Below, one piece after another: positions 1-64,000 of a DNA stretch of 64,000 bases. Below the pieces are notes generated by a model. The model was not told where the DNA came from and made no database searches. It worked only from the letters and a program-made list of their open reading frames with translations. Source of the DNA: an uncultured Anaerolineales bacterium (lineage in GTDB: Bacteria > Chloroflexota > Anaerolineae > Aggregatilineales > Aggregatilineaceae); contig CAKZOB010000042.1 of the NCBI GenBank assembly GCA_937135955.1, positions 62,001 to 126,000 of the forward strand. Direction: 5' to 3'. Position 1 is the stretch's first letter. Every line of letters starts with the position of its first letter. Both the position numbers and the translations under genes were made by a program.

Positions 1-1104
1 GGGCTGGCGGCAGCGGTGACCCTCACCGCGTTGTTCGCGCTGGCCAGAAGCCTGGCCCCGCCGGGCGACGCCCGCCCTCCGCTGCTGACCGTCGCCGCGG
101 GAATCGGCACGCCGCTATGGTGGTACGGGCGTGTCCTGTTCCCCGAAGCGCTGCTCGCCTGTGCCCTGACCGCCGCGGTGACGCTCACCGTGCGTGCCGC
201 CAACCGTCCCGCCCGCCTGATCCTGGCGGGCGCTGCCTTCGGCGCAGGGATGCTCACCCGCGCGGCCCTGGCGATCTACGCGCTGCCGCTGGCGGTGCTG
301 GTTCTGTATGAGTCGGCGCGGGGGCAAGCCGGACGTAGCGAGACTGGAGAGGAGATCAGCAGGGCGCAGCTTGCAGGTGCAATGCGCCTGATGTGGATCG
401 CCCTGGGCGCACTGCCCTTCGCAGCAGGCGTGCTGATCCACAACGCCCTGCGCTTCGGCGACGCATTCAGCACCGGCTACGCGGGCGAGAGCTTCAGTAC
501 CTCCCTCTGGCAGGGCGTCAGCGGGCTGCTGCTCAGCCCTGGCAAAGGCGTGTGGCTCTACGCCCCACCGCTGCTGCTGAGCGTCGCGCTCTGGCCGCGC
601 TTCTGGCGAGCACAGCGGGCGCTGGCCTGCTTCCTGGCGCTGGCGTGGGCGGTAGCGTTGCCCTTCTACGGGAGTTGGTGGGCCTGGGATGGCGGCTGGG
701 CCTGGGGGCCGCGCCTGCTCGTGCCGCTGTTGCCGCTCAGTTGTCTGCCCCTGCTGACCCTGCCCGCCGACCGGCGCTGGGGTTGGGCGGCTGCGCTGAC
801 CATAGCGTCGGGCGGGCTGGTCAACCTGCTGGGCGTGCTGACCAATCCGGCAACTCACTACGCGCGGCTGGCAGCTCATCACGCCAACCCAGCCATGCAA
901 GCGGCGTTCAGTGTGACGGGCGCTCCCATCGCTGGCGCATTGCGCTTGCTGGTCGCCGGGCAGACCGAGCCGCTGGCGCTCTTTCATCTGAACACGAGCG
1001 GGCTACCCCTCACCTGGCAGGTCGGAGCGCCCGTGCTGGCGCTCGCCGGTCTGATCATCGGCGCATGGCACCTGCTGCGCGCCCTGCGTCGCGCTCAGAC
1101 TTGA
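1..1104 (+). CDS. Polytopic membrane protein, GT-C-like, 5' partial
   Basis: The reading frame is open from the window edge, so the true start lies upstream; a GTG at 16 is only an internal possibility. The visible part, about 367 residues, has alternating hydrophobic segments and short loops, giving roughly eight membrane spans. One aromatic loop, YGSWWAWDGGWAWGPR, resembles a loop seen in dolichyl-phosphate-mannose-type (GT-C/GT39-like) proteins of Chloroflexota. The catalytic acidic loop would be in the missing N-terminal part, so the glycosyltransferase role is inferred from fold style only. The stop overlaps the end of the convergent mnhG gene by 10 bases. No substrate can be proposed. 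Confidence 0.7.
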   Translation, partial: GLAAAVTLTALFALARSLAPPGDARPPLLTVAAGIGTPLWWYGRVLFPEALLACALTAAVTLTVRAANRPARLILAGAAFGAGMLTRAALAIYALPLAVLVLYESARGQAGRSETGEEISRAQLAGAMRLMWIALGALPFAAGVLIHNALRFGDAFSTGYAGESFSTSLWQGVSGLLLSPGKGVWLYAPPLLLSVALWPRFWRAQRALACFLALAWAVALPFYGSWWAWDGGWAWGPRLLVPLLPLSCLPLLTLPADRRWGWAAALTIASGGLVNLLGVLTNPATHYARLAAHHANPAMQAAFSVTGAPIAGALRLLVAGQTEPLALFHLNTSGLPLTWQVGAPVLALAGLIIGAWHLLRALRRAQT

Positions 1105-1496
1105 GGCTGATCGGACTCCGGCGGCGCAGTCGCGGGCTGTTTGCTGCGCAGCCGGTGCGAGCGCAGGTCGTACTGCCCCGCCAGTTCGTCAATCACAGTG
1201 GTCTCCACCAGTTTAACCCCGACAAAATAGCCCGCCCGCCCCAACATATGCGCCGCGATCGGCGTGGTGAGCAGCAGAAAGACGATGGTGGCGACCGCCC
1301 GCGTGGTCACGCCTACACTGCCGAAATGCACGGCGACCGCCAGCAGCAACGCCCCCGACCCCAGCGTAGACGCCTTGGAACTGGCCGACATGCGCAGGAA
1401 CAGGTCGGGCATACGCAATACCCCCAGCCCGGCCATGACCATGAAGAAGGCTCCCACAATCATCAAGGCGGCAGTGATCACGTCGGTCATAGTCAC
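1095..1496 (-). CDS. mnhG: Na+/H+ antiporter subunit MnhG/MrpG
   Basis: Small membrane subunit of the Mrp/Mnh multi-subunit monovalent cation/proton antiporter. The 133 residues include three hydrophobic segments and the family signature around GVLRMPDLFLRMSASSKAS, followed by a TTPIAAHMLGRAGY segment typical of MnhG. A hydrophilic C-terminal tail of about 25 residues extends beyond the usual core. It is the last gene of the operon. Its ATG overlaps the mnhF stop by 4 bases, which suggests translational coupling, and its 3' end overlaps the convergent gene at 1-1104. Assignment is firm from sequence and gene order. Confidence 0.95.
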   Translation of the reverse strand: MTMTDVITAALMIVGAFFMVMAGLGVLRMPDLFLRMSASSKASTLGSGALLLAVAVHFGSVGVTTRAVATIVFLLLTTPIAAHMLGRAGYFVGVKLVETTVIDELAGQYDLRSHRLRSKQPATAPPESDQPQV

Positions 1497-1759
1497 ACCG
1501 TCCTCTCGATGTAATAGGCGAAGGCGACCGTCCCCAGGAAGGAGATCAGCGCGGTGGCGATGGCCACATCCAGGAAAGCCGCCTGTCCGGTGGCGATGGC
1601 ATAAGTGGCGATCACCCCAATGCCCAGCGTGGTCAACAGGTCGAGCGCCACAACCCGGTCGGGCAGACTCGGCCCGCGCAACAGCCGCGCGACTGTCAGG
1701 AGAATTGCCAGCATCAGCGCCGGCAGAATGCCATACAGTGCCAGATCGCTCACGTTCAT
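1493..1759 (-). CDS. mnhF: Na+/H+ antiporter subunit MnhF/MrpF
   Basis: An 88-residue protein with three predicted membrane helices. It carries the MnhF signature RLLRGPSLPDRVVALDLL, where the arginine/proline/aspartate loop is characteristic. MnhF belongs to the small-subunit half of the Mrp complex, which in known systems is needed for assembly and activity. It lies between mnhE and mnhG and overlaps both by 4 bases, as expected for a coupled operon. Length matches the family norm of about 90 residues. Confidence 0.95.
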   Translation of the reverse strand: MNVSDLALYGILPALMLAILLTVARLLRGPSLPDRVVALDLLTTLGIGVIATYAIATGQAAFLDVAIATALISFLGTVAFAYYIERTV

Positions 1760-2229
1760 TCCAGCAACTCCTTCACCCGCCGCTCGAAGCCGTTCTTGAT
1801 CCCCTGGCGAAATTGCTCCAGATCGTGGACGTGAATGGTGTGCACATACATGACCTGTCGATCCTCGGAAACATCCAGATATAGGGTGCCCGGCGTAAGC
1901 GTGATCAGATTGGCCAGCAGGGTAATCGCCGGGTCAGAGCGCACGCTTAGCGGGATCGCTACCACTGCCGGGCGCAGGTCCAGTCGCGGCGACAGCACCG
2001 AGAACGCCACGCGCAGGTTGGCCTGGATCAGTTCCGCCAGGAAGAGCAGCACAAAGGCGATGACCCTGGGCACCATGGTGAAATAGCGCGACGGAGGCAG
2101 CAGCCGCTGGGTGAAAGCCAGCAAGCCATAGCCGAGCACGAAGCCGAACAGCAGGTTGGCCGGGGTGAAGGTCCCCGTCAGCGCGATCCAGGACAACGCC
2201 AGCAGGGTGTTGAGCAATAGCGTGTTCAT
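1756..2229 (-). CDS. mnhE: Na+/H+ antiporter subunit MnhE/MrpE
   Basis: A 157-residue membrane subunit of the Mrp antiporter. The N-terminal half has two to three hydrophobic helices; the C-terminal half is a small soluble domain with the family pattern [12 protein letters not shown] followed by VMYVHTIHV. The ATG at 2229 was chosen over longer in-frame extensions because it overlaps the mnhD stop by 4 bases and gives the normal family length. Upstream sequence in the same frame is an open shadow of mnhD. Its stop overlaps the mnhF start by 4 bases. Confidence 0.93.
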
Positions 2230-3731
2230 GCGCCACCTCCCAGCACCGCCTGAATGTACGCCGACGGATCGAGCAATTGGGCCGCGGCATCCGTCGCCAG
2301 CGCGAAGAATGGCTCTGCTGCTACGCCCAGGATCACAGTCAGCGCGGCCAGGCTCACTACGGGCAACAGCAGCGGTCGCCGCGTCTGCGGGGCCAGCCGC
2401 GCGAAGGGATGTTCCGGCTGCGGATGATCCTTCCAGAACGCTTCGGCCCAGATTTTGGTCATCGAGAACAGCGTCAGCAGGCTGACGGCCAGCGACACCG
2501 CCACGATGGCGTAGTCCTCCGTCTCCAGGCCAGCGCGCACCAGCGCCAGCTTGGCCCAGAACCCCGAAAGCGGCGGCAGACCGGCCAGCGCCATGGCGGG
2601 CACAAAGAACAACGCCGCCAGCGCCGGATTGGCGCGGTACAGCCCCCCTACTTCCTTCAGATGGTAGCTGCCCGCCTGACGGCGGATCACCCCGCTGACC
2701 AGGAACAGCGCCGACTTGGCGATGATCACATGGGCCATGAAGAAGATCATGCCCGCCAGCGAAAGCGCTGTGTACAGCCCCAGCCCCATCAACAGGTAAC
2801 CGATCTGACTGATGATGTGGAACGACAACAACCGCCGTACTTCCATCTGCGCCACCGCGCCCAGCACGCCCGTTACCATGGTCAGCCCGGCAATGATCAG
2901 CAGCAGCGTATGTGTGTAGGCGATGTCGTGTACGAAGATCAGCGTGAAGATGCGCACCAGCGCATACACCCCCACCTTGGTCAGCAAGCCCGAAAACAGG
3001 GCAGTGATGGCGATGGGCGGCGTGTGATAGGACGCGGGCAGCCAGAAGAACAGCGGAAACAGGCCCGCCTTGATGCCGAACGCCACCAGGAACATCATGC
3101 CCAGCACGGTCGCCAGGCCGGGCGCGACGGTATCGCCCGCCTGTATCTGCCGCGCCAGATCGGCCATGTTGAGCGTGCCTGTCACGCTGTAGAGAATGCC
3201 CACCGACGCCAGGAACAGCGCCGATGACAACAGGTTGATCGTCACGTATTTGAGCGCGCCTTCCAGTTGTTCCTGGCTGCCGCCGAGCGCCATCAGCACA
3301 AAGGAGGTGATCAACATCACCTCGAACCACACGTACAGGTTAAAGATGTCGCCGGTCAGGAAAGCTCCGCTCACGCCCATCAACAGGGTGTGCAGCAGCG
3401 CATAATAGCCGAACGATTCGCGGCGGGCGTCAATGCTGCCCAGCGAATAGATCGCCACTGTCAGGCCCATCAGGCCGGTCATGACCACCATGATCGCGCT
3501 GAACAGATCGGCCACCAGGGTGATCCCGAACGGCGCGGGCCAGTTGCCGATCTGCACGGCCTGAATGCCTTCGCGCGACACCCACACCAGCAGCCCCAGC
3601 GCCGCAGCCAGGTGTAGCGCCGCCCCAACCACATTGATCCGCCGCTGAAGCAGTCGGTTGTGCCAGGCCAGCAGCGCGGTCACCGCCGTCAGAAAAGGGA
3701 TGAGCAATGGCAAAAGCAGCAATAGCGTCAT
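2226..3731 (-). CDS. mnhD: Na+/H+ antiporter subunit MnhD/MrpD
   Basis: About 501 residues with roughly 14 membrane helices. It is a member of the proton-translocating NuoL/M/N-like antiporter family. It shows the conserved helix-5 glutamate ([11 protein letters not shown]) and the helix-7 lysine ([12 protein letters not shown]) that form the proton path in MrpD and NuoM. I prefer the second ATG (3731) because AAGGGGG lies six bases before it; the ATG at 3737 would have no spacer, though it would add only two residues. It sits five bases after mnhC (from the first ATG) and is coupled to mnhE. In the complex it partners MnhA in cation/proton exchange, usually Na+/H+; ion choice cannot be read here. 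Confidence 0.95.
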
Positions 3732-3742
3732 GGACATCCCCC

Positions 3743-4126
3743 TTAACCTTGCGCCTGCCCTGCTTTGCGGGATTTCTTCGGCAGTTCCGTGGAACGAATC
3801 TGATCCAGATCGTCCGTGCCCGCCGCCTGATAGGCCCGCTTGAAGAGCACCAGCGCGAACGCCTGCACCCCAAAGCCGATCACGATGGCGGTGAGGATCA
3901 ATGCCTGAGGCAGGGGATCGGCGAACGGTTCGACAGGGCGCACCGCCCCTTCGGGCACCAGAGGGGGCCTGCCGCGCATCACGCCGTTGACCGTGAAGAT
4001 GAGCAGGTTGGCCGCATAGCTCAAAAGCGACAGACCGATCACTACTTTGGCCAGGCTGCGCCGCATCATCATGTATAGGCCCGCTGCGTAAAGCGCGCCG
4101 ATGATCACTGCCAGCACGACTTCCAT
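3743..4126 (-). CDS. mnhC: Na+/H+ antiporter subunit MnhC/MrpC (NuoK-like)
   Basis: A 127-residue NuoK homologue with three helices. The family pattern is visible: a second helix with [18 protein letters not shown], a loop with a proline cluster, and a third helix starting [17 protein letters not shown]. MnhC/NuoK subunits sit beside the antiporter-like subunits and carry membrane-buried acidic residues. The GAGGAGG ribosome site lies inside the last codons of mnhB and only one base separates the two genes, so translation is probably coupled. The charged C-terminal tail rich in Lys/Gln is slightly long for the family. Confidence 0.95.
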
Positions 4127-4127
4127 C

Positions 4128-4538
4128 TCATTCCTCCTCTGCCAAAGCGAAGATGATCGTCAGCACCACGCCGACGACCGTCAGGTAGACGCCGACATCG
4201 AACAGCAGCGGGGTGCCCAGCTTGCCCACTACAGGCAACGGACGATTGTCCCAGCGGGCGGTCATGAAGGGATCGCCCGCCAGCACGCTGATCAGGCCGC
4301 TGAACACGGCCACCAGCAGCCCCAGCCCGATCAGGCGGCGCGGGGTGACTGGCAACAGCTGACGGGCGCGTTGCACGTCGAAAGCCAGGGTGTAGAGCGC
4401 AAAGGCCGAAGAGGCCACCAGCCCGCCCACGAAGCCGCCGCCCGGTTCGTTGTGTCCGCGCAGCAGCGCGAACACCGAAAAAAGCAACAGCAGCGGCAGC
4501 AGGTAACGAATCGCAGTGCGCAGTACCAGAGAGTCCAT
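4128..4538 (-). CDS. mnhB: Na+/H+ antiporter subunit MnhB/MrpB
   Basis: A 136-residue membrane protein of the MnhB family (four helices). The signature loop [16 protein letters not shown] is intact and is diagnostic for MnhB and the related C-terminal part of MrpA. A TTG start at 4556 is possible, but AAGGAGGAGG lies a few bases before the ATG at 4538, so that start was chosen; it leaves about 14 bases after the mnhA stop. The gene is followed by mnhC after one base. Confidence 0.94.
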
Positions 4539-4552
4539 TCCGTCCTCCTCCT

Positions 4553-6940
<2,388 letters not shown>

Positions 6941-6965
6941 TGTCGTCTACCCCCTCATGGATTCT

Positions 6966-7097
6966 GAGAGCCCCCCTCAACCCCCGGCCCCTTCTCCCTC
7001 TGAGGGGCGAAGGGGAGACGAGCCAGGTTTTCCCTCTCGCCCCATTGAGGGAGAGAGGTGGCGCACAGCGCCGGGGGTGAGAGGTTATCAAATGGCC
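6966..7097. repeat. 132-bp palindromic repeat, copy A1
   Basis: This is an intergenic block made of two nested hairpins between an outer inverted repeat of CCTCAACCCCCGGC and GCGCCGGGGGTGAG type. A second copy in opposite orientation lies at 22402-22533 and has the same length; most bases match. The 28-bp inner hairpin (6988-7015) is the exact reverse complement of the corresponding segment when the two copies are aligned. The block lies in the presumed leader of the mnh operon, between its candidate promoter and mnhA. It looks like a REP/MITE-type element of Chloroflexota style. Confidence 0.85.
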
Positions 7098-7147
7098 ACT
7101 GAATCGGCCTTGCTGGGTTGGGCAGCAGCGCAATAGCCTCTCCATAG

Positions 7148-7176
7148 AGTATAAGGGAAAGCCCCCTCTATGAGCA
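7148..7176 (-). promoter_or_regulatory. Candidate promoter of the mnh operon
   Basis: On the minus strand a good -10 hexamer TATACT (7148-7153) follows a weak -35 TGCTCA (7171-7176) with a 17-base spacer. It is the best sigma-70-like site in the 386-base space between mnhA and the ATPase gene. It would give a leader of about 200 bases containing the palindromic repeat. The rest of that space, toward the ATPase, has no convincing plus-strand promoter. Confidence 0.4.
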
Positions 7177-7326
7177 TCAGAAATTCGTTAGGCTGTGTTA
7201 GAAACATGATGCCCCCACAAATTGGGAGCCATCACTCCCGTTCAGGCTTTGCTACGATCTAAATCGCTTCACATTTGGCGGTTCGACAATACCAGGTCTG
7301 CAACTCGAACAGGGAATACTCGCTCT

Positions 7327-10119
7327 ATGTCCATTGGCTCGCACACCCAAAAGCCAGAACCCTGGCACACTCAGTCTGTCGAGGCCGTGCTGCACAGGCT
7401 GGCCGTTGATCCCGATCAAGGCCTGAGCAACGACGAAGCCGCACGGCGGCTGGCTCAACATGGCCCCAACGAACTGCAGGATCGCGGCAGCAAATCCCCC
7501 TGGCGCATCCTGTGGGAACAGTTTACCAGCACTATGGTGCTCATCCTCATCGCCGCGGCGGTCGTCTCGGCGTTGCTGGGCAAACCTCTGGAGACCGCAG
7601 CCATTTCCGCCATCGTCGTGCTCTTCGCTCTGCTGGGGTTCGTACAGGAATATCGCGCCGAACAGGCCATGGCCGCTCTCAAGAGGCTTTCTGCGCCTGT
7701 AGTGCGCGTTCGGCGCGACGGCCAGGAACAACAGGTGCCCGCCCAAACCCTCGTGCCCGGCGACATCGTCTTGCTGGAAGCCGGAAACCTGGTGCCTGCT
7801 GACCTGCGTCTGATCGAAAGCGCCAACCTGCGCATCCTGGAAGCGGCGCTCACCGGTGAGTCAGAGCCGATCGAAAAACACAGTGATCTGCTGCCCAGTC
7901 CCAACCTCACGCTGGGAGACCGCGCCAACATGGCCTATCTGGGGACGCAAGTGGCCTATGGGCGTGGCAGGGGGGTCGTGGTGGCAACCGGCATGAACAC
8001 CGAACTGGGCCGCATCGCCGACCTGATTCAAGAGGTCGAAGAGCAGGCCACCCCCCTGCAATGCCAACTCGATCAGGTGGGCAAGTCGCTGGCGCTGGCA
8101 GGGGCGATCATCGCGGGGCTGGTCTTGCTCATTGGCGCAGCCCGCAGCGAACCCCTCAGCGAAATGTTCCTGACGGCGGTCAGCGTAGCCGTGGCGGTTG
8201 TCCCCGAAGGGCTGCCGGCAGTCGTCACGGTGACGCTCGCCCTGGGCGCTCAACGCATGTTGCGACGACGCGCCCTCATCCGCAAGCTGCCCGCTGTGGA
8301 AACGCTCGGCTCGGTCACGGTGATTTGCTCCGACAAGACCGGCACGCTCACCGAGAACCGCATGACTGTGACTGTCATTGACGTGGCCGGGCACTACCTC
8401 GAACTGGCCGGAACAGGGCGTCACCCGACGCCTACCCTGGACATCGGCTCGCGCGACCTCCTGACCGGACAACCGCCTTCTGTGGGGTTGGTGCTGGCAG
8501 CGGGCGCGCTGTGCAACGATGCCTCTCTGTCAGCCGATCCGCAAAACGGGCGCTTTGTCCCCCTTGGCGACCCCACCGAGGGGGCGCTGCTGGTCGCTGC
8601 GGCCCAGGCCGGTCTGGACAAAAAGGCGCTCGAAGCGCTGGCCCCGCGCATGGCGGAAATACCCTTCGACTCCGAGCGCAAGCGCATGAGCACAGTGCAC
8701 CGCCTGCTCAACCATGGCGCAGGCTGGGCACCGGCCCTGCACTCTCTGCAAGCCCCGAACACAGAGTACGTCGCTTTCACCAAAGGGGCAGTAGACGGCC
8801 TGTTGGAGATCGCCAGCCAGGTTTGGGAGGGGCACGGGCCGGTGCCGCTCGACGCACATTGGCGACAGCGCATTCAGGTCGCCAGCGACGACCTGGCGCT
8901 GAAGGGAATGCGTGTGCTGGGCCTGGCCGTTCGCCCTTTGAACGACCTACCGCCAGGCACCGCTGATGCTCTGGAACGCGATCTGATCTTCGTCGGTTTG
9001 GTCGGCATGATTGACCCGCCGCGACCGGAAGTGCGGCAGGCCATCGCCACCTGCCGGGATGCGGGCATCCGCCCCATCATGATCACTGGCGATCACCCGC
9101 TCACGGCGCGCTTCATCGCCTACGATCTGGGCATTACCACCAACGGGCACGTGAAGACCGGTCAGGAACTCAATGGCATGTCACCAGCGGAACTGGCGGC
9201 GGCGATCGAGGACGTATCGGTGTTCGCTCGCGTCACGCCAGAGCACAAGTTGCGCATCGTCGAAGCGCTGCAACAGCAGGGGCACGTTGTGGCCATGACC
9301 GGCGATGGCGTGAACGATGCCCCCGCGCTCAAAAAGGCCGATATCGGCGTGGCGATGGGCATAGCGGGCACGGACGTTTCTAAAGAAGCGGCGCAAATCG
9401 CCTTGCTAGACGACAACTTCGCCACCATCGTTGCCGCCGTCGAAGAAGGCCGCGCGACCTACGACAACATCCGGCGCTTCGTCAAGTTCTCGATCGCGGG
9501 CAATGTGGGCAAGGTGATCGTCATGCTCTTCGCCCCCTTCTTCGGCATTGCGGTGGCGCTATTGCCGTTGCAGCTGCTATGGCTGAACCTGCTCACCGAC
9601 GGGTTGCTGGGCCTGGGCATGGGCATGGAACCCGCTGACCGGCGCATTATGCAACGCCCTCCCCGTAGCCGACACGAAGGTATCTTCAGCGCTGGCTTGC
9701 GTCGTCACATGCTGTGGGTGGGTGTGCTGATTGGCGCGCTGGCCCTGGGCGTGGGGGTGATCTTCTATCATACGGGCGACGGCGACTCGCGCACCTGGCA
9801 GACCATGATCTTCACCTCGCTGGCCTTCCTGCAAATCGGGCAGGCGCTGGCCTCGCGGTCTTCCGAAACGTCTTTGTTCACGCTCGGTCTGCGGAGCAAC
9901 CCCACCTTGCTTGTCATGGTGATCGTTGTGATTGCCCTGCAACTGGCTGCCATTTACGTGCCTTCTCTGGACGAGTTCTTTAAGGTCACCCCCCTATCCG
10001 CCTTCGAACTGGCCGTTTGCGTAGGGCTGGGCAGCCTGGTCTTTATGGCCATCGAGCTAGAAAAGTGGCTGTTGCGCCGCCGCCAACGAACGTCACCAGA
10101 GCTATCGAACGTCTCGTAA
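7327..10119 (+). CDS. P-type cation ATPase, Ca2+-type (P2A-like)
   Basis: A 930-residue P-type ATPase. It has an N-terminal cation-ATPase domain ([20 protein letters not shown]), the actuator TGES near residue 176, the phosphorylated aspartate in DKTGT near 336, and the hinge [11 protein letters not shown] near 658. The helix-4 motif [10 protein letters not shown] (about 293) and the helix-6 motif LNLLTDG match SERCA-type calcium site II residues. The helix-5 position that is Glu in SERCA site I reads Lys here (GNVGK), so one ion per cycle, or a different ion, is possible. Family knowledge suggests Ca2+ efflux across the plasma membrane. The ATG at 7327 gives the normal N-terminus; a TTG-initiated extension from 7222 looks non-coding, and the ribosome site is weak. 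Confidence 0.92.
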
Positions 10120-10142
10120 GCACACATACCTGGAGGTAACCC

Positions 10143-10406
10143 ATGAAATGCCCTGTCTGCCAGACCACCAATCTGTTGATAACAACCCGTGAAGGGGTCG
10201 AGATCGACTACTGCCCACAGTGCCGGGGCGTGTGGTTGGATCGCGGCGAACTCGACAAGATCATTGACCGCACCCTGGCCGAACGAGACGATGATCGCGA
10301 CTACGAGCGTCGCGACCGCGACGACGAGTGGGAATACAAGCGCGACAAGACCCACAAGCCCCGCAAACGTCGCTCGTTCCTCAGCGATCTGTTCGAGTTC
10401 GATTAG
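10143..10406 (+). CDS. TFIIB-type zinc-ribbon protein
   Basis: An 87-residue protein starting with a zinc ribbon of the zf-TFIIB family: CPVC, then CPQCRGVWLDRGELDKI. The four cysteines probably bind one zinc ion. The remainder is a charged Asp/Arg/Lys-rich tail ending in FLSDLFEFD. A clear GGAGGT site precedes the ATG. It starts 23 bases after the ATPase gene and is probably cotranscribed with it. The cellular role of this family is unknown; a link to metal handling is only suggested by the neighbour. Confidence 0.85.
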   Translation: MKCPVCQTTNLLITTREGVEIDYCPQCRGVWLDRGELDKIIDRTLAERDDDRDYERRDRDDEWEYKRDKTHKPRKRRSFLSDLFEFD

Positions 10407-10426
10407 CCCCTTCCCTCACGATACAC

Positions 10427-10457
10427 GGGACGTGAATACAGGCGGAGTTCACGTCCC
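10427..10457 (+). terminator. Rho-independent terminator after the zinc-ribbon gene
   Basis: A perfect 10-bp stem, GGGACGTGAA pairing with TTCACGTCCC, has an 11-base loop and is followed by a pyrimidine run, TTCGCTTCTTTT. It lies 20 bases after the zinc-ribbon stop and separates that transcript from the acetyltransferase gene. The U-tract is interrupted, so efficiency may be moderate. Confidence 0.6.
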
Positions 10458-10467
10458 TTCGCTTCTT

Positions 10468-10496
10468 TTGTGCTCTGTCCTTCGCTGGTAGATAAT
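10468..10496 (+). promoter_or_regulatory. Candidate promoter of the GNAT gene
   Basis: TTGTGC (10468-10473) and GATAAT (10491-10496) are 17 bases apart and start directly after the preceding hairpin. Transcription would begin about 35 bases before the ATG at 10537. The -35 is only a partial match, so this is a candidate. Confidence 0.4.
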
Positions 10497-10536
10497 GGTG
10501 AGGCATAGATTGATTTGCGGTTGGAAGGAATACTTC

Positions 10537-11535
10537 ATGCCTTTACGTCTCTTTAGACTTCCCGCCGATCTCGACGTGCTGATCACCCTGCTGCCTGCCT
10601 CGTTCCAGTATCCGGAAAACGAAGCCTGGAGCATCCGCCAGGACGAAATCGAAGGCATGATAGACAGCCTGCGCGGCATCCGGCGTATCTGGCCGGTTGT
10701 ACGCCTGTTGCAGGCGCTGCACCCCCCCCTGCGCGACGCGCTGTGCGGCTTCATCTGGGAGGAAGACGGCCAGCCAGTAGGGCTGACCAACATCATCCGC
10801 CTGGGCAACACCGATCGCTGGCTGATCGGCAATGTCGCCGTGCTGCCCGCCTACCGGCGGCGCGGCATCGCCCGCCGCCTGGTGGAGGCATCGGTGACTT
10901 TTGCCCGCGAACGGGGCGCGGCATCGGTGGTGCTGGATGTGGTGGCGGGCAACGAACCCGCCTATCGCCTGTACGAATCGCTTGGCTTCATTCATTACGA
11001 CGACCGCTATGAGTTCAGCTATACCCCTGGCTCCCTGCCGGACGTTGTGCCCGCTCCCGCCGGTTACCGGATCACTCCGTGCTCGCCCAGGCGATGGCGT
11101 CCGCGCTACGAGCTGGCGCAACGCATCACCCCTCAGACAGTGCAGTGTTACACACCGGTCGAAGAAGGACGCTTCCGTCAGCCGCCCCTTGTCCGGCTGG
11201 TAATGCCCCTGTTCCTGCTCGCCGAAGGGGTACGGGTGCAAGCTTTCGTAGCCCACACGGACACTGGCGATCAGGTCGTGGCCTGTGCGCGCAGCGTGAT
11301 CCGCAAGCGCGCCGGTGGCACTAACCGTCTGGAGATCGAGCTAGACCCCGCCCACGCGGCTCTGGCCCCGCACCTGATCGCGCGGCTGCTGCACATTGCC
11401 GCGCCCCAGGGATCGCAACATCAGGTCGAACTGCATGCGCCGCGCTGGCAGCCCGTCCTGCTAGATGCGGCGCAACAGGCGGGGTTCGCCCTGCGCTATG
11501 AATACCGCTCGATGGGAAAACTGTTAGGGACCTGA
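10537..11535 (+). CDS. GNAT-family N-acetyltransferase
   Basis: A 332-residue acyltransferase of the GNAT superfamily. The central acetyl-CoA-binding motif is clear: NVAVLPAYRRRGIARRLVE, then a beta strand and EPAYRLYESLGF at about residues 105-165. The C-terminal half (about 180-332) looks like a second, degenerate GNAT-like domain without a clear pyrophosphate loop. The ATG at 10537 was chosen because GGAAGGA lies 7-8 bases before it. The gene stands alone between two terminators. The acyl acceptor cannot be predicted. Confidence 0.85.
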   Translation: MPLRLFRLPADLDVLITLLPASFQYPENEAWSIRQDEIEGMIDSLRGIRRIWPVVRLLQALHPPLRDALCGFIWEEDGQPVGLTNIIRLGNTDRWLIGNVAVLPAYRRRGIARRLVEASVTFARERGAASVVLDVVAGNEPAYRLYESLGFIHYDDRYEFSYTPGSLPDVVPAPAGYRITPCSPRRWRPRYELAQRITPQTVQCYTPVEEGRFRQPPLVRLVMPLFLLAEGVRVQAFVAHTDTGDQVVACARSVIRKRAGGTNRLEIELDPAHAALAPHLIARLLHIAAPQGSQHQVELHAPRWQPVLLDAAQQAGFALRYEYRSMGKLLGT

Positions 11536-11553
11536 CGCCCGCCAGAAGAAATC

Positions 11554-11586
11554 AAAAACGCCCCTGCCAGGGGCAAGGGCGTTTTT
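11554..11586. terminator. Bidirectional rho-independent terminator
   Basis: Perfect 10-bp arms, AAAAACGCCC (11554-11563) and GGGCGTTTTT (11577-11586), enclose a further short TGCC/GGCA stem. The A-run on one side and T-run on the other make it a terminator in both directions. It serves the convergent GNAT gene (stop 11535) and the ABC binding-protein gene (stop 11607). Confidence 0.88.
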
Positions 11587-11606
11587 CAGTTCAGCGGGAG
11601 AGAGAC

Positions 11607-12596
11607 TTAGCGGATGCCCTGCTCGATCAGCGGGATGATCTCGCCGATGTTGTCTGGCGTGACCACGCCGACGCCTGTGTCAACCACCAGGCCCGGAATC
11701 TTGTAGTTGTAGGTCAGCCAGATTTGCAGGATGGGGATATAGCCCTGCAGGTAGAGCACCTGGTCGAAGGTGGCGCTGATATACCCTTCCTGCACGCCAG
11801 CCACTGTCGCGGGCGACAGGTCAATGCCACCAACGATGATCTCGCCCGGCGCATAGCCCGCTTCCTTCAGCACGTTCACCAGCGCGGCGGTGATGTTGCC
11901 ATGCTGCGTGCCAATGGCGCGCAGGTCGGGATGAGCTTCCAGATAAGCAGTCAGGATAGGAGTGGCCAGCGACACATCGGAGTTAACTTCCTGCGAGACA
12001 TCGAGCACGTCCACGATCACGCCTGCTTCTTCCAGCGCATCCTTGATGCCCTGCGGGCTGCGGCTGCGCAGTTCCTCGTGCCAGATGTCATAGACCAGCG
12101 CCTTGTCGCCGGCCTTGAGGCCCGCCGCGACCATGGCCTTGCCAGTCAGGTAACCGCCCGTCCACAGGTCCGCGCCCGCATAACCAAAACCAAAGGGCTG
12201 ATACTTGGCCTGCAGATTGGGCAATGAGTTGTTGCCGCTGGTCACGATAATGCCACGGCTGATCGCCTCCTCTACCAGGGGCGCAAAGGCATCTTCACCG
12301 GGGTGACCCATGATGACAATGCCGTCAGGATCAGCGGCCAGCGCTTCCTTGAACTGATTGATCATCGTTTGCTGATCCCAGCCCGCGTACTGCTCGTGCA
12401 GCTCGATCCCCAACTGCGCGGCAGCCTCGCGTGCACCATTGGTGCGGGCCAGCGTCGTACCGTCCCCCTGGTGACCGCCCATCTGCATGTAGACGACAAT
12501 CTTATCCTGGGCTTCTGCTGGACGGGCAGTCTGCACCAACCCCACCGCCAGGGCCGCAATGAACAAAACAGCAATCAAACCACTCAGGCGCTTCAT
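11607..12596 (-). CDS. Sugar ABC transporter substrate-binding protein
   Basis: A 329-residue type-I periplasmic-binding-protein (Peripla_BP_4/RbsB-like) protein. An N-terminal Sec signal (MKRLSGLIAVLFIAALAVG) is followed by a probable AEA cleavage site near residue 29. The two alternating lobes are recognisable by REAAAQLGIELHEQYAGWD at the start and VGGIDLSPATVAGVQEGY in the second lobe. A typical AAAGGAGT site precedes the ATG. It is the third gene of an ATPase-permease-binding protein operon. The ligand is probably a monosaccharide or related compound; sequence alone does not tell which. No lipobox is present, so anchoring is unclear. Confidence 0.9.
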   Translation of the reverse strand: MKRLSGLIAVLFIAALAVGLVQTARPAEAQDKIVVYMQMGGHQGDGTTLARTNGAREAAAQLGIELHEQYAGWDQQTMINQFKEALAADPDGIVIMGHPGEDAFAPLVEEAISRGIIVTSGNNSLPNLQAKYQPFGFGYAGADLWTGGYLTGKAMVAAGLKAGDKALVYDIWHEELRSRSPQGIKDALEEAGVIVDVLDVSQEVNSDVSLATPILTAYLEAHPDLRAIGTQHGNITAALVNVLKEAGYAPGEIIVGGIDLSPATVAGVQEGYISATFDQVLYLQGYIPILQIWLTYNYKIPGLVVDTGVGVVTPDNIGEIIPLIEQGIR

Positions 12597-12715
12597 GTCT
12601 TACTCCTTTATTTGACAAGCGATATGTTCAAAAGGTGATGAGAGAGAAATCCTGCCGACTCCGATATCATGCCTCCTTTCAGGCCGCCTGGCGGTCATAC
12701 TCCGTTGCGATGCGC

Positions 12716-13831
12716 TCAGTCGCCATGTTCAGGCGGAAGCGCTTCTTGCGTAAAGCCGCTGGAACGCATCGGTACCCCCCAGTGCCGCAAACGCTCGGAG
12801 AGCACCATCAAGTCGCCTCGCCCCAGCACGGTATTGAGCACTACTGAGGCCCCCATGACGACCCCCTGCACCAGTTGCACCCAAAAGCCACTGATGCCAG
12901 TGGCCACCACACCAGCTTCCAGCGAGCCGATGATGTACGAGCCAAAGAACGTGCCCACGATAGACCCGACGCCGCCAGCAATGGAGGTGCCGCCGATGAA
13001 GACGGCGGCCATCACTGGCAACAGCATCCCCTGCCCCTGCGTCGGATAGAAGACGCGCATCTCCATCGTGAGGATGACCCCGGCGAAGGCGGCGATGACG
13101 CCCATCATGGTGAAAAGCTGTATGCGCGTCGCCTCCACATTGATGCCCATCACCCGCGCCACATTGGGGTTGTCGCCGATGAACATGACCGCTTCGCCGA
13201 ATTTATGCCGGTTCAGGATGAACCACAGGAAAACAGCAAGAGCCAGCGCCCATAGCGCCTGAGTGGGAATGCCGATTCGGCCACGCTCCGGATTGGGGAT
13301 GATGCCGTAAATGCGCCCCGTCAGAATCTGGTGCACGGCATTTTCTTCGATGGTTTTCAGCGCAGCCTGCAACCCGCCGGCCAGCAGGACGGTAACGCCA
13401 TACCAGAAGAACTGCGCGGCTAACGTTGCCATGATGGAGGGTACCCCCACCCTGGCAACCAGAATCCCGTTGATATAGCCAACCATTCCACCGGCCAGCA
13501 AAGCCAGGCCCAGCGCCAGCAGAGCCGCCAGTGAGCCGTCAATGCCTTCGCTGAACGTCCGGAAAGCCCAGGTGAAGACATAACCAGAGAAGGCCACCAC
13601 TGCTGGAAAACTCAGATCGATTTCGCCCGCCGTGATGACAAACGTCAGTCCCAGGCCCAGGATAAGCGGCGGCGCGACCGTCTGCAGGAACGACATGTAA
13701 ATGCGCCACTTCAGGAACACATCGGGGGCGGTGATGATGAAAACGACAATCAGCAGGACGAAAACTACAGCTACGGGCAGACCTTCGATCTTGCCCAGGA
13801 AGCGGATAAAGGAGCGTAGTTTCTTCATCAT
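12716..13831 (-). CDS. Sugar ABC transporter permease (RbsC/FrcC-like)
   Basis: A 371-residue permease of the BPD_transp_2 family with about nine hydrophobic segments. The signatures LILGLGLTFVITAGEIDLSF and, further on, GGTSIAGGVGSIVGTFFGS are diagnostic for ribose/fructose-type importers. The start overlaps the ATPase stop by 4 bases. A gap of 119 bases, with no other gene or obvious signal apart from a GAAAGGAGG-like stretch, separates it from the binding-protein gene. Confidence 0.92.
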   Translation of the reverse strand: MMKKLRSFIRFLGKIEGLPVAVVFVLLIVVFIITAPDVFLKWRIYMSFLQTVAPPLILGLGLTFVITAGEIDLSFPAVVAFSGYVFTWAFRTFSEGIDGSLAALLALGLALLAGGMVGYINGILVARVGVPSIMATLAAQFFWYGVTVLLAGGLQAALKTIEENAVHQILTGRIYGIIPNPERGRIGIPTQALWALALAVFLWFILNRHKFGEAVMFIGDNPNVARVMGINVEATRIQLFTMMGVIAAFAGVILTMEMRVFYPTQGQGMLLPVMAAVFIGGTSIAGGVGSIVGTFFGSYIIGSLEAGVVATGISGFWVQLVQGVVMGASVVLNTVLGRGDLMVLSERLRHWGVPMRSSGFTQEALPPEHGD

Positions 13832-14610
13832 TCGCGTCTGTCTTTCAAACCGTGTGCATATGAGAGCAAGAACTCATCCACGTCTTTCAAAGACACGTTT
13901 TCTTTGCGCAGGTCGCCCACTATTTCCCCGCGATCCAGCACCACAAAACGGTCGGCGACTTCATACACATCCTGGATAGCATGAGAGATATAGATACACG
14001 CCTTGCCCCCCTCTTTGATCCGGTGCACGAAGTTGATCACTTTGCGCACTTCCTTCAGCGACAGAGCCACTGTCGGCTCGTCCAGGACAATCAACTCCGC
14101 CTCGAAATACATGGCCCGCCCGATGGCGACCCCCTGCCGCTCGCCACCGGAGAGCTTGCTCACCGTTGAATCTACAGTGATGCCCTTGCCACGAAAGCCG
14201 ATCGTGCTCAGCATGACTTCCTGCGCGATCCGCTTCTCTTCTTTGACATTGATGAAACCGAAGCGACGGGTGATCTGCCGCCCGATGAAGAAGTTGCGCC
14301 ACAGCGCTTGCTTTTCGCCCAGCGACTTGTCCTGATATACCGTCTCGATGCCGTATTCGTGCGCCCGCTGCACGTTATACGTCCTCCAGTCCACCTTGCG
14401 CCCGGCAATATAGAGGTCGCCGCTGGTAGGGCGATACACACCGGTGAGAATCTTGACCAGGGTGGACTTGCCCGCGCCGTTGTCGCCGATCAACCCTACA
14501 ATCTCATTGCGTCCGACTTCCAGGTTGATGTTGGACAGGGCGTGCACCGGGCCGAAATACTTTTCAATATTGATCATCCGTAGGGCATAGGGAACAGACT
14601 CTTCACGCAC
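13828..14610 (-). CDS. Sugar ABC transporter ATP-binding protein (single domain)
   Basis: A 260-residue ABC ATPase. It has Walker A GDNGAGKSTLVK (about residue 41), Q-loop ETVYQDKSL, signature LSGGERQGVAIGRA, Walker B ELIVLDEPT and switch histidine YISHAIQD. Ribose-type ATPases often have two fused ABC domains; this one has one, like FrcA. The start is GTG, supported by AAGGAGG seven bases before it. First gene of the importer operon, overlapping the permease start by 4 bases. Confidence 0.93.
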   Translation of the reverse strand: MREESVPYALRMINIEKYFGPVHALSNINLEVGRNEIVGLIGDNGAGKSTLVKILTGVYRPTSGDLYIAGRKVDWRTYNVQRAHEYGIETVYQDKSLGEKQALWRNFFIGRQITRRFGFINVKEEKRIAQEVMLSTIGFRGKGITVDSTVSKLSGGERQGVAIGRAMYFEAELIVLDEPTVALSLKEVRKVINFVHRIKEGGKACIYISHAIQDVYEVADRFVVLDRGEIVGDLRKENVSLKDVDEFLLSYAHGLKDRRE

Positions 14611-14727
14611 CCGAAAACCTCCTTGAAGATGACATTTTCAAAGGACTGTGGTGAAGTGAGGCTATGGCCTGGAACCACTCTAGGAAAGAGGGCCGTTGCC
14701 ACCTCTCAATATATTCCGAAACTATCA

Positions 14728-14744
14728 CATACGCTTAGCTTATG
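14728..14744. promoter_or_regulatory. Candidate repressor operator palindrome
   Basis: The minus-strand sequence CATAAGCTAAGCGTATG is a near-perfect 17-bp palindrome (only the central base and one pair do not match). It overlaps the -10 of the second ABC-operon promoter. Position and symmetry fit a LacI- or GntR-type operator, but no regulator gene is adjacent. Confidence 0.4.
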
Positions 14745-14765
14745 ATTGCTAGTGTCAGTTGTCAA
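14737..14765 (-). promoter_or_regulatory. ABC-operon promoter P2
   Basis: The consensus -35 TTGACA (14760-14765) lies 17 bases from TAAGCT (14737-14742). The weak -10 lies inside the candidate operator, so binding there would block RNA polymerase. It leaves a leader of about 120 bases before the GTG start. Confidence 0.45.
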
Positions 14766-14847
14766 TTCAGTCAATACTCACGACTTCTGCAGTCACTACG
14801 ACATCATCATGCCGGGCTGCAAATCCTGTTAGCGCAAACATAATTGC

Positions 14848-14877
14848 AGTATATGACACTCTGGGCCGTCAAGTCAA
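14848..14877 (-). promoter_or_regulatory. ABC-operon promoter P1
   Basis: TTGACT (14872-14877) and TATACT (14848-14853) are 18 bases apart on the minus strand. This is the better -10 of the two sites and would give a leader of about 230 bases passing through the operator. The remaining stretch up to 15173 is AT-richer than its surroundings and has no gene that I can support. Confidence 0.55.
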
Positions 14878-15173
14878 GCGGTCTATGAGAAATCTGTAAT
14901 GCTCCTATGACGCCGACCGACTACCCCGAGGAAGTCGTTTCAGCGCCTGGCACAGGGTTCATGCCAGGATTTCGTATGACATCCTGTCTGTTAGCGCTAG
15001 CAATCAGAGACCGCTTGAAGACCTCGTCCCCCCGCCCCTGTATTCTCCACGGTGACTTCTGCCCCAAAGCCAAACGTGCCCGCCTTGAGTCTGAGTCCGC
15101 CTTGCCAAGACCTGCCCTGCGAGCGACAATTTGCACAGCGAATTCGTGCAAACCCCAGTGGGAGAGCGTCACC

Positions 15174-16247
15174 ATGCCAGCAACAATTCGGTCATTTCCT
15201 GTGCTCCGCCGCCGCCAACTCCGGCGATTGCTGCGTGGGTTACGCGCGGGCGCTCTGGCCCTGGCGCAGGCCCAGCAAGAAGCCGCCGCGCCGTCCCAGG
15301 CCCAACCTGCTTACTGGTATGGCGGGCAGGCCGTGATCGAAGGCGTGATGATGCGCGGGCGCTACCTGGCGGCCATCGCCGTGCGCCATCCCAAACAGAA
15401 CATCGTCATCAAAGAAGTGCCGCTTAACGCCGCGCTCTACCGGGGACGGCTGGCGCGGTTGCCCTTCGTGCGCGGGCTGGTGCTGCTGTGGGATGCGCTG
15501 GTGCTGGGCACCAGCGCGCTGATGTGGTCGGCAGACGTGGCCCTGGAAGAAGAAGAGGATATTGACTTCTCTCTGCAGGGCGTGGCCGGCATGGGGTTGG
15601 TGGTCGTCTCGCTGGCGCTGGGCATCGGCCTGTTCTTCGTGTTACCAGCGGCTGCCTCAGCGGCGGTGAAGTCGCTCACTGGCCTGGATAGCAAGCTCGT
15701 CGCCGACCTGATTGAGGGCGTGATCAAGCTGAGCCTGCTCATCGGCTATATCTGGGCCATTGGCTTCATGCAGGATGTCAAGCGCCTGTTCGGCTATCAT
15801 GGCGCTGAACATAAGACGATCAACGCCTACGAAGCGGGCGCAGAACTGACCCCGCAGGTCGTGGCCCGCTACCCCATCCAGCACCCGCGCTGCGGCACAG
15901 CCTTCCTGCTGACTCTGGTGGTTCTCTCGGTACTGATCCACATCGTCACCGGTCGTCCGGATAGTGTCCCCCTGTTGTTGCTCTCGCGCGTGGCGCTGAT
16001 CCTGCCCATCGCTGGCATCGCCTACGAGACGATTCGTTTCACGGCCAAACATCAGGACAACCGCCTCATTCGCTGGATAATCCGCCCCAACCTGGCTCTG
16101 CAGAACCTGACCACGCGCGAGCCTGACCAGTCCATGCTCGAAGTGGGCATTGCCGCGTTGGAGCGCGTGTTGGCCGCCGAGCGCGCTCAGAGACCCCTGG
16201 CCGAGGCGCGCGTCACCGAGGCCGCCTTGGGCGAACCGGCGGACTGA
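15174..16247 (+). CDS. DUF1385 membrane protein (YqhQ-like)
   Basis: A 357-residue protein of the DUF1385 family. The family core starts at WYGGQAVIEGVMMRG (about residue 45) and includes the conserved GYHGAEHKTINAYEAG and QHPRCGTAFLL motifs. Four hydrophobic segments are visible. The conserved His/Glu motif is placed near the membrane, but the biochemical function of the family is not known. The ATG at 15174 follows GGGAGAG; an upstream in-frame extension to 14907 is open but has non-family content. The stop is only seven bases from the end of the convergent methyltransferase gene. Confidence 0.88.
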   Translation: MPATIRSFPVLRRRQLRRLLRGLRAGALALAQAQQEAAAPSQAQPAYWYGGQAVIEGVMMRGRYLAAIAVRHPKQNIVIKEVPLNAALYRGRLARLPFVRGLVLLWDALVLGTSALMWSADVALEEEEDIDFSLQGVAGMGLVVVSLALGIGLFFVLPAAASAAVKSLTGLDSKLVADLIEGVIKLSLLIGYIWAIGFMQDVKRLFGYHGAEHKTINAYEAGAELTPQVVARYPIQHPRCGTAFLLTLVVLSVLIHIVTGRPDSVPLLLLSRVALILPIAGIAYETIRFTAKHQDNRLIRWIIRPNLALQNLTTREPDQSMLEVGIAALERVLAAERAQRPLAEARVTEAALGEPAD

Positions 16248-16254
16248 GCGCCCC

Positions 16255-16935
16255 TCAGCGTTTGTCGGCCACGCACACCCATACCACGCTGCGCGGCAGC
16301 GGCTCGGTGAGCAGGCGGGGGGCAAACCCCGCCTCTTTCAGATGCGCTTCCAGCACAGCCGCCCCGGGGCCGCGCTGACCGGTGACCCGGTAGGCCAGTT
16401 CCAGCGAACGGGCGGCGGCATTGCGTCCGGTGAGCGTCGCGCCCAGCACCATCACCAACCGTCCTCCCGGCATCAACACGCGCCGAATCTCCGCCAGGGT
16501 GACCGGATCGGCGATGAATTCGGTGGGGAAGGTGCTGATCACCGCCGCAAAACACCCCGCGCCAAACGGTAGCGCCTGCGCTGTGGCCCGCACCAGCGCT
16601 GGACGCCAGCCCCAGCGCAACAGGCGACGACGGGCGATGCGCCCCATGGCCGGGCTGCGATCCAGCGCCACCAGCCGGTAACCGCGCCCGCGCAACGCGC
16701 ACGCCAGCCGTCCCGTACCATGCGCCAGTTCCAGCACCGGCGCGCCGGCAGGCGCGTCCAGGTGACGGAGCGCCACACGCTGCCAGTCCCCCCACTGCCC
16801 CAGGCTGACGATTTCGCTCACAGCGTCGTATGTCCACGCCAGTTCGTTGTACAACAGACGAAACCCCAGCCGCACCAGCCCCCACCACAAGCGCGCTGCC
16901 TGGCGCTGGACCGTTGTCTGTGTTGATTCGCCCAT
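16255..16935 (-). CDS. Class I SAM-dependent methyltransferase
   Basis: A 226-residue methyltransferase. It has motif I VLELAHGTGRLACAL, motif II RLVALDRSPAMGRIARRR, and the post-motif segment EIRRVLMPGGRLVMVLG. The N-terminus (LLYNELAWTYDAVSEIVS) resembles the UbiE/phosphatidylethanolamine-methyltransferase-like group, so a lipid or quinone-like acceptor is possible but not shown. The ATG at 16935 was chosen because longer in-frame starts add residues without family resemblance. Confidence 0.82.
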   Translation of the reverse strand: MGESTQTTVQRQAARLWWGLVRLGFRLLYNELAWTYDAVSEIVSLGQWGDWQRVALRHLDAPAGAPVLELAHGTGRLACALRGRGYRLVALDRSPAMGRIARRRLLRWGWRPALVRATAQALPFGAGCFAAVISTFPTEFIADPVTLAEIRRVLMPGGRLVMVLGATLTGRNAAARSLELAYRVTGQRGPGAAVLEAHLKEAGFAPRLLTEPLPRSVVWVCVADKR

Positions 16936-17308
16936 ATCCCGGTCTCCCCGCTCCGGCGCAGGAAGCAGATCGCAAAGACGACGAGAGCACAGCAGAACCA
17001 GGGGCAGTGATAAGCTAGGGGAAGCGGCGCGCGTGTTTGATGCAATCACCCTGGCGAAAAGCCCCTGTGCTATTCTGTGCGACCTAGTATGATAGTAGGC
17101 AACGGGCACGGCAACCTGTCTGCCGCTTGCTGCCAGGCCCAGGCAGAGATCGCCACACGCGATCGCCATGCATCGCGACCCAATCCATCGGCACACTTTC
17201 AGGTTTTGCGGTTCACCTCCCGCAGGCCGGAGAGTGGGCCGCGCAGCTAGTTTCTGCTAAGTTTGAATGCGGAGTGCAGACACAGCGCCAGTTGGCGCAG
17301 GATTGTAT
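16936..17308. other. Divergent intergenic region, methyltransferase/ribF
   Basis: 373 bases without a supported gene. It must hold promoters for both directions. A TATGAT (about 17087-17092) and a TATTCT (about 17072-17077) are possible plus-strand -10 boxes, but neither has a well-placed -35. No FMN-riboswitch-like core was recognised before ribF. Confidence 0.4.
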
Positions 17309-18250
17309 ATGCAACACGTCTATCGTCTGGAAGATGCCCGACCTGACGGGCCAACCATCCTCGCCGTCGGCATGTTCGACGGCGTGCATCGCGGACATCA
17401 GTATCTGCTGGAGCGCCTGGTGGACAAAGCCAGCGCCAGCGGATGTGTCCCCGCGGTGCTGACTTTCTTCCCGCATCCCGACGTAGTGTTGGGACGGGCA
17501 AGCGGACGCTATTACCTGACCTCGCCAGAGCAGCGCGCCGCCTTATTGGGGGCGCTGGGCGTGGAATTGATCGTGACCCACCCCTTCAACGATGAGGTGC
17601 GGCAGATGCGGGCGGCGGATTTTGTAGCCCGCCTCCTGACTCATCTGCGCCTGCGCGAGTTGTGGGTGGGGGCCGACTTCGCGCTCGGTTACCGGCGCGA
17701 GGGCAACGTGGCTTTCTTGCAGGCCGAAGGGACACGCAAGGGATTCGCTGTGGAGGTGGTAGAACTGGTGACCAACGATGAGAGCGGAGCCGTAATTAGC
17801 AGCAGCACCATCCGCGCGGCGCTGGCCGAAGGAGACGTGGCGAAGGCAACCTATCGCCTGGGCCGCCCCTATCGGTTAGAGGGGGAAGTGGTGCATGGCG
17901 ACGGACGCGGACGCACCATAGGCTTTCCTACGGCCAATATGGATGTCTGGGAAGAGCAGTTTCTGCCGCGCAAGGGGGTATACGCGGGCTGGGCGCACCT
18001 GAACGGCGAGACCTTCATGGCGGTCGCCAACATCGGCAACCGACCTACCTTCAGCGGCAGGACGGTCACTGTGGAGGCGCATCTGCTCGACTTCGACCGC
18101 GACATCTACGGCGCGCACCTGATCTTCGACCTGGTGGCGTTTCTGCGTCCGGAGATGAAATTCAATGGCGTGGAGGAACTGATCGCCCAGATTCGCCGCG
18201 ACGTTCAGCAAGGGCGGGCGATCCTGGCGGCGGGGCCGCGCCCCCGTTGA
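17309..18250 (+). CDS. ribF: Bifunctional riboflavin kinase/FAD synthetase RibF
   Basis: A 313-residue enzyme that phosphorylates riboflavin to FMN and adenylylates FMN to FAD. The N-terminal nucleotidyltransferase domain has GMFDGVHRGHQYLL (residue ~22) and ISSSTIRAAL (~170). The C-terminal flavokinase domain starts around 185 with RPYRLEGEVVHGDGRGR followed by IGFPTANMD. Length equals the family norm. The ATG at 17309 gives the usual short N-terminus before the FDGVHRGH loop. In many genomes ribF follows truB; here it is separate, beside era. Confidence 0.96.
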   Translation: MQHVYRLEDARPDGPTILAVGMFDGVHRGHQYLLERLVDKASASGCVPAVLTFFPHPDVVLGRASGRYYLTSPEQRAALLGALGVELIVTHPFNDEVRQMRAADFVARLLTHLRLRELWVGADFALGYRREGNVAFLQAEGTRKGFAVEVVELVTNDESGAVISSSTIRAALAEGDVAKATYRLGRPYRLEGEVVHGDGRGRTIGFPTANMDVWEEQFLPRKGVYAGWAHLNGETFMAVANIGNRPTFSGRTVTVEAHLLDFDRDIYGAHLIFDLVAFLRPEMKFNGVEELIAQIRRDVQQGRAILAAGPRPR

Positions 18251-18268
18251 AGGCGCATGAAAGACCGT

Positions 18269-18300
18269 AAGACCCCGTCATTGCTTTGACGGGGTCTTTT
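18269..18300 (+). terminator. Rho-independent terminator of ribF
   Basis: A perfect 12-bp stem, AAGACCCCGTCA / TGACGGGGTCTT, with a six-base loop is followed by TTTTCTT. It sits 18 bases after ribF. It may also stop the convergent era transcript, because the A-rich left flank gives a partial U-run on the other strand. Confidence 0.85.
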
Positions 18301-18314
18301 CTTGTGGAGGCCGC

Positions 18315-19280
18315 TTATTTGGAGCGCGGCAGGCGGTAGCCCAGGCGACGCAGGGCATGTTCGTCGCGCCGCCAGTTTTTCAGCACCTTGACCCACAGCT
18401 CCAGGTAGACGCGCGTGCCGATGAAGCGTTCGATTTCCTCGCGCGCCTGCTGACTGATCGTCTTGAGCATCCGCCCGCCTTTGCCGATGAGAATCCCTTT
18501 GTGCGATTCGCGTTCGACGTAGATGGTGGCGCTGATATAGGTCATGTCCTCGCTGCGCCGCTTGAACTCTTCTACCTGCGTGGCAACGCCGTGCGGCACT
18601 TCTTCGTCCAGGTTGAGCAAAGCCTTCTCGCGGATGATCTCGGCGACGATGTCGCGCACGGCCACGTCGGAAAGCTGATCTTCGGGATAATAGCGCGGGC
18701 CAACCGGCAACAGGTCTACCAGCCGCTGTAACAGCTCCGGCAGGCCGACGCCCTGCGTGGCAACCGTGGCGATCCAGTCTGCATCGGGCACCAGTTCGCG
18801 CAGTTCGGCGATGCGGGCTTCGCGGGCGCTGCCCGGCCCGGCCAGATCGATCTTGTTGATCACCAGCAACACCGGCGTCATCTGCTCAGCCTGGTGGATC
18901 AAGTCGGCGATGCGGCGATCCTCGGCGGTGGGCGGAGCGCTGGCATCTACCACAAAGAGGATCACATCCGCGTCGCGCAGCGCTTCGACGGCGACCTCGA
19001 CCATGAACTTGCCCAGAGCCGTGCGCGGATCGTGGATGCCCGGCGTATCCACAAAGATGATCTGCCTGTCCGGCTCGGTGAGGATGCCCAGTTGACGCAG
19101 GCGCGTCGTCTGCGGTTTGGGGCTGACGATGGCGATCTTCTCGCCCAGGATCGCGTTCATCAGGGTGGACTTGCCCACGTTGGGCCGCCCGATCACAGCG
19201 ACAAAGCCGCTCTTGTGACCCGGCGGCAGTTCCTCCTGCGGCGGGATTTGAGCCAACAGGTCTTCGAATTCGTCGTCCAT
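18315..19280 (-). CDS. era: GTPase Era
   Basis: A 321-residue ribosome-assembly GTPase that binds 16S rRNA near its 3' end. The G domain has GRPNVGKST (G1, about residue 32), TTR (G2), DTPG (G3) and NKID (G4). The C-terminal KH domain is clear, with the GILIGKGGRMLKTI loop. An N-terminal extension of about 22 acidic residues precedes the G domain. The gene is convergent with ribF and divergent from the lipoprotein gene. It has no era-partner genes (ybeY, rnc) beside it. Confidence 0.97.
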   Translation of the reverse strand: MDDEFEDLLAQIPPQEELPPGHKSGFVAVIGRPNVGKSTLMNAILGEKIAIVSPKPQTTRLRQLGILTEPDRQIIFVDTPGIHDPRTALGKFMVEVAVEALRDADVILFVVDASAPPTAEDRRIADLIHQAEQMTPVLLVINKIDLAGPGSAREARIAELRELVPDADWIATVATQGVGLPELLQRLVDLLPVGPRYYPEDQLSDVAVRDIVAEIIREKALLNLDEEVPHGVATQVEEFKRRSEDMTYISATIYVERESHKGILIGKGGRMLKTISQQAREEIERFIGTRVYLELWVKVLKNWRRDEHALRRLGYRLPRSK

Positions 19281-19383
19281 GCCGTACCTCGTGTGCTATG
19301 CTGGCATCGCGCGGCGGTATTGTAACACAGGTCAGAGTATAATGACGCTGTGGTCTGGCTGGTCAAACGACAGGAGCGCGAGG

Positions 19384-20103
19384 ATGCGCGGAGCACAGTT
19401 GCAGCGTGTCACAGTGTGGCTTCTGGGTGCGGGGTTGCTGCTGAGCGCCTGCAAGGGTAACGCGCCGACCCCTACGGCCACTCCACCCCCGCCAACCCTG
19501 CCGCCCATAATCACGCGCGTGGTGACGCCCGGCCCTCCACCCTCGCCGACGCCTCCGCCCACGCCCGCCTACGACATCTCGCCCATTGAGGGGCGCTGGT
19601 ATCTGCGGGTTGATGTGGTTATCACTGGCAGTCGCCTGGCCGGAGAACTGCGCTACAATGGCGCGCTCGACCTGGTGGTGGAAGGCTCTGGCCTGGTGAG
19701 CGGGAGCGGCTCCTTCTCGCCCGGCATTTTGAGTCCGCCGTGCGACGCGCGGGTAGTGGGCGGGCAGTTGTTGTCCTTCATTGCGCAGGGGACAACTTTC
19801 TTCGACGGGCCATCCCTGGGCATTGACGTGCAGCTCCAGCCGGAAGATGCGCAACAAAGCGAACGCTATCGCCTGATCTGCCCCGACTATGGGGACGTAC
19901 GCGAGATCGAGCAGCCCGTGCTGTGGCCCGCGCTGAGCGCCCTGGCGCGGCAAGATGTGGGCGGGGCGGCGTTCGCCGGGCTGCACTGGCGGATTCCCCT
20001 GCGCGTCGGCTGGACGTACGCCTTCAGCGCTGACCTGGCCACACTGACAGATGGCGCGCTCGACGGATTGCTGGCCGTGGAAGTGCGCCCGATGCGCGGA
20101 TAA
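19384..20103 (+). CDS. Putative lipoprotein with Pro/Thr linker
   Basis: About 239 residues. The N-terminal signal ends in a lipobox, LLLSAC, with the cysteine near residue 21, so this is probably a diacylglyceryl-anchored lipoprotein. A Pro/Thr-rich linker (about residues 25-60) leads to a beta-rich domain of about 170 residues that I do not recognise. The ATG at 19384 was chosen for its good ribosome site (AGGAGCGCGAGG) and ideal signal-peptide length; an ATG at 19342 is less likely. A perfect TATAAT at 19338-19343 lies about 40 bases before the start, with a poor -35. Confidence 0.75.
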   Translation: MRGAQLQRVTVWLLGAGLLLSACKGNAPTPTATPPPPTLPPIITRVVTPGPPPSPTPPPTPAYDISPIEGRWYLRVDVVITGSRLAGELRYNGALDLVVEGSGLVSGSGSFSPGILSPPCDARVVGGQLLSFIAQGTTFFDGPSLGIDVQLQPEDAQQSERYRLICPDYGDVREIEQPVLWPALSALARQDVGGAAFAGLHWRIPLRVGWTYAFSADLATLTDGALDGLLAVEVRPMRG

Positions 20104-20123
20104 GGGCAGGAGGGCTTCCGCTT

Positions 20124-20181
20124 CCTCATCCCCCAACCCCTTTTTCCGCACCTGGGTGCGAGAAAAGGGCGGGGGATGAGG
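20124..20181. repeat. GC-rich palindrome between convergent genes
   Basis: CCTCATCCCCCAACCCC pairs with GGGCGGGGGATGAGG around a central CGCACCTGGGTGCG hairpin. It resembles the outer arms of the other palindromes in this window. It sits between the stops of two convergent genes and may serve as a terminator in both directions, although it lacks a clean U-run. Confidence 0.65.
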
Positions 20182-20201
20182 GCAGAGCGCCTTAGCGGGT
20201 G

Positions 20202-22190
20202 CTAATTGCCTGATGCATCCTGGTTTTCAGCGGCGGGCGTGGGCGTTTCGGTAGCCGCCTGCTCCGCTTCGGGGGTTGCGGTCGCTGTGGCTTCGGGGGC
20301 AGTGGCTGCTGCCCCTTCCTCGTAGGCCGCCAGCAAGTCGTACACCTGGCTGCGCAGGTCGCTACCGTAGGCCTTGAAGTCAAAGCCTGCAAAGGGATAA
20401 TCGGCCAGCGTTTCGAGGCTGGTCTCGTCGAAGAAGTGCCACAGATAGGCGCGCAGCAGCGCGTTGTCGAAGGCAGCCTGGTTCACATAGTAGCGCACCG
20501 GGAAGGCCAAGGGGTAGCTCCCATCGGCGAAGGTCTCTACGGAGGGGGCGACGCAGCCCTGCCCGGCATCGGCGCTCAGCAGTTTGACGTCCGCCGTGCT
20601 GCTCTGGAAGTCCGTCCACCACAGGTAGGTCAGGCCGTTGTCGGTGTTGGCCACACCCTGGGCGCGGTAGAGCGGGTCGTCGTCCTCGACCATGTCGGTG
20701 CGCACAGGGAACGACAGTTCGCCGATCAGACGGGAGACCAGGAAGTCGGTCTCGCCCGTCTGACGGGGCGGCGCGACGAGCAACAGGTCGCGGTCGGGCC
20801 AGTCCGGGTTGACATCGCGCCAGGTGGCAGCGGCGGGGGTCTCTTCGCTCCCTGCCCGCAGCAGGGAGGCCGCCGTCGCGCTATCCAGGCATTCTACCCA
20901 GTCAGCCCCGGCGGGCACGGCGATCAGCAACGCCTGATAGCCCAGGTCGAGCGTGAAGGGCGTGACGCCGTTGGCCTCGCACTGCGCCAGTTCGTCATCG
21001 GTGGGCGGGCGCGTGGCAACCAGCACATCGGCTTCGCCCGCGCAGAAGGCTCGCCAACCTGCTGTATTGCCGTTGTAAGTCGTCTCCAGTTTAGCGTTGG
21101 CGAACAGGTTGGTGAACTCGCGGTTGATCAGGCGGGTGAGATCGTAGAGCAGAGACGAACCCACCAGTTTGACTGTGCCTTCCGCGGTAGACGCAACCTG
21201 CACCGGACTGATCGGGCGCGAGAAGGTGCGGCCCGCCTTGACCTCGCTGACATTGGCAACGCCAGTTTCGTAGGTATCGTCAGAGGCGAGCACATAGCCC
21301 AGCGCCGGACCATGCGTCTTGACGCCGCCCTCGCCGGTCAACGCGAACTCGAGGAACGCCTTCACTTCGGGGCGCTCGGCGCTGGCCGCGTTGACGTAGA
21401 GATAGTCGGTGCGCGCTAGGGGATAGGTGCGGTCTTCCAGAGTCTCCAACGAGGGGCTGACGCACGCGCCGGTGATGTCCTGTACCTGCAAGGGAGTCAG
21501 CACTCCTTCGGGGTCGGCCTGAGACAGATCGGCCAGCGACAGAAAAGCGAAAGCGCTGGAATCCTCTTCCTGCACTTTGGCCACAAGCTCCGCCGGATCG
21601 GTAGCCGTGACGATGTCGTCACGCAGGGCACCAGCGGGCACCAGTTTCTTGAACAGCAGATAGGCCAGCGACAGATCGTCCGGCCCGTAGAACGTCACGG
21701 GCGCATTCAGTGCTTCAGAGCCAACCTCTGACCAACTCAGGTCGGTCTTCGCGCCAAGTTGCCAGGCGTCAAAGAGCGACTGTTGAGACAGGCAAGTCAG
21801 TTCCGCGGCGGGCGGGGTCAGCAAAGCGATGGCCTCGTACGCCAGCACCGTTTCGACAAAGGTCTGTCCTTGCTCGGTGCACGCCCGAATCTGGGCATCG
21901 CTGATTGGCTCAGTAGACATGACAATGTCAACCTGACCCTGGCACAGCCCCTGAAAAGCCGTGCGCAGGCCCGCGCCGGGGTCAATCGTGACCTGGGCAT
22001 CCTCGTTGACCGTCACATAGGCGTCACGAATGGCTGTGACCAGTTCTTCGAGTTCGGGCGTGCCCTGAATGGTCACCGGCTGGGGCGCTTCGTCTTGGGC
22101 CAGTGAAACGGGCGTTGCCAGGGGAAATAGAGCAGTCGCCAGGGCGACGACAGGTAACAAGGATCGGAAGAGCCGCCACGCATACGGCAT
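20202..22190 (-). CDS. Tandem PstS-like substrate-binding protein
   Basis: A 662-residue exported protein. A Sec signal (about residues 1-32, cleavage after SLAQ) is followed by two homologous PBP type-II domains of the phosphate-binding (PstS/SphX) kind, at about 37-320 and 330-620. Both domains carry related segments: GLCQGQVDIVMSTEPISD and FCAGEADVLVATRPPTDD, and GCVAPSVETFADGSYPLAFP paired with ACVSPSLETLEDRTYPLART. The C-terminus is a 40-residue Thr/Pro/Glu/Ala tail. No Pst permease, ATPase or PhoU gene is adjacent. Phosphate binding is inferred from fold; the ligand may differ. Confidence 0.82.
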   Translation of the reverse strand: MPYAWRLFRSLLPVVALATALFPLATPVSLAQDEAPQPVTIQGTPELEELVTAIRDAYVTVNEDAQVTIDPGAGLRTAFQGLCQGQVDIVMSTEPISDAQIRACTEQGQTFVETVLAYEAIALLTPPAAELTCLSQQSLFDAWQLGAKTDLSWSEVGSEALNAPVTFYGPDDLSLAYLLFKKLVPAGALRDDIVTATDPAELVAKVQEEDSSAFAFLSLADLSQADPEGVLTPLQVQDITGACVSPSLETLEDRTYPLARTDYLYVNAASAERPEVKAFLEFALTGEGGVKTHGPALGYVLASDDTYETGVANVSEVKAGRTFSRPISPVQVASTAEGTVKLVGSSLLYDLTRLINREFTNLFANAKLETTYNGNTAGWRAFCAGEADVLVATRPPTDDELAQCEANGVTPFTLDLGYQALLIAVPAGADWVECLDSATAASLLRAGSEETPAAATWRDVNPDWPDRDLLLVAPPRQTGETDFLVSRLIGELSFPVRTDMVEDDDPLYRAQGVANTDNGLTYLWWTDFQSSTADVKLLSADAGQGCVAPSVETFADGSYPLAFPVRYYVNQAAFDNALLRAYLWHFFDETSLETLADYPFAGFDFKAYGSDLRSQVYDLLAAYEEGAAATAPEATATATPEAEQAATETPTPAAENQDASGN

Positions 22191-22314
22191 ACGAAAATCT
22201 CCTCACAAACAAGGGAAAGCAGGTCGTCACAGCAGCCATTGTGTTTTGGAATAACATCGGCTGCGCGCGCCGCTCGCCAGACACAATTCACTTTTTGCGC
22301 TACACTGGGGCACG

Positions 22315-22342
22315 ATTTTACACGGTCGCGGCGATATGTCCA
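22315..22342 (-). promoter_or_regulatory. Candidate promoter of the PstS-like gene
   Basis: TGGACA (22337-22342) and TAAAAT (22315-22320) are 16 bases apart on the minus strand. The leader would be about 120 bases. No direct PHO-box-like repeat was recognised around it. Confidence 0.4.
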
Positions 22343-22401
22343 GAATGAGCCGCTGCGAGGGTGCCTGCAAAGGTTGTCAGCGACTTCGCTGCACCCGAAG
22401 A

Positions 22402-22533
22402 GGCCACTTGATAACCCCTCACCCCGGCGCTGTGCGCCACCCCTTTCCCTCAATGGGGCTGAGGGGGAAAACCTGGCCTGTCTCCCCTTCTCCCTCTGAG
22501 GGGCGAAGGGGCCGGGGGTTGAGGAGGCTTCTC
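22402..22533. repeat. 132-bp palindromic repeat, copy A2
   Basis: Same family and length as the block at 6966-7097 but in opposite orientation. It lies downstream of truB and upstream of the PstS-like gene's promoter. The inner 28-bp hairpin (22484-22511) reads the same on the plus strand as that of copy A1 although the rest of the element is inverted. It may also act as the 3' end of the nusA-truB transcript. The remaining bases of the 422-base gap carry nothing else I can support besides the promoter. Confidence 0.85.
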
Positions 22534-22612
22534 AAACAGTCTCTCAGCCCGCGCCGCGGGCAAAGGGCAGCACTCGCACCATTCTCCGCGTTTTCGCGGC
22601 GATCGCCATGCA

Positions 22613-23506
22613 TCAGCCGGCAAAGACCTTCACCGGCAGCCACCAATCCCCGCGCCGTCGCAGCACCGCCACGAAACGTCCCTCCGGATCGTAGGCCCGC
22701 GCCAGTGACGCCGCTATCATGTCCGCCGCGACCGGCACCCTGCGCCCGTGACGCACCTCATCCAGCCCTGCCGCGTCTAGGTGCACCGCCGGATGATGAG
22801 CCAGCGCCAGATCGGGCGGCAGGAGATGTGCCCGCCACGTGCCATCTGTCATGGCTGCGGCGAGTTGCTCCCAGGGCACGGCCTGTTCTGCGCGGAAATG
22901 CCCGCTGGCTATGCGTTCCAGCGCGGCCAGGTGCGCTCCCACGCCCACCGTCTGCCCCAGGTCGTGCGCCAGGCTGCGAATGTACGTCCCCGCCGAACAA
23001 ACCACCTCCAGCGTGGCAACGGGCGGCTTCCACGCCAGTAACTCCAGCCGGTAAATGGTCACCGGGCGCGGCGCAAGCTCGACCGTCTGCCCGACGCGGG
23101 CCAGCTCGTAGAGCTTGCGCCCACCCCGTTTGATGGCGCTGTAGAGCGGCGGCACCTGCGCGATCTGCCCGCGAAACCCCGTCAGCGCCGCTTCTACCTG
23201 TTCGCGGCTGATCAGGCGCGGATCGCGCCCCACGATCTCGCCTTCGGTGTCATACGTGTTGGTCTCGACACCGAAGTACACCTGCGCCACATAGGTTTTG
23301 GGCGACCCCAACAGATACTCGCTCAGGCGTGTAGCCGGTCCCAGGCATAGCACCAACACGCCCGTCGCCGCGGGATCGAGCGTGCCACCATGCCCCACTT
23401 TCTTCACGCCCGTGCCGCGCCGTACCCACGCCACCAGGTCGTGACTGCTCGGCCCGGCAGGTTTGTACACATTCAGCAGCCCGAAGGCGCTGACCTCGCT
23501 CCTCAC
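22613..23506 (-). CDS. truB: tRNA pseudouridine(55) synthase TruB
   Basis: A 297-residue enzyme that makes pseudouridine 55 in the T-loop of tRNA. The catalytic aspartate is in GGTLDPAATGVL (about residue 43). Other family segments are LLNVYKPAGPSSHDLV at the N-terminus, SAIKRGGRKLYELAR and GTYIRSLAHDLG. A small C-terminal PUA-like region follows (about 240-297). The GTG start overlaps the nrnA stop in a GTGA tetramer and has GAGGAG upstream, so longer in-frame extensions were rejected. Last gene of the nusA-infB cluster. Confidence 0.94.
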   Translation of the reverse strand: MRSEVSAFGLLNVYKPAGPSSHDLVAWVRRGTGVKKVGHGGTLDPAATGVLVLCLGPATRLSEYLLGSPKTYVAQVYFGVETNTYDTEGEIVGRDPRLISREQVEAALTGFRGQIAQVPPLYSAIKRGGRKLYELARVGQTVELAPRPVTIYRLELLAWKPPVATLEVVCSAGTYIRSLAHDLGQTVGVGAHLAALERIASGHFRAEQAVPWEQLAAAMTDGTWRAHLLPPDLALAHHPAVHLDAAGLDEVRHGRRVPVAADMIAASLARAYDPEGRFVAVLRRRGDWWLPVKVFAG

Positions 23507-24495
23507 CGCTGCTCCTCGCCCACCAGCGGCTGCCCGGCGCGCACCACTTCTTTGAGCATGGCCACCACGCGCGGCACCAGCGTCTCCAGCGGTTCGCGCA
23601 CGGTCGCGCCGGAGGCCAGGCGATGCCCGCCGCCACCCAGAGCTACCGCCACGCCCGACGTGTCGAAGCCCGGCACCGCGCGGATGCCGATCTCCACGGT
23701 GCCCTCCGCCGTCTCGCGGAAGACGACGGAGATGTAGGCTTCCTCCGCCTGTACCAGCATGCCCACCAGCCCAGCGTCGTCGGAGCCAGAGTATCCGGCC
23801 TGGACGAACATCTCGCGCGTGATCGTCGCCCAGATGACATGATCTTCCAGGCGCACCGTGGGCATCACCAGCGCCCACAGCCGCAGCCCGGCGTAGGATT
23901 TGCGGTTGACCGTGCGCTGCACGATCTCCGCCAGCGGCGCGCCCGCCGCCATCAGGCGCTGCGCTTTGCCCAGCGTCTCACTGGTGACATTGTCGGTACG
24001 GAAGCACAGCGTGTCGGTGACCAGACCGGTGAGCAGACAATAGGCGGTAGCGCGATTCAGCGGCACGCCCAGCCGGTCGAGCCAGTCCAACACCCCTTCC
24101 GCCGAGGCCACCGTGCGGGCATCAACCAGGTTGGCGTCGCCGAACAGCGTGTTCGTCGGGTGATGATCCAGGTTGATCAGCGGAGCGCCGCTACAGCGCG
24201 CCACCTGCCCCACCTGCCCCATGCGCGACTCATCGCCGCAGTCCACGGCGATCACCAGATCGGCCTGCACACCATTGAGCGCAGCGTACACAGTCTCGCT
24301 ACCGGGCAAGAAGGCCAGTTCGGGCGGCACGCCTTCATCTACCGCCATGCTCACCTCTTTGCCCATAGCCCGCAGCGCGTGCGCCAGGCCCAGCATGGAG
24401 CCAATGGCGTCGCCGTCTGGGCTGACATGCGTCAGCACCAGCACGCGGCGCGCCCTTGCCAGCAACTCCGCCGCTTTATCCCACTCCATCGTCAT
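23503..24495 (-). CDS. nrnA: DHH-family nanoRNase/pAp phosphatase NrnA
   Basis: A 330-residue DHH/DHHA1 phosphoesterase that degrades 2-5-nt RNAs and dephosphorylates pAp in characterised homologues. Metal-binding motifs are HVSPDGDAIGS (about residue 23), AVDCGDES and LDHHPTNT; the DHHA1 domain ends with the substrate loop GGGGHRLASGA. The start (ATG 24495) overlaps the rbfA 3' end by 20 bases and has GAGGAG upstream; a second ATG is two codons in. It is coupled to truB by a GTGA overlap. Confidence 0.93.
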   Translation of the reverse strand: MTMEWDKAAELLARARRVLVLTHVSPDGDAIGSMLGLAHALRAMGKEVSMAVDEGVPPELAFLPGSETVYAALNGVQADLVIAVDCGDESRMGQVGQVARCSGAPLINLDHHPTNTLFGDANLVDARTVASAEGVLDWLDRLGVPLNRATAYCLLTGLVTDTLCFRTDNVTSETLGKAQRLMAAGAPLAEIVQRTVNRKSYAGLRLWALVMPTVRLEDHVIWATITREMFVQAGYSGSDDAGLVGMLVQAEEAYISVVFRETAEGTVEIGIRAVPGFDTSGVAVALGGGGHRLASGATVREPLETLVPRVVAMLKEVVRAGQPLVGEEQR

Positions 24496-24865
24496 CTACG
24501 GTCTGCTCCTCAGGCGTTTCTGCCGGCGGTTCCGGCGGGATATCCAGGGTGCTGAGGATTTCGTCTATGCGCTCGCCGCGATCAATCGCCACGTCCCAGT
24601 GAAACTGTAAGACCGGCGTCTTGCGGAAGCGCGTGCGCGCTGCCAGCTCGCGGCGCAGGTAACCGCTCGCCCGTCGCAGCCCGGCCATCACTTCATCGCG
24701 TTCGGCCAGCGAATGCACATACACATCGGCATACTCGATCTCGCGATCTACCTTCACCTCGGTGATGGTCACGTCCTGCAGCGCGGGATCGGTCACCTCG
24801 AACATCAGCAGCGTGCTGAGAATCTCCTGAATCAGCTGCGCTGCCCGTTCCTGTTTGATCGTCAT
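24476..24865 (-). CDS. rbfA: 30S ribosome-binding factor RbfA
   Basis: A 129-residue KH-like cold-adaptation and ribosome maturation factor. The family pattern is visible: ERAAQLIQEILSTLL, VTITEVKVDREIEYADVYV, and LRRELAARTRFRKTPVLQFHWD. A 20-residue Pro/Glu-rich tail follows the core. It is separated from infB by an epimerase-like gene, which is unusual. The 3' end overlaps nrnA. Confidence 0.95.
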   Translation of the reverse strand: MTIKQERAAQLIQEILSTLLMFEVTDPALQDVTITEVKVDREIEYADVYVHSLAERDEVMAGLRRASGYLRRELAARTRFRKTPVLQFHWDVAIDRGERIDEILSTLDIPPEPPAETPEEQTVDDDGVG

Positions 24866-24928
24866 GGAACTATACCCTCGTCATACGCATTTTGCCGTCA
24901 ACCGCTCCCCGTGTCGTACCACAGATGC

Positions 24929-25852
24929 CTAGCGCGTCGCCGCAACCGCTTCCAGAGCCGCCGCCAGCGCTGCGCGGGGACTGTGTCGCGGTGACCAGCC
25001 CGTTGCCTGCAGGCGTTCTGTCGCCAGCAACGGCCCGCACACCAAAGCCCGCGCCCATAGCGGTGGTGTCGGCCAGCCGCGCCAGCGCCAGGCCAGCCAG
25101 GCCCGGCTCATCAACCAGATCATAGGTACGCAGGTACGCACTCGCCCAACCAGCGCCGCCAGTTCGCCAAAGGGAACGCTGCCCCCCGCCACATGATATA
25201 CGCCCGCCAAGTCGCGCTCCAGCGCCCACACGATGGCTGACAGCGCGTCGTCCTCGTGTACCAGCGTTAGCGCGCGTTCTTCCTCACCGCAGACCAGCAC
25301 AGGCAAGCGCCGAAAATGCCGTACCAGTTCCGTATGCCGCCCGCCGACCAACCAGGCGCAGCGCAGATGCGTCAGCACACCATTGTACTGCGGGCGCACC
25401 TGCAGTTCGAGCCAGTCCGATAGGCGCGCCCGCGCACGCCCATACTCACTGGCCTGATGACCGCGCACTGCGCCGCTCTCATCCAGCAGTGCCACTTCCG
25501 CTGGCACCAGCCCATAGAGCGCCAGGTTATTCGCCACCACCAGGCGCGGCACGCCCGCCGCAGTCACCATGTTCACAAATGCCTGCGCGTCGGCCACCAG
25601 ATGGGCGTCGCGCGCCCGCTCGCGGCGCGGAGACGGCCAGCGCAGCGGCGTCAGCAGCACCGCCGCATCCACACCAGCCAAATAGCTGCACCACTCCGGC
25701 TGCGTATACTCAGCGCGGACGAACTGCAGCCCTGGCACCGCCGGGTAGCAGGGGCGGTCGTCCAGGCCGGTCACCGACACGCCGCGGGCCAACAGGCCCT
25801 CGGCCAGCAATCGGCCAGTGCTCCCCGCTACGCCGCCGATGAAGACATGCAT
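24929..25852 (-). CDS. NAD(P)-binding epimerase/dehydratase-like protein
   Basis: A 307-residue extended-SDR-like protein. The N-terminus has a Rossmann strand and glycine loop HVFIGGVAGSTGRLLAEGLL, and an acidic residue ends the second strand (LDDR). The segment SEYGRARARLSD lies where SDRs carry YxxxK; here the fourth position is Arg, so catalysis may be absent or altered. LVHEDDALSAIVWAL and GVYHVAGGSVPFGELA match the C-terminal part of epimerases. ATG 25852 was preferred over an upstream TTG. It interrupts the infB-rbfA order; substrate unknown. Confidence 0.78.
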   Translation of the reverse strand: MHVFIGGVAGSTGRLLAEGLLARGVSVTGLDDRPCYPAVPGLQFVRAEYTQPEWCSYLAGVDAAVLLTPLRWPSPRRERARDAHLVADAQAFVNMVTAAGVPRLVVANNLALYGLVPAEVALLDESGAVRGHQASEYGRARARLSDWLELQVRPQYNGVLTHLRCAWLVGGRHTELVRHFRRLPVLVCGEEERALTLVHEDDALSAIVWALERDLAGVYHVAGGSVPFGELAALVGRVRTCVPMIWLMSRAWLAWRWRGWPTPPLWARALVCGPLLATERLQATGWSPRHSPRAALAAALEAVAATR

Positions 25853-25936
25853 GGCATCTGTCCCGTTGTACAAAGTAACGGGCCAGAAGATCGCGCGCCC
25901 TCCTGGCCCGTCTGGTAATCGGCTTGATCCGCCGGG

Positions 25937-27733
25937 TCAGTTGACCCGCTCGCGGATGTAGAACTCGATGCGATCGCCCTCTTCGAAGTCGTGAAAACCA
26001 TCCAGGCCGATGCCGCATTCGAAGCCGGTGCGCACTTCGCGCACGTCTTCATCGAAGCGCTTCAGGCTGGACACGGCCACATCGGAAGCCAACACCTGTC
26101 CCTGGCGCACCACGCGAGCCTTGGCATTGCGCCGTGCCACTCCTTCCAGGATGTACGATCCGGCGATGTTGCCCACTTTCGGCACGCGGATCACGCGCCG
26201 CACCTCGGCCACGCCAAGCACCTTCTCGGCGAATTCGGGTTCCAGCAGACCGCGCAACGCCAGTTCGACGCTCTCGATCAACTGATAGATCACGTCATAG
26301 GTGCGAATGTCCACGCCCAGCGATTCGGCCAGCCGTTCGGCGGCGGCGTCGGGGTGTACGTTGAAGCCGATGATGATCGCGTCCGACGCGGCGGCCAGGT
26401 TCACATCATTCTCAGTGATCTCGCCCACGTCGGCATGGAGTACGCGCACCTTCAGATCGCCAACCGCCAGGTTTTCCACAGACTTGACGACTGGCTCCAG
26501 TGATCCATCCACATCTACCTTGATGATCAGCAATAATTCTTTGGTCTCGCCCGCCTGGAAGCGGCTGAAAATCTCTTCCAGAGTCGGGGCGGTGCGCTTG
26601 ACCTGCGTCGCCTCTTCGGCGGCCTGCTTGCGCTCCGCGACAATCGCGCGCGCCTCTTTGACATCCGCCACCACCTCGAACATATCGCCCGCATGAGGCG
26701 GCGCGTCCAGTCCCATCACCGAGACCGGTCGCGAAGGTTCCGCCTCGGCGACCACTTTGCCGTTTTCGTCGAACATGCGCTTGATGCGCCCGTGCGACAG
26801 GCCGGCCACCACCACATCACCGGTGCGCAGCGTGCCGTTCTGCACCAGCAGAGTGGCCAGCGCACCGCGCCCGCTTTCCATACGCCCTTCGAGCACCATC
26901 CCCGCAGCTTTGGCGTTGGGATTGGCGACGATCTCATGCTCGTCGGCCACCAGCAGAATCGCTTCCAGCAGGTCTTCGATGCCCTGCTGCGTGCGCGCGC
27001 TCACCGGCACGATCAGCGTGTCACCGCCCCATTCGTCAGAACGCAGGTCGAGTTCTTCGGCCAGTTGCCGTTTGACGAATTCGGGGTTGGCATTGGGTTT
27101 GTCAATCTTGTTCAGCGCCACCACGACTGGCACGTTGGCCGCCCGCACATGCGCCAGGGCCTCGCGAGTAGTCGGCATCACCCCATCGTCGGCGGCAACT
27201 ACCAGCACAGCGATGTCTGCGCCCTGCGCTCCACGTGAACGCATGGCCGTGAACGCTTCGTGGCCAGGGGTGTCCAGGAAAGTGATCTTACGGCCATTGT
27301 GCGTCACCTGGTACGCGCCGATGTGCTGCGTGATGCCGCCAGCCTCTCCCGCCGCCACGTTGGTCTTACGGATGACATCGAGCAGCGAGGTCTTGCCGTG
27401 ATCTACATGGCCCAGCACAGCCACCACCGGCGGGCGGGGCTTGAGCGAGCGCGGGTCTTCGCTGGCATACAGCCGACGCCACGTCTGCGTGACGGCGCGC
27501 TCCGGCGCGACTTCCGGCTCGGCGGGTTTGAGCGGCTGAACTTCATAGCCCATGCTGTCGGCCACGATCGCCGCCGTGTCGTAGTCAATCTGCTGGTTGA
27601 TAGACGCCATGATCCCGTTCGAGATAAGTTCCTTCATCACCTCGATCGGGCTGGCTCCCATCAGGTCGGCGAGTTCGCGTACCGTCAGGAATTCAGGGAC
27701 TTGCAGGATTTGCTTTTCGTGCGGCATAGACAT
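25937..27733 (-). CDS. infB: Translation initiation factor IF-2
   Basis: A 598-residue GTPase that brings initiator tRNA to the 30S subunit. It is a short form: a single IF2N-like domain (about residues 12-63, [21 protein letters not shown]), a short linker, and then the G domain from about 100 with [24 protein letters not shown] and [12 protein letters not shown]. Domains II, III and the initiator-tRNA-binding domain IV follow to the end. The ATG has no good ribosome site directly before it; a strong AAAGGAGG lies 40 bases upstream and serves a short out-of-frame reading frame (see 27693-27767). Confidence 0.97.
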
Positions 27734-27767
27734 AGCGGCCTGGGCGCTGAGGGGACAGCAACCCCAC
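27693..27767 (-). CDS. Possible leader ORF overlapping infB start
   Basis: A GTG at 27767 preceded at good spacing by AAAGGAGG opens a 24-codon frame that runs across the infB start in another frame and stops inside infB. The peptide would be [20 protein letters not shown] plus four residues. Because infB itself lacks a close ribosome site, coupled translation is possible. The product is not conserved to my knowledge; this is a low-confidence call. Confidence 0.25.
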   Translation of the reverse strand: MGLLSPQRPGRYVYAARKANPASP

Positions 27768-27825
27768 CGCTAACCTCCTTTCCAATTGTGAGTATCCGCG
27801 CAAGCCGAATGCGCCACGCCTGCAG

Positions 27826-28125
27826 CTACGTCTGACCAGATTTCTGGTAGATACTGCGGGCAGCCCGCAACCGTTCGCGATCGACTTCTGTCAACGTGGT
27901 GCGCAAAGCCCTGTCCAGCACATCGCTGGTCAGCGCGCGTTCCCAGCAGGTGGGATCGTCGCACAGGTAAGCGCCGCGCCCGTTGCGTTTGCCGGTGGGG
28001 TCCACGTGCACACCATCGTCGGGCGTGCGCACCAGCCGGGTCAGGGTGCGCTTATCCGCCGTCGTCCGGCAGACCACGCAGGTGCGCTGTGGCACGCGCC
28101 GCTGGCGTTTGGGGGACTTACCCAT
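27826..28125 (-). CDS. ylxR: YlxR-family RNA-binding protein
   Basis: A 99-residue DUF448/YlxR protein. The signature QRTCVVCRTTADKRTLTRLVR at the N-terminus and the GRGAYLCDDPTCW motif are both intact. YlxR proteins are found between nusA and infB and bind RNA; one has been reported to act on RNase P and another as a regulator. The position here is canonical. The gap to infB is 92 bases, longer than normal within this operon. Confidence 0.94.
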   Translation of the reverse strand: MGKSPKRQRRVPQRTCVVCRTTADKRTLTRLVRTPDDGVHVDPTGKRNGRGAYLCDDPTCWERALTSDVLDRALRTTLTEVDRERLRAARSIYQKSGQT

Positions 28126-28178
28126 CTCACCGCGCCCTCACTCACCGCTGACCGGCTGTGTTCGCGGCAGGAAGCAGC

Positions 28179-30098
28179 TCATTCGAGGAAATCTTCCCAT
28201 TCCTCGCGGCGACGGCCACCTTTGCGGTGTTTGCGGGCCACCACGCGCCCGCGCTCCTCGTCGAAGATCAGCTCGCGCGGTTTGCGCTTGCCCTTCTTCT
28301 GACGCCGCCCAACCTCGAATTCGTCTTCCTCGAACACCGGCTCTCCCAGCTCTTTGGACGGTTTGCGACGGGCTGCTTCCTTGCGGCGTTCCTCAGCCTC
28401 CGGCGAAAGCGGCGCGCCGGGCACCGGCTCCGGCTCGACGAACGCCGGCGGCACTTCTTCCTCGCCGACAAAGCCGGTCATGTCGGGCGCAGCCATCAAC
28501 TCCTGCGGCAGCTTGGGCGCGACTTCCGGCGCAGGCGCGGGCACAGCCTCGACGACCGGTTCGGGCGCAGCCGGGGCCGCCTTTGGCGCTTCTACCTCCG
28601 GACGCCGGATGACCAGGTCGTCCACCGCGTAGCGGATGGCTTCCAGGGCATCATCGCCCGCGCCGCCCTGCTCCAGCATCCGAGCCAGGTTCTCTTCGTC
28701 TGCCAGCAGGCGCACCATCAACTCGCCCACATTCTCGATGCGCGCCAGAGCCTTGTTGATGTCCTCGTCCAGTTCCAGTTCTTCGATGGGCATACGGTAG
28801 GCCCGTTCTGGCACCAGGGCGCGCACCTTGTCCATCGCCTCGCGGCGCTTGGAGCGACTGGCTTCGCGCACGCTCTGCAACCGCCGTTCCGCCACCTTCA
28901 CGAAATCGGTGAGCGTCTTGTATTCCTCCGGCTGAATGACGCGGTTGGCCTGCTTCTTTTCCATGATACGCTCAACTTCGGCGATCAGGGCGGGCATCTC
29001 CTCGCGCAACGCATTCAGCGGCAGCTCGTTCAGGCGGGCGAAGGCATTCTCCGCCGCTTCTGAGACGCTCTTGATGTCAATGCGCCAGCCAGTGAGTTTG
29101 GCTGCCAGACGAGCGTTCTGCCCTTCGCGACCAATGGCCAGCGAAAGCTGATCGTCGGGCACGATCACCGTCGCGGTGCGACCGGTGTCCAGGTCTTCTT
29201 CCAGCAGGATATCGCTGATGCGCGCCGGGCTGAGCGCCTTGGCGATGAAGATCGCGGGATCGGGATTCCACTCGATGACGTCAATCTTCTCCTCGTGGAG
29301 TTCCTTGACGATATTCTGGATGCGTATCCCGCGCATGCCCACACACGCGCCCACCGGGTCAATGCCCTCTTGCAGCGCAGCGACCGCCACCTTGGAGCGA
29401 TAGCCTGCCTCGCGAGCAATGTTCTTGATCTCCACCTGGCCGTTATAGATTTCCGGCACTTCGTATTCCAGCAGGCGGCGCAGCATGTTCTTGTGCGCGC
29501 GGCTGAGCACGATCTGCGGACCGCGGCTGTTGCGCTTGACCTCGGCCACGTAGGCGCGAATCTTGTCATGCGGACGGTACTTTTCGCCAGGGATTTGATG
29601 CTGCTTGGGCATGACCGCCTCGGCCCGCCCCAGGCTGATGGTCAGCGTACCATGACTGACGCTCTGCACCGTGCCAGTGACCAGGTCGCCTTCGCGCTCG
29701 ACGAATTCATCATAGAGCGCGTCGCGTTCGGCCTCGCGGATGCGCTGCAAGATCACCTGTTTGGCCGTCTGCGCGGCAATACGCCCGAAGTTGGCGCTGG
29801 TTTGCACGGGCACCATCACCGTGTCGCCGATCTGCGCGTCGGGGACGTGCTTGCGCGCCTCTTCCAGGGACACTTCGGTCTGCTCGGACTCAACCGACTC
29901 GACCACCTCTTTCTCCAGGTAGATGCGCGCTTCGCCGGTCGGCTCGATGCGCGCCTCGACCTGTTGATTGGTGCCGATATTGGCATCGCGTTTATAGGCG
30001 GTGATCAGCGCCTGCGACAGCGCCTCCATCACAACTTCGCGCGATAGCGAACGCTGATCGACGATTTCGTTGAACGCCAGAATAAAGTCGCTCTTCAT
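28179..30098 (-). CDS. nusA: Transcription termination/antitermination factor NusA, extended C-terminus
   Basis: A 639-residue NusA. The N-terminal RNA-polymerase-binding domain (about 1-130), S1 domain (about 135-200) and two KH domains (about 200-345, with [17 protein letters not shown] and [19 protein letters not shown]) are canonical. After about residue 350 a C-terminal region of nearly 300 residues follows: an alpha-helical acidic part (to ~480), a Pro/Ala/Glu-rich linker, and a strongly basic, Arg/Lys-rich end ([10 protein letters not shown]...[10 protein letters not shown]). Most NusA proteins are 350-500 residues. rimP, which usually precedes nusA, is missing here. Confidence 0.95.
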
Positions 30099-30170
30099 GG
30101 TCCTGCTTGTGTTTTCCTGCTAGGTCTGAGTGCCGGTTGAGAAACTGAGAGCACCAGCCATATACAACGA

Positions 30171-30191
30171 AAAGTGGGGAGGTCCCACTTT
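30171..30191 (-). promoter_or_regulatory. Hairpin in the nusA leader
   Basis: AAAGTGGG and CCCACTTT form a perfect 8-bp stem with a five-base loop in the transcribed leader, followed by TTCGTTGT. It lies between the promoter and nusA, about 70 bases before the ATG. It resembles a weak intrinsic terminator, which would suit NusA autoregulation by attenuation. This is an inference from position. Confidence 0.4.
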
Positions 30192-30220
30192 CCGCCGTAC
30201 GTCTTCGTCTCAGTGACTAC

Positions 30221-30249
30221 AGTATAGCATAGCCTGTCTCGCTTGACAA
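30221..30249 (-). promoter_or_regulatory. Promoter of the nusA-truB operon
   Basis: TTGTCA (30244-30249) and TATACT (30221-30226) are exactly 17 bases apart on the minus strand, a near-consensus sigma-70 site. The start of transcription would be near 30214, giving a leader of about 116 bases. It lies just after the terminator of the DUF11 giant gene. Confidence 0.75.
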
Positions 30250-30277
30250 GGGTTGCGCGGGCAGCCCGGCCCAGAAA

Positions 30278-30314
30278 GGAGGCCTCCGGAGTCTGCGAGA
30301 CTTCGGAAGCCTCC
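30278..30314 (-). terminator. Rho-independent terminator of the DUF11 giant gene
   Basis: A 16-bp stem (GGAGGCTTCCGAAGTC with GACTCCGGAGGCCTCC, two imperfect pairs) has a five-base loop and is followed by TTTCT on the minus strand. It begins about 10 bases after the stop codon at 30325. Confidence 0.75.
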
Positions 30315-30324
30315 GGTTGTTGGG

Positions 30325-33300
30325 CTAAGCCCGTCGGCGCATACGCCAGCCGAGCGCCCCCGCGCCCAGCACCATCATGGTCAGGCCCAGGGCGACCCAT
30401 GGCCATATAGGACGCCCGGACTCCGCTGGCGGATACCCTGTGCCAGGCAATGCCTGCACCACCGAGACCTGCGCCGACGCGGTAGCCGTCCGCACCGCGC
30501 CATCGGGGCCGGTGCCCGTCAGGTCGGCGACATTCAGCAGCGTGCCATCCAACGGGCTGCGCAGTACCGTGGTGTAGATATAGGCGGTGAGCGTCTGCCC
30601 TGGGTCGAGGCGGGCGATGGTGAAGGTCACCGTCTGCCCTTCGATGGTATAGGTGCCGCCCTCGAACGTCACTCCGTCAATGCGCAACTCGTCCGGCACG
30701 CGATCAACGATCTGCACGTTGAGGCCGGGGCCGGTGCCCACATTGCTGATGGTCAGCACCCAGGTCAGGCGCTCGCCCGGCAGGCCCAATTGCCCCTTAT
30801 CTTCCAGCACGCCGATCTTGCTCAGCGCCGGGTCGAAGTACAGCACCTCCGGTCCGCCGCCGCCTGGTTCTTCGCCCTCGTGCACCACCGGCACGATGGT
30901 ACGATCGTCATCGGCGGGAGTCTCTGGGTCGTCGGTCGGCTCGTTGGGGAAGTTCGAGCCAGAGACCACACCCTGGTTCGCCACGCGCGTGACCGTCGGG
31001 TCGAGCGCCGGGTTGATACGCGCCCGGAAGGTGATGGTCACCGAGGCCCCCGGCGCAATGGCAGCGATTTGCACGGTCACGTTGGTGTCCTGTGTCACCA
31101 GCGCCGTCGGATCGGAAACCGTCACCGAGCCGACTACCAGTTGCAGGTGTGGCGGCAAGATGTCGCTGAAGACTACGTTCAGCGCGTCCGCATACCCGTA
31201 GTTGGTGATGGTGATGGTGTAGGTGAGCGTGTCGCCCGGGTTGGCCACGCCGTCTCCGTTCACGTCGCCGGTCAGTTCAGCCGTCTTGTACGCCTCGATC
31301 CACGGGATCAGGCCCAGCGGTGTGACGGTCGGATCGTCCACCGCGGGCGTATCGGGATCGTCGGTCGGCGTGTCGGGCACATTCGCCCCGCTGACCAGGC
31401 CCTGGTTGGCAACCGAGGTCACCCCTTCTGGCACTGGATTGGCGATGGTCACCCGGAAGTTGATAGTCACGCTCACGCCGGGCAGGATATCGCCGATGTT
31501 GACAGTCACCGCCGTGTCGCCCGGGGTATTGCCCTGGGGAATCACGCCCTGTGTCGTCGTCACCGAGCCAACTACCAGCGTCGTGTTGGCACCCGGCGTG
31601 TCGCTGAAGACCACCCCCTGGGCGACATCCCGGCCGGTGTTGGTGATGACGATGGTGTACTGCAACACGTCGCCCGGCGAGGGCACGCCGTCACCGCTGG
31701 GGCTGTCGTCGAAGAGGCGATCCGTCTTGGTGACCACCAGTTCAGGTTCTTCCCGCGGTCTACCCAGCGGGGTGACCGTCGGATCATCAGGCTGTGGCGT
31801 ATCCGGATCGTCGGTAGGCGTGTCGCTCACGTTATCGCCGATGACCAGCCCCTGATTGCTGACCGACGAAGTGTCGGGCGGCACCAGCGGCCTGTTGATC
31901 GTCACCCGGAAAACAACCGTGACCGTCTCACCCGCCGCCAGCGGGCCAAAGTTGACCACGACGCTGGTGTCGCCGGGCGTGTTGCCGCTGACGACCGTGC
32001 CGCCGGTCACCACCGACCCGACGACCAGCGTCGTATTGGCACCCGGTGTGTCGCTGAAGACGACGTTCTGCGCATCCACCGTGCCGATGTTGCTGATGGT
32101 GACCGTGTATTCGAGGGTGTCGCGCGGACTGGCGAACCCATCGCCGCCCACATCTACCACCAGCGCATCCACCTTCTGCGCCCGCAACACCGTACCACCG
32201 CCCAGCGGCGTGATCGTCGGATCGTTAGCAGCGGGCGTGTCGGGGTCGTCGGTGAGCACATCGCGGAAGTCGTCGCCCGCCACGCGGCCCTGGTTGGCCA
32301 CCTGCGTCGTGGTCTCCGGCACCAGCGGATCGTTGATCGTCACCTGGAAGGTGATCGTGACCGATCCTTCGGGCGGGACGGTGCCCACTTCGACCCGCAC
32401 GCTGCTATCGCCGGGCGCATTGCCCACGGTCACCGTGCCCTGTGTGGTGGTCACCGAGCCGACGACCAGCGTCGTGTTGGCACCCGGCGTGTCGGTGAAG
32501 ACCACGCCTGTCGCGCTCACCCCGCCCTGATTGGTGATGACCACTGTGTAGCGCAGAGTATCGCCCGGATCGGCCACACCGTTGCTGTTGGCATCATTCC
32601 ACAGCGCATCGGTCTTCTGCGCCTCGATGAGCGGGGCCAGGATCAGTGGCGTGATGGTGGGATCGCCGGGCTGCGCCGTGGCTGGATCGTCGGTTAGCTC
32701 CTCCGGGAAGTTGCCGCCGGACACTGTCCCCTGGTTCTGCACCCGGATCGTCGTCGGCGGCACCAGCGGGCTGTTGATCGTCACGCGGAAAGTGATCGTC
32801 ACGCTCCCGCCCGCGCCGGGGATCGTCCCCACGTTGACCGTCACCGACGTATTGCCCGCCGTGTTACCGCTGACAACCGTCCCCTGTGTGGTCGTCACCG
32901 AACCCACCACCAGCGTGGTATTCGCGCCCGGCGTATCGGTGAAGACCACACTGGCCGCATCACGATCGCCCCTGTTGGTGATGACGATGGTGTATTCGAG
33001 CGTATCGCCAGGGTTGGCCACCCCATCGCCGTTGGCGTCAATGGCCAGCGCGTCCGTCTTGGTGGCGCTGATATCCGGCGTGCCATCTACTGGCGTGACT
33101 GTCGGATCGTCCGGAGCGGTCGTGCCCGGGTCGTCGCTGGGCGTGTCGGGGATGTCATCGCCCTGAGCCAGGCCCTGGTTGGCCACCTGGAACACATCCA
33201 CCGGCAGCGACGGATTGACCGTCACGCGGAAGGTGATCGTCACCGTAGCGCCAGCGCCGGGGATTTCGCCCACCGCGACTACCACCGACGTATCGCCCGC

Positions 33301-36300
33301 TATGTTGCCGCTGACAACCGTCCCCTGCGTGGTCGTCACCGAACCCACCACCAGCGTGGTGTTCGCGCCCGGCGTGTCGCTGAAGACCACGTTGGCCACG
33401 CCCTGATCGCCCGTGTTGGTGATGACGATGGTGTACTCGATCACATCGCCGGGGTTGGCCACGCCGTTGCTGTTGGCGTCCACTACCAGCGCGTCCGCTT
33501 TGGTCAGGGATACGTCCGGCGCGGCAACATAGGGCGTCACCGTCGGATCGTCTGGGGCTGGCGTGTCCGGATCGTCGGTAGGCGTGTCCGTCGGCACTTC
33601 CTGCCCGTTGATCACGCCCTGATTGGCGATGGTCAGAGGCGCAGCGGGCAGCGGATTGTTGAGGGTCACGTCGAAGGTGACCGTAGCGCTGCCACCTCCA
33701 CCGGCGATGGTGCCGAGGGCCACTTCCACCGTCGTATCGCCGAACAGATTGCCCACCGTAACCGTGCCCTGCGTGGTCGTCACCGAGCCAGCGACCAGGG
33801 TGGTATTGGGGTCTGGCGTGTCGGTGAAGAATACATCGGAGGCGTCCTGGTCACCGGTGTTGGTGATGACGACCGTGTAGCGGATCGTATCGCCGGGGTT
33901 GACCTGCCCGTCATTGTTCACGTCCACGGCCAGCGTGTCGGCTTTGGTGGCAACGATGCGCGGCGCGGCCACTACCGGCGTATCCGTCGGATCGCCCGGC
34001 GTCGTCGTGTCGGGGTCATCGGTCAGCGCGTCGGGGATGTTCCCGCCGCTGACCGTGCCCTGGTTGCTCAGCAGATCCACGCCTGCGGGCAGCGGGTTGT
34101 TGACGGTCACGTCGAAGGTGATCGTCACCGTCCCGCCACCGCCGGGGATGGTGCCGATATCCACGGCCACCGTCGTATCGCCGGGCGCGTTGCCCGCCGT
34201 GACTGTGCCCTGTGTGGTGGTCACCGAGCCGACGACCAGGGTGGTGCTGACATCGGGCGTATCGCTGAAGGTCACACCGGCTGCGTCGCGGTCGCCGCTA
34301 CTGGTGATCACAACGGTGTAGCGGATCGTCTCGCCGGGGTTGACCTGCCCGTCGCTGTTCGCGTCTACGAAGAGCGCATCGGTCTTGGTGGCCGTCACTA
34401 CAGGCGTTGCCGTCACCGCCACCGTCTCAGTATCCTGGTTATTGGCCGGGTCGGTATCGCCGCCGCGCGAGCCGTCGTCGGCCACCTGCGCCGTGTTCTC
34501 GATCTGATCCACGCCTGCCGGCAACGGGTTATTAACCGTCACCGCGAACTGCACGGTCACCGGAGCAGCACCGGAGGCCAGCGCCGCCAGCGTATAGGTG
34601 CACAAGGTCCCGGCGGGAGACCCGTCGGCACAACTCCAGGTTGGCGTGCTGTTCGCTGCGTTGAAGGTCGTGTTGAGCGGCACCGTTTCTGTGATGGTGA
34701 TCGGGCCGGACGGGCCGGTGCCGATGTTGTCAATGACCAGGTTATAGATGACCACGCTGCCCGGCGTAAAAGGCCCCGTCGCCGCAGCCGTCTTGACCAG
34801 CCGCAGATTGGGGAAAACCAGGTTCAGTGTGTCGTCATCTGTAGCACCGGAGGCATCGCGCCCGCCTGTCGGCGCAGAGCTACCGCCGATGATGGTCGCG
34901 GTGTTGCTGATCGGGCTTTGGGCGGGGAGCAGCGTAGTGAGCAGCTTCGCCTGGAAGACCAGCGTCACCGCATTGCCCGCGCCGGGCAGCACCGTACCGC
35001 CGGTGTAGCGCACCGTCCCCGCCGGGCTGTTGCTGAAGGTGAAGCCCGCCGGAGCCGAGACATTGGCCGCGCTGCTCAAGTCCCATACCAGCGGATTGAG
35101 CACATCCTCGACCACCACGCCATAGGCCGGGCCGGTGCCGCTGTTGGTGACCACCAACTGTACACGCACCGTATCACCAGGGCTGGCCGGATTGTCCAGG
35201 AAGGTCTTGGCGATGGTCAGCACCGGCTCGACCACATCCACGCTCGCCGAGGCGCTCAGGTCGGGGCCAGTGGCATAGCGAAGTGTGGCCGTGTTGGTCA
35301 GGGTATCGCCGTTGGCGTTGGCGGGCAGATCGCGCAGCAACCCGACGACAGTGATCGTCAGCGTGTCGTTGGCGTTGGCGACATTGTCCGCCGTGTTGGT
35401 GATCGTCCCCAGCGTGAACGTCGCTGTATCGTTGAGGCCGTCGCCGAGCAGCGCATCAGTCAGCACACCCGCCGTGCCCACCAGCGCCGGGCTGAGGTTC
35501 GCCCCCTGCGCCGTCACGGACGCGCTCTGCAGTTCGATCACCCCCACCGCCGTCGCGGGCACGACATCGGTGATCACCACCCCGTTGATCTGTCCTTCCG
35601 GCAAAGTCACCGTGACGGTATAGGTCACTGTCTCGCCGATCGCCAGGTCGGGGTTGGCGGGGTTGTGCGCCGACGAGCCGGTCTCCGCCAGGCTGGTAGC
35701 GCTCACCACCTTGGCAATGGCGGGCGCCGCCGTCGAGAAGCTGGACTGCGCCGGACCCATCGTCCCGGCACGGCCCGTGCCGTCCGCCAGCGAGTTGTAG
35801 CTGCCGCTGACGGAGTTGGTGTAGGTCGTGTCCGGCTCAGCCGTGCTGGAGACGGCCACCTGATAGGTGATGGTGCAACTGCTGCCCAGGCTGAGCGCCG
35901 GGACGGAGAAGACGATAGCCGGGGCACCGGACGAATTCACCGTTGCGCCGCACGTCCCGCCGACTGTGCCATCGCTCACCCAGGTCAGGCCGGGCACAGG
36001 TAGCGTGTCGGTCAGGCTGATCTGATAGGCATCGGCCAATGACTGCGCCGTGTGGCTCACGGTGAGGGTCACCGTGAAGGTATCTCCCGCATCGAGCAGA
36101 CCGGCAGCGTTGTTGGCTTTGCTCACCGTCAGTTGCGGCTCCACCAGGTCAATGCCCACCGTCCCGCTGATCGTCCCGCCCGTGTGCTGGACGCTCGCCG
36201 TATTGAGGACGTTGATATCCTGGCCGGTGACCAGGCCCACATTGACCGGCGCATCCACCACGCGCGCCACCACGCGGAAGACGATGGTATCCTGCGCGTC

Positions 36301-39300
36301 TATCACGCCATCCGGCGTATTGGTGACATTCCCCAGCGTCCAGGTGACGCGATCGTTGCCATTGATCCCGTCGGTATCAGATGGTGTGCCCGCCGCACCA
36401 ACGCCGGGCAGCGCTGGCACCGCCGACAGATTGGCCCCGATGAACGTGATCTGCGACGAGACCACCTCGAACGCCGCGCCATCCGGGCCAGCGAGCGGCA
36501 GTTGGTCGGTCACCACGGTGTTTTCGGTCAGGCCCTCGGCGAAGGCTACCGTGAATTCGTAGGTGATCTGCTCGCCGATGGTGGCGTTGCCATCCGTCGG
36601 CGCGATGATGAGCTTGGTCAGTTCATTCTGGGTAACCGTTACCTGCGCTGAGGCGCTATCCTGATACGACCGTCCGCCCGTCGTCAGCGACGCCCACCCC
36701 AGGTTGCCGGTGTTGGTCAGCGTCGTGCCCGCAGGCGCGGTGACCGCGATGACCGCCTGAAACTCCACTTCGCAGCTCGATCCCTGCGGGAGCGTGTCCC
36801 ACACGACCGTCAGACCGGCCCCATACGGATCGGAATCATCAACGGTTGTGGGCAGTGTCGCGCACGAGCCAGAGACCGGACGCAGCGCGAAGTTGCTGGT
36901 GATGTAAGTCAGGTGTAGCGGCACCACATCGCGCAGGGTCACATTGAAAGCGTCGGCAGTCGAGGCAGCGGTGTGCTCCACGCGCAGGCGGAAGGTGATA
37001 ATATCGCCCGCGTCGCCCGCGTCCGGTGTCGCCGTCTTGGTGACGTTCAGCGCTGGCTCGACCAGGTCTACGCTCTCGGTATCCGAGACCGAATACGCGC
37101 CGTAAGTCACCTGCGCGGTGTTGACCGGCACATCGCCGTCGGCATTGGCCGCGACATCCAGCACCACGGCGACCACCTCGAACACGATCTGATCGTCCGC
37201 ATTCGAGACGCCGTCCGCCGCGTTGTTCACTGTGCCCAGCGCCCAGGTGACGCGGTCGTTGACAGTATCGGCATTTGTGTCGGTAGCCACGCCGGGCGTG
37301 CCTATCGCTGGCAGCGACGGGCCGGACAGATTGGCTCCCACCGCCACCACGCGCGAACTGACCACTCCCAGCACACTGCTACCCGTCGGGAGTTGATCGA
37401 AGGCGGTCGCCGTCGTCTGGCCTTCTGGCAGCGTCACCGTGAACTGATAGGTGATCTGCTCGCCGATGGTGTAGTCTGGCTGGGTCGGGCTGTGCGCATC
37501 GCTGCCATTGACCGGCGTCGAGGTGACGAGCTTATCAATCGTCAACGCGAAGACCGTCACTGTGGCCTGAGCCGTCCGCGCATAGGTGTTCGCTGAGCCG
37601 CCACAGCCGGACGTGTCACCGGTGCGTTCGCACGACAGGGGATTGTAAGGCGACTGCGGCGCGGTGACATTGCCCGGCAGACTCGTCCAGGTCTCCCTGG
37701 CCGTGTTGGTCAGCGCCTGATTGGGCTGCACGCCCGCACCGAGCGTGGCCTGGTAGGTCAACGTGCAACTCCCGCCCGACGCGAACGTATTCCATATAGC
37801 GGTCAGCGTTGGCGCGCTTTCGGTCAGGCTGGTGGGCGTCGTGGCACACACACCCGTCGCAAACGACCCCGGCACCAGGGTCATCCCTGCGGGGACGGTA
37901 TCGGTCAGCACCACGTTGAAGGCGTCCGGATTGGTGACTCCGCTGCCTTTGCTCACCACCAGGGTGAAGGTGATGGTATCGCCCGCGTCACCTGTCGTCG
38001 GCGAGGCCGTCTTGCTCACCGTCATAGATGGCTCGCGTACAGTGACGTTGGGCGCAGCAGCGTTGACGCTCCCCCCGCTCCAACTCCAGGTCATGGCGTT
38101 GTTGCGCGTCTGGCCAGAGCCAGTGCCCACGCGGTTGATGACCACCACCGTGTAGTCAACAGTGATCGTCTCTGGCGTCGCGGGGCTGCTGTTGCTGTTG
38201 GTGATCGTGCCGAAGTTGAGCGTCAGGCGGCGGCCCAGGTTGGCATCGCCGGTGCCTGCCGCGGTGATACTCGCCCCACTGAGCACCGCTGGAAAGCCGC
38301 CGGGCACCGAAGTGCTCACCCCCGTCGAAGCGGTGATGCTATCCACACTGACAAACGCCAAACCGGCATCCAGCTCATCGAATAAGGTCACGCTGCTACT
38401 GGTGCCTTCTGGCACAGTGATCACCACCCGATAGGTGATCTGCTCGCCAATGACGACGTTGTTGCCCGTTGTATGCGACTGATTCGTCCCGACAATAGAC
38501 TTGCTGGCTGTCGGACTGGCAATGGTCACGCTGGCGCTGTCGCTGCGCGTGGGGAAGTCGGTCGAGTCTCTCAGCGATGCCCAGTTCACGCTGGCCGTGT
38601 TGGTGATCACCGCGCGCGGCTCGACAGTAGAGCCAAGCGTGCACTGCACTGTGATCAGGGCGGTGTCGGTGCCATAGGGCGCGCCGCCGCCGGCGGGATT
38701 GCCATCGTTGCCCGCCAGGGGGTTGGTCAGCACCAGCCCCGCGCCGAACAAGTCGCCCGAATAGGCCAGCGCTGTCCCCGCGCCATTGGTGACGCTGCTC
38801 ACCGCGCAGCCGGTCAGCCCCGCCGGAACCGGATCGATCACCGTCACGTCGTAAGCGGGCGCGCCGCCGACATTTTCGACGGTGATCACATACACCACCT
38901 GGTCACCGGCGTCTGCACCGGTCAGGTTACCGTCCACGGGCAGGGTAGAAGGAGGCGGACTGATCGTGCCGTTGCCGTTGGTGGCGCTGACCCCCTTGGT
39001 GATCACCAGGTCTGGCGCGCGCACATAGAAGAAGATGCCCACGTCCGCCGTGAAGGTTGCGCCGGGTGTGTTGGCATAACCGGCCCGGAACAGGTTGGTG
39101 AGGTAGAGGTTGTCGGCGAACGGTTCGTCGTTGATCACGATGTCAATATCAACGGCGATGGTCTCCGGCGGCGTCTCGGACGAAAGGTCTTGCCAGTCAA
39201 TGCGCAACGAATTCTGCGCCGCGTTCACCGTGATCGAGGTTGGCGGCGTGCTGATGGTGCTCGTCGGCGCAAAGCGAATGTCTGTGCCGAAGGTTGTGTT

Positions 39301-40506
39301 GACAGTCGTCACGTCGAACACCGGCAGCGGGAAGAAATCCTCAAAGTAAATGGCCCGCGTGTCGCCAGACGGGATGTCCATCCGCAGGCGGAAGGTGACC
39401 ACGTCGCCGGGCATGAACTCGTAGGGCGGCGGATTGACAATGGTCTTGCTGACCTCCGGCGGCACAATGGCCGTCCCCGCCGCCGATCCTTCGCTACAGT
39501 TCGCCGCGCCCACCGTCAGCCCATATGTGGAGAGCACTGTGTTGGGCAGGTCGTCATTGGCGTGTACAGGCTGCCCGTTGAGATAGTACTGATCAATGGT
39601 GGCCGTGTAGCGCAGGATGATGGCCGTGCCCGCGGGGATGTTGCCTGTCACCGCACCGATGTTGTAGGTGATGGTCTGCGTTCCATCAGGGTTGTTAACC
39701 ACCGTGGGGGTGATGGCATAGCCCACCCCGCCCACCGTCAGCGACTGATGCGCGGCGAAAGTGACGCCATCTGGCAACGTATCTACCACGATCAGGCCGC
39801 TGTTGGTGCCATAGTCCGTCACCTGGAAGTTCAGCGTGTAGGTGAGCGTCGTCCCTGGAATGGTCTGCCCAGGGCTGACCCCTTTTTGCAAAGAGATATG
39901 CTCGGCTTCTACCGGCGCGTTGCGCGTCGAGAGGGGCTGCCACACGCCCAGATAGCGAGCCACAAAGCGCCCGCTGTTGATCACCGTCTCCCGACCGCAT
40001 GTCGCCTCGTTCAGAATATCGGTGATATAGACGGGGAAGCGGACTGTCACCTCCGGCCCGCCGATCACCCCGCTGGCTGAGGCGCAGGTCACCCCAACCG
40101 TCCCACCAGGGGTTGTCGTGGACGGTTGCGCCGTCACCGCGCAGCCCACCCCGCCCGTGATCGTCACCGGCCCGACGAACTGCACGCTGGGGGGCAACGT
40201 GTCACCAAAGGTCAGGTCGGTGATTGTCTGGCCATTGGCGATGTTCACGCTCAACACGTACTCATACGTCCAGGTCGGCCCTGGCGGACGTTCGCCTTCG
40301 GGAGCGGTATTGGTCTTTTCGAAGATGTAGAGAGTGGGAGTGATGGTGTCGGTGAAGGGGTCACCCACAATCGGGCCGTTTGCGCCAGTGGGCGTATCGC
40401 CAAACTCGTATACTGGGATCACCGTGACCGGCAGTGGCGTGCCCACCGTCGCCGTGGTGCTGATGGTGGCGCACATGTCCACCACCAGCGGCGGCCCGCC
40501 GGCCAC
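30325..40506 (-). CDS. Giant LPXTG-anchored DUF11 repeat surface protein (main part)
   Basis: The open frame gives 3393 residues, but its N-terminus continues, after a one-base shift at 40549-40552, into the signal-peptide-bearing fragment at 40894; the corrected protein would be about 3522 residues. It consists of tandem DUF11 (TIGR01451-like) beta-sandwich modules. The first part has about ten diverse modules with [18 protein letters not shown]-type starts. The last eight, encoded at about 30875-34410, are nearly identical and each begins with a DxNxDGxxNPGD-like loop. The C-terminus has LPGTG, a hydrophobic helix and RMRRRA, a sortase anchor. It is probably a cell-surface stalk or S-layer-associated protein. 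Very low Lys and Cys, high Thr/Val/Gly. Confidence 0.88.
30875..34410 (-). repeat. Eight tandem ~440-bp repeats within the DUF11 gene
   Basis: Each unit encodes about 145 residues in the order TKxDAL, calcium-loop-like DxNxDG, (E/R)YT(I/V)[27 protein letters not shown], GNxxGDTxV, VTITFRVT, NQGxVxG, TDDPDTxxPxDPTxTP. DNA identity between neighbouring units is visibly high in the [21 protein letters not shown] stretch, pointing to recent duplication or gene conversion. Unit six lacks a few residues in the TTTQ segment and the last unit is the most diverged. Confidence 0.85.
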
Positions 40507-40552
40507 TACCGACCCAATCGGCAGTTTGATGATAATCAGCGTATAGCCGGGG

Positions 40553-40894
40553 CGTGCCTGTCACCGGCTGATTGATGACCGGGTCGGTCAGTTGGTTGCC
40601 CGGCGCAGGGGGGAACACCCCCACCGTAGTCACGCTAACTCCCAGATTCAGAAACGTCGCCGAGTCCAGCGTGATCTCCGGCGGCAAGATCAAGCGCAGA
40701 TAGGGCCCATAGCCTGGACTGCCAATATTGAACACTTCGGCAGAAAAACAAAACTGCTCGCCGACAAAATTCTCAGCGGGCAGATTGAGCGTCACAGCAG
40801 GCGTTTGGGCATGGCTGGTTGTCGGGCCAATGACAAATAGCGCCAGCGCTGTCGCCAATACCAGCGCCAGGACTCCCCCCATTTCCCGAGTCAT
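40553..40894 (-). CDS. N-terminal fragment of the DUF11 giant protein, frameshifted
   Basis: This frame starts at an ATG with AAGGGGGT at good spacing and encodes a Sec signal ([17 protein letters not shown], cleavage after SHAQ) and a beta domain ([20 protein letters not shown]...). At a run of four G (plus strand 40549-40552) the sensible protein continues in the other frame: TGTPGY is followed by [19 protein letters not shown]. In the printed frame it ends out of phase inside the giant gene, at 40361. One base too many in the run, by assembly error or true mutation, explains it. It should be read as one gene with the entry at 30325-40506. Confidence 0.75.
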
Positions 40895-40991
40895 AGATAA
40901 TACCCCCTTGATAATGCTCGCTATCTGTATGGCCAGGTGATTTGGCAGCTATCAATAGCGCCAAGTAAGCGGCATTCTATATCTTAGTACC

Positions 40992-41020
40992 ATTATACTA
41001 CCGCATATTGGCAGAGTTAA
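40992..41020 (-). promoter_or_regulatory. Promoter of the DUF11 giant gene
   Basis: TTAACT (41015-41020) and a perfect TATAAT (40992-40997) are 17 bases apart on the minus strand. Transcription would begin about 90 bases before the ATG at 40894. The 285-base gap upstream of the gene is clearly AT-richer than the flanking coding DNA. Confidence 0.65.
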
Positions 41021-41064
41021 ATATGAAAAAGCTGTGAAAATTACCTCAAACTCTATGGATGAAA

Positions 41065-41128
41065 ATAGCCTCATCTGGCCCGCACGTCCTCCGTCGCAAA
41101 GAGAATGCCGTTGCCAGGATGAGGCTAT
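41065..41128 (-). terminator. Terminator-like hairpin after the TIGR03663 gene
   Basis: ATAGCCTCATCCTGGC and GCCAGATGAGGCTAT form a 15-bp stem (one bulge) with a loop of about 33 bases, followed by TTTTC on the minus strand. It is about 50 bases after the stop at 41180. The large loop makes it a weaker candidate than the others. Confidence 0.5.
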
Positions 41129-41179
41129 GGTTTGCAAGGCAGCGGTTGGCCTGGCGCCGTATCAGTCGGTGATGGCGCT

Positions 41180-44100
41180 CTATCCTTCCTCGCCAGCGGG
41201 CGGCGCGCCCTCGTCGCCCGCACCCTCCGGCGGGACAGGCGCGATCCCGCCCGAAACATCCGACGGCGGGAAGACATAGATGCGCGCCTGTTGTGCATCT
41301 ACCACATAGAGCCGCCCTTGCGGGTCGAAAGCCAGCCCTGCCGGCGACCGTACAGCAGTAGTCCCCGCGGCCTCGTCGTCGGGTTGGTTGAACGACAGCA
41401 CTGGCTGCCCGGCCAGGTTATAGGCCACGATGCGACGCTTATCGTCCATGTCGGTCACGTAGATCAGCGTGCCGTCCGGGCTGACCGCCAGATAGGGCCG
41501 GTTGTACGACTGCCGGTTGCGGAACCACATGTTGACGTTGAAGGTGCGCAGCGGCATCCCCGTCAGGTCAAAGACTTGCACGCGCTTGTTCCACGCTTCG
41601 GCCACATACAGTTCGCGCGAGATGGGGTTGAAGGCCAGGCCCACCGGCTCGTCCAACTGCCCCAGGCCGGTGCCGCCGCGCCCAATGTCGCGCACCCACT
41701 GACCTTCGGGCGTGTAGACGCGGATGCGCTTGCCGCCTGTATCCGCTACATAGACCAGCCCGTCCGGCCCGATGGCGATCTCGCGCGGCCCCCACATGGC
41801 GTCTGGCGATGGATCGGTCGCGGGCACGCCCTCGTGCCCCCAGGCGCGGACGAACTCGCCCTCGCGGGTGAAAATCACCACACGGTTGTTCCAGGTGTCG
41901 GCTACGTAGAGCAGCCCATCCGGCCCGATGTCCAGGCCCCAGGGCTGACGCAACGCCTCACCAGCGGGCACCAGCGCCGGATCGCCAATGCTACGCACGA
42001 ACTCACCTTCTGGGCCGAGCACCACGATCCGGCTGCGATCGGTATCGGTGACGTAGATCAACCCCTCCTCGTCCAGGGCGATGTCGCGCGGGCCGACCAT
42101 GCCCGCCACTTCGCCCAACGCGCGCTCGGCCAGGATTGCCTGGAAGACGCGATCCTCCGGATACTCCGGCTCGCGGATATTGACCGTGCTGCTGCCGATC
42201 CCCGCGTCCCACACCTGCGCGGCGATCTGCTTGTCCACAAAGAAGTACATCCGGTCAGAAACCGGCCACTTGCCCACGGCAAAGCGGTCGTCGCTCGCGC
42301 ATTCGGCGGCAACCGTCCGCGCGCAGGTAGCCAGGAGTGTGTCGCGTTCCTCTTCGGTCGTGCCCAGGCTGGCCTCGTCCTGGCAGCGGAACTGCTTGGA
42401 GTCAATACACATGGCCTGCCCATAGACACGATAGTCGCGATTCCACCAGATATCCCACAGCCCCTGCCGGTAGTACGGCGCGGCGATGTCACGCGCGTCG
42501 GTGCTGAAAACTTTGGCGACACGGTCATAGGTCAGGTTGAAGTACTCCTGCATGGGCCACCACAGGCGGATGTAGCCGAACTCGTAGTAGCGGTCGCCCA
42601 GGATAGAGCGCACATCGCCGACCTTCTTGGTGCCCACGATCACCACGCGCGCGCCTTCCAGCGTCGAAGGGTCTACGCTGCCCGCTTCCCCGCGCAGATA
42701 GCCGTAGTTGGTGTAGTGGCGCAGGTACCAGGTGAACGGCCACGACGAGTCGTCGTCGAAGACGATGCGCATGGCGTGGCCCTCGTTGGTGATCTCGGCG
42801 ATGCGATCGATCTCGCGCATCACCGTCTTGACCGCCGGCCCCGAATGCGCATAGACCAGGTATTCGGTCGCATAGTCGTAATTGATGTAGGCGGCCAGAA
42901 CGGCCACGCGCGCCGTCAAGATGGCCAGCACCCCGGCACCGGCGATGATCGCCAGTCGCCCCACCTGAGCACGGCCCAGGGGTCGCCCCAGCCGCACGAT
43001 GACCGCCACCGCACCCGCCAGCACCAGCACCGCGCCCAGCCAGTTGCCGGTTGCCATCAGGTCTTCGATCTTGCGCCCGCCGAAAGGTGGATACGCGCCC
43101 GTCAGCAGGCGCAGCGCGCGCGCCAGCGCCAGCAACGCCAGCGGCAACGCCCCGATCAGCACCACCCAGCCGCCAACCCCCAGCGACCGCCAGCGCACGC
43201 CTTCGATCACCTGCCCCAGCCACCAGCCCGTCGCCAGGATCAGCGGCACAGTCAGATTGGTGGTGAGCCAGGGCATTTTCTCGCCAGCGATGGTCAGCCC
43301 CAGCGTCATGGCGATAGACCACCAGCCCACCAGGATCATAAACGGTATTCCGCCGATCCATTCGGCATCAGCCGCGCGGCGGGCCAGCTCCGCGGCCAGG
43401 TCGAAGGGACGAGTCAGTCTGCCCGACAGCGGAGGATCGTCCTCGCTCAGAACTTCAGTGCGCTGCCCCGCCGCGACCAGCGTCTCCGCCGCTGCAGGCA
43501 ACTCAGCCGCCTCTACCGCTTCTTCTTCGCCGAATGCCGCCTGTTCGAGCCGATCCAGAGCGCGCGCGGCCCGCCAGCGCCACAACCTGGTCAGCCCCAG
43601 CACGCCCGCGCCCATTGCCCCGATCATCGGCAGGAACTCATAGACGGGCAGTTGCGTGAGCAGATAGTAATACTGTGGCTGACTGCCGCGCCGCACGCCC
43701 TGTTGTTCCAGCCAGTAGCCCAGCGAGCCGATCATGCCGGTCACCAGGCCGTATTGATTGCTGAAGACGGTGGTGAAGAAAAAGGCGAAGATGCCCAGGA
43801 AGATCGCCATGGCGGGCAGCCAGCGTCGCCAGTTCCAGGAGATGCCCACCGACGCCGCCACCATGAGGAAGGGCAACACAGCGGGCAGCGTCGCCTGCAG
43901 CGTGTCGCGCCCTTCAGGGGAATTCGGGTTGTAGTCTTCCAGGTTGTACCCCGCCCAGTAGAGCGAGAATGCCGCCAGCCAGGGCAGAATCAGCGTGCCG
44001 ATCACGATCAGCACGTCGAAGATCGGCTGCCGGTTCAGAAAGTCCCACAGGTTGGTCAGCGTGCGCGTGCCCAGCACCGCCAGCGTGATCAGCGTACCCA

Positions 44101-45541
44101 GCACCCAGGCCAGGATGATCGGCGTATTGTCGTAGCGCCCGCCGTCGAGCGCCGTCACTGCATTGGGATCGGCGGCAAAGGGTTGTGCGCTGGTCTCGGT
44201 GACGAAGCTGAGCCGCTCGAAGATCACCAGCAGGCTGGCAACTACGAATGCCACCAGGACTACCAGCAGCAGGTCGCGCCAGGGCAGGCGCAGTTGCGCC
44301 GGAAAGACGTACACCGCGCTGAGGAAGAGCACGAACAGCAGCGCCAGCACCGGTAAGCCGATCCAGGTCAGCAGGCGGGCGAACATCGCTCCGTCGAAGC
44401 CGTTCGCCACAGCATATTCTTTCGTGGCATTCTGGCCGTAGAGCAGGTCGGCTTCGCTGCGCACCGTCGTTTGCGTCCACACATCCGTCGGTTTGATCAC
44501 GTCTATCACGCAGGCGATCCACAGCGCCACGATCGCGCCCAGGATCAGCCCGGCCATCAACAGATAGAAAGCCGACCGCTCCCGCTTCAGCCAGCGCATC
44601 AGCGCCGCCGCCGCGCCCGCATCCGTCCGCCCCCGCCACGCCCGTTGTACTGCGCCGGAGAGCGCCAGCGGCAGGTAGATCAGCGCGAAGAGGGCGATCA
44701 CCAGAGGCAGGGCCGAGGACAGGTACCACACAGGTCGCAGCAACAAATGCAGCAACCGGCCCAGCGTGAAGGCCAGCAAGGTCACGGCGACCAGCAACAG
44801 ACCGTGTCCGATCAATTGCTGCCACAGCGGGGCGTGCCAGCTCTGGTCGCCCGCCGGATGCAGGCGAATGCCCACGTCCTGCAACATGCGCAGCAGCCAG
44901 TACAGCGTCAAGAAGCTGCCGAAGATGGCGATGTAGATGAAGGAAACTTCCTTCGAGGCCAGAATGCCGATCAGCCCTATCGCCAGCACCCACAGCCAGG
45001 CGGCACGACGTGGTCGCTCGTCATCCATGTAGCGCAGGATGGCGTAGAGGATGACGAACGCGAAGAAAATAGTCGGCGTGTCGTGCCGGATGTAGCGGTT
45101 ATAGTAGAGCAGTTGCGGGGAGATCAGCAGCAGGCCAGAGGCGATCAGCGCGCCAGTGCGCCCCAGCCAACGCCGGAACAGCGCCGGGAAGAGCACGATC
45201 AACACGCCCAGCGTTGCCGGATACAGGCGCGAGGTGAAGTCGTTGTCACCGAACAGGAAGTACAACAGCGCCGTCATATGAAATAGCAGCGGGCCGTGCA
45301 TCATCGGCGTATGGCTAAACTCGCCATATTCCGACAGCCGCCACGAGTAGTACGTATGCAGGCTCTCGTCGTGACTCATCACGCGCGCGCCCAGATCGTA
45401 GAAGCGCGTGAACACCGCCAGCAACAACAGGACGGCGTAGGCCAGCACTTCCCAGCGGACGGGATAGGCGCGCGTCAGGGCCTGGCTAATGGCCTGCTCG
45501 TGCGACTCCGGCGCGGCGTAGAGTTGTTCGCGTGTGGTCAT
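41180..45541 (-). CDS. TIGR03663-type giant membrane protein with NHL propeller
   Basis: A 1453-residue protein. The first ~1000 residues form a polytopic GT-C-like membrane domain (TIGR03663 family): SHDESLHTYYSWRL at about 57 carries the D-E pair typical of the first periplasmic loop of GT39/PMT enzymes, and HTPMMHGPLLFH follows. An extracytoplasmic region of about 100 residues leads to six NHL repeats (about 1150-1435), for example DGLLYVADTWNNRVVIF, enough for a complete six-bladed beta-propeller. A short Pro/Gly/Glu tail ends it. The N-terminus is cytoplasmic. Probably a lipid-linked-sugar-dependent transferase with a surface-exposed binding propeller; the substrate is unknown. Confidence 0.88.
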   Translation of the reverse strand: MTTREQLYAAPESHEQAISQALTRAYPVRWEVLAYAVLLLLAVFTRFYDLGARVMSHDESLHTYYSWRLSEYGEFSHTPMMHGPLLFHMTALLYFLFGDNDFTSRLYPATLGVLIVLFPALFRRWLGRTGALIASGLLLISPQLLYYNRYIRHDTPTIFFAFVILYAILRYMDDERPRRAAWLWVLAIGLIGILASKEVSFIYIAIFGSFLTLYWLLRMLQDVGIRLHPAGDQSWHAPLWQQLIGHGLLLVAVTLLAFTLGRLLHLLLRPVWYLSSALPLVIALFALIYLPLALSGAVQRAWRGRTDAGAAAALMRWLKRERSAFYLLMAGLILGAIVALWIACVIDVIKPTDVWTQTTVRSEADLLYGQNATKEYAVANGFDGAMFARLLTWIGLPVLALLFVLFLSAVYVFPAQLRLPWRDLLLVVLVAFVVASLLVIFERLSFVTETSAQPFAADPNAVTALDGGRYDNTPIILAWVLGTLITLAVLGTRTLTNLWDFLNRQPIFDVLIVIGTLILPWLAAFSLYWAGYNLEDYNPNSPEGRDTLQATLPAVLPFLMVAASVGISWNWRRWLPAMAIFLGIFAFFFTTVFSNQYGLVTGMIGSLGYWLEQQGVRRGSQPQYYYLLTQLPVYEFLPMIGAMGAGVLGLTRLWRWRAARALDRLEQAAFGEEEAVEAAELPAAAETLVAAGQRTEVLSEDDPPLSGRLTRPFDLAAELARRAADAEWIGGIPFMILVGWWSIAMTLGLTIAGEKMPWLTTNLTVPLILATGWWLGQVIEGVRWRSLGVGGWVVLIGALPLALLALARALRLLTGAYPPFGGRKIEDLMATGNWLGAVLVLAGAVAVIVRLGRPLGRAQVGRLAIIAGAGVLAILTARVAVLAAYINYDYATEYLVYAHSGPAVKTVMREIDRIAEITNEGHAMRIVFDDDSSWPFTWYLRHYTNYGYLRGEAGSVDPSTLEGARVVIVGTKKVGDVRSILGDRYYEFGYIRLWWPMQEYFNLTYDRVAKVFSTDARDIAAPYYRQGLWDIWWNRDYRVYGQAMCIDSKQFRCQDEASLGTTEEERDTLLATCARTVAAECASDDRFAVGKWPVSDRMYFFVDKQIAAQVWDAGIGSSTVNIREPEYPEDRVFQAILAERALGEVAGMVGPRDIALDEEGLIYVTDTDRSRIVVLGPEGEFVRSIGDPALVPAGEALRQPWGLDIGPDGLLYVADTWNNRVVIFTREGEFVRAWGHEGVPATDPSPDAMWGPREIAIGPDGLVYVADTGGKRIRVYTPEGQWVRDIGRGGTGLGQLDEPVGLAFNPISRELYVAEAWNKRVQVFDLTGMPLRTFNVNMWFRNRQSYNRPYLAVSPDGTLIYVTDMDDKRRIVAYNLAGQPVLSFNQPDDEAAGTTAVRSPAGLAFDPQGRLYVVDAQQARIYVFPPSDVSGGIAPVPPEGAGDEGAPPAGEEG

Positions 45542-45607
45542 GCGCTCACTTTCCCCAAAGCCTGATAGCGGCGCGCCTGTGCGCCCTTGTGTCTTGTACC
45601 GGACAAG

Positions 45608-45710
45608 CTACCTGGGTGCATTTCAGTTGAGTTCACAATACCCGACAAGCGCGAACAGGTCTGATGCATGATCAGCCGACCGTGAACTTTTGTGAAATGC
45701 ACCCAGCTAC
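45608..45710. repeat. Large imperfect inverted repeat
   Basis: Arms of about 29 bp (45608-45636 and 45682-45710) share CTGGGTGCATTTCA and AGTTCAC and enclose 45 bases. It lies in the 291-base gap between the anti-sigma gene and the TIGR03663 gene. It could be a MITE-like element or an RNA hairpin. No target-site duplication was seen. Confidence 0.55.
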
Positions 45711-45723
45711 CCCATATTTTTAC

Positions 45724-45789
45724 ACCGCACAGACGCAGAGGTATACATTCCCTGTGTGCCTTCTCTGTGCCCTCTGTGTCCTCTGCGGT
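45724..45789. repeat. CTCTGCG-type intergenic repeat, copy 1
   Basis: ACCGCACAGACGCAGAGG at the left and CCTCTGTGTCCTCTGCGGT at the right form a loose inverted repeat. A shorter relative is at 52056-52082. Such 'CCTCTGCGTCTCTGCGGT' strings are widespread intergenic repeats in several phyla. No function is suggested. Confidence 0.55.
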
Positions 45790-45832
45790 ACATGGCGACT
45801 CTCCAAACCCGCATAGCCCCCGCCCCGGCGCG

Positions 45833-46390
45833 TCACTGCCAGAAAGCGCCGCGCCGCGCCTCCGGCGAGACGGTCGCGGCAGGCATGGGCACCGGGCTGG
45901 CCCCGACGAGGCTCACTGGCGAGGCCGTCGCCGGATGGTGCGCCAGCGCTTCCCCCTCATCGGCCAGTGCCTCGCTGGTATCAGTCGCGGCGGGCGTGGG
46001 CGACGCCATACTGACCGGCAACGGTTGCTGCACGAGCGCCTGAGGTGCCAACCGCTCTCCAGCAAAGACCGGCAGGGCCACCGCCAGCGTCACGGCCAGC
46101 GCCAGAGCCAGCGCCAGCGCTGCCCCCCACATGTCGGTCGGGGCGCGCAACCCGCGCCGCGGACGGTTGATCTCGCTCCACACCGCCCACCAGGTCGCCG
46201 CAGCAGGACGGCGCGGCCCCAGGGTGCGCATCTCATCGCGCAGGTCGCGGGCGATCTGCTCTTCGCGAGCCAGCGCCGCCCGACAATGCGCGCACTGCCG
46301 CACATGGTTGACGACGCGCGCCTGCTGCCCTGGCCCCAACTGACCGTGCACATAGCGCGTGAGCAAATGGGTTACATGACGGTCTCGCAT
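45833..46390 (-). CDS. Zinc anti-sigma factor (zf-HC2)
   Basis: A 185-residue protein that probably holds the adjacent ECF sigma factor inactive. The N-terminal anti-sigma domain has the zinc motif HxxxCxxC (HVRQCAHC, about residue 32) inside an HVTHLLTRYVHGQLGPG context. A single membrane helix follows (WGAALALALALAVTLAV, about 90-110), then a Thr/Ala/Pro-rich extracytoplasmic tail. ATG 46390 is used; a GTG three codons upstream is possible. It is about 100 bases downstream of the sigma gene, with no terminator in between. Confidence 0.85.
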   Translation of the reverse strand: MRDRHVTHLLTRYVHGQLGPGQQARVVNHVRQCAHCRAALAREEQIARDLRDEMRTLGPRRPAAATWWAVWSEINRPRRGLRAPTDMWGAALALALALAVTLAVALPVFAGERLAPQALVQQPLPVSMASPTPAATDTSEALADEGEALAHHPATASPVSLVGASPVPMPAATVSPEARRGAFWQ

Positions 46391-46399
46391 GGCTTGCAC

Positions 46400-46492
46400 T
46401 TCAGTCTGGTTCGGAGTCTGGAGTCAAGAGCTTTCGAGATCAGAGCGAGTTATCCCGACTCCTCACTCCCAACTCACTACTTCTCACTCCCA
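46400..46492. repeat. Degenerate CTCACTCC-type repeat between sigma and anti-sigma genes
   Basis: The short gap holds repeated CTCACTCC/ACTCCTC strings in near-tandem form. It looks like low-complexity repeat DNA rather than a regulatory site. Confidence 0.35.
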
Positions 46493-47125
46493 CTACACCT
46501 GCCACAGCTCGGCCAGGGCGGCTTCGTCTGCCGCGCTCAACGCCTTGCGCAGTTGCTCGTGCGCCAACCGGATGCGACTTTCTGCCGTCTTCTGGGGACA
46601 CTCCATGATCTCGGCCATCTCGCGATAGGTCAAGCCCTGTCCATAGCGCAGCGCCACCGCCTCGCGCAGCCGCGGCGAGAGCGTCGCCAGCGCGCGCCGC
46701 AATGAATCGTGCAACTCCGTCCACGCCGCGCGATGTTCCGGCAAATCGGCAGCCGGCGCGGGCGGCTCCAGGCCCGTCGCCAGCAGATTGGTCAACGCCA
46801 CTGTCGGCAGCCACTTACGCCGCCGCGCGTTACGGCACCGGCTGATGGTGATGGTATACAGCCAGGTACGGAACGCCCCGCGCGCCGGATCGTAGCGGTG
46901 CAGGTTGCGAAAAGCGTAGATCATGACTTCCTGCAACACATCCTCGGCGTCCTGCTCGTCCAGCAGCACGCTATAGGCCAGCCGGTACAGGCTGGAAGCA
47001 TACTGTTCGTAGATCGTCGCGTAGGCACTCTGATCGCCCGCCAGGCAACGTCCGATCAGCGCCATCAAGTCCGGATCGTTGGTCGAGCCCGGCGCGTGTG
47101 CATCTGTTGGTTGCATGTCATTCAT
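46493..47125 (-). CDS. ECF-type RNA polymerase sigma factor
   Basis: A 210-residue sigma-70-family protein with regions 2 and 4 only. Region 2 has YRLAYSVLLDEQDAEDVLQE and AFRTWLYTITISRCRNARRR; region 4 is LSPRLREAVALRYGQGLTYREMAEIM with a following TAESRIRLAHEQLRKAL helix. A 20-residue N-terminal extension precedes region 2. It is 18 bases after the upstream GT-C-like gene, so it is probably cotranscribed with the membrane-protein genes. Its anti-sigma factor is the next gene. Target promoters cannot be determined here. Confidence 0.93.
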   Translation of the reverse strand: MNDMQPTDAHAPGSTNDPDLMALIGRCLAGDQSAYATIYEQYASSLYRLAYSVLLDEQDAEDVLQEVMIYAFRNLHRYDPARGAFRTWLYTITISRCRNARRRKWLPTVALTNLLATGLEPPAPAADLPEHRAAWTELHDSLRRALATLSPRLREAVALRYGQGLTYREMAEIMECPQKTAESRIRLAHEQLRKALSAADEAALAELWQV

Positions 47126-47143
47126 CCTACACTCCGCCCCCGC

Positions 47144-49141
47144 CTAGTCCTCAGTGACCTGCTCCACCCCGTAAACGTCGTGCCGCACCCACAGCCTCAG
47201 CCGCCCGACCTCTTCCGGTTTGATCGCCGTTTCGTTCCGGTAGAACCACATGATCGCGTCGCGCCACGAGAGCGTGTCAATATTCCACGCCCGGCGAATC
47301 ACCAGGTCTTTGCCCACATAGGGTGCGCCCATGCGCGGCTGCTCATCGCGGACGGGCATCAGCACAGCACCTGTCGCCGTCTCCGGCCCCACGCCATCCA
47401 CGAAGACTGTGTTCGGGTAATCGCGCAAGGCCCAGGCCAACGCTCCATCGGGCGGCACCAGCGCCGTCACGGTCAACAGCTTCGGCTCGCCTGTAGCGCG
47501 CAGGCTCATCGTCTGCAGAGTCTCGCGCAGTTCGAACACATCGTCCGTCACCGGATCAATCACCCACAGTTGCCGCGGGTCTCCGGCAGAGCCAAAGGCC
47601 ACCTGTCCGCCCAAGCCCAGGCTGAACAGCAGCAGCGTCGCCAGCGTCCCCAGTGCCACGCCGCGCCAGGCGGCCCGCGCTCCCCACAGACTGCCGATCA
47701 GGAAGTACAGCACGCCGTTGAGCAGGGTCACCAGCACGGTGATCAACAGGCGTAGCTGAATGAAGCCCAACACGTAAGCATAGACAAAAACGCCCGGCTG
47801 CACTTCCACCGACTGAATCTGCTGGTACTGGAAGTCCGACGCGCGGCTGTAAATGCCCTCGGCCAGCCGATCCACCAGCGCTGAGAAATCTGTCACGCCG
47901 CCCGGCAGGTCAAAGAGCAGGCGTTTGCCCAACAAGACGATGCTCAGGCCCACCGCCAGCCACAGCCCCATGGTAATCAGCGCGTGTAGCGGCACGCCCC
48001 ACGAGGGCACGCGCCACATCAGGCCGGGGCGCTCGGTCAGCCAGTCGGTGACGCGCAGAGCGATCAGGATCGCCATCGGCACGGTGATCCACAGGGCGTG
48101 TGCCGCGCTCGCGCCCACATAGCCCACCGACCAGACGATGCTCGCCAGCGCCCAGCCCGCCAACGCCCGCTCGAAGAAGCCCCCCTGCCTTATGGCGTGA
48201 TAGAGCGCCAGCAGGCCAAAGAGCACAATGCCCGTCTCGTAGCGCAGCGCCACCCAGGCCGGAAAAGCCTTCGGCGTGCCGACCGGTCGCTCCACGAAGC
48301 CGTGTAGCCCGGCCCAGAGCGCATTGCCCACCACGCCCAGCCCCGACGGCACCCAGAACGCCAGAGTCGCGACGACCGCGACCGTCACGCCCGCCGCCAG
48401 CACTCCGGCAGCCCAGGGCCAGGCGCGCACCAGCCGCCGGACCGTGTCCATCACGTCGGTCTCGCTTTCGTCGCCCGTCAGCCAGGCGAATAGCATCCCG
48501 AAAGTCAGCGAGAGGGCGGTCAGCAAGCCAGCGGGTTCGGCCAGCAAGATCATCGCCGCAAAGCAGACCGTCGCCAACACGGCCCAGCGCTCCGCCCGCG
48601 TCTCCACGAAACGCAGGGCCAGCCACGGCCCCAGCAATGCCAGCAGCATTGTCCAAGTGACCGGACTCATCGTCCGCGCTGCCAGCATGGCCACCGGCGA
48701 GACCGCCAGCAGCAGGCTGATGATCAGCGGCGGCAACACGCCGAGGTAGCGTCGCCACAGCGCCGGCGTCAGAACCAGCAGCACGCCCGCCAGGGCCACC
48801 GGCAGGCGCGCCGTGATCTCGTTGGCGCTGCCCATGCCGAAGATCGCCGCGTGCAGGGCGAAGGTCAGCGGGCTATCGGCCTGCGGGATCGGGCCGGGCA
48901 CGCGCCTGTCCACAGTGCGCAACGCTGCCAGGGCCTGCCGGGCCTGCGCGTCGTCCAGCGGCGCATGATCCAGAGCAGCCACACGCAACAGCAAGGCCAC
49001 GAGCGCCAGCGCGAGGTAGATCAGCGCTTCCGGCGTCACGCGCACGCCCGGCACAGCGCTGGTCAGAATGGGCTGCGTATCGGTCTTTTCGCGCAGCGGC
49101 TCGCCCAGCGGCAATGCTGCGCTGTCTCCATGCGCGTTCAT
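47144..49141 (-). CDS. GT-C-like polytopic membrane protein
   Basis: About 665 residues with 12-13 membrane helices. The first loop after helix 1 has LDHAPLDDAQARQALAALR, an acidic pair where GT39/PMT-type transferases have DE/DD. A C-terminal soluble domain (about 500-665) with DVFELRETLQTMSLR and FVDGVGPETATGAVL is extracytoplasmic. ATG 49141 was chosen because AGAGGTG precedes it; a GTG at 49153 that overlaps the DUF2298 stop (GTGA) is an alternative. It lies between a DUF2298 gene and the ECF sigma gene. Confidence 0.8.
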   Translation of the reverse strand: MNAHGDSAALPLGEPLREKTDTQPILTSAVPGVRVTPEALIYLALALVALLLRVAALDHAPLDDAQARQALAALRTVDRRVPGPIPQADSPLTFALHAAIFGMGSANEITARLPVALAGVLLVLTPALWRRYLGVLPPLIISLLLAVSPVAMLAARTMSPVTWTMLLALLGPWLALRFVETRAERWAVLATVCFAAMILLAEPAGLLTALSLTFGMLFAWLTGDESETDVMDTVRRLVRAWPWAAGVLAAGVTVAVVATLAFWVPSGLGVVGNALWAGLHGFVERPVGTPKAFPAWVALRYETGIVLFGLLALYHAIRQGGFFERALAGWALASIVWSVGYVGASAAHALWITVPMAILIALRVTDWLTERPGLMWRVPSWGVPLHALITMGLWLAVGLSIVLLGKRLLFDLPGGVTDFSALVDRLAEGIYSRASDFQYQQIQSVEVQPGVFVYAYVLGFIQLRLLITVLVTLLNGVLYFLIGSLWGARAAWRGVALGTLATLLLFSLGLGGQVAFGSAGDPRQLWVIDPVTDDVFELRETLQTMSLRATGEPKLLTVTALVPPDGALAWALRDYPNTVFVDGVGPETATGAVLMPVRDEQPRMGAPYVGKDLVIRRAWNIDTLSWRDAIMWFYRNETAIKPEEVGRLRLWVRHDVYGVEQVTED

Positions 49142-49149
49142 CTCACCTC

Positions 49150-51849
49150 TCACTGCGGAGCCACGCGGTACACGGCCACATCGCCGGACTGACAGACGGG
49201 CGTGAGCATCTGCTCGAACTTGGCCAGCCCCTGCTCATAGTCGCTCAGGCGGCCTGCATCGTCGCCCGCCATCTGCCGGATCATCGTCCGCTCGGCCCCG
49301 CCAACGACGATGTAATCTATACCATAGCGATCAATGATCTGCCAGGCACGCGCCCAGTCCTGCGTAGAGTATAGCTCCTCTATGTCGCTCGCCCGGTCGC
49401 GCCGCTGCCCGTTTTCGATACGCCAGTCGGTCACGCGCGGGTATGTCTCGCCACGCCATTGCCGTTCGTGATTCTGCCAGCCAATCAGGGTAGGGATGCC
49501 CGTCAGCCCGCTGAAACGGCTTTTGTGCGGTTCGTAGGCCCCGCCGGGCGCTTCGGCCAGCACCGCATCGCCGCCGGACTCTAGCTTCGCCAGGCACTGA
49601 ATCGCCGCGTATTCGTCCGCCGGCACCATGGTCGGCGTGCCGTCCAGCGCCAGCGCCGCCAGGCGAGGACACTCGGTCGTGATGCCCGTCTCCGCGGCCA
49701 TCTGCCGACACTCCTCAGCGCGCGACTTCGTCGTCAGCCGACCGGTATCTACCAGCGCCCGCGCTCGCGTTGCCAGCACGGGATAGGCCAGGCCCGCCGC
49801 GAAAAGCAGCACGAACGCCGCCGCATACGCGCCGCGCAGAGCAACTCCCCAGCCGCGCGGGCGTTCGCTCGCCGTCCACCTGCCCAGCACCGACCACACC
49901 GCAAACCCCGCCGCCAGGCTGAACAAAATCCAGCCCTGATAGTAGAGCTTGAAGACGGTGTTGATGCGCACGGCGAAATTGTCGCGCAGGTAGACGAAAT
50001 CGGGCGCGACGGTCAACACGGCTCCCGCCCCCACCAGCAACAGCGTAAAGCCAGTCGCAGGGGTGTAGGGTGCGCGCGTCGGCGCGCTGACGGGGCGGGC
50101 GAACAGCCGCCCAACGACCAGGAAGACCAGCACCAGACACCATATTTCTGTCGGCAGCCCGATCAGACGGCGCGCGAGGATGTCCGGCACCAGGTCGCCC
50201 AGGCTGTCCCCCGCCGGAACGCTGCCGAAGACCGCTCCGCGCAGTTCGCCGCCCCAGGCAACCATGCCCAGCCCGATCACCGCCAGGACGAACACCGAGA
50301 GCAACGCCGTCACCGCCAGCAGGCCCGCTTCCCAGTGGAAACGCCGTCCGGCCCGCCGCCACTCAAGCAGCACAAAGCCGGTCAACAAGATCAGGAACGG
50401 GCCAAATTGCAAGAAGAACTGCGACCAGCGCGTCGGATAGATCACGTTGGGCAACACACCGCCCGCCTGCGAGGTGAACGAAACCAGCCAGGACAGGTAG
50501 AAGATCAGCGTCAGCGCACCGATGATCGCCGTGAAGCGGACAATCTCCAGCACATCGCGGCGCGACAGTATTCCCGCCCTGTTCCGTATCAACCGCCGCA
50601 GCGTCTCCGCGCCCACCAGCAGCGGCAGGTAGATGGCATCCCACGAGTTGACGAAGACCATGCCGCCCACCCAGATCGCGTAAAGCGGGTAGCCCCACCA
50701 GGCCAGTTCGCGCCCGCCGAGCACCAGCGCCAGCGCCAGCCCCACCGCCAGCACGGCGAAGGGCAACGCCAGCACGTGCGGGTGCAGGTCGGCCAGCACA
50801 AAGCTGAAATTGGGGAATTCGCTGATCGGCTGGATCGGGTGCGGCGCGCCGTTCAGGTCGCGGTCGTGCACCACGCGGCTATAGCGCCAGCCCAGCCCAT
50901 AGGTGAACTCGAAGCGATCCAGCGGCAACCGCGCCTCTTCCCAGTTGGGCACGCCGTCGCCGTCGTCGTCAGTGGGGACAGCGCGCACGCCCGCTTCGGT
51001 CACGACCTGCGTTGTACCGGCGCGGTCCTCCACATCCCAGAAGTCGAAGTAAGCCGCATTGACCAGACCTGGCGTGTATCCCCGCCAGGGGAACTCGATC
51101 AGGGCCGTGCCCAGGTTCCCCATCAGGATCAGCAAGCACATCGCCAGGAAGCCCGCCGTCAGGGCGTGCACACGTCGCCGCGCCCCCTCCGCCTGAACCA
51201 GGTTGTAGACCACGCCCAGCGCACCGATGCCCGTCAGCGCGAAGATCAGCGCGATGGTGAGGTTGAAGGCCACGCCACTGCTCACGCCGCTCAGGTCGGC
51301 CAGCATGGCGATCAGCACATAGCCGAAGTAGTAGTAGCTGATGGCGTACCCGCTCAGCCAGGCGTCGCGCGGGGGGAAGGTCTCGCTGGCGCGGATGGCG
51401 TTGACGAACATGATCTCCATCGGCTTTTCGGTGCTGTACATCTCCGGGTTGTGCGCCCGCACCGTCGCCCAGCCGAAGAACAGCACAGCGAAGAGCACCT
51501 CCACCACGACGATCAGCGGCCAGTGCGCCCGCAACCAGGGGCGCAGCGCCGGACGGTCGTCCCAGCGCCACACGGCGACCGCGCTCAGCATCAACACCAG
51601 CAGCCAGGCCAGGGTCATGCTGCCCGTTGTGTTGCGCAGCAGGCCCAGGCTGGCCAGAAACCAGAACAGAAAACCGGTCAGCATCAGGCCCGCCGCGCGC
51701 GCCAGCGAGTAGCCGCGGTCGGGCAAGCCGCCCGCCAGCCGCCAGAGCAACGGCCAGGCTGCCGCTCCCGCCAGCGTCACCAGCAGCCACCAGCGCAGCA
51801 GAAAGCCGCCTTCGCGGCCCAGCCAGTCGGTGATCAGCCCAACGTCCAT
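49150..51849 (-). CDS. DUF2298 ('YYY') membrane protein
   Basis: An 899-residue polytopic protein of the DUF2298/TIGR03662 family. Conserved parts are EKPMEIMFVNAIRASETFPP followed by DAWLSGYAISYYYFGYV (about 140-180), LADLHPHVLALPFAVLAVG (about 340) and VNSWDAIYLPL (about 400). The C-terminal extracytoplasmic domain has YGIDYIVVGGAERTM and ends GDVAVYRVAPQ. Sequence and order show it is a paralogue of the C-terminal half of the next gene upstream. The biochemical activity is unknown; a polyprenyl-phosphate-sugar transferase is a common suggestion. A ribosome site AAGAGA precedes the ATG. Confidence 0.87.
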   Translation of the reverse strand: MDVGLITDWLGREGGFLLRWWLLVTLAGAAAWPLLWRLAGGLPDRGYSLARAAGLMLTGFLFWFLASLGLLRNTTGSMTLAWLLVLMLSAVAVWRWDDRPALRPWLRAHWPLIVVVEVLFAVLFFGWATVRAHNPEMYSTEKPMEIMFVNAIRASETFPPRDAWLSGYAISYYYFGYVLIAMLADLSGVSSGVAFNLTIALIFALTGIGALGVVYNLVQAEGARRRVHALTAGFLAMCLLILMGNLGTALIEFPWRGYTPGLVNAAYFDFWDVEDRAGTTQVVTEAGVRAVPTDDDGDGVPNWEEARLPLDRFEFTYGLGWRYSRVVHDRDLNGAPHPIQPISEFPNFSFVLADLHPHVLALPFAVLAVGLALALVLGGRELAWWGYPLYAIWVGGMVFVNSWDAIYLPLLVGAETLRRLIRNRAGILSRRDVLEIVRFTAIIGALTLIFYLSWLVSFTSQAGGVLPNVIYPTRWSQFFLQFGPFLILLTGFVLLEWRRAGRRFHWEAGLLAVTALLSVFVLAVIGLGMVAWGGELRGAVFGSVPAGDSLGDLVPDILARRLIGLPTEIWCLVLVFLVVGRLFARPVSAPTRAPYTPATGFTLLLVGAGAVLTVAPDFVYLRDNFAVRINTVFKLYYQGWILFSLAAGFAVWSVLGRWTASERPRGWGVALRGAYAAAFVLLFAAGLAYPVLATRARALVDTGRLTTKSRAEECRQMAAETGITTECPRLAALALDGTPTMVPADEYAAIQCLAKLESGGDAVLAEAPGGAYEPHKSRFSGLTGIPTLIGWQNHERQWRGETYPRVTDWRIENGQRRDRASDIEELYSTQDWARAWQIIDRYGIDYIVVGGAERTMIRQMAGDDAGRLSDYEQGLAKFEQMLTPVCQSGDVAVYRVAPQ

Positions 51850-51906
51850 GAATCTCTTGCCCGATTATTCCCGTCGTCAACTGAAGAAACAGGCAGCCAT
51901 GCCCTG

Positions 51907-52011
51907 GTTGACTTCACCCCCCCACTCGGCGCTGACGCGCCTCGTTGCCCCCTCTCCATGCATGGAGAGGGGGCAAGGCCGAGCGTAGCGAGGCCAGGGG
52001 GTGAGGTCAAC
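51907..52011. repeat. Palindromic repeat, family B, intergenic copy
   Basis: A 105-bp element with terminal GTTGACTTCACCC and GGGTGAGGTCAAC arms, two inner stems and a perfect centre CCCCCTCTCCATGCATGGAG. Its reverse strand is closely similar to the element inside the neighbouring giant gene (57139-57232). It occupies the gap between the two DUF2298 genes. Confidence 0.85.
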
Positions 52012-52055
52012 AACCGTGTTTCGCAAGATTCTCCTGAGATCACTTCTGCGATTTT

Positions 52056-52082
52056 CCTCTGCGCCCTCTGCGTCTCTGCGGT
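52056..52082. repeat. CTCTGCG-type repeat, copy 2
   Basis: CCTCTGCGCCCTCTGCGTC followed by TCTGCGGT, related to the longer copy at 45724-45789. It lies 11 bases before the stop of the giant DUF2298 gene. Confidence 0.5.
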
Positions 52083-52092
52083 AGCTCTACTC

Positions 52093-55000
52093 TCATCTCG
52101 CCTGCACCACCGGCTCGCCCAGCGTGGTTCCCGGCACCACGCGGTATATCTTGTCGGCATAGCGCTGCTCGACAGGGCACAGCGCTACATCGCGGATGCT
52201 CACGTCCAGGCAGCGGTCGGCGCTGTATTCCAGTGTCAGCAGGCCCATCGCCACCATCGTATCGAACTTGGCCAGCCCCTCGGCGTGCCCTGCCGTGGGG
52301 ACGCCGGTCGCTGGATCGCGCTGAATGTCACCATAGAAAGCGCGCTCCAGCGTCCCCACGACGATGTACTCAATGTCGTAATGATCGATCAGACGCAGCG
52401 CCGCGCGGATGCCTTCCATCCCGCCCAGCGAATAGAACGCAGCGGCGTTGTTCTCGCGCGTTTGCACCAGCAGGTTCATGTCTGGCAGGCTGTGCTGCTG
52501 AATCTGATGGAAGCGCCAGCCGAGCATGGTCGGCAAACCAGTGTAGATGCTGATCCGCCCGCCCCAATGATATTCGGAGGGGAACAGGTGCGCTTCCATC
52601 ACCACCGGCGTGCCGTCTACGTGCTCCTGGAACCAGCGAATCAGGTCGTAGTCGCCGTCCAGCCGGAAGACCAGGCCGGACTCGCCGTGCACGGCGTATT
52701 TCATGTACTCCATGCCATCCAGGGTCAGCGGCGTCTCGTCTTTGTTGAAACGATCCAGGGCGCGCGCATGGGTCGCCAGGATCGGGTAGAGCGCCGCGAC
52801 CGATAGCAGCACGGCCAACCCACCCTGCCACAGCGCGCGCAGGGCCGGATGCCAGCGCCAGGTACTGCGCAGCAGCCACGCCAGGCTGACCCCGCCGACG
52901 ATACTCAACATGAACCAGACTTGCAAGTAGAACTTGAAGACGGTGTTCTGGCGGCCAATGTCGCCATCGAGCACCAGCAGTTCCACACCCAGCGAGATCG
53001 CCAGCGCCAGCACGGTCAGCGCGTAGACGGCCCGCAGCAGCGCGCTCTGCCGTGGCAGGAAGAAGAGCAGCGTCGCCCAGGCGATCAACGGCACGACCAG
53101 TTGCGCCACCGCCGCCTCGCGCACGCCGTAGACGACCCCGCCCAGCGTCACCGCCAGCAGCCCGACGCCCACCACGACGACCGGCACGGCCAGCCCTTCC
53201 AGCGCCTGCACGCGCACCGCTCGCAGCCAGCGCGCCGTCTGCCAGACCAGGAACGAGATCACCAGGAAGATGAACGTCCCGTGTATGTACAGATAGGCCC
53301 ACAGCGGGGTCGTCTCGTCCTCCCACGGCTTGACCGACTGATAGGCGGTGGCGAAATACGAGGTGAAGGGCAGCCCCACGACAAAGGTCAGGGCTACGAA
53401 GAGCACCACCCGCCCCATCCAGGCCCACAGCAGACGGCGATCGGGTCGTGTGTGCGCCACGATCAGCGCCAATATGTACAGCGCGACGACGACGGCCAGC
53501 GCCACCCCCGCCCACAGCAAGGCGCTGCCCAGGCCCAGGCTGGGGACAATCGGCATTTCGCCAGGGCGCAAGCCACGTTCGACCTGCTGACCCGCCCGGA
53601 TGCGCTGCACAGCGTAGAAACCGATGCGCGCCGCCAGCGCCACCGGCACTACTAACAGCACGACGCGCAGCTCGCGGGCGCGGCCCGGACGAACCCAGTC
53701 CCACAGGCGTCGGGCGAAGGCCGGCGGCGACAGGTCGCGCCGCGACCGGCGCGCGCCCAGCCAGGCGACGAAGGTCAACCCGGCAACGCTCAACAGCAGG
53801 TAGGTGATCCAGTCCCACGAGTTGGTCGGGCGCAGCACGCCCACCGCCAGCGCCCCCAGCCCCAGCCCCAAACCGGCCTCCCACCAGGTGCGCAGCCCGT
53901 GCCCCGCCCCGATGATCTCCGCCAGCAGCCAGACGATCACCAGCAGCGTCACCGGAAAGGCGATCATATGCGCGTGCAGATCGCCATAGAGGAAGGTGAA
54001 ATAGGGCATCTCGGCGATGGCCCCTTTGCCGGCGTTGTTGGGCAGTTCGCTGATGATGCGCGTCGGCCCCCAGTACCAGCGATGCGTGTGCATGGGCAGA
54101 GGTTGTCCGTCCAGCACCTTGCCCAGCCCACTGAAGAACGCGCCGATCTGCCTGCGCAGGTTGCCCAGTTCGTATTCCCACAGACGCAGCAATGGCGGAT
54201 GGTTGGCGTAGTCCTCGATGTACTCGTCCACGCGGCGCTGTGTGAGCATGGTCACGATCAGAGTATCGCTTGCACTGGACGGCTCGCGCCCGTAGCGATC
54301 GCGGAATTTGCGACTCTCCTCGGCGTAGAACTGCTCATAGAGCCGTTCGCGCTGCGCTTCGATCTCCTGCTGCCGCACCTGATGGTAGAGCGGCTGCTGT
54401 CCCCAGCCGTCCAGCTTGGCGACATTGGTCACGAAGACATGCAGCGTCCCCAGATTGCCCAGGATCACGGCCAGCGCCAGCGCCAGCAAACCGGCCAGCC
54501 AGGCGTTGCCACGCGGGGCACGCACTTCCTCGAACGGCACTTCGCGCAACGGCTCCTCGCTGGCCGCTGCTTCTTCTGCCTCAAACGTATCGTTGTACAC
54601 GCGCCAGTCGGTCGCACCCTCGATCTGCCCAGGCCGCACCGAGCGCGCCCGCACCCAGTTGTAGGCGATGCTGAACACGCCCACACCGGTCATGGCGAAC
54701 AGGGTAGGGATGATCAGGTTGTAGGCCACCGAGGGCACGATCCCCAGCAACTTGACCGGCGCGCCGACGATCACATAGCCGAAGTAGTAGTAGTTGATGT
54801 AGCCGCCGGAAAACCACGGATCGAGCGGCGGGAAGACTGTGCTGCGCAGCACCGCGTTGAAGTAGGCGAAATCCATCGGCTTCTCGCCGCCGAAACTGCC
54901 ATGCCACAGGTCGGGGTTGGTCAGCCGGACGCCCAGGAAAGCCAGGAACAGCGCCAGCGTCAACGCCTCCATGGCCACCAGGAAGCGCCAGTTGGCCCGC

Positions 55001-58000
55001 ACATAGCGCCGGAACTGCGCCCGTCGCCGCCAGATCGCCACGACGCTGAGCGCCGCCAACGCCACCAGCAGCACGGCGATGCCAAGCCGCGACCAGGCGC
55101 GCAGCTTCAGCGTCCCCAGCGCCCAGGCTGCCCAGGCTACGATCACCCAGGCCGCGATCTTCGCCGCGGGATAGGCGCGGTCGGGCAAGGCGGGTAGCGC
55201 AACGAAGAGCAACGGCCACGCTGCCCACCCGGCCAGCACCATCAGCGCCCACCAGACGATCACCGCCAGAACCTGACTACGGTTGAGCAGCGAGTCGCGG
55301 TCGAAGAGGTCGCGCCAGGTGCCGCCCTCGCGCTGCACTTCCCACGTCTCTTTGTCGAAGTGCAACATGGTCGGGGCCTTGGTCGCTTCCTCGGCGCGCC
55401 AGGTCACCACGCCCACCGGCTCCGGATCGGCCACATAGCCGGGCATAGCCGAGCGCACCGGGCGGATGGTGACGCTCTCCAGCAGCGCCCGCACCTGCTC
55501 CGACGAATAGGTGTCCGTCTTGCGAAAGACCAGCACGATCGGATGATCGTAGACGTGAAAGGCTTCCTCAGCTTCCCAGTGCTCGTTGACCCAATCCGGC
55601 AGATCGTCGAGCGGCGTCACCTGGTCGCGGATGCGGAAGGGGCCGAGCGTCGGCGGCGACTCGAATTGCCGCACCAGCTCAAACCCCAGCCGTCCATCGA
55701 ACAGCGCCTCGTAATAGGTCAGCGTCATCGGCCAGCGCCAGGGGATGCGCGACAGCGAATCGTAAAAGCGGTTGCTGGTGATGACCAGGTAATCGGCCTG
55801 ATCCAGGGCGGTCATCATGGCTGTGATCTTGTCGTCGGTGTCCTCCGACACCATCCACAGCTTGATGCCCTGGTAGTAGCCGCCATACATATTCAGCGCC
55901 GGGCAATCGTGCGCCGACAACCCCGACGGTAGATCGTCGCGGTAAACCACATCGCCTGGCAGCGGGCAGACTGTCCACGGCACCGGATCGTCCCAATCGC
56001 CCTCCCAGGCGATGACCGGCCCGGAGGTGTAGATCGGGTCGAGCGCTTCCACCGTCAGGGTGAGCGTCTGCGGCTGCCCCAGCGCATCCGCCCGGCGCAC
56101 GCGCAACGGCGGATCGAAGATCACCTTCCGCGGCAGGCCAAGCGGGTCAGCACCAGCGTTGAAATCGCCGCGCACCTCCGCCGAGACCTGCGTCCCGTCG
56201 GGCGCGGTCAGGGTGAAGCGGACGGCTTCCTCGCCATCGTCGCGCAGCGGATCGCCCAGGTGCGAGATGTCGAGCTGCCGGATTACCCCATCTATGGGGA
56301 CGGTCACCTGCAGGGTATCGCTGCCGCCTACGTTCCAGTGTGTCGGCGTCTCCGGAATGTCATCCCCGTGCCCGCGGAGCAAGGGCGACGCTTCAAAATC
56401 GAGATCGAACGAAAACGGCATCCCGTCGGACACCAGCGTCACTTCCACCATGGCATTGCTGAACACCGGGCCGTTATCGTCCACCACCTCGCGCACCAGA
56501 GTCACTGCCCCCTGCAGCGCGGTGACTTCCAGCGCGTAGGACGCCGCGGGATCGGTCGTCGGCGCCAGCAACACCTGATCCACCGGCTCGACGGTGTAGG
56601 CCAGCCCATAGGGAGAAACGTCCGCCCCGAAATCGGCATAGAGCGTGCGCTCGAAAAGCAGTTGCCGCCCCAACGCGGGATCGTTCCGGTACAGGCGCAC
56701 GCGCACGGTTTCCGGCTCCGGCGTCTGATGCGGATCAAAGAGCCGGTTGAGGGTGATGCGCGTCAGGTAGGCGGCGGCGGAGACAGTGAACGTCGCCTCG
56801 ATGCTCTCGCCCTCGGCCAGCGGGGTGATGGCAGGCGGCGCAGCCACATAGCCCCGCCCAATGTTGATCAGTTGCCGCGTCCCGTCGTCGGCTTCCACCC
56901 ACAGGCCAAAGTCGCCGGGCACTGTCTCCTGGAACCAGCGCGACGCCGCCACGCGCGTCAGTTGGTGCCGGTGAATGTTGTGGAAGGCGAAGCCATACAA
57001 CGCTGTGTAGCCCAGCACCACCGCCAGCAACGCCCACGAACCGCCGATCGCCAGTCGCCGCAGCGCAGGACGGGACAGGCGGTCTTCGTGAGGGACAGCT
57101 AAAGAGGCTGGCGAGGCCGGCTCTGAGGCCAGTTGATTGACCTCACCCCCGGCCTCGCTTCGCGCGGCTTCCCCCCTCTCCGCGTCGGAGAGGGGGCCAC
57201 GAGGCGCGTTAGCGCCGAGTCGGGGTGAGGTAAAGTTGGGATCAGCCTCTTGTTCCAGATATTCCCCAATGCCCGTCCGCCCCTGAACCATAAATGGAGG
57301 GAGGGCGACGAGGCGCGTCAGCGCCGAGCGGGGATGAGGTAAGCCAGGCGCGGCCAGATTGTCAGACAGACTCGCCACCCTCCCGGCCCACCCGACGTGG
57401 CGCGCTGTGCTCAGCAGCGCCAACAGCGCCCACGCGCCAAACAGCGCCAGCGCCGGGTAGATGGGCAGGAAGTAGCGCATGGTCGTCACCCAGCGACCGC
57501 CCAGCCAACCAAAGAGCACCAGCACCCACACGAAAGGCAGCGCGTGCCGCGTCCAGCCTCGCCGGGCGCGGACGATGGACAGTCCCGCCCAGGCCCAGCC
57601 CGCCCAGGCCACCAGGCCCAGCGGCAGGCCAAAGCCCCACAGAACGATATTGCGCCAGGGATAGAAATAGGGAATGCGGCTGGCCCACTGATGATCGGGC
57701 GGCCCGTCCCAGTCGCCGGAGGTCAGGTGCGCCGCTTCGGCGATGTCTTCGCGCCAGCCGGGGTTGAACTTCAGCCCGAAGATGCCCGGCCCCAGAAAAG
57801 CGTGCGGCTGCAACAGCCGGAAGACGACGAACGAGATCACCGCCGCCGTCAGCAGGCCACTGAGCGCCACGCCGATCACTCGCGAGCGCAGCGTCCGGTG
57901 CAGAGCGGCATCCAGCGCGGGCAAGGCCCGCAACCCCGCCGCAACCGCGATCACCAGGGCCAGCGGCGCAACGTTGATACGGCTGGCCACCGCCCCGCCC

Positions 58001-59463
58001 AGCGCCACGCCGAACAGGGCGTAGTCGGTCAATTCGCTGGCATCGAAGACGAGCAGCAGCGTCGCGGTCGTCGCCACGAAGAGCGCCGCCCATTGCGCCA
58101 GCCCGCCCCAGATGATGCCGATCACCAGCAGCGCCCACAGTGCGCCCACTGCCGCGCCGATGCTCCCCACGCCCTGGCCGCGCACCCGACCGCGCGCCCG
58201 CGCCCGCGCTGCCCTGGCTGCGACGTAGATCGCCAGCGCGATCACCGCATAGACCAGGCTCGCCGCGCCCTGCGCCAGCAGATCGGCGGTCAGGGTGAAG
58301 TCGCGCCGCGCTGCCAGGTCAGTCAGCCCCCATCCCACCAGGTGAAGGAGCGAGGCGATGACACCGGCCAGCGCGGGCAACCACTCGCGCCCTGTGCGAA
58401 TGCTCAGCGTCCACAGGATGGCGTAGGCCAGCAGCGCGAGGCCGCCCAGCGCCAGCAGGCCCAGGATGGGGTAGCCATGCGCGCCCGTTTCCCACATCAC
58501 ACCGCCGAACCATACCAGCGTGTAAAGCAGCGGCAGCGGCCCCTGTCGCCAGCCCGCCCCGTCCAGGGCGCGGACAGCGCAGTAAAGCGCCAGCGTCACC
58601 CAAAAGGTGGTGAAGGCGTCCACCGTCCAGAAGTGCGACTGCTGCACCGGAAAGGCCGCCACGCCGTAGAGCGCCGCCGCCAGCAGCCCCGTCCAGGGGC
58701 CGTAGAGCCGCCGTCCGATCAGGAAGATCACCAGCACGGTCAACCAATCGGCCACGGCAGAGACCGTCCGCCCGGCCAGTTGTGCGCCGCCGTACTCTTC
58801 CCAGTGACGGGTTGGCGCGTAATCCACCACGCCGTCGCCGTCGAAGGCCTGTTGCAGAGCCAGGTAATCGCGCGAGAGTTGCGAGTGCGCCGCGCCTACC
58901 GCGTGCACAGTGAACAGGGGAAACTCGCCGTAGACGTACAGCCCCTTGCCGATGTTGTTGGGGTTCAGCGGCGAACACTCCGCGTCGAAATAGCCGCCGC
59001 GCCCCGCCCCCCAGACGGAGTCCGCCGCCGGATAGCGCTGCTCACAGCGGGCGCGGTGCGCCTCTTGTTCGGCAAGCGAGCGATCGGTGAACTGCAACGG
59101 CCCGCCGAGCAGGCTCACCACATCGGTCAGGAAGCGCTCGTCGGGGTGCAGGTGTGTGTAATCGTCCCAGTTCTGCGCGTCGAAACGCAACCAGGCCGCC
59201 ACGGCCAGCACCACCACCAGGAGAATATAGACCAGTCCCTCCCGCCGAGCAGTCCACGGCCAGCGCGGACGCGCAGCCCTGGCGCTGGCAGGCGCTTCTC
59301 CCTGGCTTCTCTCTGGCGCGAGTGTCTCGGCGGGCAGCGCCTCGACTGTCGGCACGGGAGGCCATTCTTGCGGTGGATCGGGCATGGGGCCGGGTGCAGC
59401 ACTCTCCCCGGCCAGCTCTGGTTCGTGAGTCTCAGGATCGGGATACACAGTCTCGTCGGTCAA
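52093..59463 (-). CDS. GT-C module fused to DUF2298, with in-frame repeat insertions
   Basis: A 2456-residue protein. A cytoplasmic Pro-rich N-terminus (about 1-70) leads to a GT-C-like membrane domain (about 75-830) with the acidic loop HLHPDERFLTDVV near residue 110. A large extracytoplasmic beta-rich region (about 850-1370) precedes a complete DUF2298 domain (about 1390-2456) with GGEKPMDFAYFNAVLRST, then FSGGYINYYYFGYVIVG, and the end domain YDIEYIVVGTLERAF. Residues ~708-775 are encoded by palindromic repeats (57139-57232 and 57288-57341) that keep the frame open. The start is TTG at 59463; a GTG at residue 6 and an ATG at residue 27 are alternatives. Likely a bifunctional lipid-linked-sugar enzyme, unproven. 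Confidence 0.85.
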   Translation of the reverse strand: MTDETVYPDPETHEPELAGESAAPGPMPDPPQEWPPVPTVEALPAETLAPERSQGEAPASARAARPRWPWTARREGLVYILLVVVLAVAAWLRFDAQNWDDYTHLHPDERFLTDVVSLLGGPLQFTDRSLAEQEAHRARCEQRYPAADSVWGAGRGGYFDAECSPLNPNNIGKGLYVYGEFPLFTVHAVGAAHSQLSRDYLALQQAFDGDGVVDYAPTRHWEEYGGAQLAGRTVSAVADWLTVLVIFLIGRRLYGPWTGLLAAALYGVAAFPVQQSHFWTVDAFTTFWVTLALYCAVRALDGAGWRQGPLPLLYTLVWFGGVMWETGAHGYPILGLLALGGLALLAYAILWTLSIRTGREWLPALAGVIASLLHLVGWGLTDLAARRDFTLTADLLAQGAASLVYAVIALAIYVAARAARARARGRVRGQGVGSIGAAVGALWALLVIGIIWGGLAQWAALFVATTATLLLVFDASELTDYALFGVALGGAVASRINVAPLALVIAVAAGLRALPALDAALHRTLRSRVIGVALSGLLTAAVISFVVFRLLQPHAFLGPGIFGLKFNPGWREDIAEAAHLTSGDWDGPPDHQWASRIPYFYPWRNIVLWGFGLPLGLVAWAGWAWAGLSIVRARRGWTRHALPFVWVLVLFGWLGGRWVTTMRYFLPIYPALALFGAWALLALLSTARHVGWAGRVASLSDNLAAPGLPHPRSALTRLVALPPFMVQGRTGIGEYLEQEADPNFTSPRLGANAPRGPLSDAERGEAARSEAGGEVNQLASEPASPASLAVPHEDRLSRPALRRLAIGGSWALLAVVLGYTALYGFAFHNIHRHQLTRVAASRWFQETVPGDFGLWVEADDGTRQLINIGRGYVAAPPAITPLAEGESIEATFTVSAAAYLTRITLNRLFDPHQTPEPETVRVRLYRNDPALGRQLLFERTLYADFGADVSPYGLAYTVEPVDQVLLAPTTDPAASYALEVTALQGAVTLVREVVDDNGPVFSNAMVEVTLVSDGMPFSFDLDFEASPLLRGHGDDIPETPTHWNVGGSDTLQVTVPIDGVIRQLDISHLGDPLRDDGEEAVRFTLTAPDGTQVSAEVRGDFNAGADPLGLPRKVIFDPPLRVRRADALGQPQTLTLTVEALDPIYTSGPVIAWEGDWDDPVPWTVCPLPGDVVYRDDLPSGLSAHDCPALNMYGGYYQGIKLWMVSEDTDDKITAMMTALDQADYLVITSNRFYDSLSRIPWRWPMTLTYYEALFDGRLGFELVRQFESPPTLGPFRIRDQVTPLDDLPDWVNEHWEAEEAFHVYDHPIVLVFRKTDTYSSEQVRALLESVTIRPVRSAMPGYVADPEPVGVVTWRAEEATKAPTMLHFDKETWEVQREGGTWRDLFDRDSLLNRSQVLAVIVWWALMVLAGWAAWPLLFVALPALPDRAYPAAKIAAWVIVAWAAWALGTLKLRAWSRLGIAVLLVALAALSVVAIWRRRAQFRRYVRANWRFLVAMEALTLALFLAFLGVRLTNPDLWHGSFGGEKPMDFAYFNAVLRSTVFPPLDPWFSGGYINYYYFGYVIVGAPVKLLGIVPSVAYNLIIPTLFAMTGVGVFSIAYNWVRARSVRPGQIEGATDWRVYNDTFEAEEAAASEEPLREVPFEEVRAPRGNAWLAGLLALALAVILGNLGTLHVFVTNVAKLDGWGQQPLYHQVRQQEIEAQRERLYEQFYAEESRKFRDRYGREPSSASDTLIVTMLTQRRVDEYIEDYANHPPLLRLWEYELGNLRRQIGAFFSGLGKVLDGQPLPMHTHRWYWGPTRIISELPNNAGKGAIAEMPYFTFLYGDLHAHMIAFPVTLLVIVWLLAEIIGAGHGLRTWWEAGLGLGLGALAVGVLRPTNSWDWITYLLLSVAGLTFVAWLGARRSRRDLSPPAFARRLWDWVRPGRARELRVVLLVVPVALAARIGFYAVQRIRAGQQVERGLRPGEMPIVPSLGLGSALLWAGVALAVVVALYILALIVAHTRPDRRLLWAWMGRVVLFVALTFVVGLPFTSYFATAYQSVKPWEDETTPLWAYLYIHGTFIFLVISFLVWQTARWLRAVRVQALEGLAVPVVVVGVGLLAVTLGGVVYGVREAAVAQLVVPLIAWATLLFFLPRQSALLRAVYALTVLALAISLGVELLVLDGDIGRQNTVFKFYLQVWFMLSIVGGVSLAWLLRSTWRWHPALRALWQGGLAVLLSVAALYPILATHARALDRFNKDETPLTLDGMEYMKYAVHGESGLVFRLDGDYDLIRWFQEHVDGTPVVMEAHLFPSEYHWGGRISIYTGLPTMLGWRFHQIQQHSLPDMNLLVQTRENNAAAFYSLGGMEGIRAALRLIDHYDIEYIVVGTLERAFYGDIQRDPATGVPTAGHAEGLAKFDTMVAMGLLTLEYSADRCLDVSIRDVALCPVEQRYADKIYRVVPGTTLGEPVVQAR
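57139..57232 (-). repeat. Palindromic repeat, family B, inside the coding sequence
   Basis: 94 bp with terminal TACCTCACCCC/GGGGGTGAGGTC arms and a central GGCCCCCTCTCCGACGCGGA hairpin, about 80 percent similar by eye to the intergenic element at 51907-52011. It lies within codons about 744-775 and is read as TSPRLGANAPRGPLSDAERG and the following residues GEAARSEAGGEVN, with no stop. Confidence 0.85.
57288..57341 (-). repeat. Palindromic repeat, family B, half copy inside the coding sequence
   Basis: The left half of the same element (TACCTCATCCCCGCTCGGCG... to CCTCCATTTATGG) encodes LPHPRSALTRLVALPPFM at about residues 708-725. It breaks off at the element's centre. It is 55 bases upstream, in gene order, of the complete copy. 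Confidence 0.8.
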
Positions 59464-59559
59464 GAAACGTCTCTCGCGTCAGAAAAGTACAGGCTGCCAC
59501 GTGCCGGACAAGCCCTAAGACTCTACACATCCGGATCGGCAGTTCCTCACCCCGGCAGG

Positions 59560-62500
59560 TCACTGCAACACGCCGGCCCACACCTTGTAGATGTAGAATT
59601 CGTCCTGGGCATACACGCCCGGCTCCATCTCCTGGTTGTAACGGTAGACGATGGTCTCGCCACCAGGAAACAGACGGGTCAGCGCTTCGGCGGTCGCCGT
59701 GTCTGCCGGATGATACATGACAAACAGAGGCCTGGTCGGGTCGTAGGCGTAAGGGGTGCCAGCGCTGGCAGCGATAGCCAACACCAGGTCGTTTACACTC
59801 TCCACGCTATTCGGCCAGCGGATGTCGCCCGCCATCGTCCCCAGGATGCGGTGATCGAGCCAGTGCGGATAGGCGATCACATAGGCGTTGCCAAAGCTAC
59901 CTTCGCCATGCGCAAATTCGCGCAGGGGTTGGCTGATCTCGCGATAGGGCCGCCAGCTACGGCTATAACCGACGCGATAATCGGTGAAATAGTGCTCCCA
60001 TTCCGGCCCGATGCCGTGCCACAGCACCAACCCCAGCATAGCGACCCCTGCCAGCCGTCCAACGTTGATACGCCTGCCCCATTCGACCTGACTCAGCCGC
60101 CAGCCGAGCACTCCCAGAGGCAGCGCGGCGAACATGAACGCCGCCGGCAGCGTGCCACTGGAACGGGTAAAACTGGGATTCTCGATGGGATAGGCCAGCG
60201 TGAGCGCGGTCGGCAGCAACATGATCAGAATCGTCGCCGGTAGCAGCCACAACACCGGATCGCGCCGCCGCACCAGCCATATGCCCCATATCACCAACCC
60301 CAGCGCCGCCAGCCCGCCCAACGTCGGGCCGAGGGCCGGTGCCTTGCGGGCATTGTTGATCCAGGCGACATCGCCTTCCCAGTGAAACATGCGCAGCGCA
60401 TCGGCGTAGTTGCTGAAGAACACATCGCGCTGCTGCCACAGGCGTTCGATCTGCTCGCTCAAAGACGGCTGATAGGCTATCTGTTTTCCGCTCTCGTCTG
60501 TGCGTACAAAAGCCCTATCGCCGAACATCCGCCCGCGCGTGCGGTTCCAGAACTCCGCCTCGTGCAGGCGGCTGTAGTGGTACATGGGCAGATAGAGCGC
60601 CAACACCATCACCGCAGCGATGAACAGGCCACTGCCCCACGCCAGCAGGCGGTTTTCGCGCCGGTGCCCGAAGGCCAGCACCAGCCAGGCCAGCCAGCCC
60701 ATCGCCAACACCGGCAAATACAGCGCGATCCCCTCGCCCAGGTCGCGCGCCGACGGATCATCCGACGCTTCGAGCACGGTGCCAGCGTAGGCCAGGGCCA
60801 GCAGTGGGACAAATGCCAGCGCAGCCAACCCCGCCGCCTCTCCGATCATCCGCCAGCGCCCGCGCGCCGCCCATAGCACTCCGGGCACGGCCAGCGCCAG
60901 CCCCGCCAACACCAGCGCGGGCAACATGCGGTTGGCCTGGTAGAAGTAGACGCCCGCGCCCAGGACAATCCCCAGCGCCAGGAAATCGCCGGTGCGGGCA
61001 TAGCGGATGACCCGCGCCAACAGCCCGATGACCAGCGCCGTCGTCAGCGGCGTCAGGACGATGCGCAATCCCAGTCGCGACAACATGACGTGCCAGCTAC
61101 TGATCGCCACCAGTCCAGCCAGCGTCACCCCCACCCAGTGACCCAGTTGCCGGTCGCCTGGCGTCTCGGTGCCGATCACCTGGCGGGCCATCCACCACAG
61201 CGCGGGCAGGGTGAGCAACCCTTCGAGAATGGTCGCCAGTTTGAGCGCAGTGAAGTTGAAGCCAACCCCCAGCGGCCCGGCGATGAGCGCCACCAGATAC
61301 ATCTGGAAGGCCTCGCGCCCGCCATTATTGGGGAAGAACACTGCGTAATAGCCATCGTGCACCCTCAGCGCGTCGAGCAGCTTCTCGATGTGATCGCTGG
61401 TCATCTCCGGCGGCGTCGAATCCAGCGCGTGCAGCCGGAAGATCGCGCCCAGCGCCACGACCGCCAGCAGCACCACGCCCGGCCAGCCGAGCAGCTCCCG
61501 CCAGCGCAGGCGCGGCAGACTGACAGCGCGCCAGCGCACGCCCCGCGCCACAATTGCCCCCCACAGAGCAACGCTCAGCGCCCAGGCCAGCACGCCCCGT
61601 CCGGTCAGCACGACGTCGGTCACACGCCCCAGGGCATCGCGTGAGACGTTCCAGCGGATGGTGAGCAGCGAGAGGGCCATCGCCGGGACGATCAATGCCA
61701 GCCGCGGCCAGGCCAACGGGACTGCGCGGGGGACTTCCGCGGGTTGCGCCGCGCGAAGCGCCGAACGTACCACATAGACCCCACCGGTCGAATCAGAGGG
61801 CGGGCCGTCTTCGGCCCGCTCGACCGGCGGCGTCATCCCCAGCAGCACCGCGCCCCACAACGCCAGGGCCAGCGCGATCCACAGGATCGCACCGATCAGG
61901 CCGCCCAGGCCCAGCAAAGCCAGCATCAGCCCAAACGCCGCCGCGACCAGCCCTCCGGCCCCCCACAGATGAGGCAGGTCATGGGCATGAAAACGCGCCC
62001 ACAGTCGCCGGTTCAGCGCGGGCAGGCGCGCCGCCCACCAGCCCCGCGCTTCCCACAGCTCAACGCTCACCCACAGCACCCCCGCCAGCACCAGCCAGAT
62101 TTCCGCCCCATCCGGATCGCGGCGAAGGCGCAGGGTCGGGTTGCTGGCCGCCTTGTAGAGCGCCGTCCCACCGCGCAGCGCCAGCAACAGCGCGAGGATC
62201 GCCGCAGTCAGCCAGACCGCCGCCCGGCGCAGCGCTGCGCGCGCGTCTGCAGAGATACTCTGCGACGGCGCAGGCTCTGGCCCGGCGGCTACTGTAATCT
62301 CCTCTAGGGAAGAAATCTGCGGCCCGGCCTTGATGGAAACGGGCCGTTCATCCACAGGACGCGCGGGAGCGTGCGGATCGCGCGTGAGCACCTGCCACAT
62401 CAGACGCGCCGTCTGCCGCGGCTGCCAGATCAGATAGGCCAGCGCCTGCGCCAGCGTCAGGTCTTCGAAGACGACCGCCCGCTCCGCGGGCAGTTGCTCG

Positions 62501-62571
62501 TGGCTATCCCCCCCGCTGACGGGCATTTCATCGGGCTGCGCTGCCTGGAAATCGGCAAATTGGTCGTTCAT
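59560..62571 (-). CDS. GT39-like polytopic membrane protein
   Basis: A 1003-residue protein. A cytoplasmic N-terminus of about 115 residues, including an amphipathic LTLAQALAYLIWQPRQTARL, is followed by a first helix cluster (about 120-350) and then a second set of helices. The acidic loop DSTPPEMTSDHIEKLLDALR is near residue 385, after a helix, the expected place for a GT39-type catalytic acidic residue. The C-terminal ~130 residues form an extracytoplasmic domain with AYPHWLDHRILGTMAGDIRW. ATG 62571 was chosen; a TTG three codons upstream is less likely. Probably transfers sugar from a lipid-phosphate donor; acceptor unknown. Confidence 0.82.
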   Translation of the reverse strand: MNDQFADFQAAQPDEMPVSGGDSHEQLPAERAVVFEDLTLAQALAYLIWQPRQTARLMWQVLTRDPHAPARPVDERPVSIKAGPQISSLEEITVAAGPEPAPSQSISADARAALRRAAVWLTAAILALLLALRGGTALYKAASNPTLRLRRDPDGAEIWLVLAGVLWVSVELWEARGWWAARLPALNRRLWARFHAHDLPHLWGAGGLVAAAFGLMLALLGLGGLIGAILWIALALALWGAVLLGMTPPVERAEDGPPSDSTGGVYVVRSALRAAQPAEVPRAVPLAWPRLALIVPAMALSLLTIRWNVSRDALGRVTDVVLTGRGVLAWALSVALWGAIVARGVRWRAVSLPRLRWRELLGWPGVVLLAVVALGAIFRLHALDSTPPEMTSDHIEKLLDALRVHDGYYAVFFPNNGGREAFQMYLVALIAGPLGVGFNFTALKLATILEGLLTLPALWWMARQVIGTETPGDRQLGHWVGVTLAGLVAISSWHVMLSRLGLRIVLTPLTTALVIGLLARVIRYARTGDFLALGIVLGAGVYFYQANRMLPALVLAGLALAVPGVLWAARGRWRMIGEAAGLAALAFVPLLALAYAGTVLEASDDPSARDLGEGIALYLPVLAMGWLAWLVLAFGHRRENRLLAWGSGLFIAAVMVLALYLPMYHYSRLHEAEFWNRTRGRMFGDRAFVRTDESGKQIAYQPSLSEQIERLWQQRDVFFSNYADALRMFHWEGDVAWINNARKAPALGPTLGGLAALGLVIWGIWLVRRRDPVLWLLPATILIMLLPTALTLAYPIENPSFTRSSGTLPAAFMFAALPLGVLGWRLSQVEWGRRINVGRLAGVAMLGLVLWHGIGPEWEHYFTDYRVGYSRSWRPYREISQPLREFAHGEGSFGNAYVIAYPHWLDHRILGTMAGDIRWPNSVESVNDLVLAIAASAGTPYAYDPTRPLFVMYHPADTATAEALTRLFPGGETIVYRYNQEMEPGVYAQDEFYIYKVWAGVLQ

Positions 62572-62593
62572 CGTCCCCAAGCGCTTCCCTACC

Positions 62594-63445
62594 TCAGGCG
62601 GGCTTACGCCCCTTGATCGCCAGATTGACCGTGCTGCGGCCCGGCGGCTCGTCGAGTTTGTTAGGCCGGTCGAACAGGTTCAGCACGGCGATCCCCAGGT
62701 TGATCGGGTTGAGCAGGCTACCACGATTTTTGTCGAAGGCCGTGCGGTCGGCAGCCACCGCCAGCGATTCTGGCAACAAGCCCGATTCCAGCAAGGGCTT
62801 GCCCAGGCCATAGACCAGGTTGTGAATGAAAGGAAAGCTGTAGTGCGTGAACGAGCGCTCGGCTTCCACTGCGAAGCCCGCTTCTTCCACCACCGCCCGT
62901 AACTGTTCGCGCCGGTAGAGCCGCACATGGTTGGCCCAGATGCCCGCCAGCGGCCCACGCTGGATGTGCGTATGGAAGACACGTTCCAGCGTCCAGTTGA
63001 TCGGGTCCCACAGGAAGGGATAGTTGGCGTGCGGCACGGTGATCGCCACCACACCGCCCGGCTTCAGCACACGCCACACCTCGCGCAGCCCGGCCAGGTC
63101 GTCCTCGATGTGCTCCAGGATTTCCGAGAGGATCACGCCGTCGAAATAGTCATCGGGAAAGGGCAGCGCGTAGATGTTCCCGCGCGTCAGGGTGATGCCA
63201 GGCAGATGCCCGACGTTGCGCTGTGCCTTGCGGATGATCTCCGCGTCCAGTTCCAGGCCCACCAGCGCGCACCGGCTGACGTAGCGGTACATGTTCAGGT
63301 AGAAACCGCGCCCACAGGCACAGTCCAGGATGCGCGCATCGTCGGCGGGCGGCACCCACTCGAAGATCGTCTGCACCCGCTTCTTGAAGGCCATGTCGGC
63401 CTCGTTGCGGGTCATATGCCGGATCAGATCAGGATCGACCGTCAT
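62594..63445 (-). CDS. Class I SAM-dependent methyltransferase
   Basis: A 283-residue methyltransferase. Motif I is ILDCACGRGFYLNMYR, motif II CALVGLELDAEIIRKAQ, and post-motif ILEHIEDDLAGLREVWRVLK followed by PGGVVAITVPH. The C-terminal ~110 residues carry an FTHYSFPFIHNLVYGLG segment seen in methyltransferases near glycan gene clusters. The ATG is in a TGATG overlap with the upstream glycosyltransferase stop, with GGGGTGG before it. A glycan or lipid acceptor is likely from context. Confidence 0.85.
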   Translation of the reverse strand: MTVDPDLIRHMTRNEADMAFKKRVQTIFEWVPPADDARILDCACGRGFYLNMYRYVSRCALVGLELDAEIIRKAQRNVGHLPGITLTRGNIYALPFPDDYFDGVILSEILEHIEDDLAGLREVWRVLKPGGVVAITVPHANYPFLWDPINWTLERVFHTHIQRGPLAGIWANHVRLYRREQLRAVVEEAGFAVEAERSFTHYSFPFIHNLVYGLGKPLLESGLLPESLAVAADRTAFDKNRGSLLNPINLGIAVLNLFDRPNKLDEPPGRSTVNLAIKGRKPA

Positions 63446-64000
63446 CACTTCCACCCCGGAATGGTCGCAGCGCGGCGCAGGTGTTTTTCATAGCGATTGA
63501 CCGTCTCCTCCAGGCTGAAGGCGCGCGCGATGACCTCGCGCGGCTTGACGTAGCGCTCGCGGTGTTGCAGGATGTCCACCACCGCTTCGCCGATGGCCCG
63601 CCAGTCACCACGCGGGACGATCGCGCCCATGCCTGTCACCGTGACGGGCACGCGCCCGCCGGGCGTATCGGTCATCACGACGGGCGTGCCGCACAGCATC
63701 GCCTCCACCTGCACCAGCGCGAAACACTCGGTATCGCTGGGCATCACCAGCACATCGCAGGCGGCATAGAAGTTGGCCATCGCCTGCATACTGCTCAGTT
63801 GCCCCAGGAAGATAAGCTGATCGCGGTAGCGCTGCACCAGCGCCTGATTGCGTTCCCAGGTGTCTTCGTAGCGAATGTCGTATTCGCCAGCGAAGACAAT
63901 GCGCGTCTGCGGGAAAGTCTGATTGATCACTTCCAGGGCGCGGATGAGCAGATCGGGCCGCTTTTCCTGCACAAAGCGCCCCGCATAGCCGATCACCGGA
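63445..64000 (-). CDS. GT4-family glycosyltransferase, 5' partial
   Basis: The C-terminal donor-binding domain of a GT-B glycosyltransferase; the gene continues past the window edge. About 184 residues are visible. Family landmarks are GYAGRFVQEKRPDLLIRALE, YAACDVLVMPSDTECFALVQ and the EX7E motif (E-C-F-A-L-V-Q-V-E) followed by AMLCGTPVVMTDTPGGRVPV. Such enzymes use nucleotide sugars in the cytoplasm. It is translationally coupled to the methyltransferase gene and starts the visible run of envelope genes. Confidence 0.88.
   Translation of the reverse strand, partial: PVIGYAGRFVQEKRPDLLIRALEVINQTFPQTRIVFAGEYDIRYEDTWERNQALVQRYRDQLIFLGQLSSMQAMANFYAACDVLVMPSDTECFALVQVEAMLCGTPVVMTDTPGGRVPVTVTGMGAIVPRGDWRAIGEAVVDILQHRERYVKPREVIARAFSLEETVNRYEKHLRRAATIPGWK

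Follow-up and report, generated by a model that had tools for sequence, protein, structure and literature searches.

Palindromic repeats in a membrane-protein gene

The window, the whole 64,000-nucleotide stretch of DNA that was analysed, belongs to genome G000, that of an Anaerolineae-type Chloroflexota, and contains a gene for a large polytopic membrane protein that holds one full and one half copy of a palindromic repeat, with a further copy in the adjacent spacer (Table 1). As the preliminary description had claimed, both genic copies are located in frame and are free of stop codons, and the intergenic copy is present. Both genic copies are on the gene strand. The core of the full copy spans 57140–57231, the longer interval in Table 1 also counting the TTT/CAA ends. 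Folding of the full copy and of the intergenic copy was far beyond that of dinucleotide shuffles on both strands (z −4.8 to −9.5; 0 of 200 shuffles equal), and the half-copy stretch (57270–57345) showed no such excess (z −0.8 and −1.4). The spacer between the two genic copies was not unique and matched the flanks of other family copies by blastn. Judged by these matches, the insert is a composite of half copy, module and full copy.

Table 1. Features of the window, and sites at which the palindrome is read in frame within genes of the genus (sites 1–9)
Feature	Position or genome	Strand	Description
Host gene	52096–59463	−	2456 aa, polytopic membrane protein; DUF2298 / Chlor_Arch_YYY domain in the C-terminal half
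Full in-gene palindrome	57137–57234	−	TTTACCTCACCCC...GGGGTGAGGTCAA, reads FTSPRLGANAPRGPLSDAERGEAARSEAGGEV; residues 744–775; core length 92
Linking module, 54 bp	57235–57288	−	Resembles flank module of other family copies (blastn)
Half palindrome copy	57289–57342	−	Reads LPHPRSALTRLVALPPFM; residues 708–725
Intergenic palindrome copy	51907–52011	+	Between both Chlor_Arch_YYY genes
Neighbouring gene	49153–51849		Chlor_Arch_YYY domain, as in host gene
Other repeat	52056–52081, 45725–45787		Intergenic copies of CCTCTGCGYCCTCTGCGTCTCTGCGG repeat
Very long protein gene	30328–40506		441–444-bp direct repeats at 31.1–34.5 kb
Site 1	G000		Window-gene linker; related palindrome in G002
Site 2	G003		Second site in window-gene orthologue
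Site 3	G000, contig C42:237743–237841 (L136:10595–10687)		In frame in 308-aa intein of DnaE (DNA polymerase III alpha subunit)
Site 4	G002		L178-type loop, full copy; palindrome-like remnants in G000, G001, G003 and G004; absent in six other-genus genomes
Site 5	G004 (G004:C97), G002		Gene upstream of L178-type-loop gene; 7 orthologues skip element
Site 6	G002:C271		Element absent from orthologues in 7 of 7 genomes
Site 7	G002:C54		Other genus members carry other repeats in same loop
Site 8	G001:C68		Absent at that place in G000, sole orthologue seen
Site 9	G001:C201, G003:C57		One common site

The linker that holds these copies comprises 114 residues compared with ~10 in G003 and G004, giving a net insert of ~100 residues between two membrane helices rather than the 50–70 estimated earlier. 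The length of the full copy is not a multiple of three, and it is in the TSP reading; the frame of the gene is intact because other inserted DNA compensates. An AlphaFold2 model of residues 480–900 with 11 relatives was poor (mean pLDDT 48.9, pTM 0.28), and therefore no structural claim was drawn from it.

The preliminary description had proposed an alignment of residues 708–775 with orthologues, and had regarded a homologous stretch in repeat-free orthologues as evidence against insertion. A counterpart of residues ~690–800 was absent from 11 of 12 family orthologues, while the twelfth, from the sister species G002, had its own shorter, related palindrome at the same place, in frame and in the LPHP phase. 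The eight orthologues without contig-end cuts were single frames of 2331–2481 aa spanning the insert site, and the codon score was positive on either side of the full copy (+240 and +696). Both observations argue against a spurious long frame, with the element lying at the junction of two genes or signalling a pseudogene; GC-rich genomes do yield long chance frames, with many antisense ones in the window, but this explanation is extremely improbable. The same applies to a misassembly that would have placed a repeat in the gene. The assembly is a draft of 93 contigs, repeats cause misjoins, and a G002 copy at a contig end (described below) may be one; however, the window gene is located inside a 293-kb contig and the G002 genome, a separate record, has its related palindrome in the same place and frame.

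Distribution of the palindrome family

The family was searched for in G000 and the other four genus members (G001–G004) with the arm CTCGGCGCTNNCGCGCCTCG, allowing up to two mismatches and using the reversed pattern as control. This genome-wide search, and the count of in-gene copies given below, had been suggested in the preliminary description. There were 145 matches in G000 against two for the control, and the five genus members gave 145, 423, 96, 174 and 88. Matches in 36 relatives outside the genus were near background (0–9, controls 0–6). The palindrome family is thus restricted to the genus among the relatives searched.

The core begins with TTKACCTCACCCC and finishes with GGGGTGAGGTMAA, forming the terminal inverted repeats expected of a MITE. 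It is mostly ~90–97 bp long with nested hairpins, or ~98 bp including the TTK/MAA ends, and is larger with flank modules; copies of ~60–63 bp are also present and are probably shortened forms. Flanks recur among copies: in a sample of 60 non-genic copies, 111 flanks were tested and 82 of them matched three or more further copies on the same side, compared with 0 of 40 shuffled flanks matching other copies. Flanks of genic copies matched those of other copies in six of nine cases tested, or seven if one 15-base match is counted.

Location relative to genes was determined for 497 kb of G000 (the window and 80 further stretches), in which our own codon-score gene calls gave 428 genes and 84.8 % coding sequence. 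This sample held 109 arm matches, of which 103 had two or fewer mismatches, corresponding to 103 of the 145 found genome-wide. Five in-gene matches that had three mismatches and lacked the ends were regarded as chance and removed. The 104 credible matches comprised 99 intergenic, one C-terminal and four internal to genes, two of these in the window gene. Four of 104 is far below the expectation from the coding proportion (binomial P=4e-76), and the palindrome avoids genes. A candidate genic copy in contig C6 of G000 (L175) had a non-coding downstream side (score −5.1) and was counted as C-terminal read-through.

In-frame copies within genes

Across the five species, at least 11 of 182 full copies were in-frame genic copies, at nine sites in eight genes (Table 1). 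A two-sided, stop-free codon test passed ten of the 182; the eleventh, the DnaE intein copy of G000, scored below the cut-off and was included manually. The genic copies were found mainly through peptide queries in three frames and a DnaE query, among the matches listed, with other frames under-sampled. Seven of the eight host genes encode polytopic membrane proteins, with 5–29 predicted membrane segments by a crude hydropathy count, and the eighth is DnaE, in which the copy is located in an intein. No predicted membrane segment was overlapped by the element in the 11 membrane rows tabulated.

The intein was present without the element in G001, G003, G007, G011 and G013, and no intein occupied the DnaE position in G004, G005, G006, G010 and G017. 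The G000 intein also lacks most of the central region found in G001, G007 and G013. Eight of the nine genic sites were found in one or two species only; among the orthologues compared, none without the element was seen for site 9. Pairing and family similarity of the genic copies equalled those of other copies and, on these features, most genic copies look recent.

Exaptation offers a different account of the same sites, in which arginine-rich loops are useful to glycosyltransferase-like membrane proteins and were selected. It would agree with the L178-type loop, which is palindrome-like throughout the five genus members and in none of the six other-genus genomes, and with the host genes, six of eight having at least six predicted membrane segments compared with 13.5 % of coding length (P=1.3e-4). 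However, the narrow species range of eight sites, the young appearance of the genic copies, the free variation of loop sequences between species and the presence of other repeat families in one loop in other species all count against selection, and we consider exaptation very unlikely.

Length and phase of genic copies

Core length was divisible by three (3n) in 10 of the 11 in-frame genic copies found. By site, this length was seen for eight of nine genic sites compared with 34 of the 132 long copies classed as non-genic (Fisher P=2.6e-4), a count that leaves an intein copy of G002 out of both the 11 and the 132 and keeps two frameshifted candidates among the non-genic copies (all three described below). 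Restriction to the two length classes covered by the peptide queries left the bias in place (P=1.5e-3), and in the DNA-selected G000 sample it depends on two full copies, one in favour and one against. The bias is not accounted for by openness alone, since 3n+2 copies are commoner (70) and their TSP phase is open in 130 of 140 readings, yet a single in-frame site uses them.

Among 3n copies, the open strand readings were 37 of 68 for the LPHP phase, 24 of 68 for YLTP and 4 of 68 for TSP; the TSP phase runs into a TGA at the distal end, and stops are frequent in the YLTP phase. The 3n genic copies have the reading LPHP...G[G/D]EV whichever strand is read, and both orientations share one entry and exit phase. 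Antisense placement was seen in three genic copies, and one copy exits as GDEV, not GGEV.

The open frame of the intergenic window copy, singled out in the preliminary description, proved unremarkable, as 48 long intergenic G000 copies had a mean of 3.6 of 6 frames open compared with 4.0 in mononucleotide shuffles. Comparison of DNA-selected 91- and 92-bp copies with random substitution from the consensus gave no clear excess of open frames (92-bp copies, best phase open in 15 of 15, a level that 37 of 400 simulations also reached). For the 92-bp copies of the whole set, 42 of 43 had an open TSP phase (a level reached in 0 of 200 simulations), but many of these had been fetched with that peptide; the other strand was open in 38 of 43 (3 of 200 simulations), again partly in peptide-fetched copies.

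Genic copies that may shift or break the frame

When any frame was permitted and stops were allowed, 12 of 182 copies had an open coding frame reaching both edges on one strand, a test that is blind to insertions that disrupted genes long ago. It had been suggested that the idea of coding repeats would fail if all other in-gene copies were disruptive; ten of these 12 continue in frame without a stop. The other two (L369 in G001:C115 and L379 in G001:C323) are weaker, have a length of 3n+2 and look like frameshifted genic insertions from their sequences. The ratio of in-frame to frameshifted copies is not a survival rate, because genes that were disrupted degenerate and readily escape notice.

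A further copy is located in the DnaE intein of G002, at the same place as that of G000. It is 97 bp long and contains an in-frame TAG, four bases short of the contig end; either dnaE is broken in G002 or the contig end is wrong.

Ends, target site and possible mover

A search for an enzyme sharing the ends of the palindrome covered the Y1_Tnp family. The arm, within three mismatches, was absent from all eight Y1_Tnp loci of the five genomes, and on these grounds a tyrosine transposase was provisionally set aside as the mover, related palindromes being present near two loci. One of these, a degenerate copy, is ~0.3 kb from a weak Y1 match in L223 and the other is a related palindrome in L222; both may be chance occurrences in copy-rich genomes. 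At site 8, comparison of G001:C68 with G000 pointed to GGCGG on both sides of the element, a possible 5-bp target duplication; this is a single case and too little to name a mechanism.

Probable origin and survival of genic copies

We consider it highly probable that a genus-specific palindromic repeat produces rare frame-neutral insertions, which survive in tolerant places; this estimate was lowered slightly on account of the in-frame stop in G002 and the frameshifted candidates. The reading is based on the repeat family, the absence of the element from orthologues, the avoidance of genes, the length and phase bias, and the positions between membrane segments or in an intein. The palindrome, taken as non-autonomous, would spread mainly between genes with an enzyme supplied in trans, and the composite structure seen in several genic inserts suggests that the palindrome may move as one unit with its modules. 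A copy landing in a gene would survive only under three conditions: a length that leaves the host frame intact, a reading phase free of stops from the element's own ends, and a site at which the protein can accommodate additional residues. The two copies and the linking module of the window gene would in this way have lengthened the inter-helix linker by ~100 residues. From their sequences, we infer that the genic inserts are translated and tolerated without function.

A bolder form of this reading, which we regard as unlikely, is that the 3n subfamily is a gene-invading form, both strands encoding similar peptides (LPHP...APSP..ERG...GGEV) in one phase and hence frame-neutral either way. Membrane loops and the self-removing intein would then be safe harbours, with the loops now kept by some hosts.

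Comparison with known repeat systems

Rickettsia palindromic elements (RPEs; Ogata et al. 2000, 2002) are described as palindromes of ~100–150 bp inserted in frame in unrelated genes; nearly half of those in R. conorii are genic, and they are said to encode a conserved peptide (PMC10969869, PMC2229807). The analogy drawn in the preliminary description fits the genic copies, in that a palindromic repeat of like size is inserted in frame in unrelated genes with the host frame otherwise intact. It does not extend to the family as a whole, whose copies are overwhelmingly intergenic, with 4 of 104 G000 arm matches genic compared with nearly half in R. conorii. The palindrome also differs from RPEs in phylum and in being used in both orientations with the same entry and exit phase. 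The comparison is one of descriptions; in the 36 relatives outside the genus, the arm was at about background level.

REPs are described as 20–40 bp long with a GTAG/CGTC tag, found mainly in tandem and convergent spacers and in a few cases within ORFs, among them genes for DNA replication and repair (PMC3733652). The repeat family resembles REPs in being palindromic and mostly intergenic with a few copies in ORFs, but has a core of ~92 bp. Judged on this core and on the eight arm-free Y1_Tnp loci, it is not a member of the REP/RAYT group. The intergenic G000 copies were located in 49 tandem, 36 divergent and 8 convergent spacers, with six unassigned; they are thus common in divergent and rare in convergent spacers, unlike REPs as reported.

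The terminal inverted repeats of TIRYT tyrosine transposases are reported to have the motif GGGGWSAS (PMC3733652), which the palindrome ends GGGGTGAG fit, although the arm is missing from the Y1_Tnp loci. ERIC, YPAL and other MITEs are described as short mobile repeats that carry open frames and have become fused to ORFs (PMC2759123, PMC2229807); likened by description, they differ in taxon, and the Y1_Tnp search yielded no parent insertion sequence for the palindrome here. Inverted repeats read as protein are also described for nematomorph mitochondria (Nematomorpha; PMC6649704), where, in contrast, the repeats are mitochondrial, long and perfect and are located inside genes.

Literature searches found no report of such elements in Chloroflexi/Anaerolineae, in membrane loops or in inteins. 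By analogy with the Rickettsia elements, this looks like a case of interspersed palindromes becoming protein independently, outside Rickettsia, in Chloroflexota. It hints at conditions for survival, namely a 3n length, a phase set by the terminal stops of the element and a landing place between helices or in an intein, and five related species with differing insertion states open the process to comparative testing.

Two other interspersed repeats appear to be coded in a loop of a glycosyltransferase-like membrane protein of G000 (L271, contig C73), where G002 carries the palindrome. These are GTAGGGGCGTATCGCAATAC, read as VGAYRNTPLR, and a CTCTGCG repeat, read as SPQRRGERRGK...SASSASLRF.
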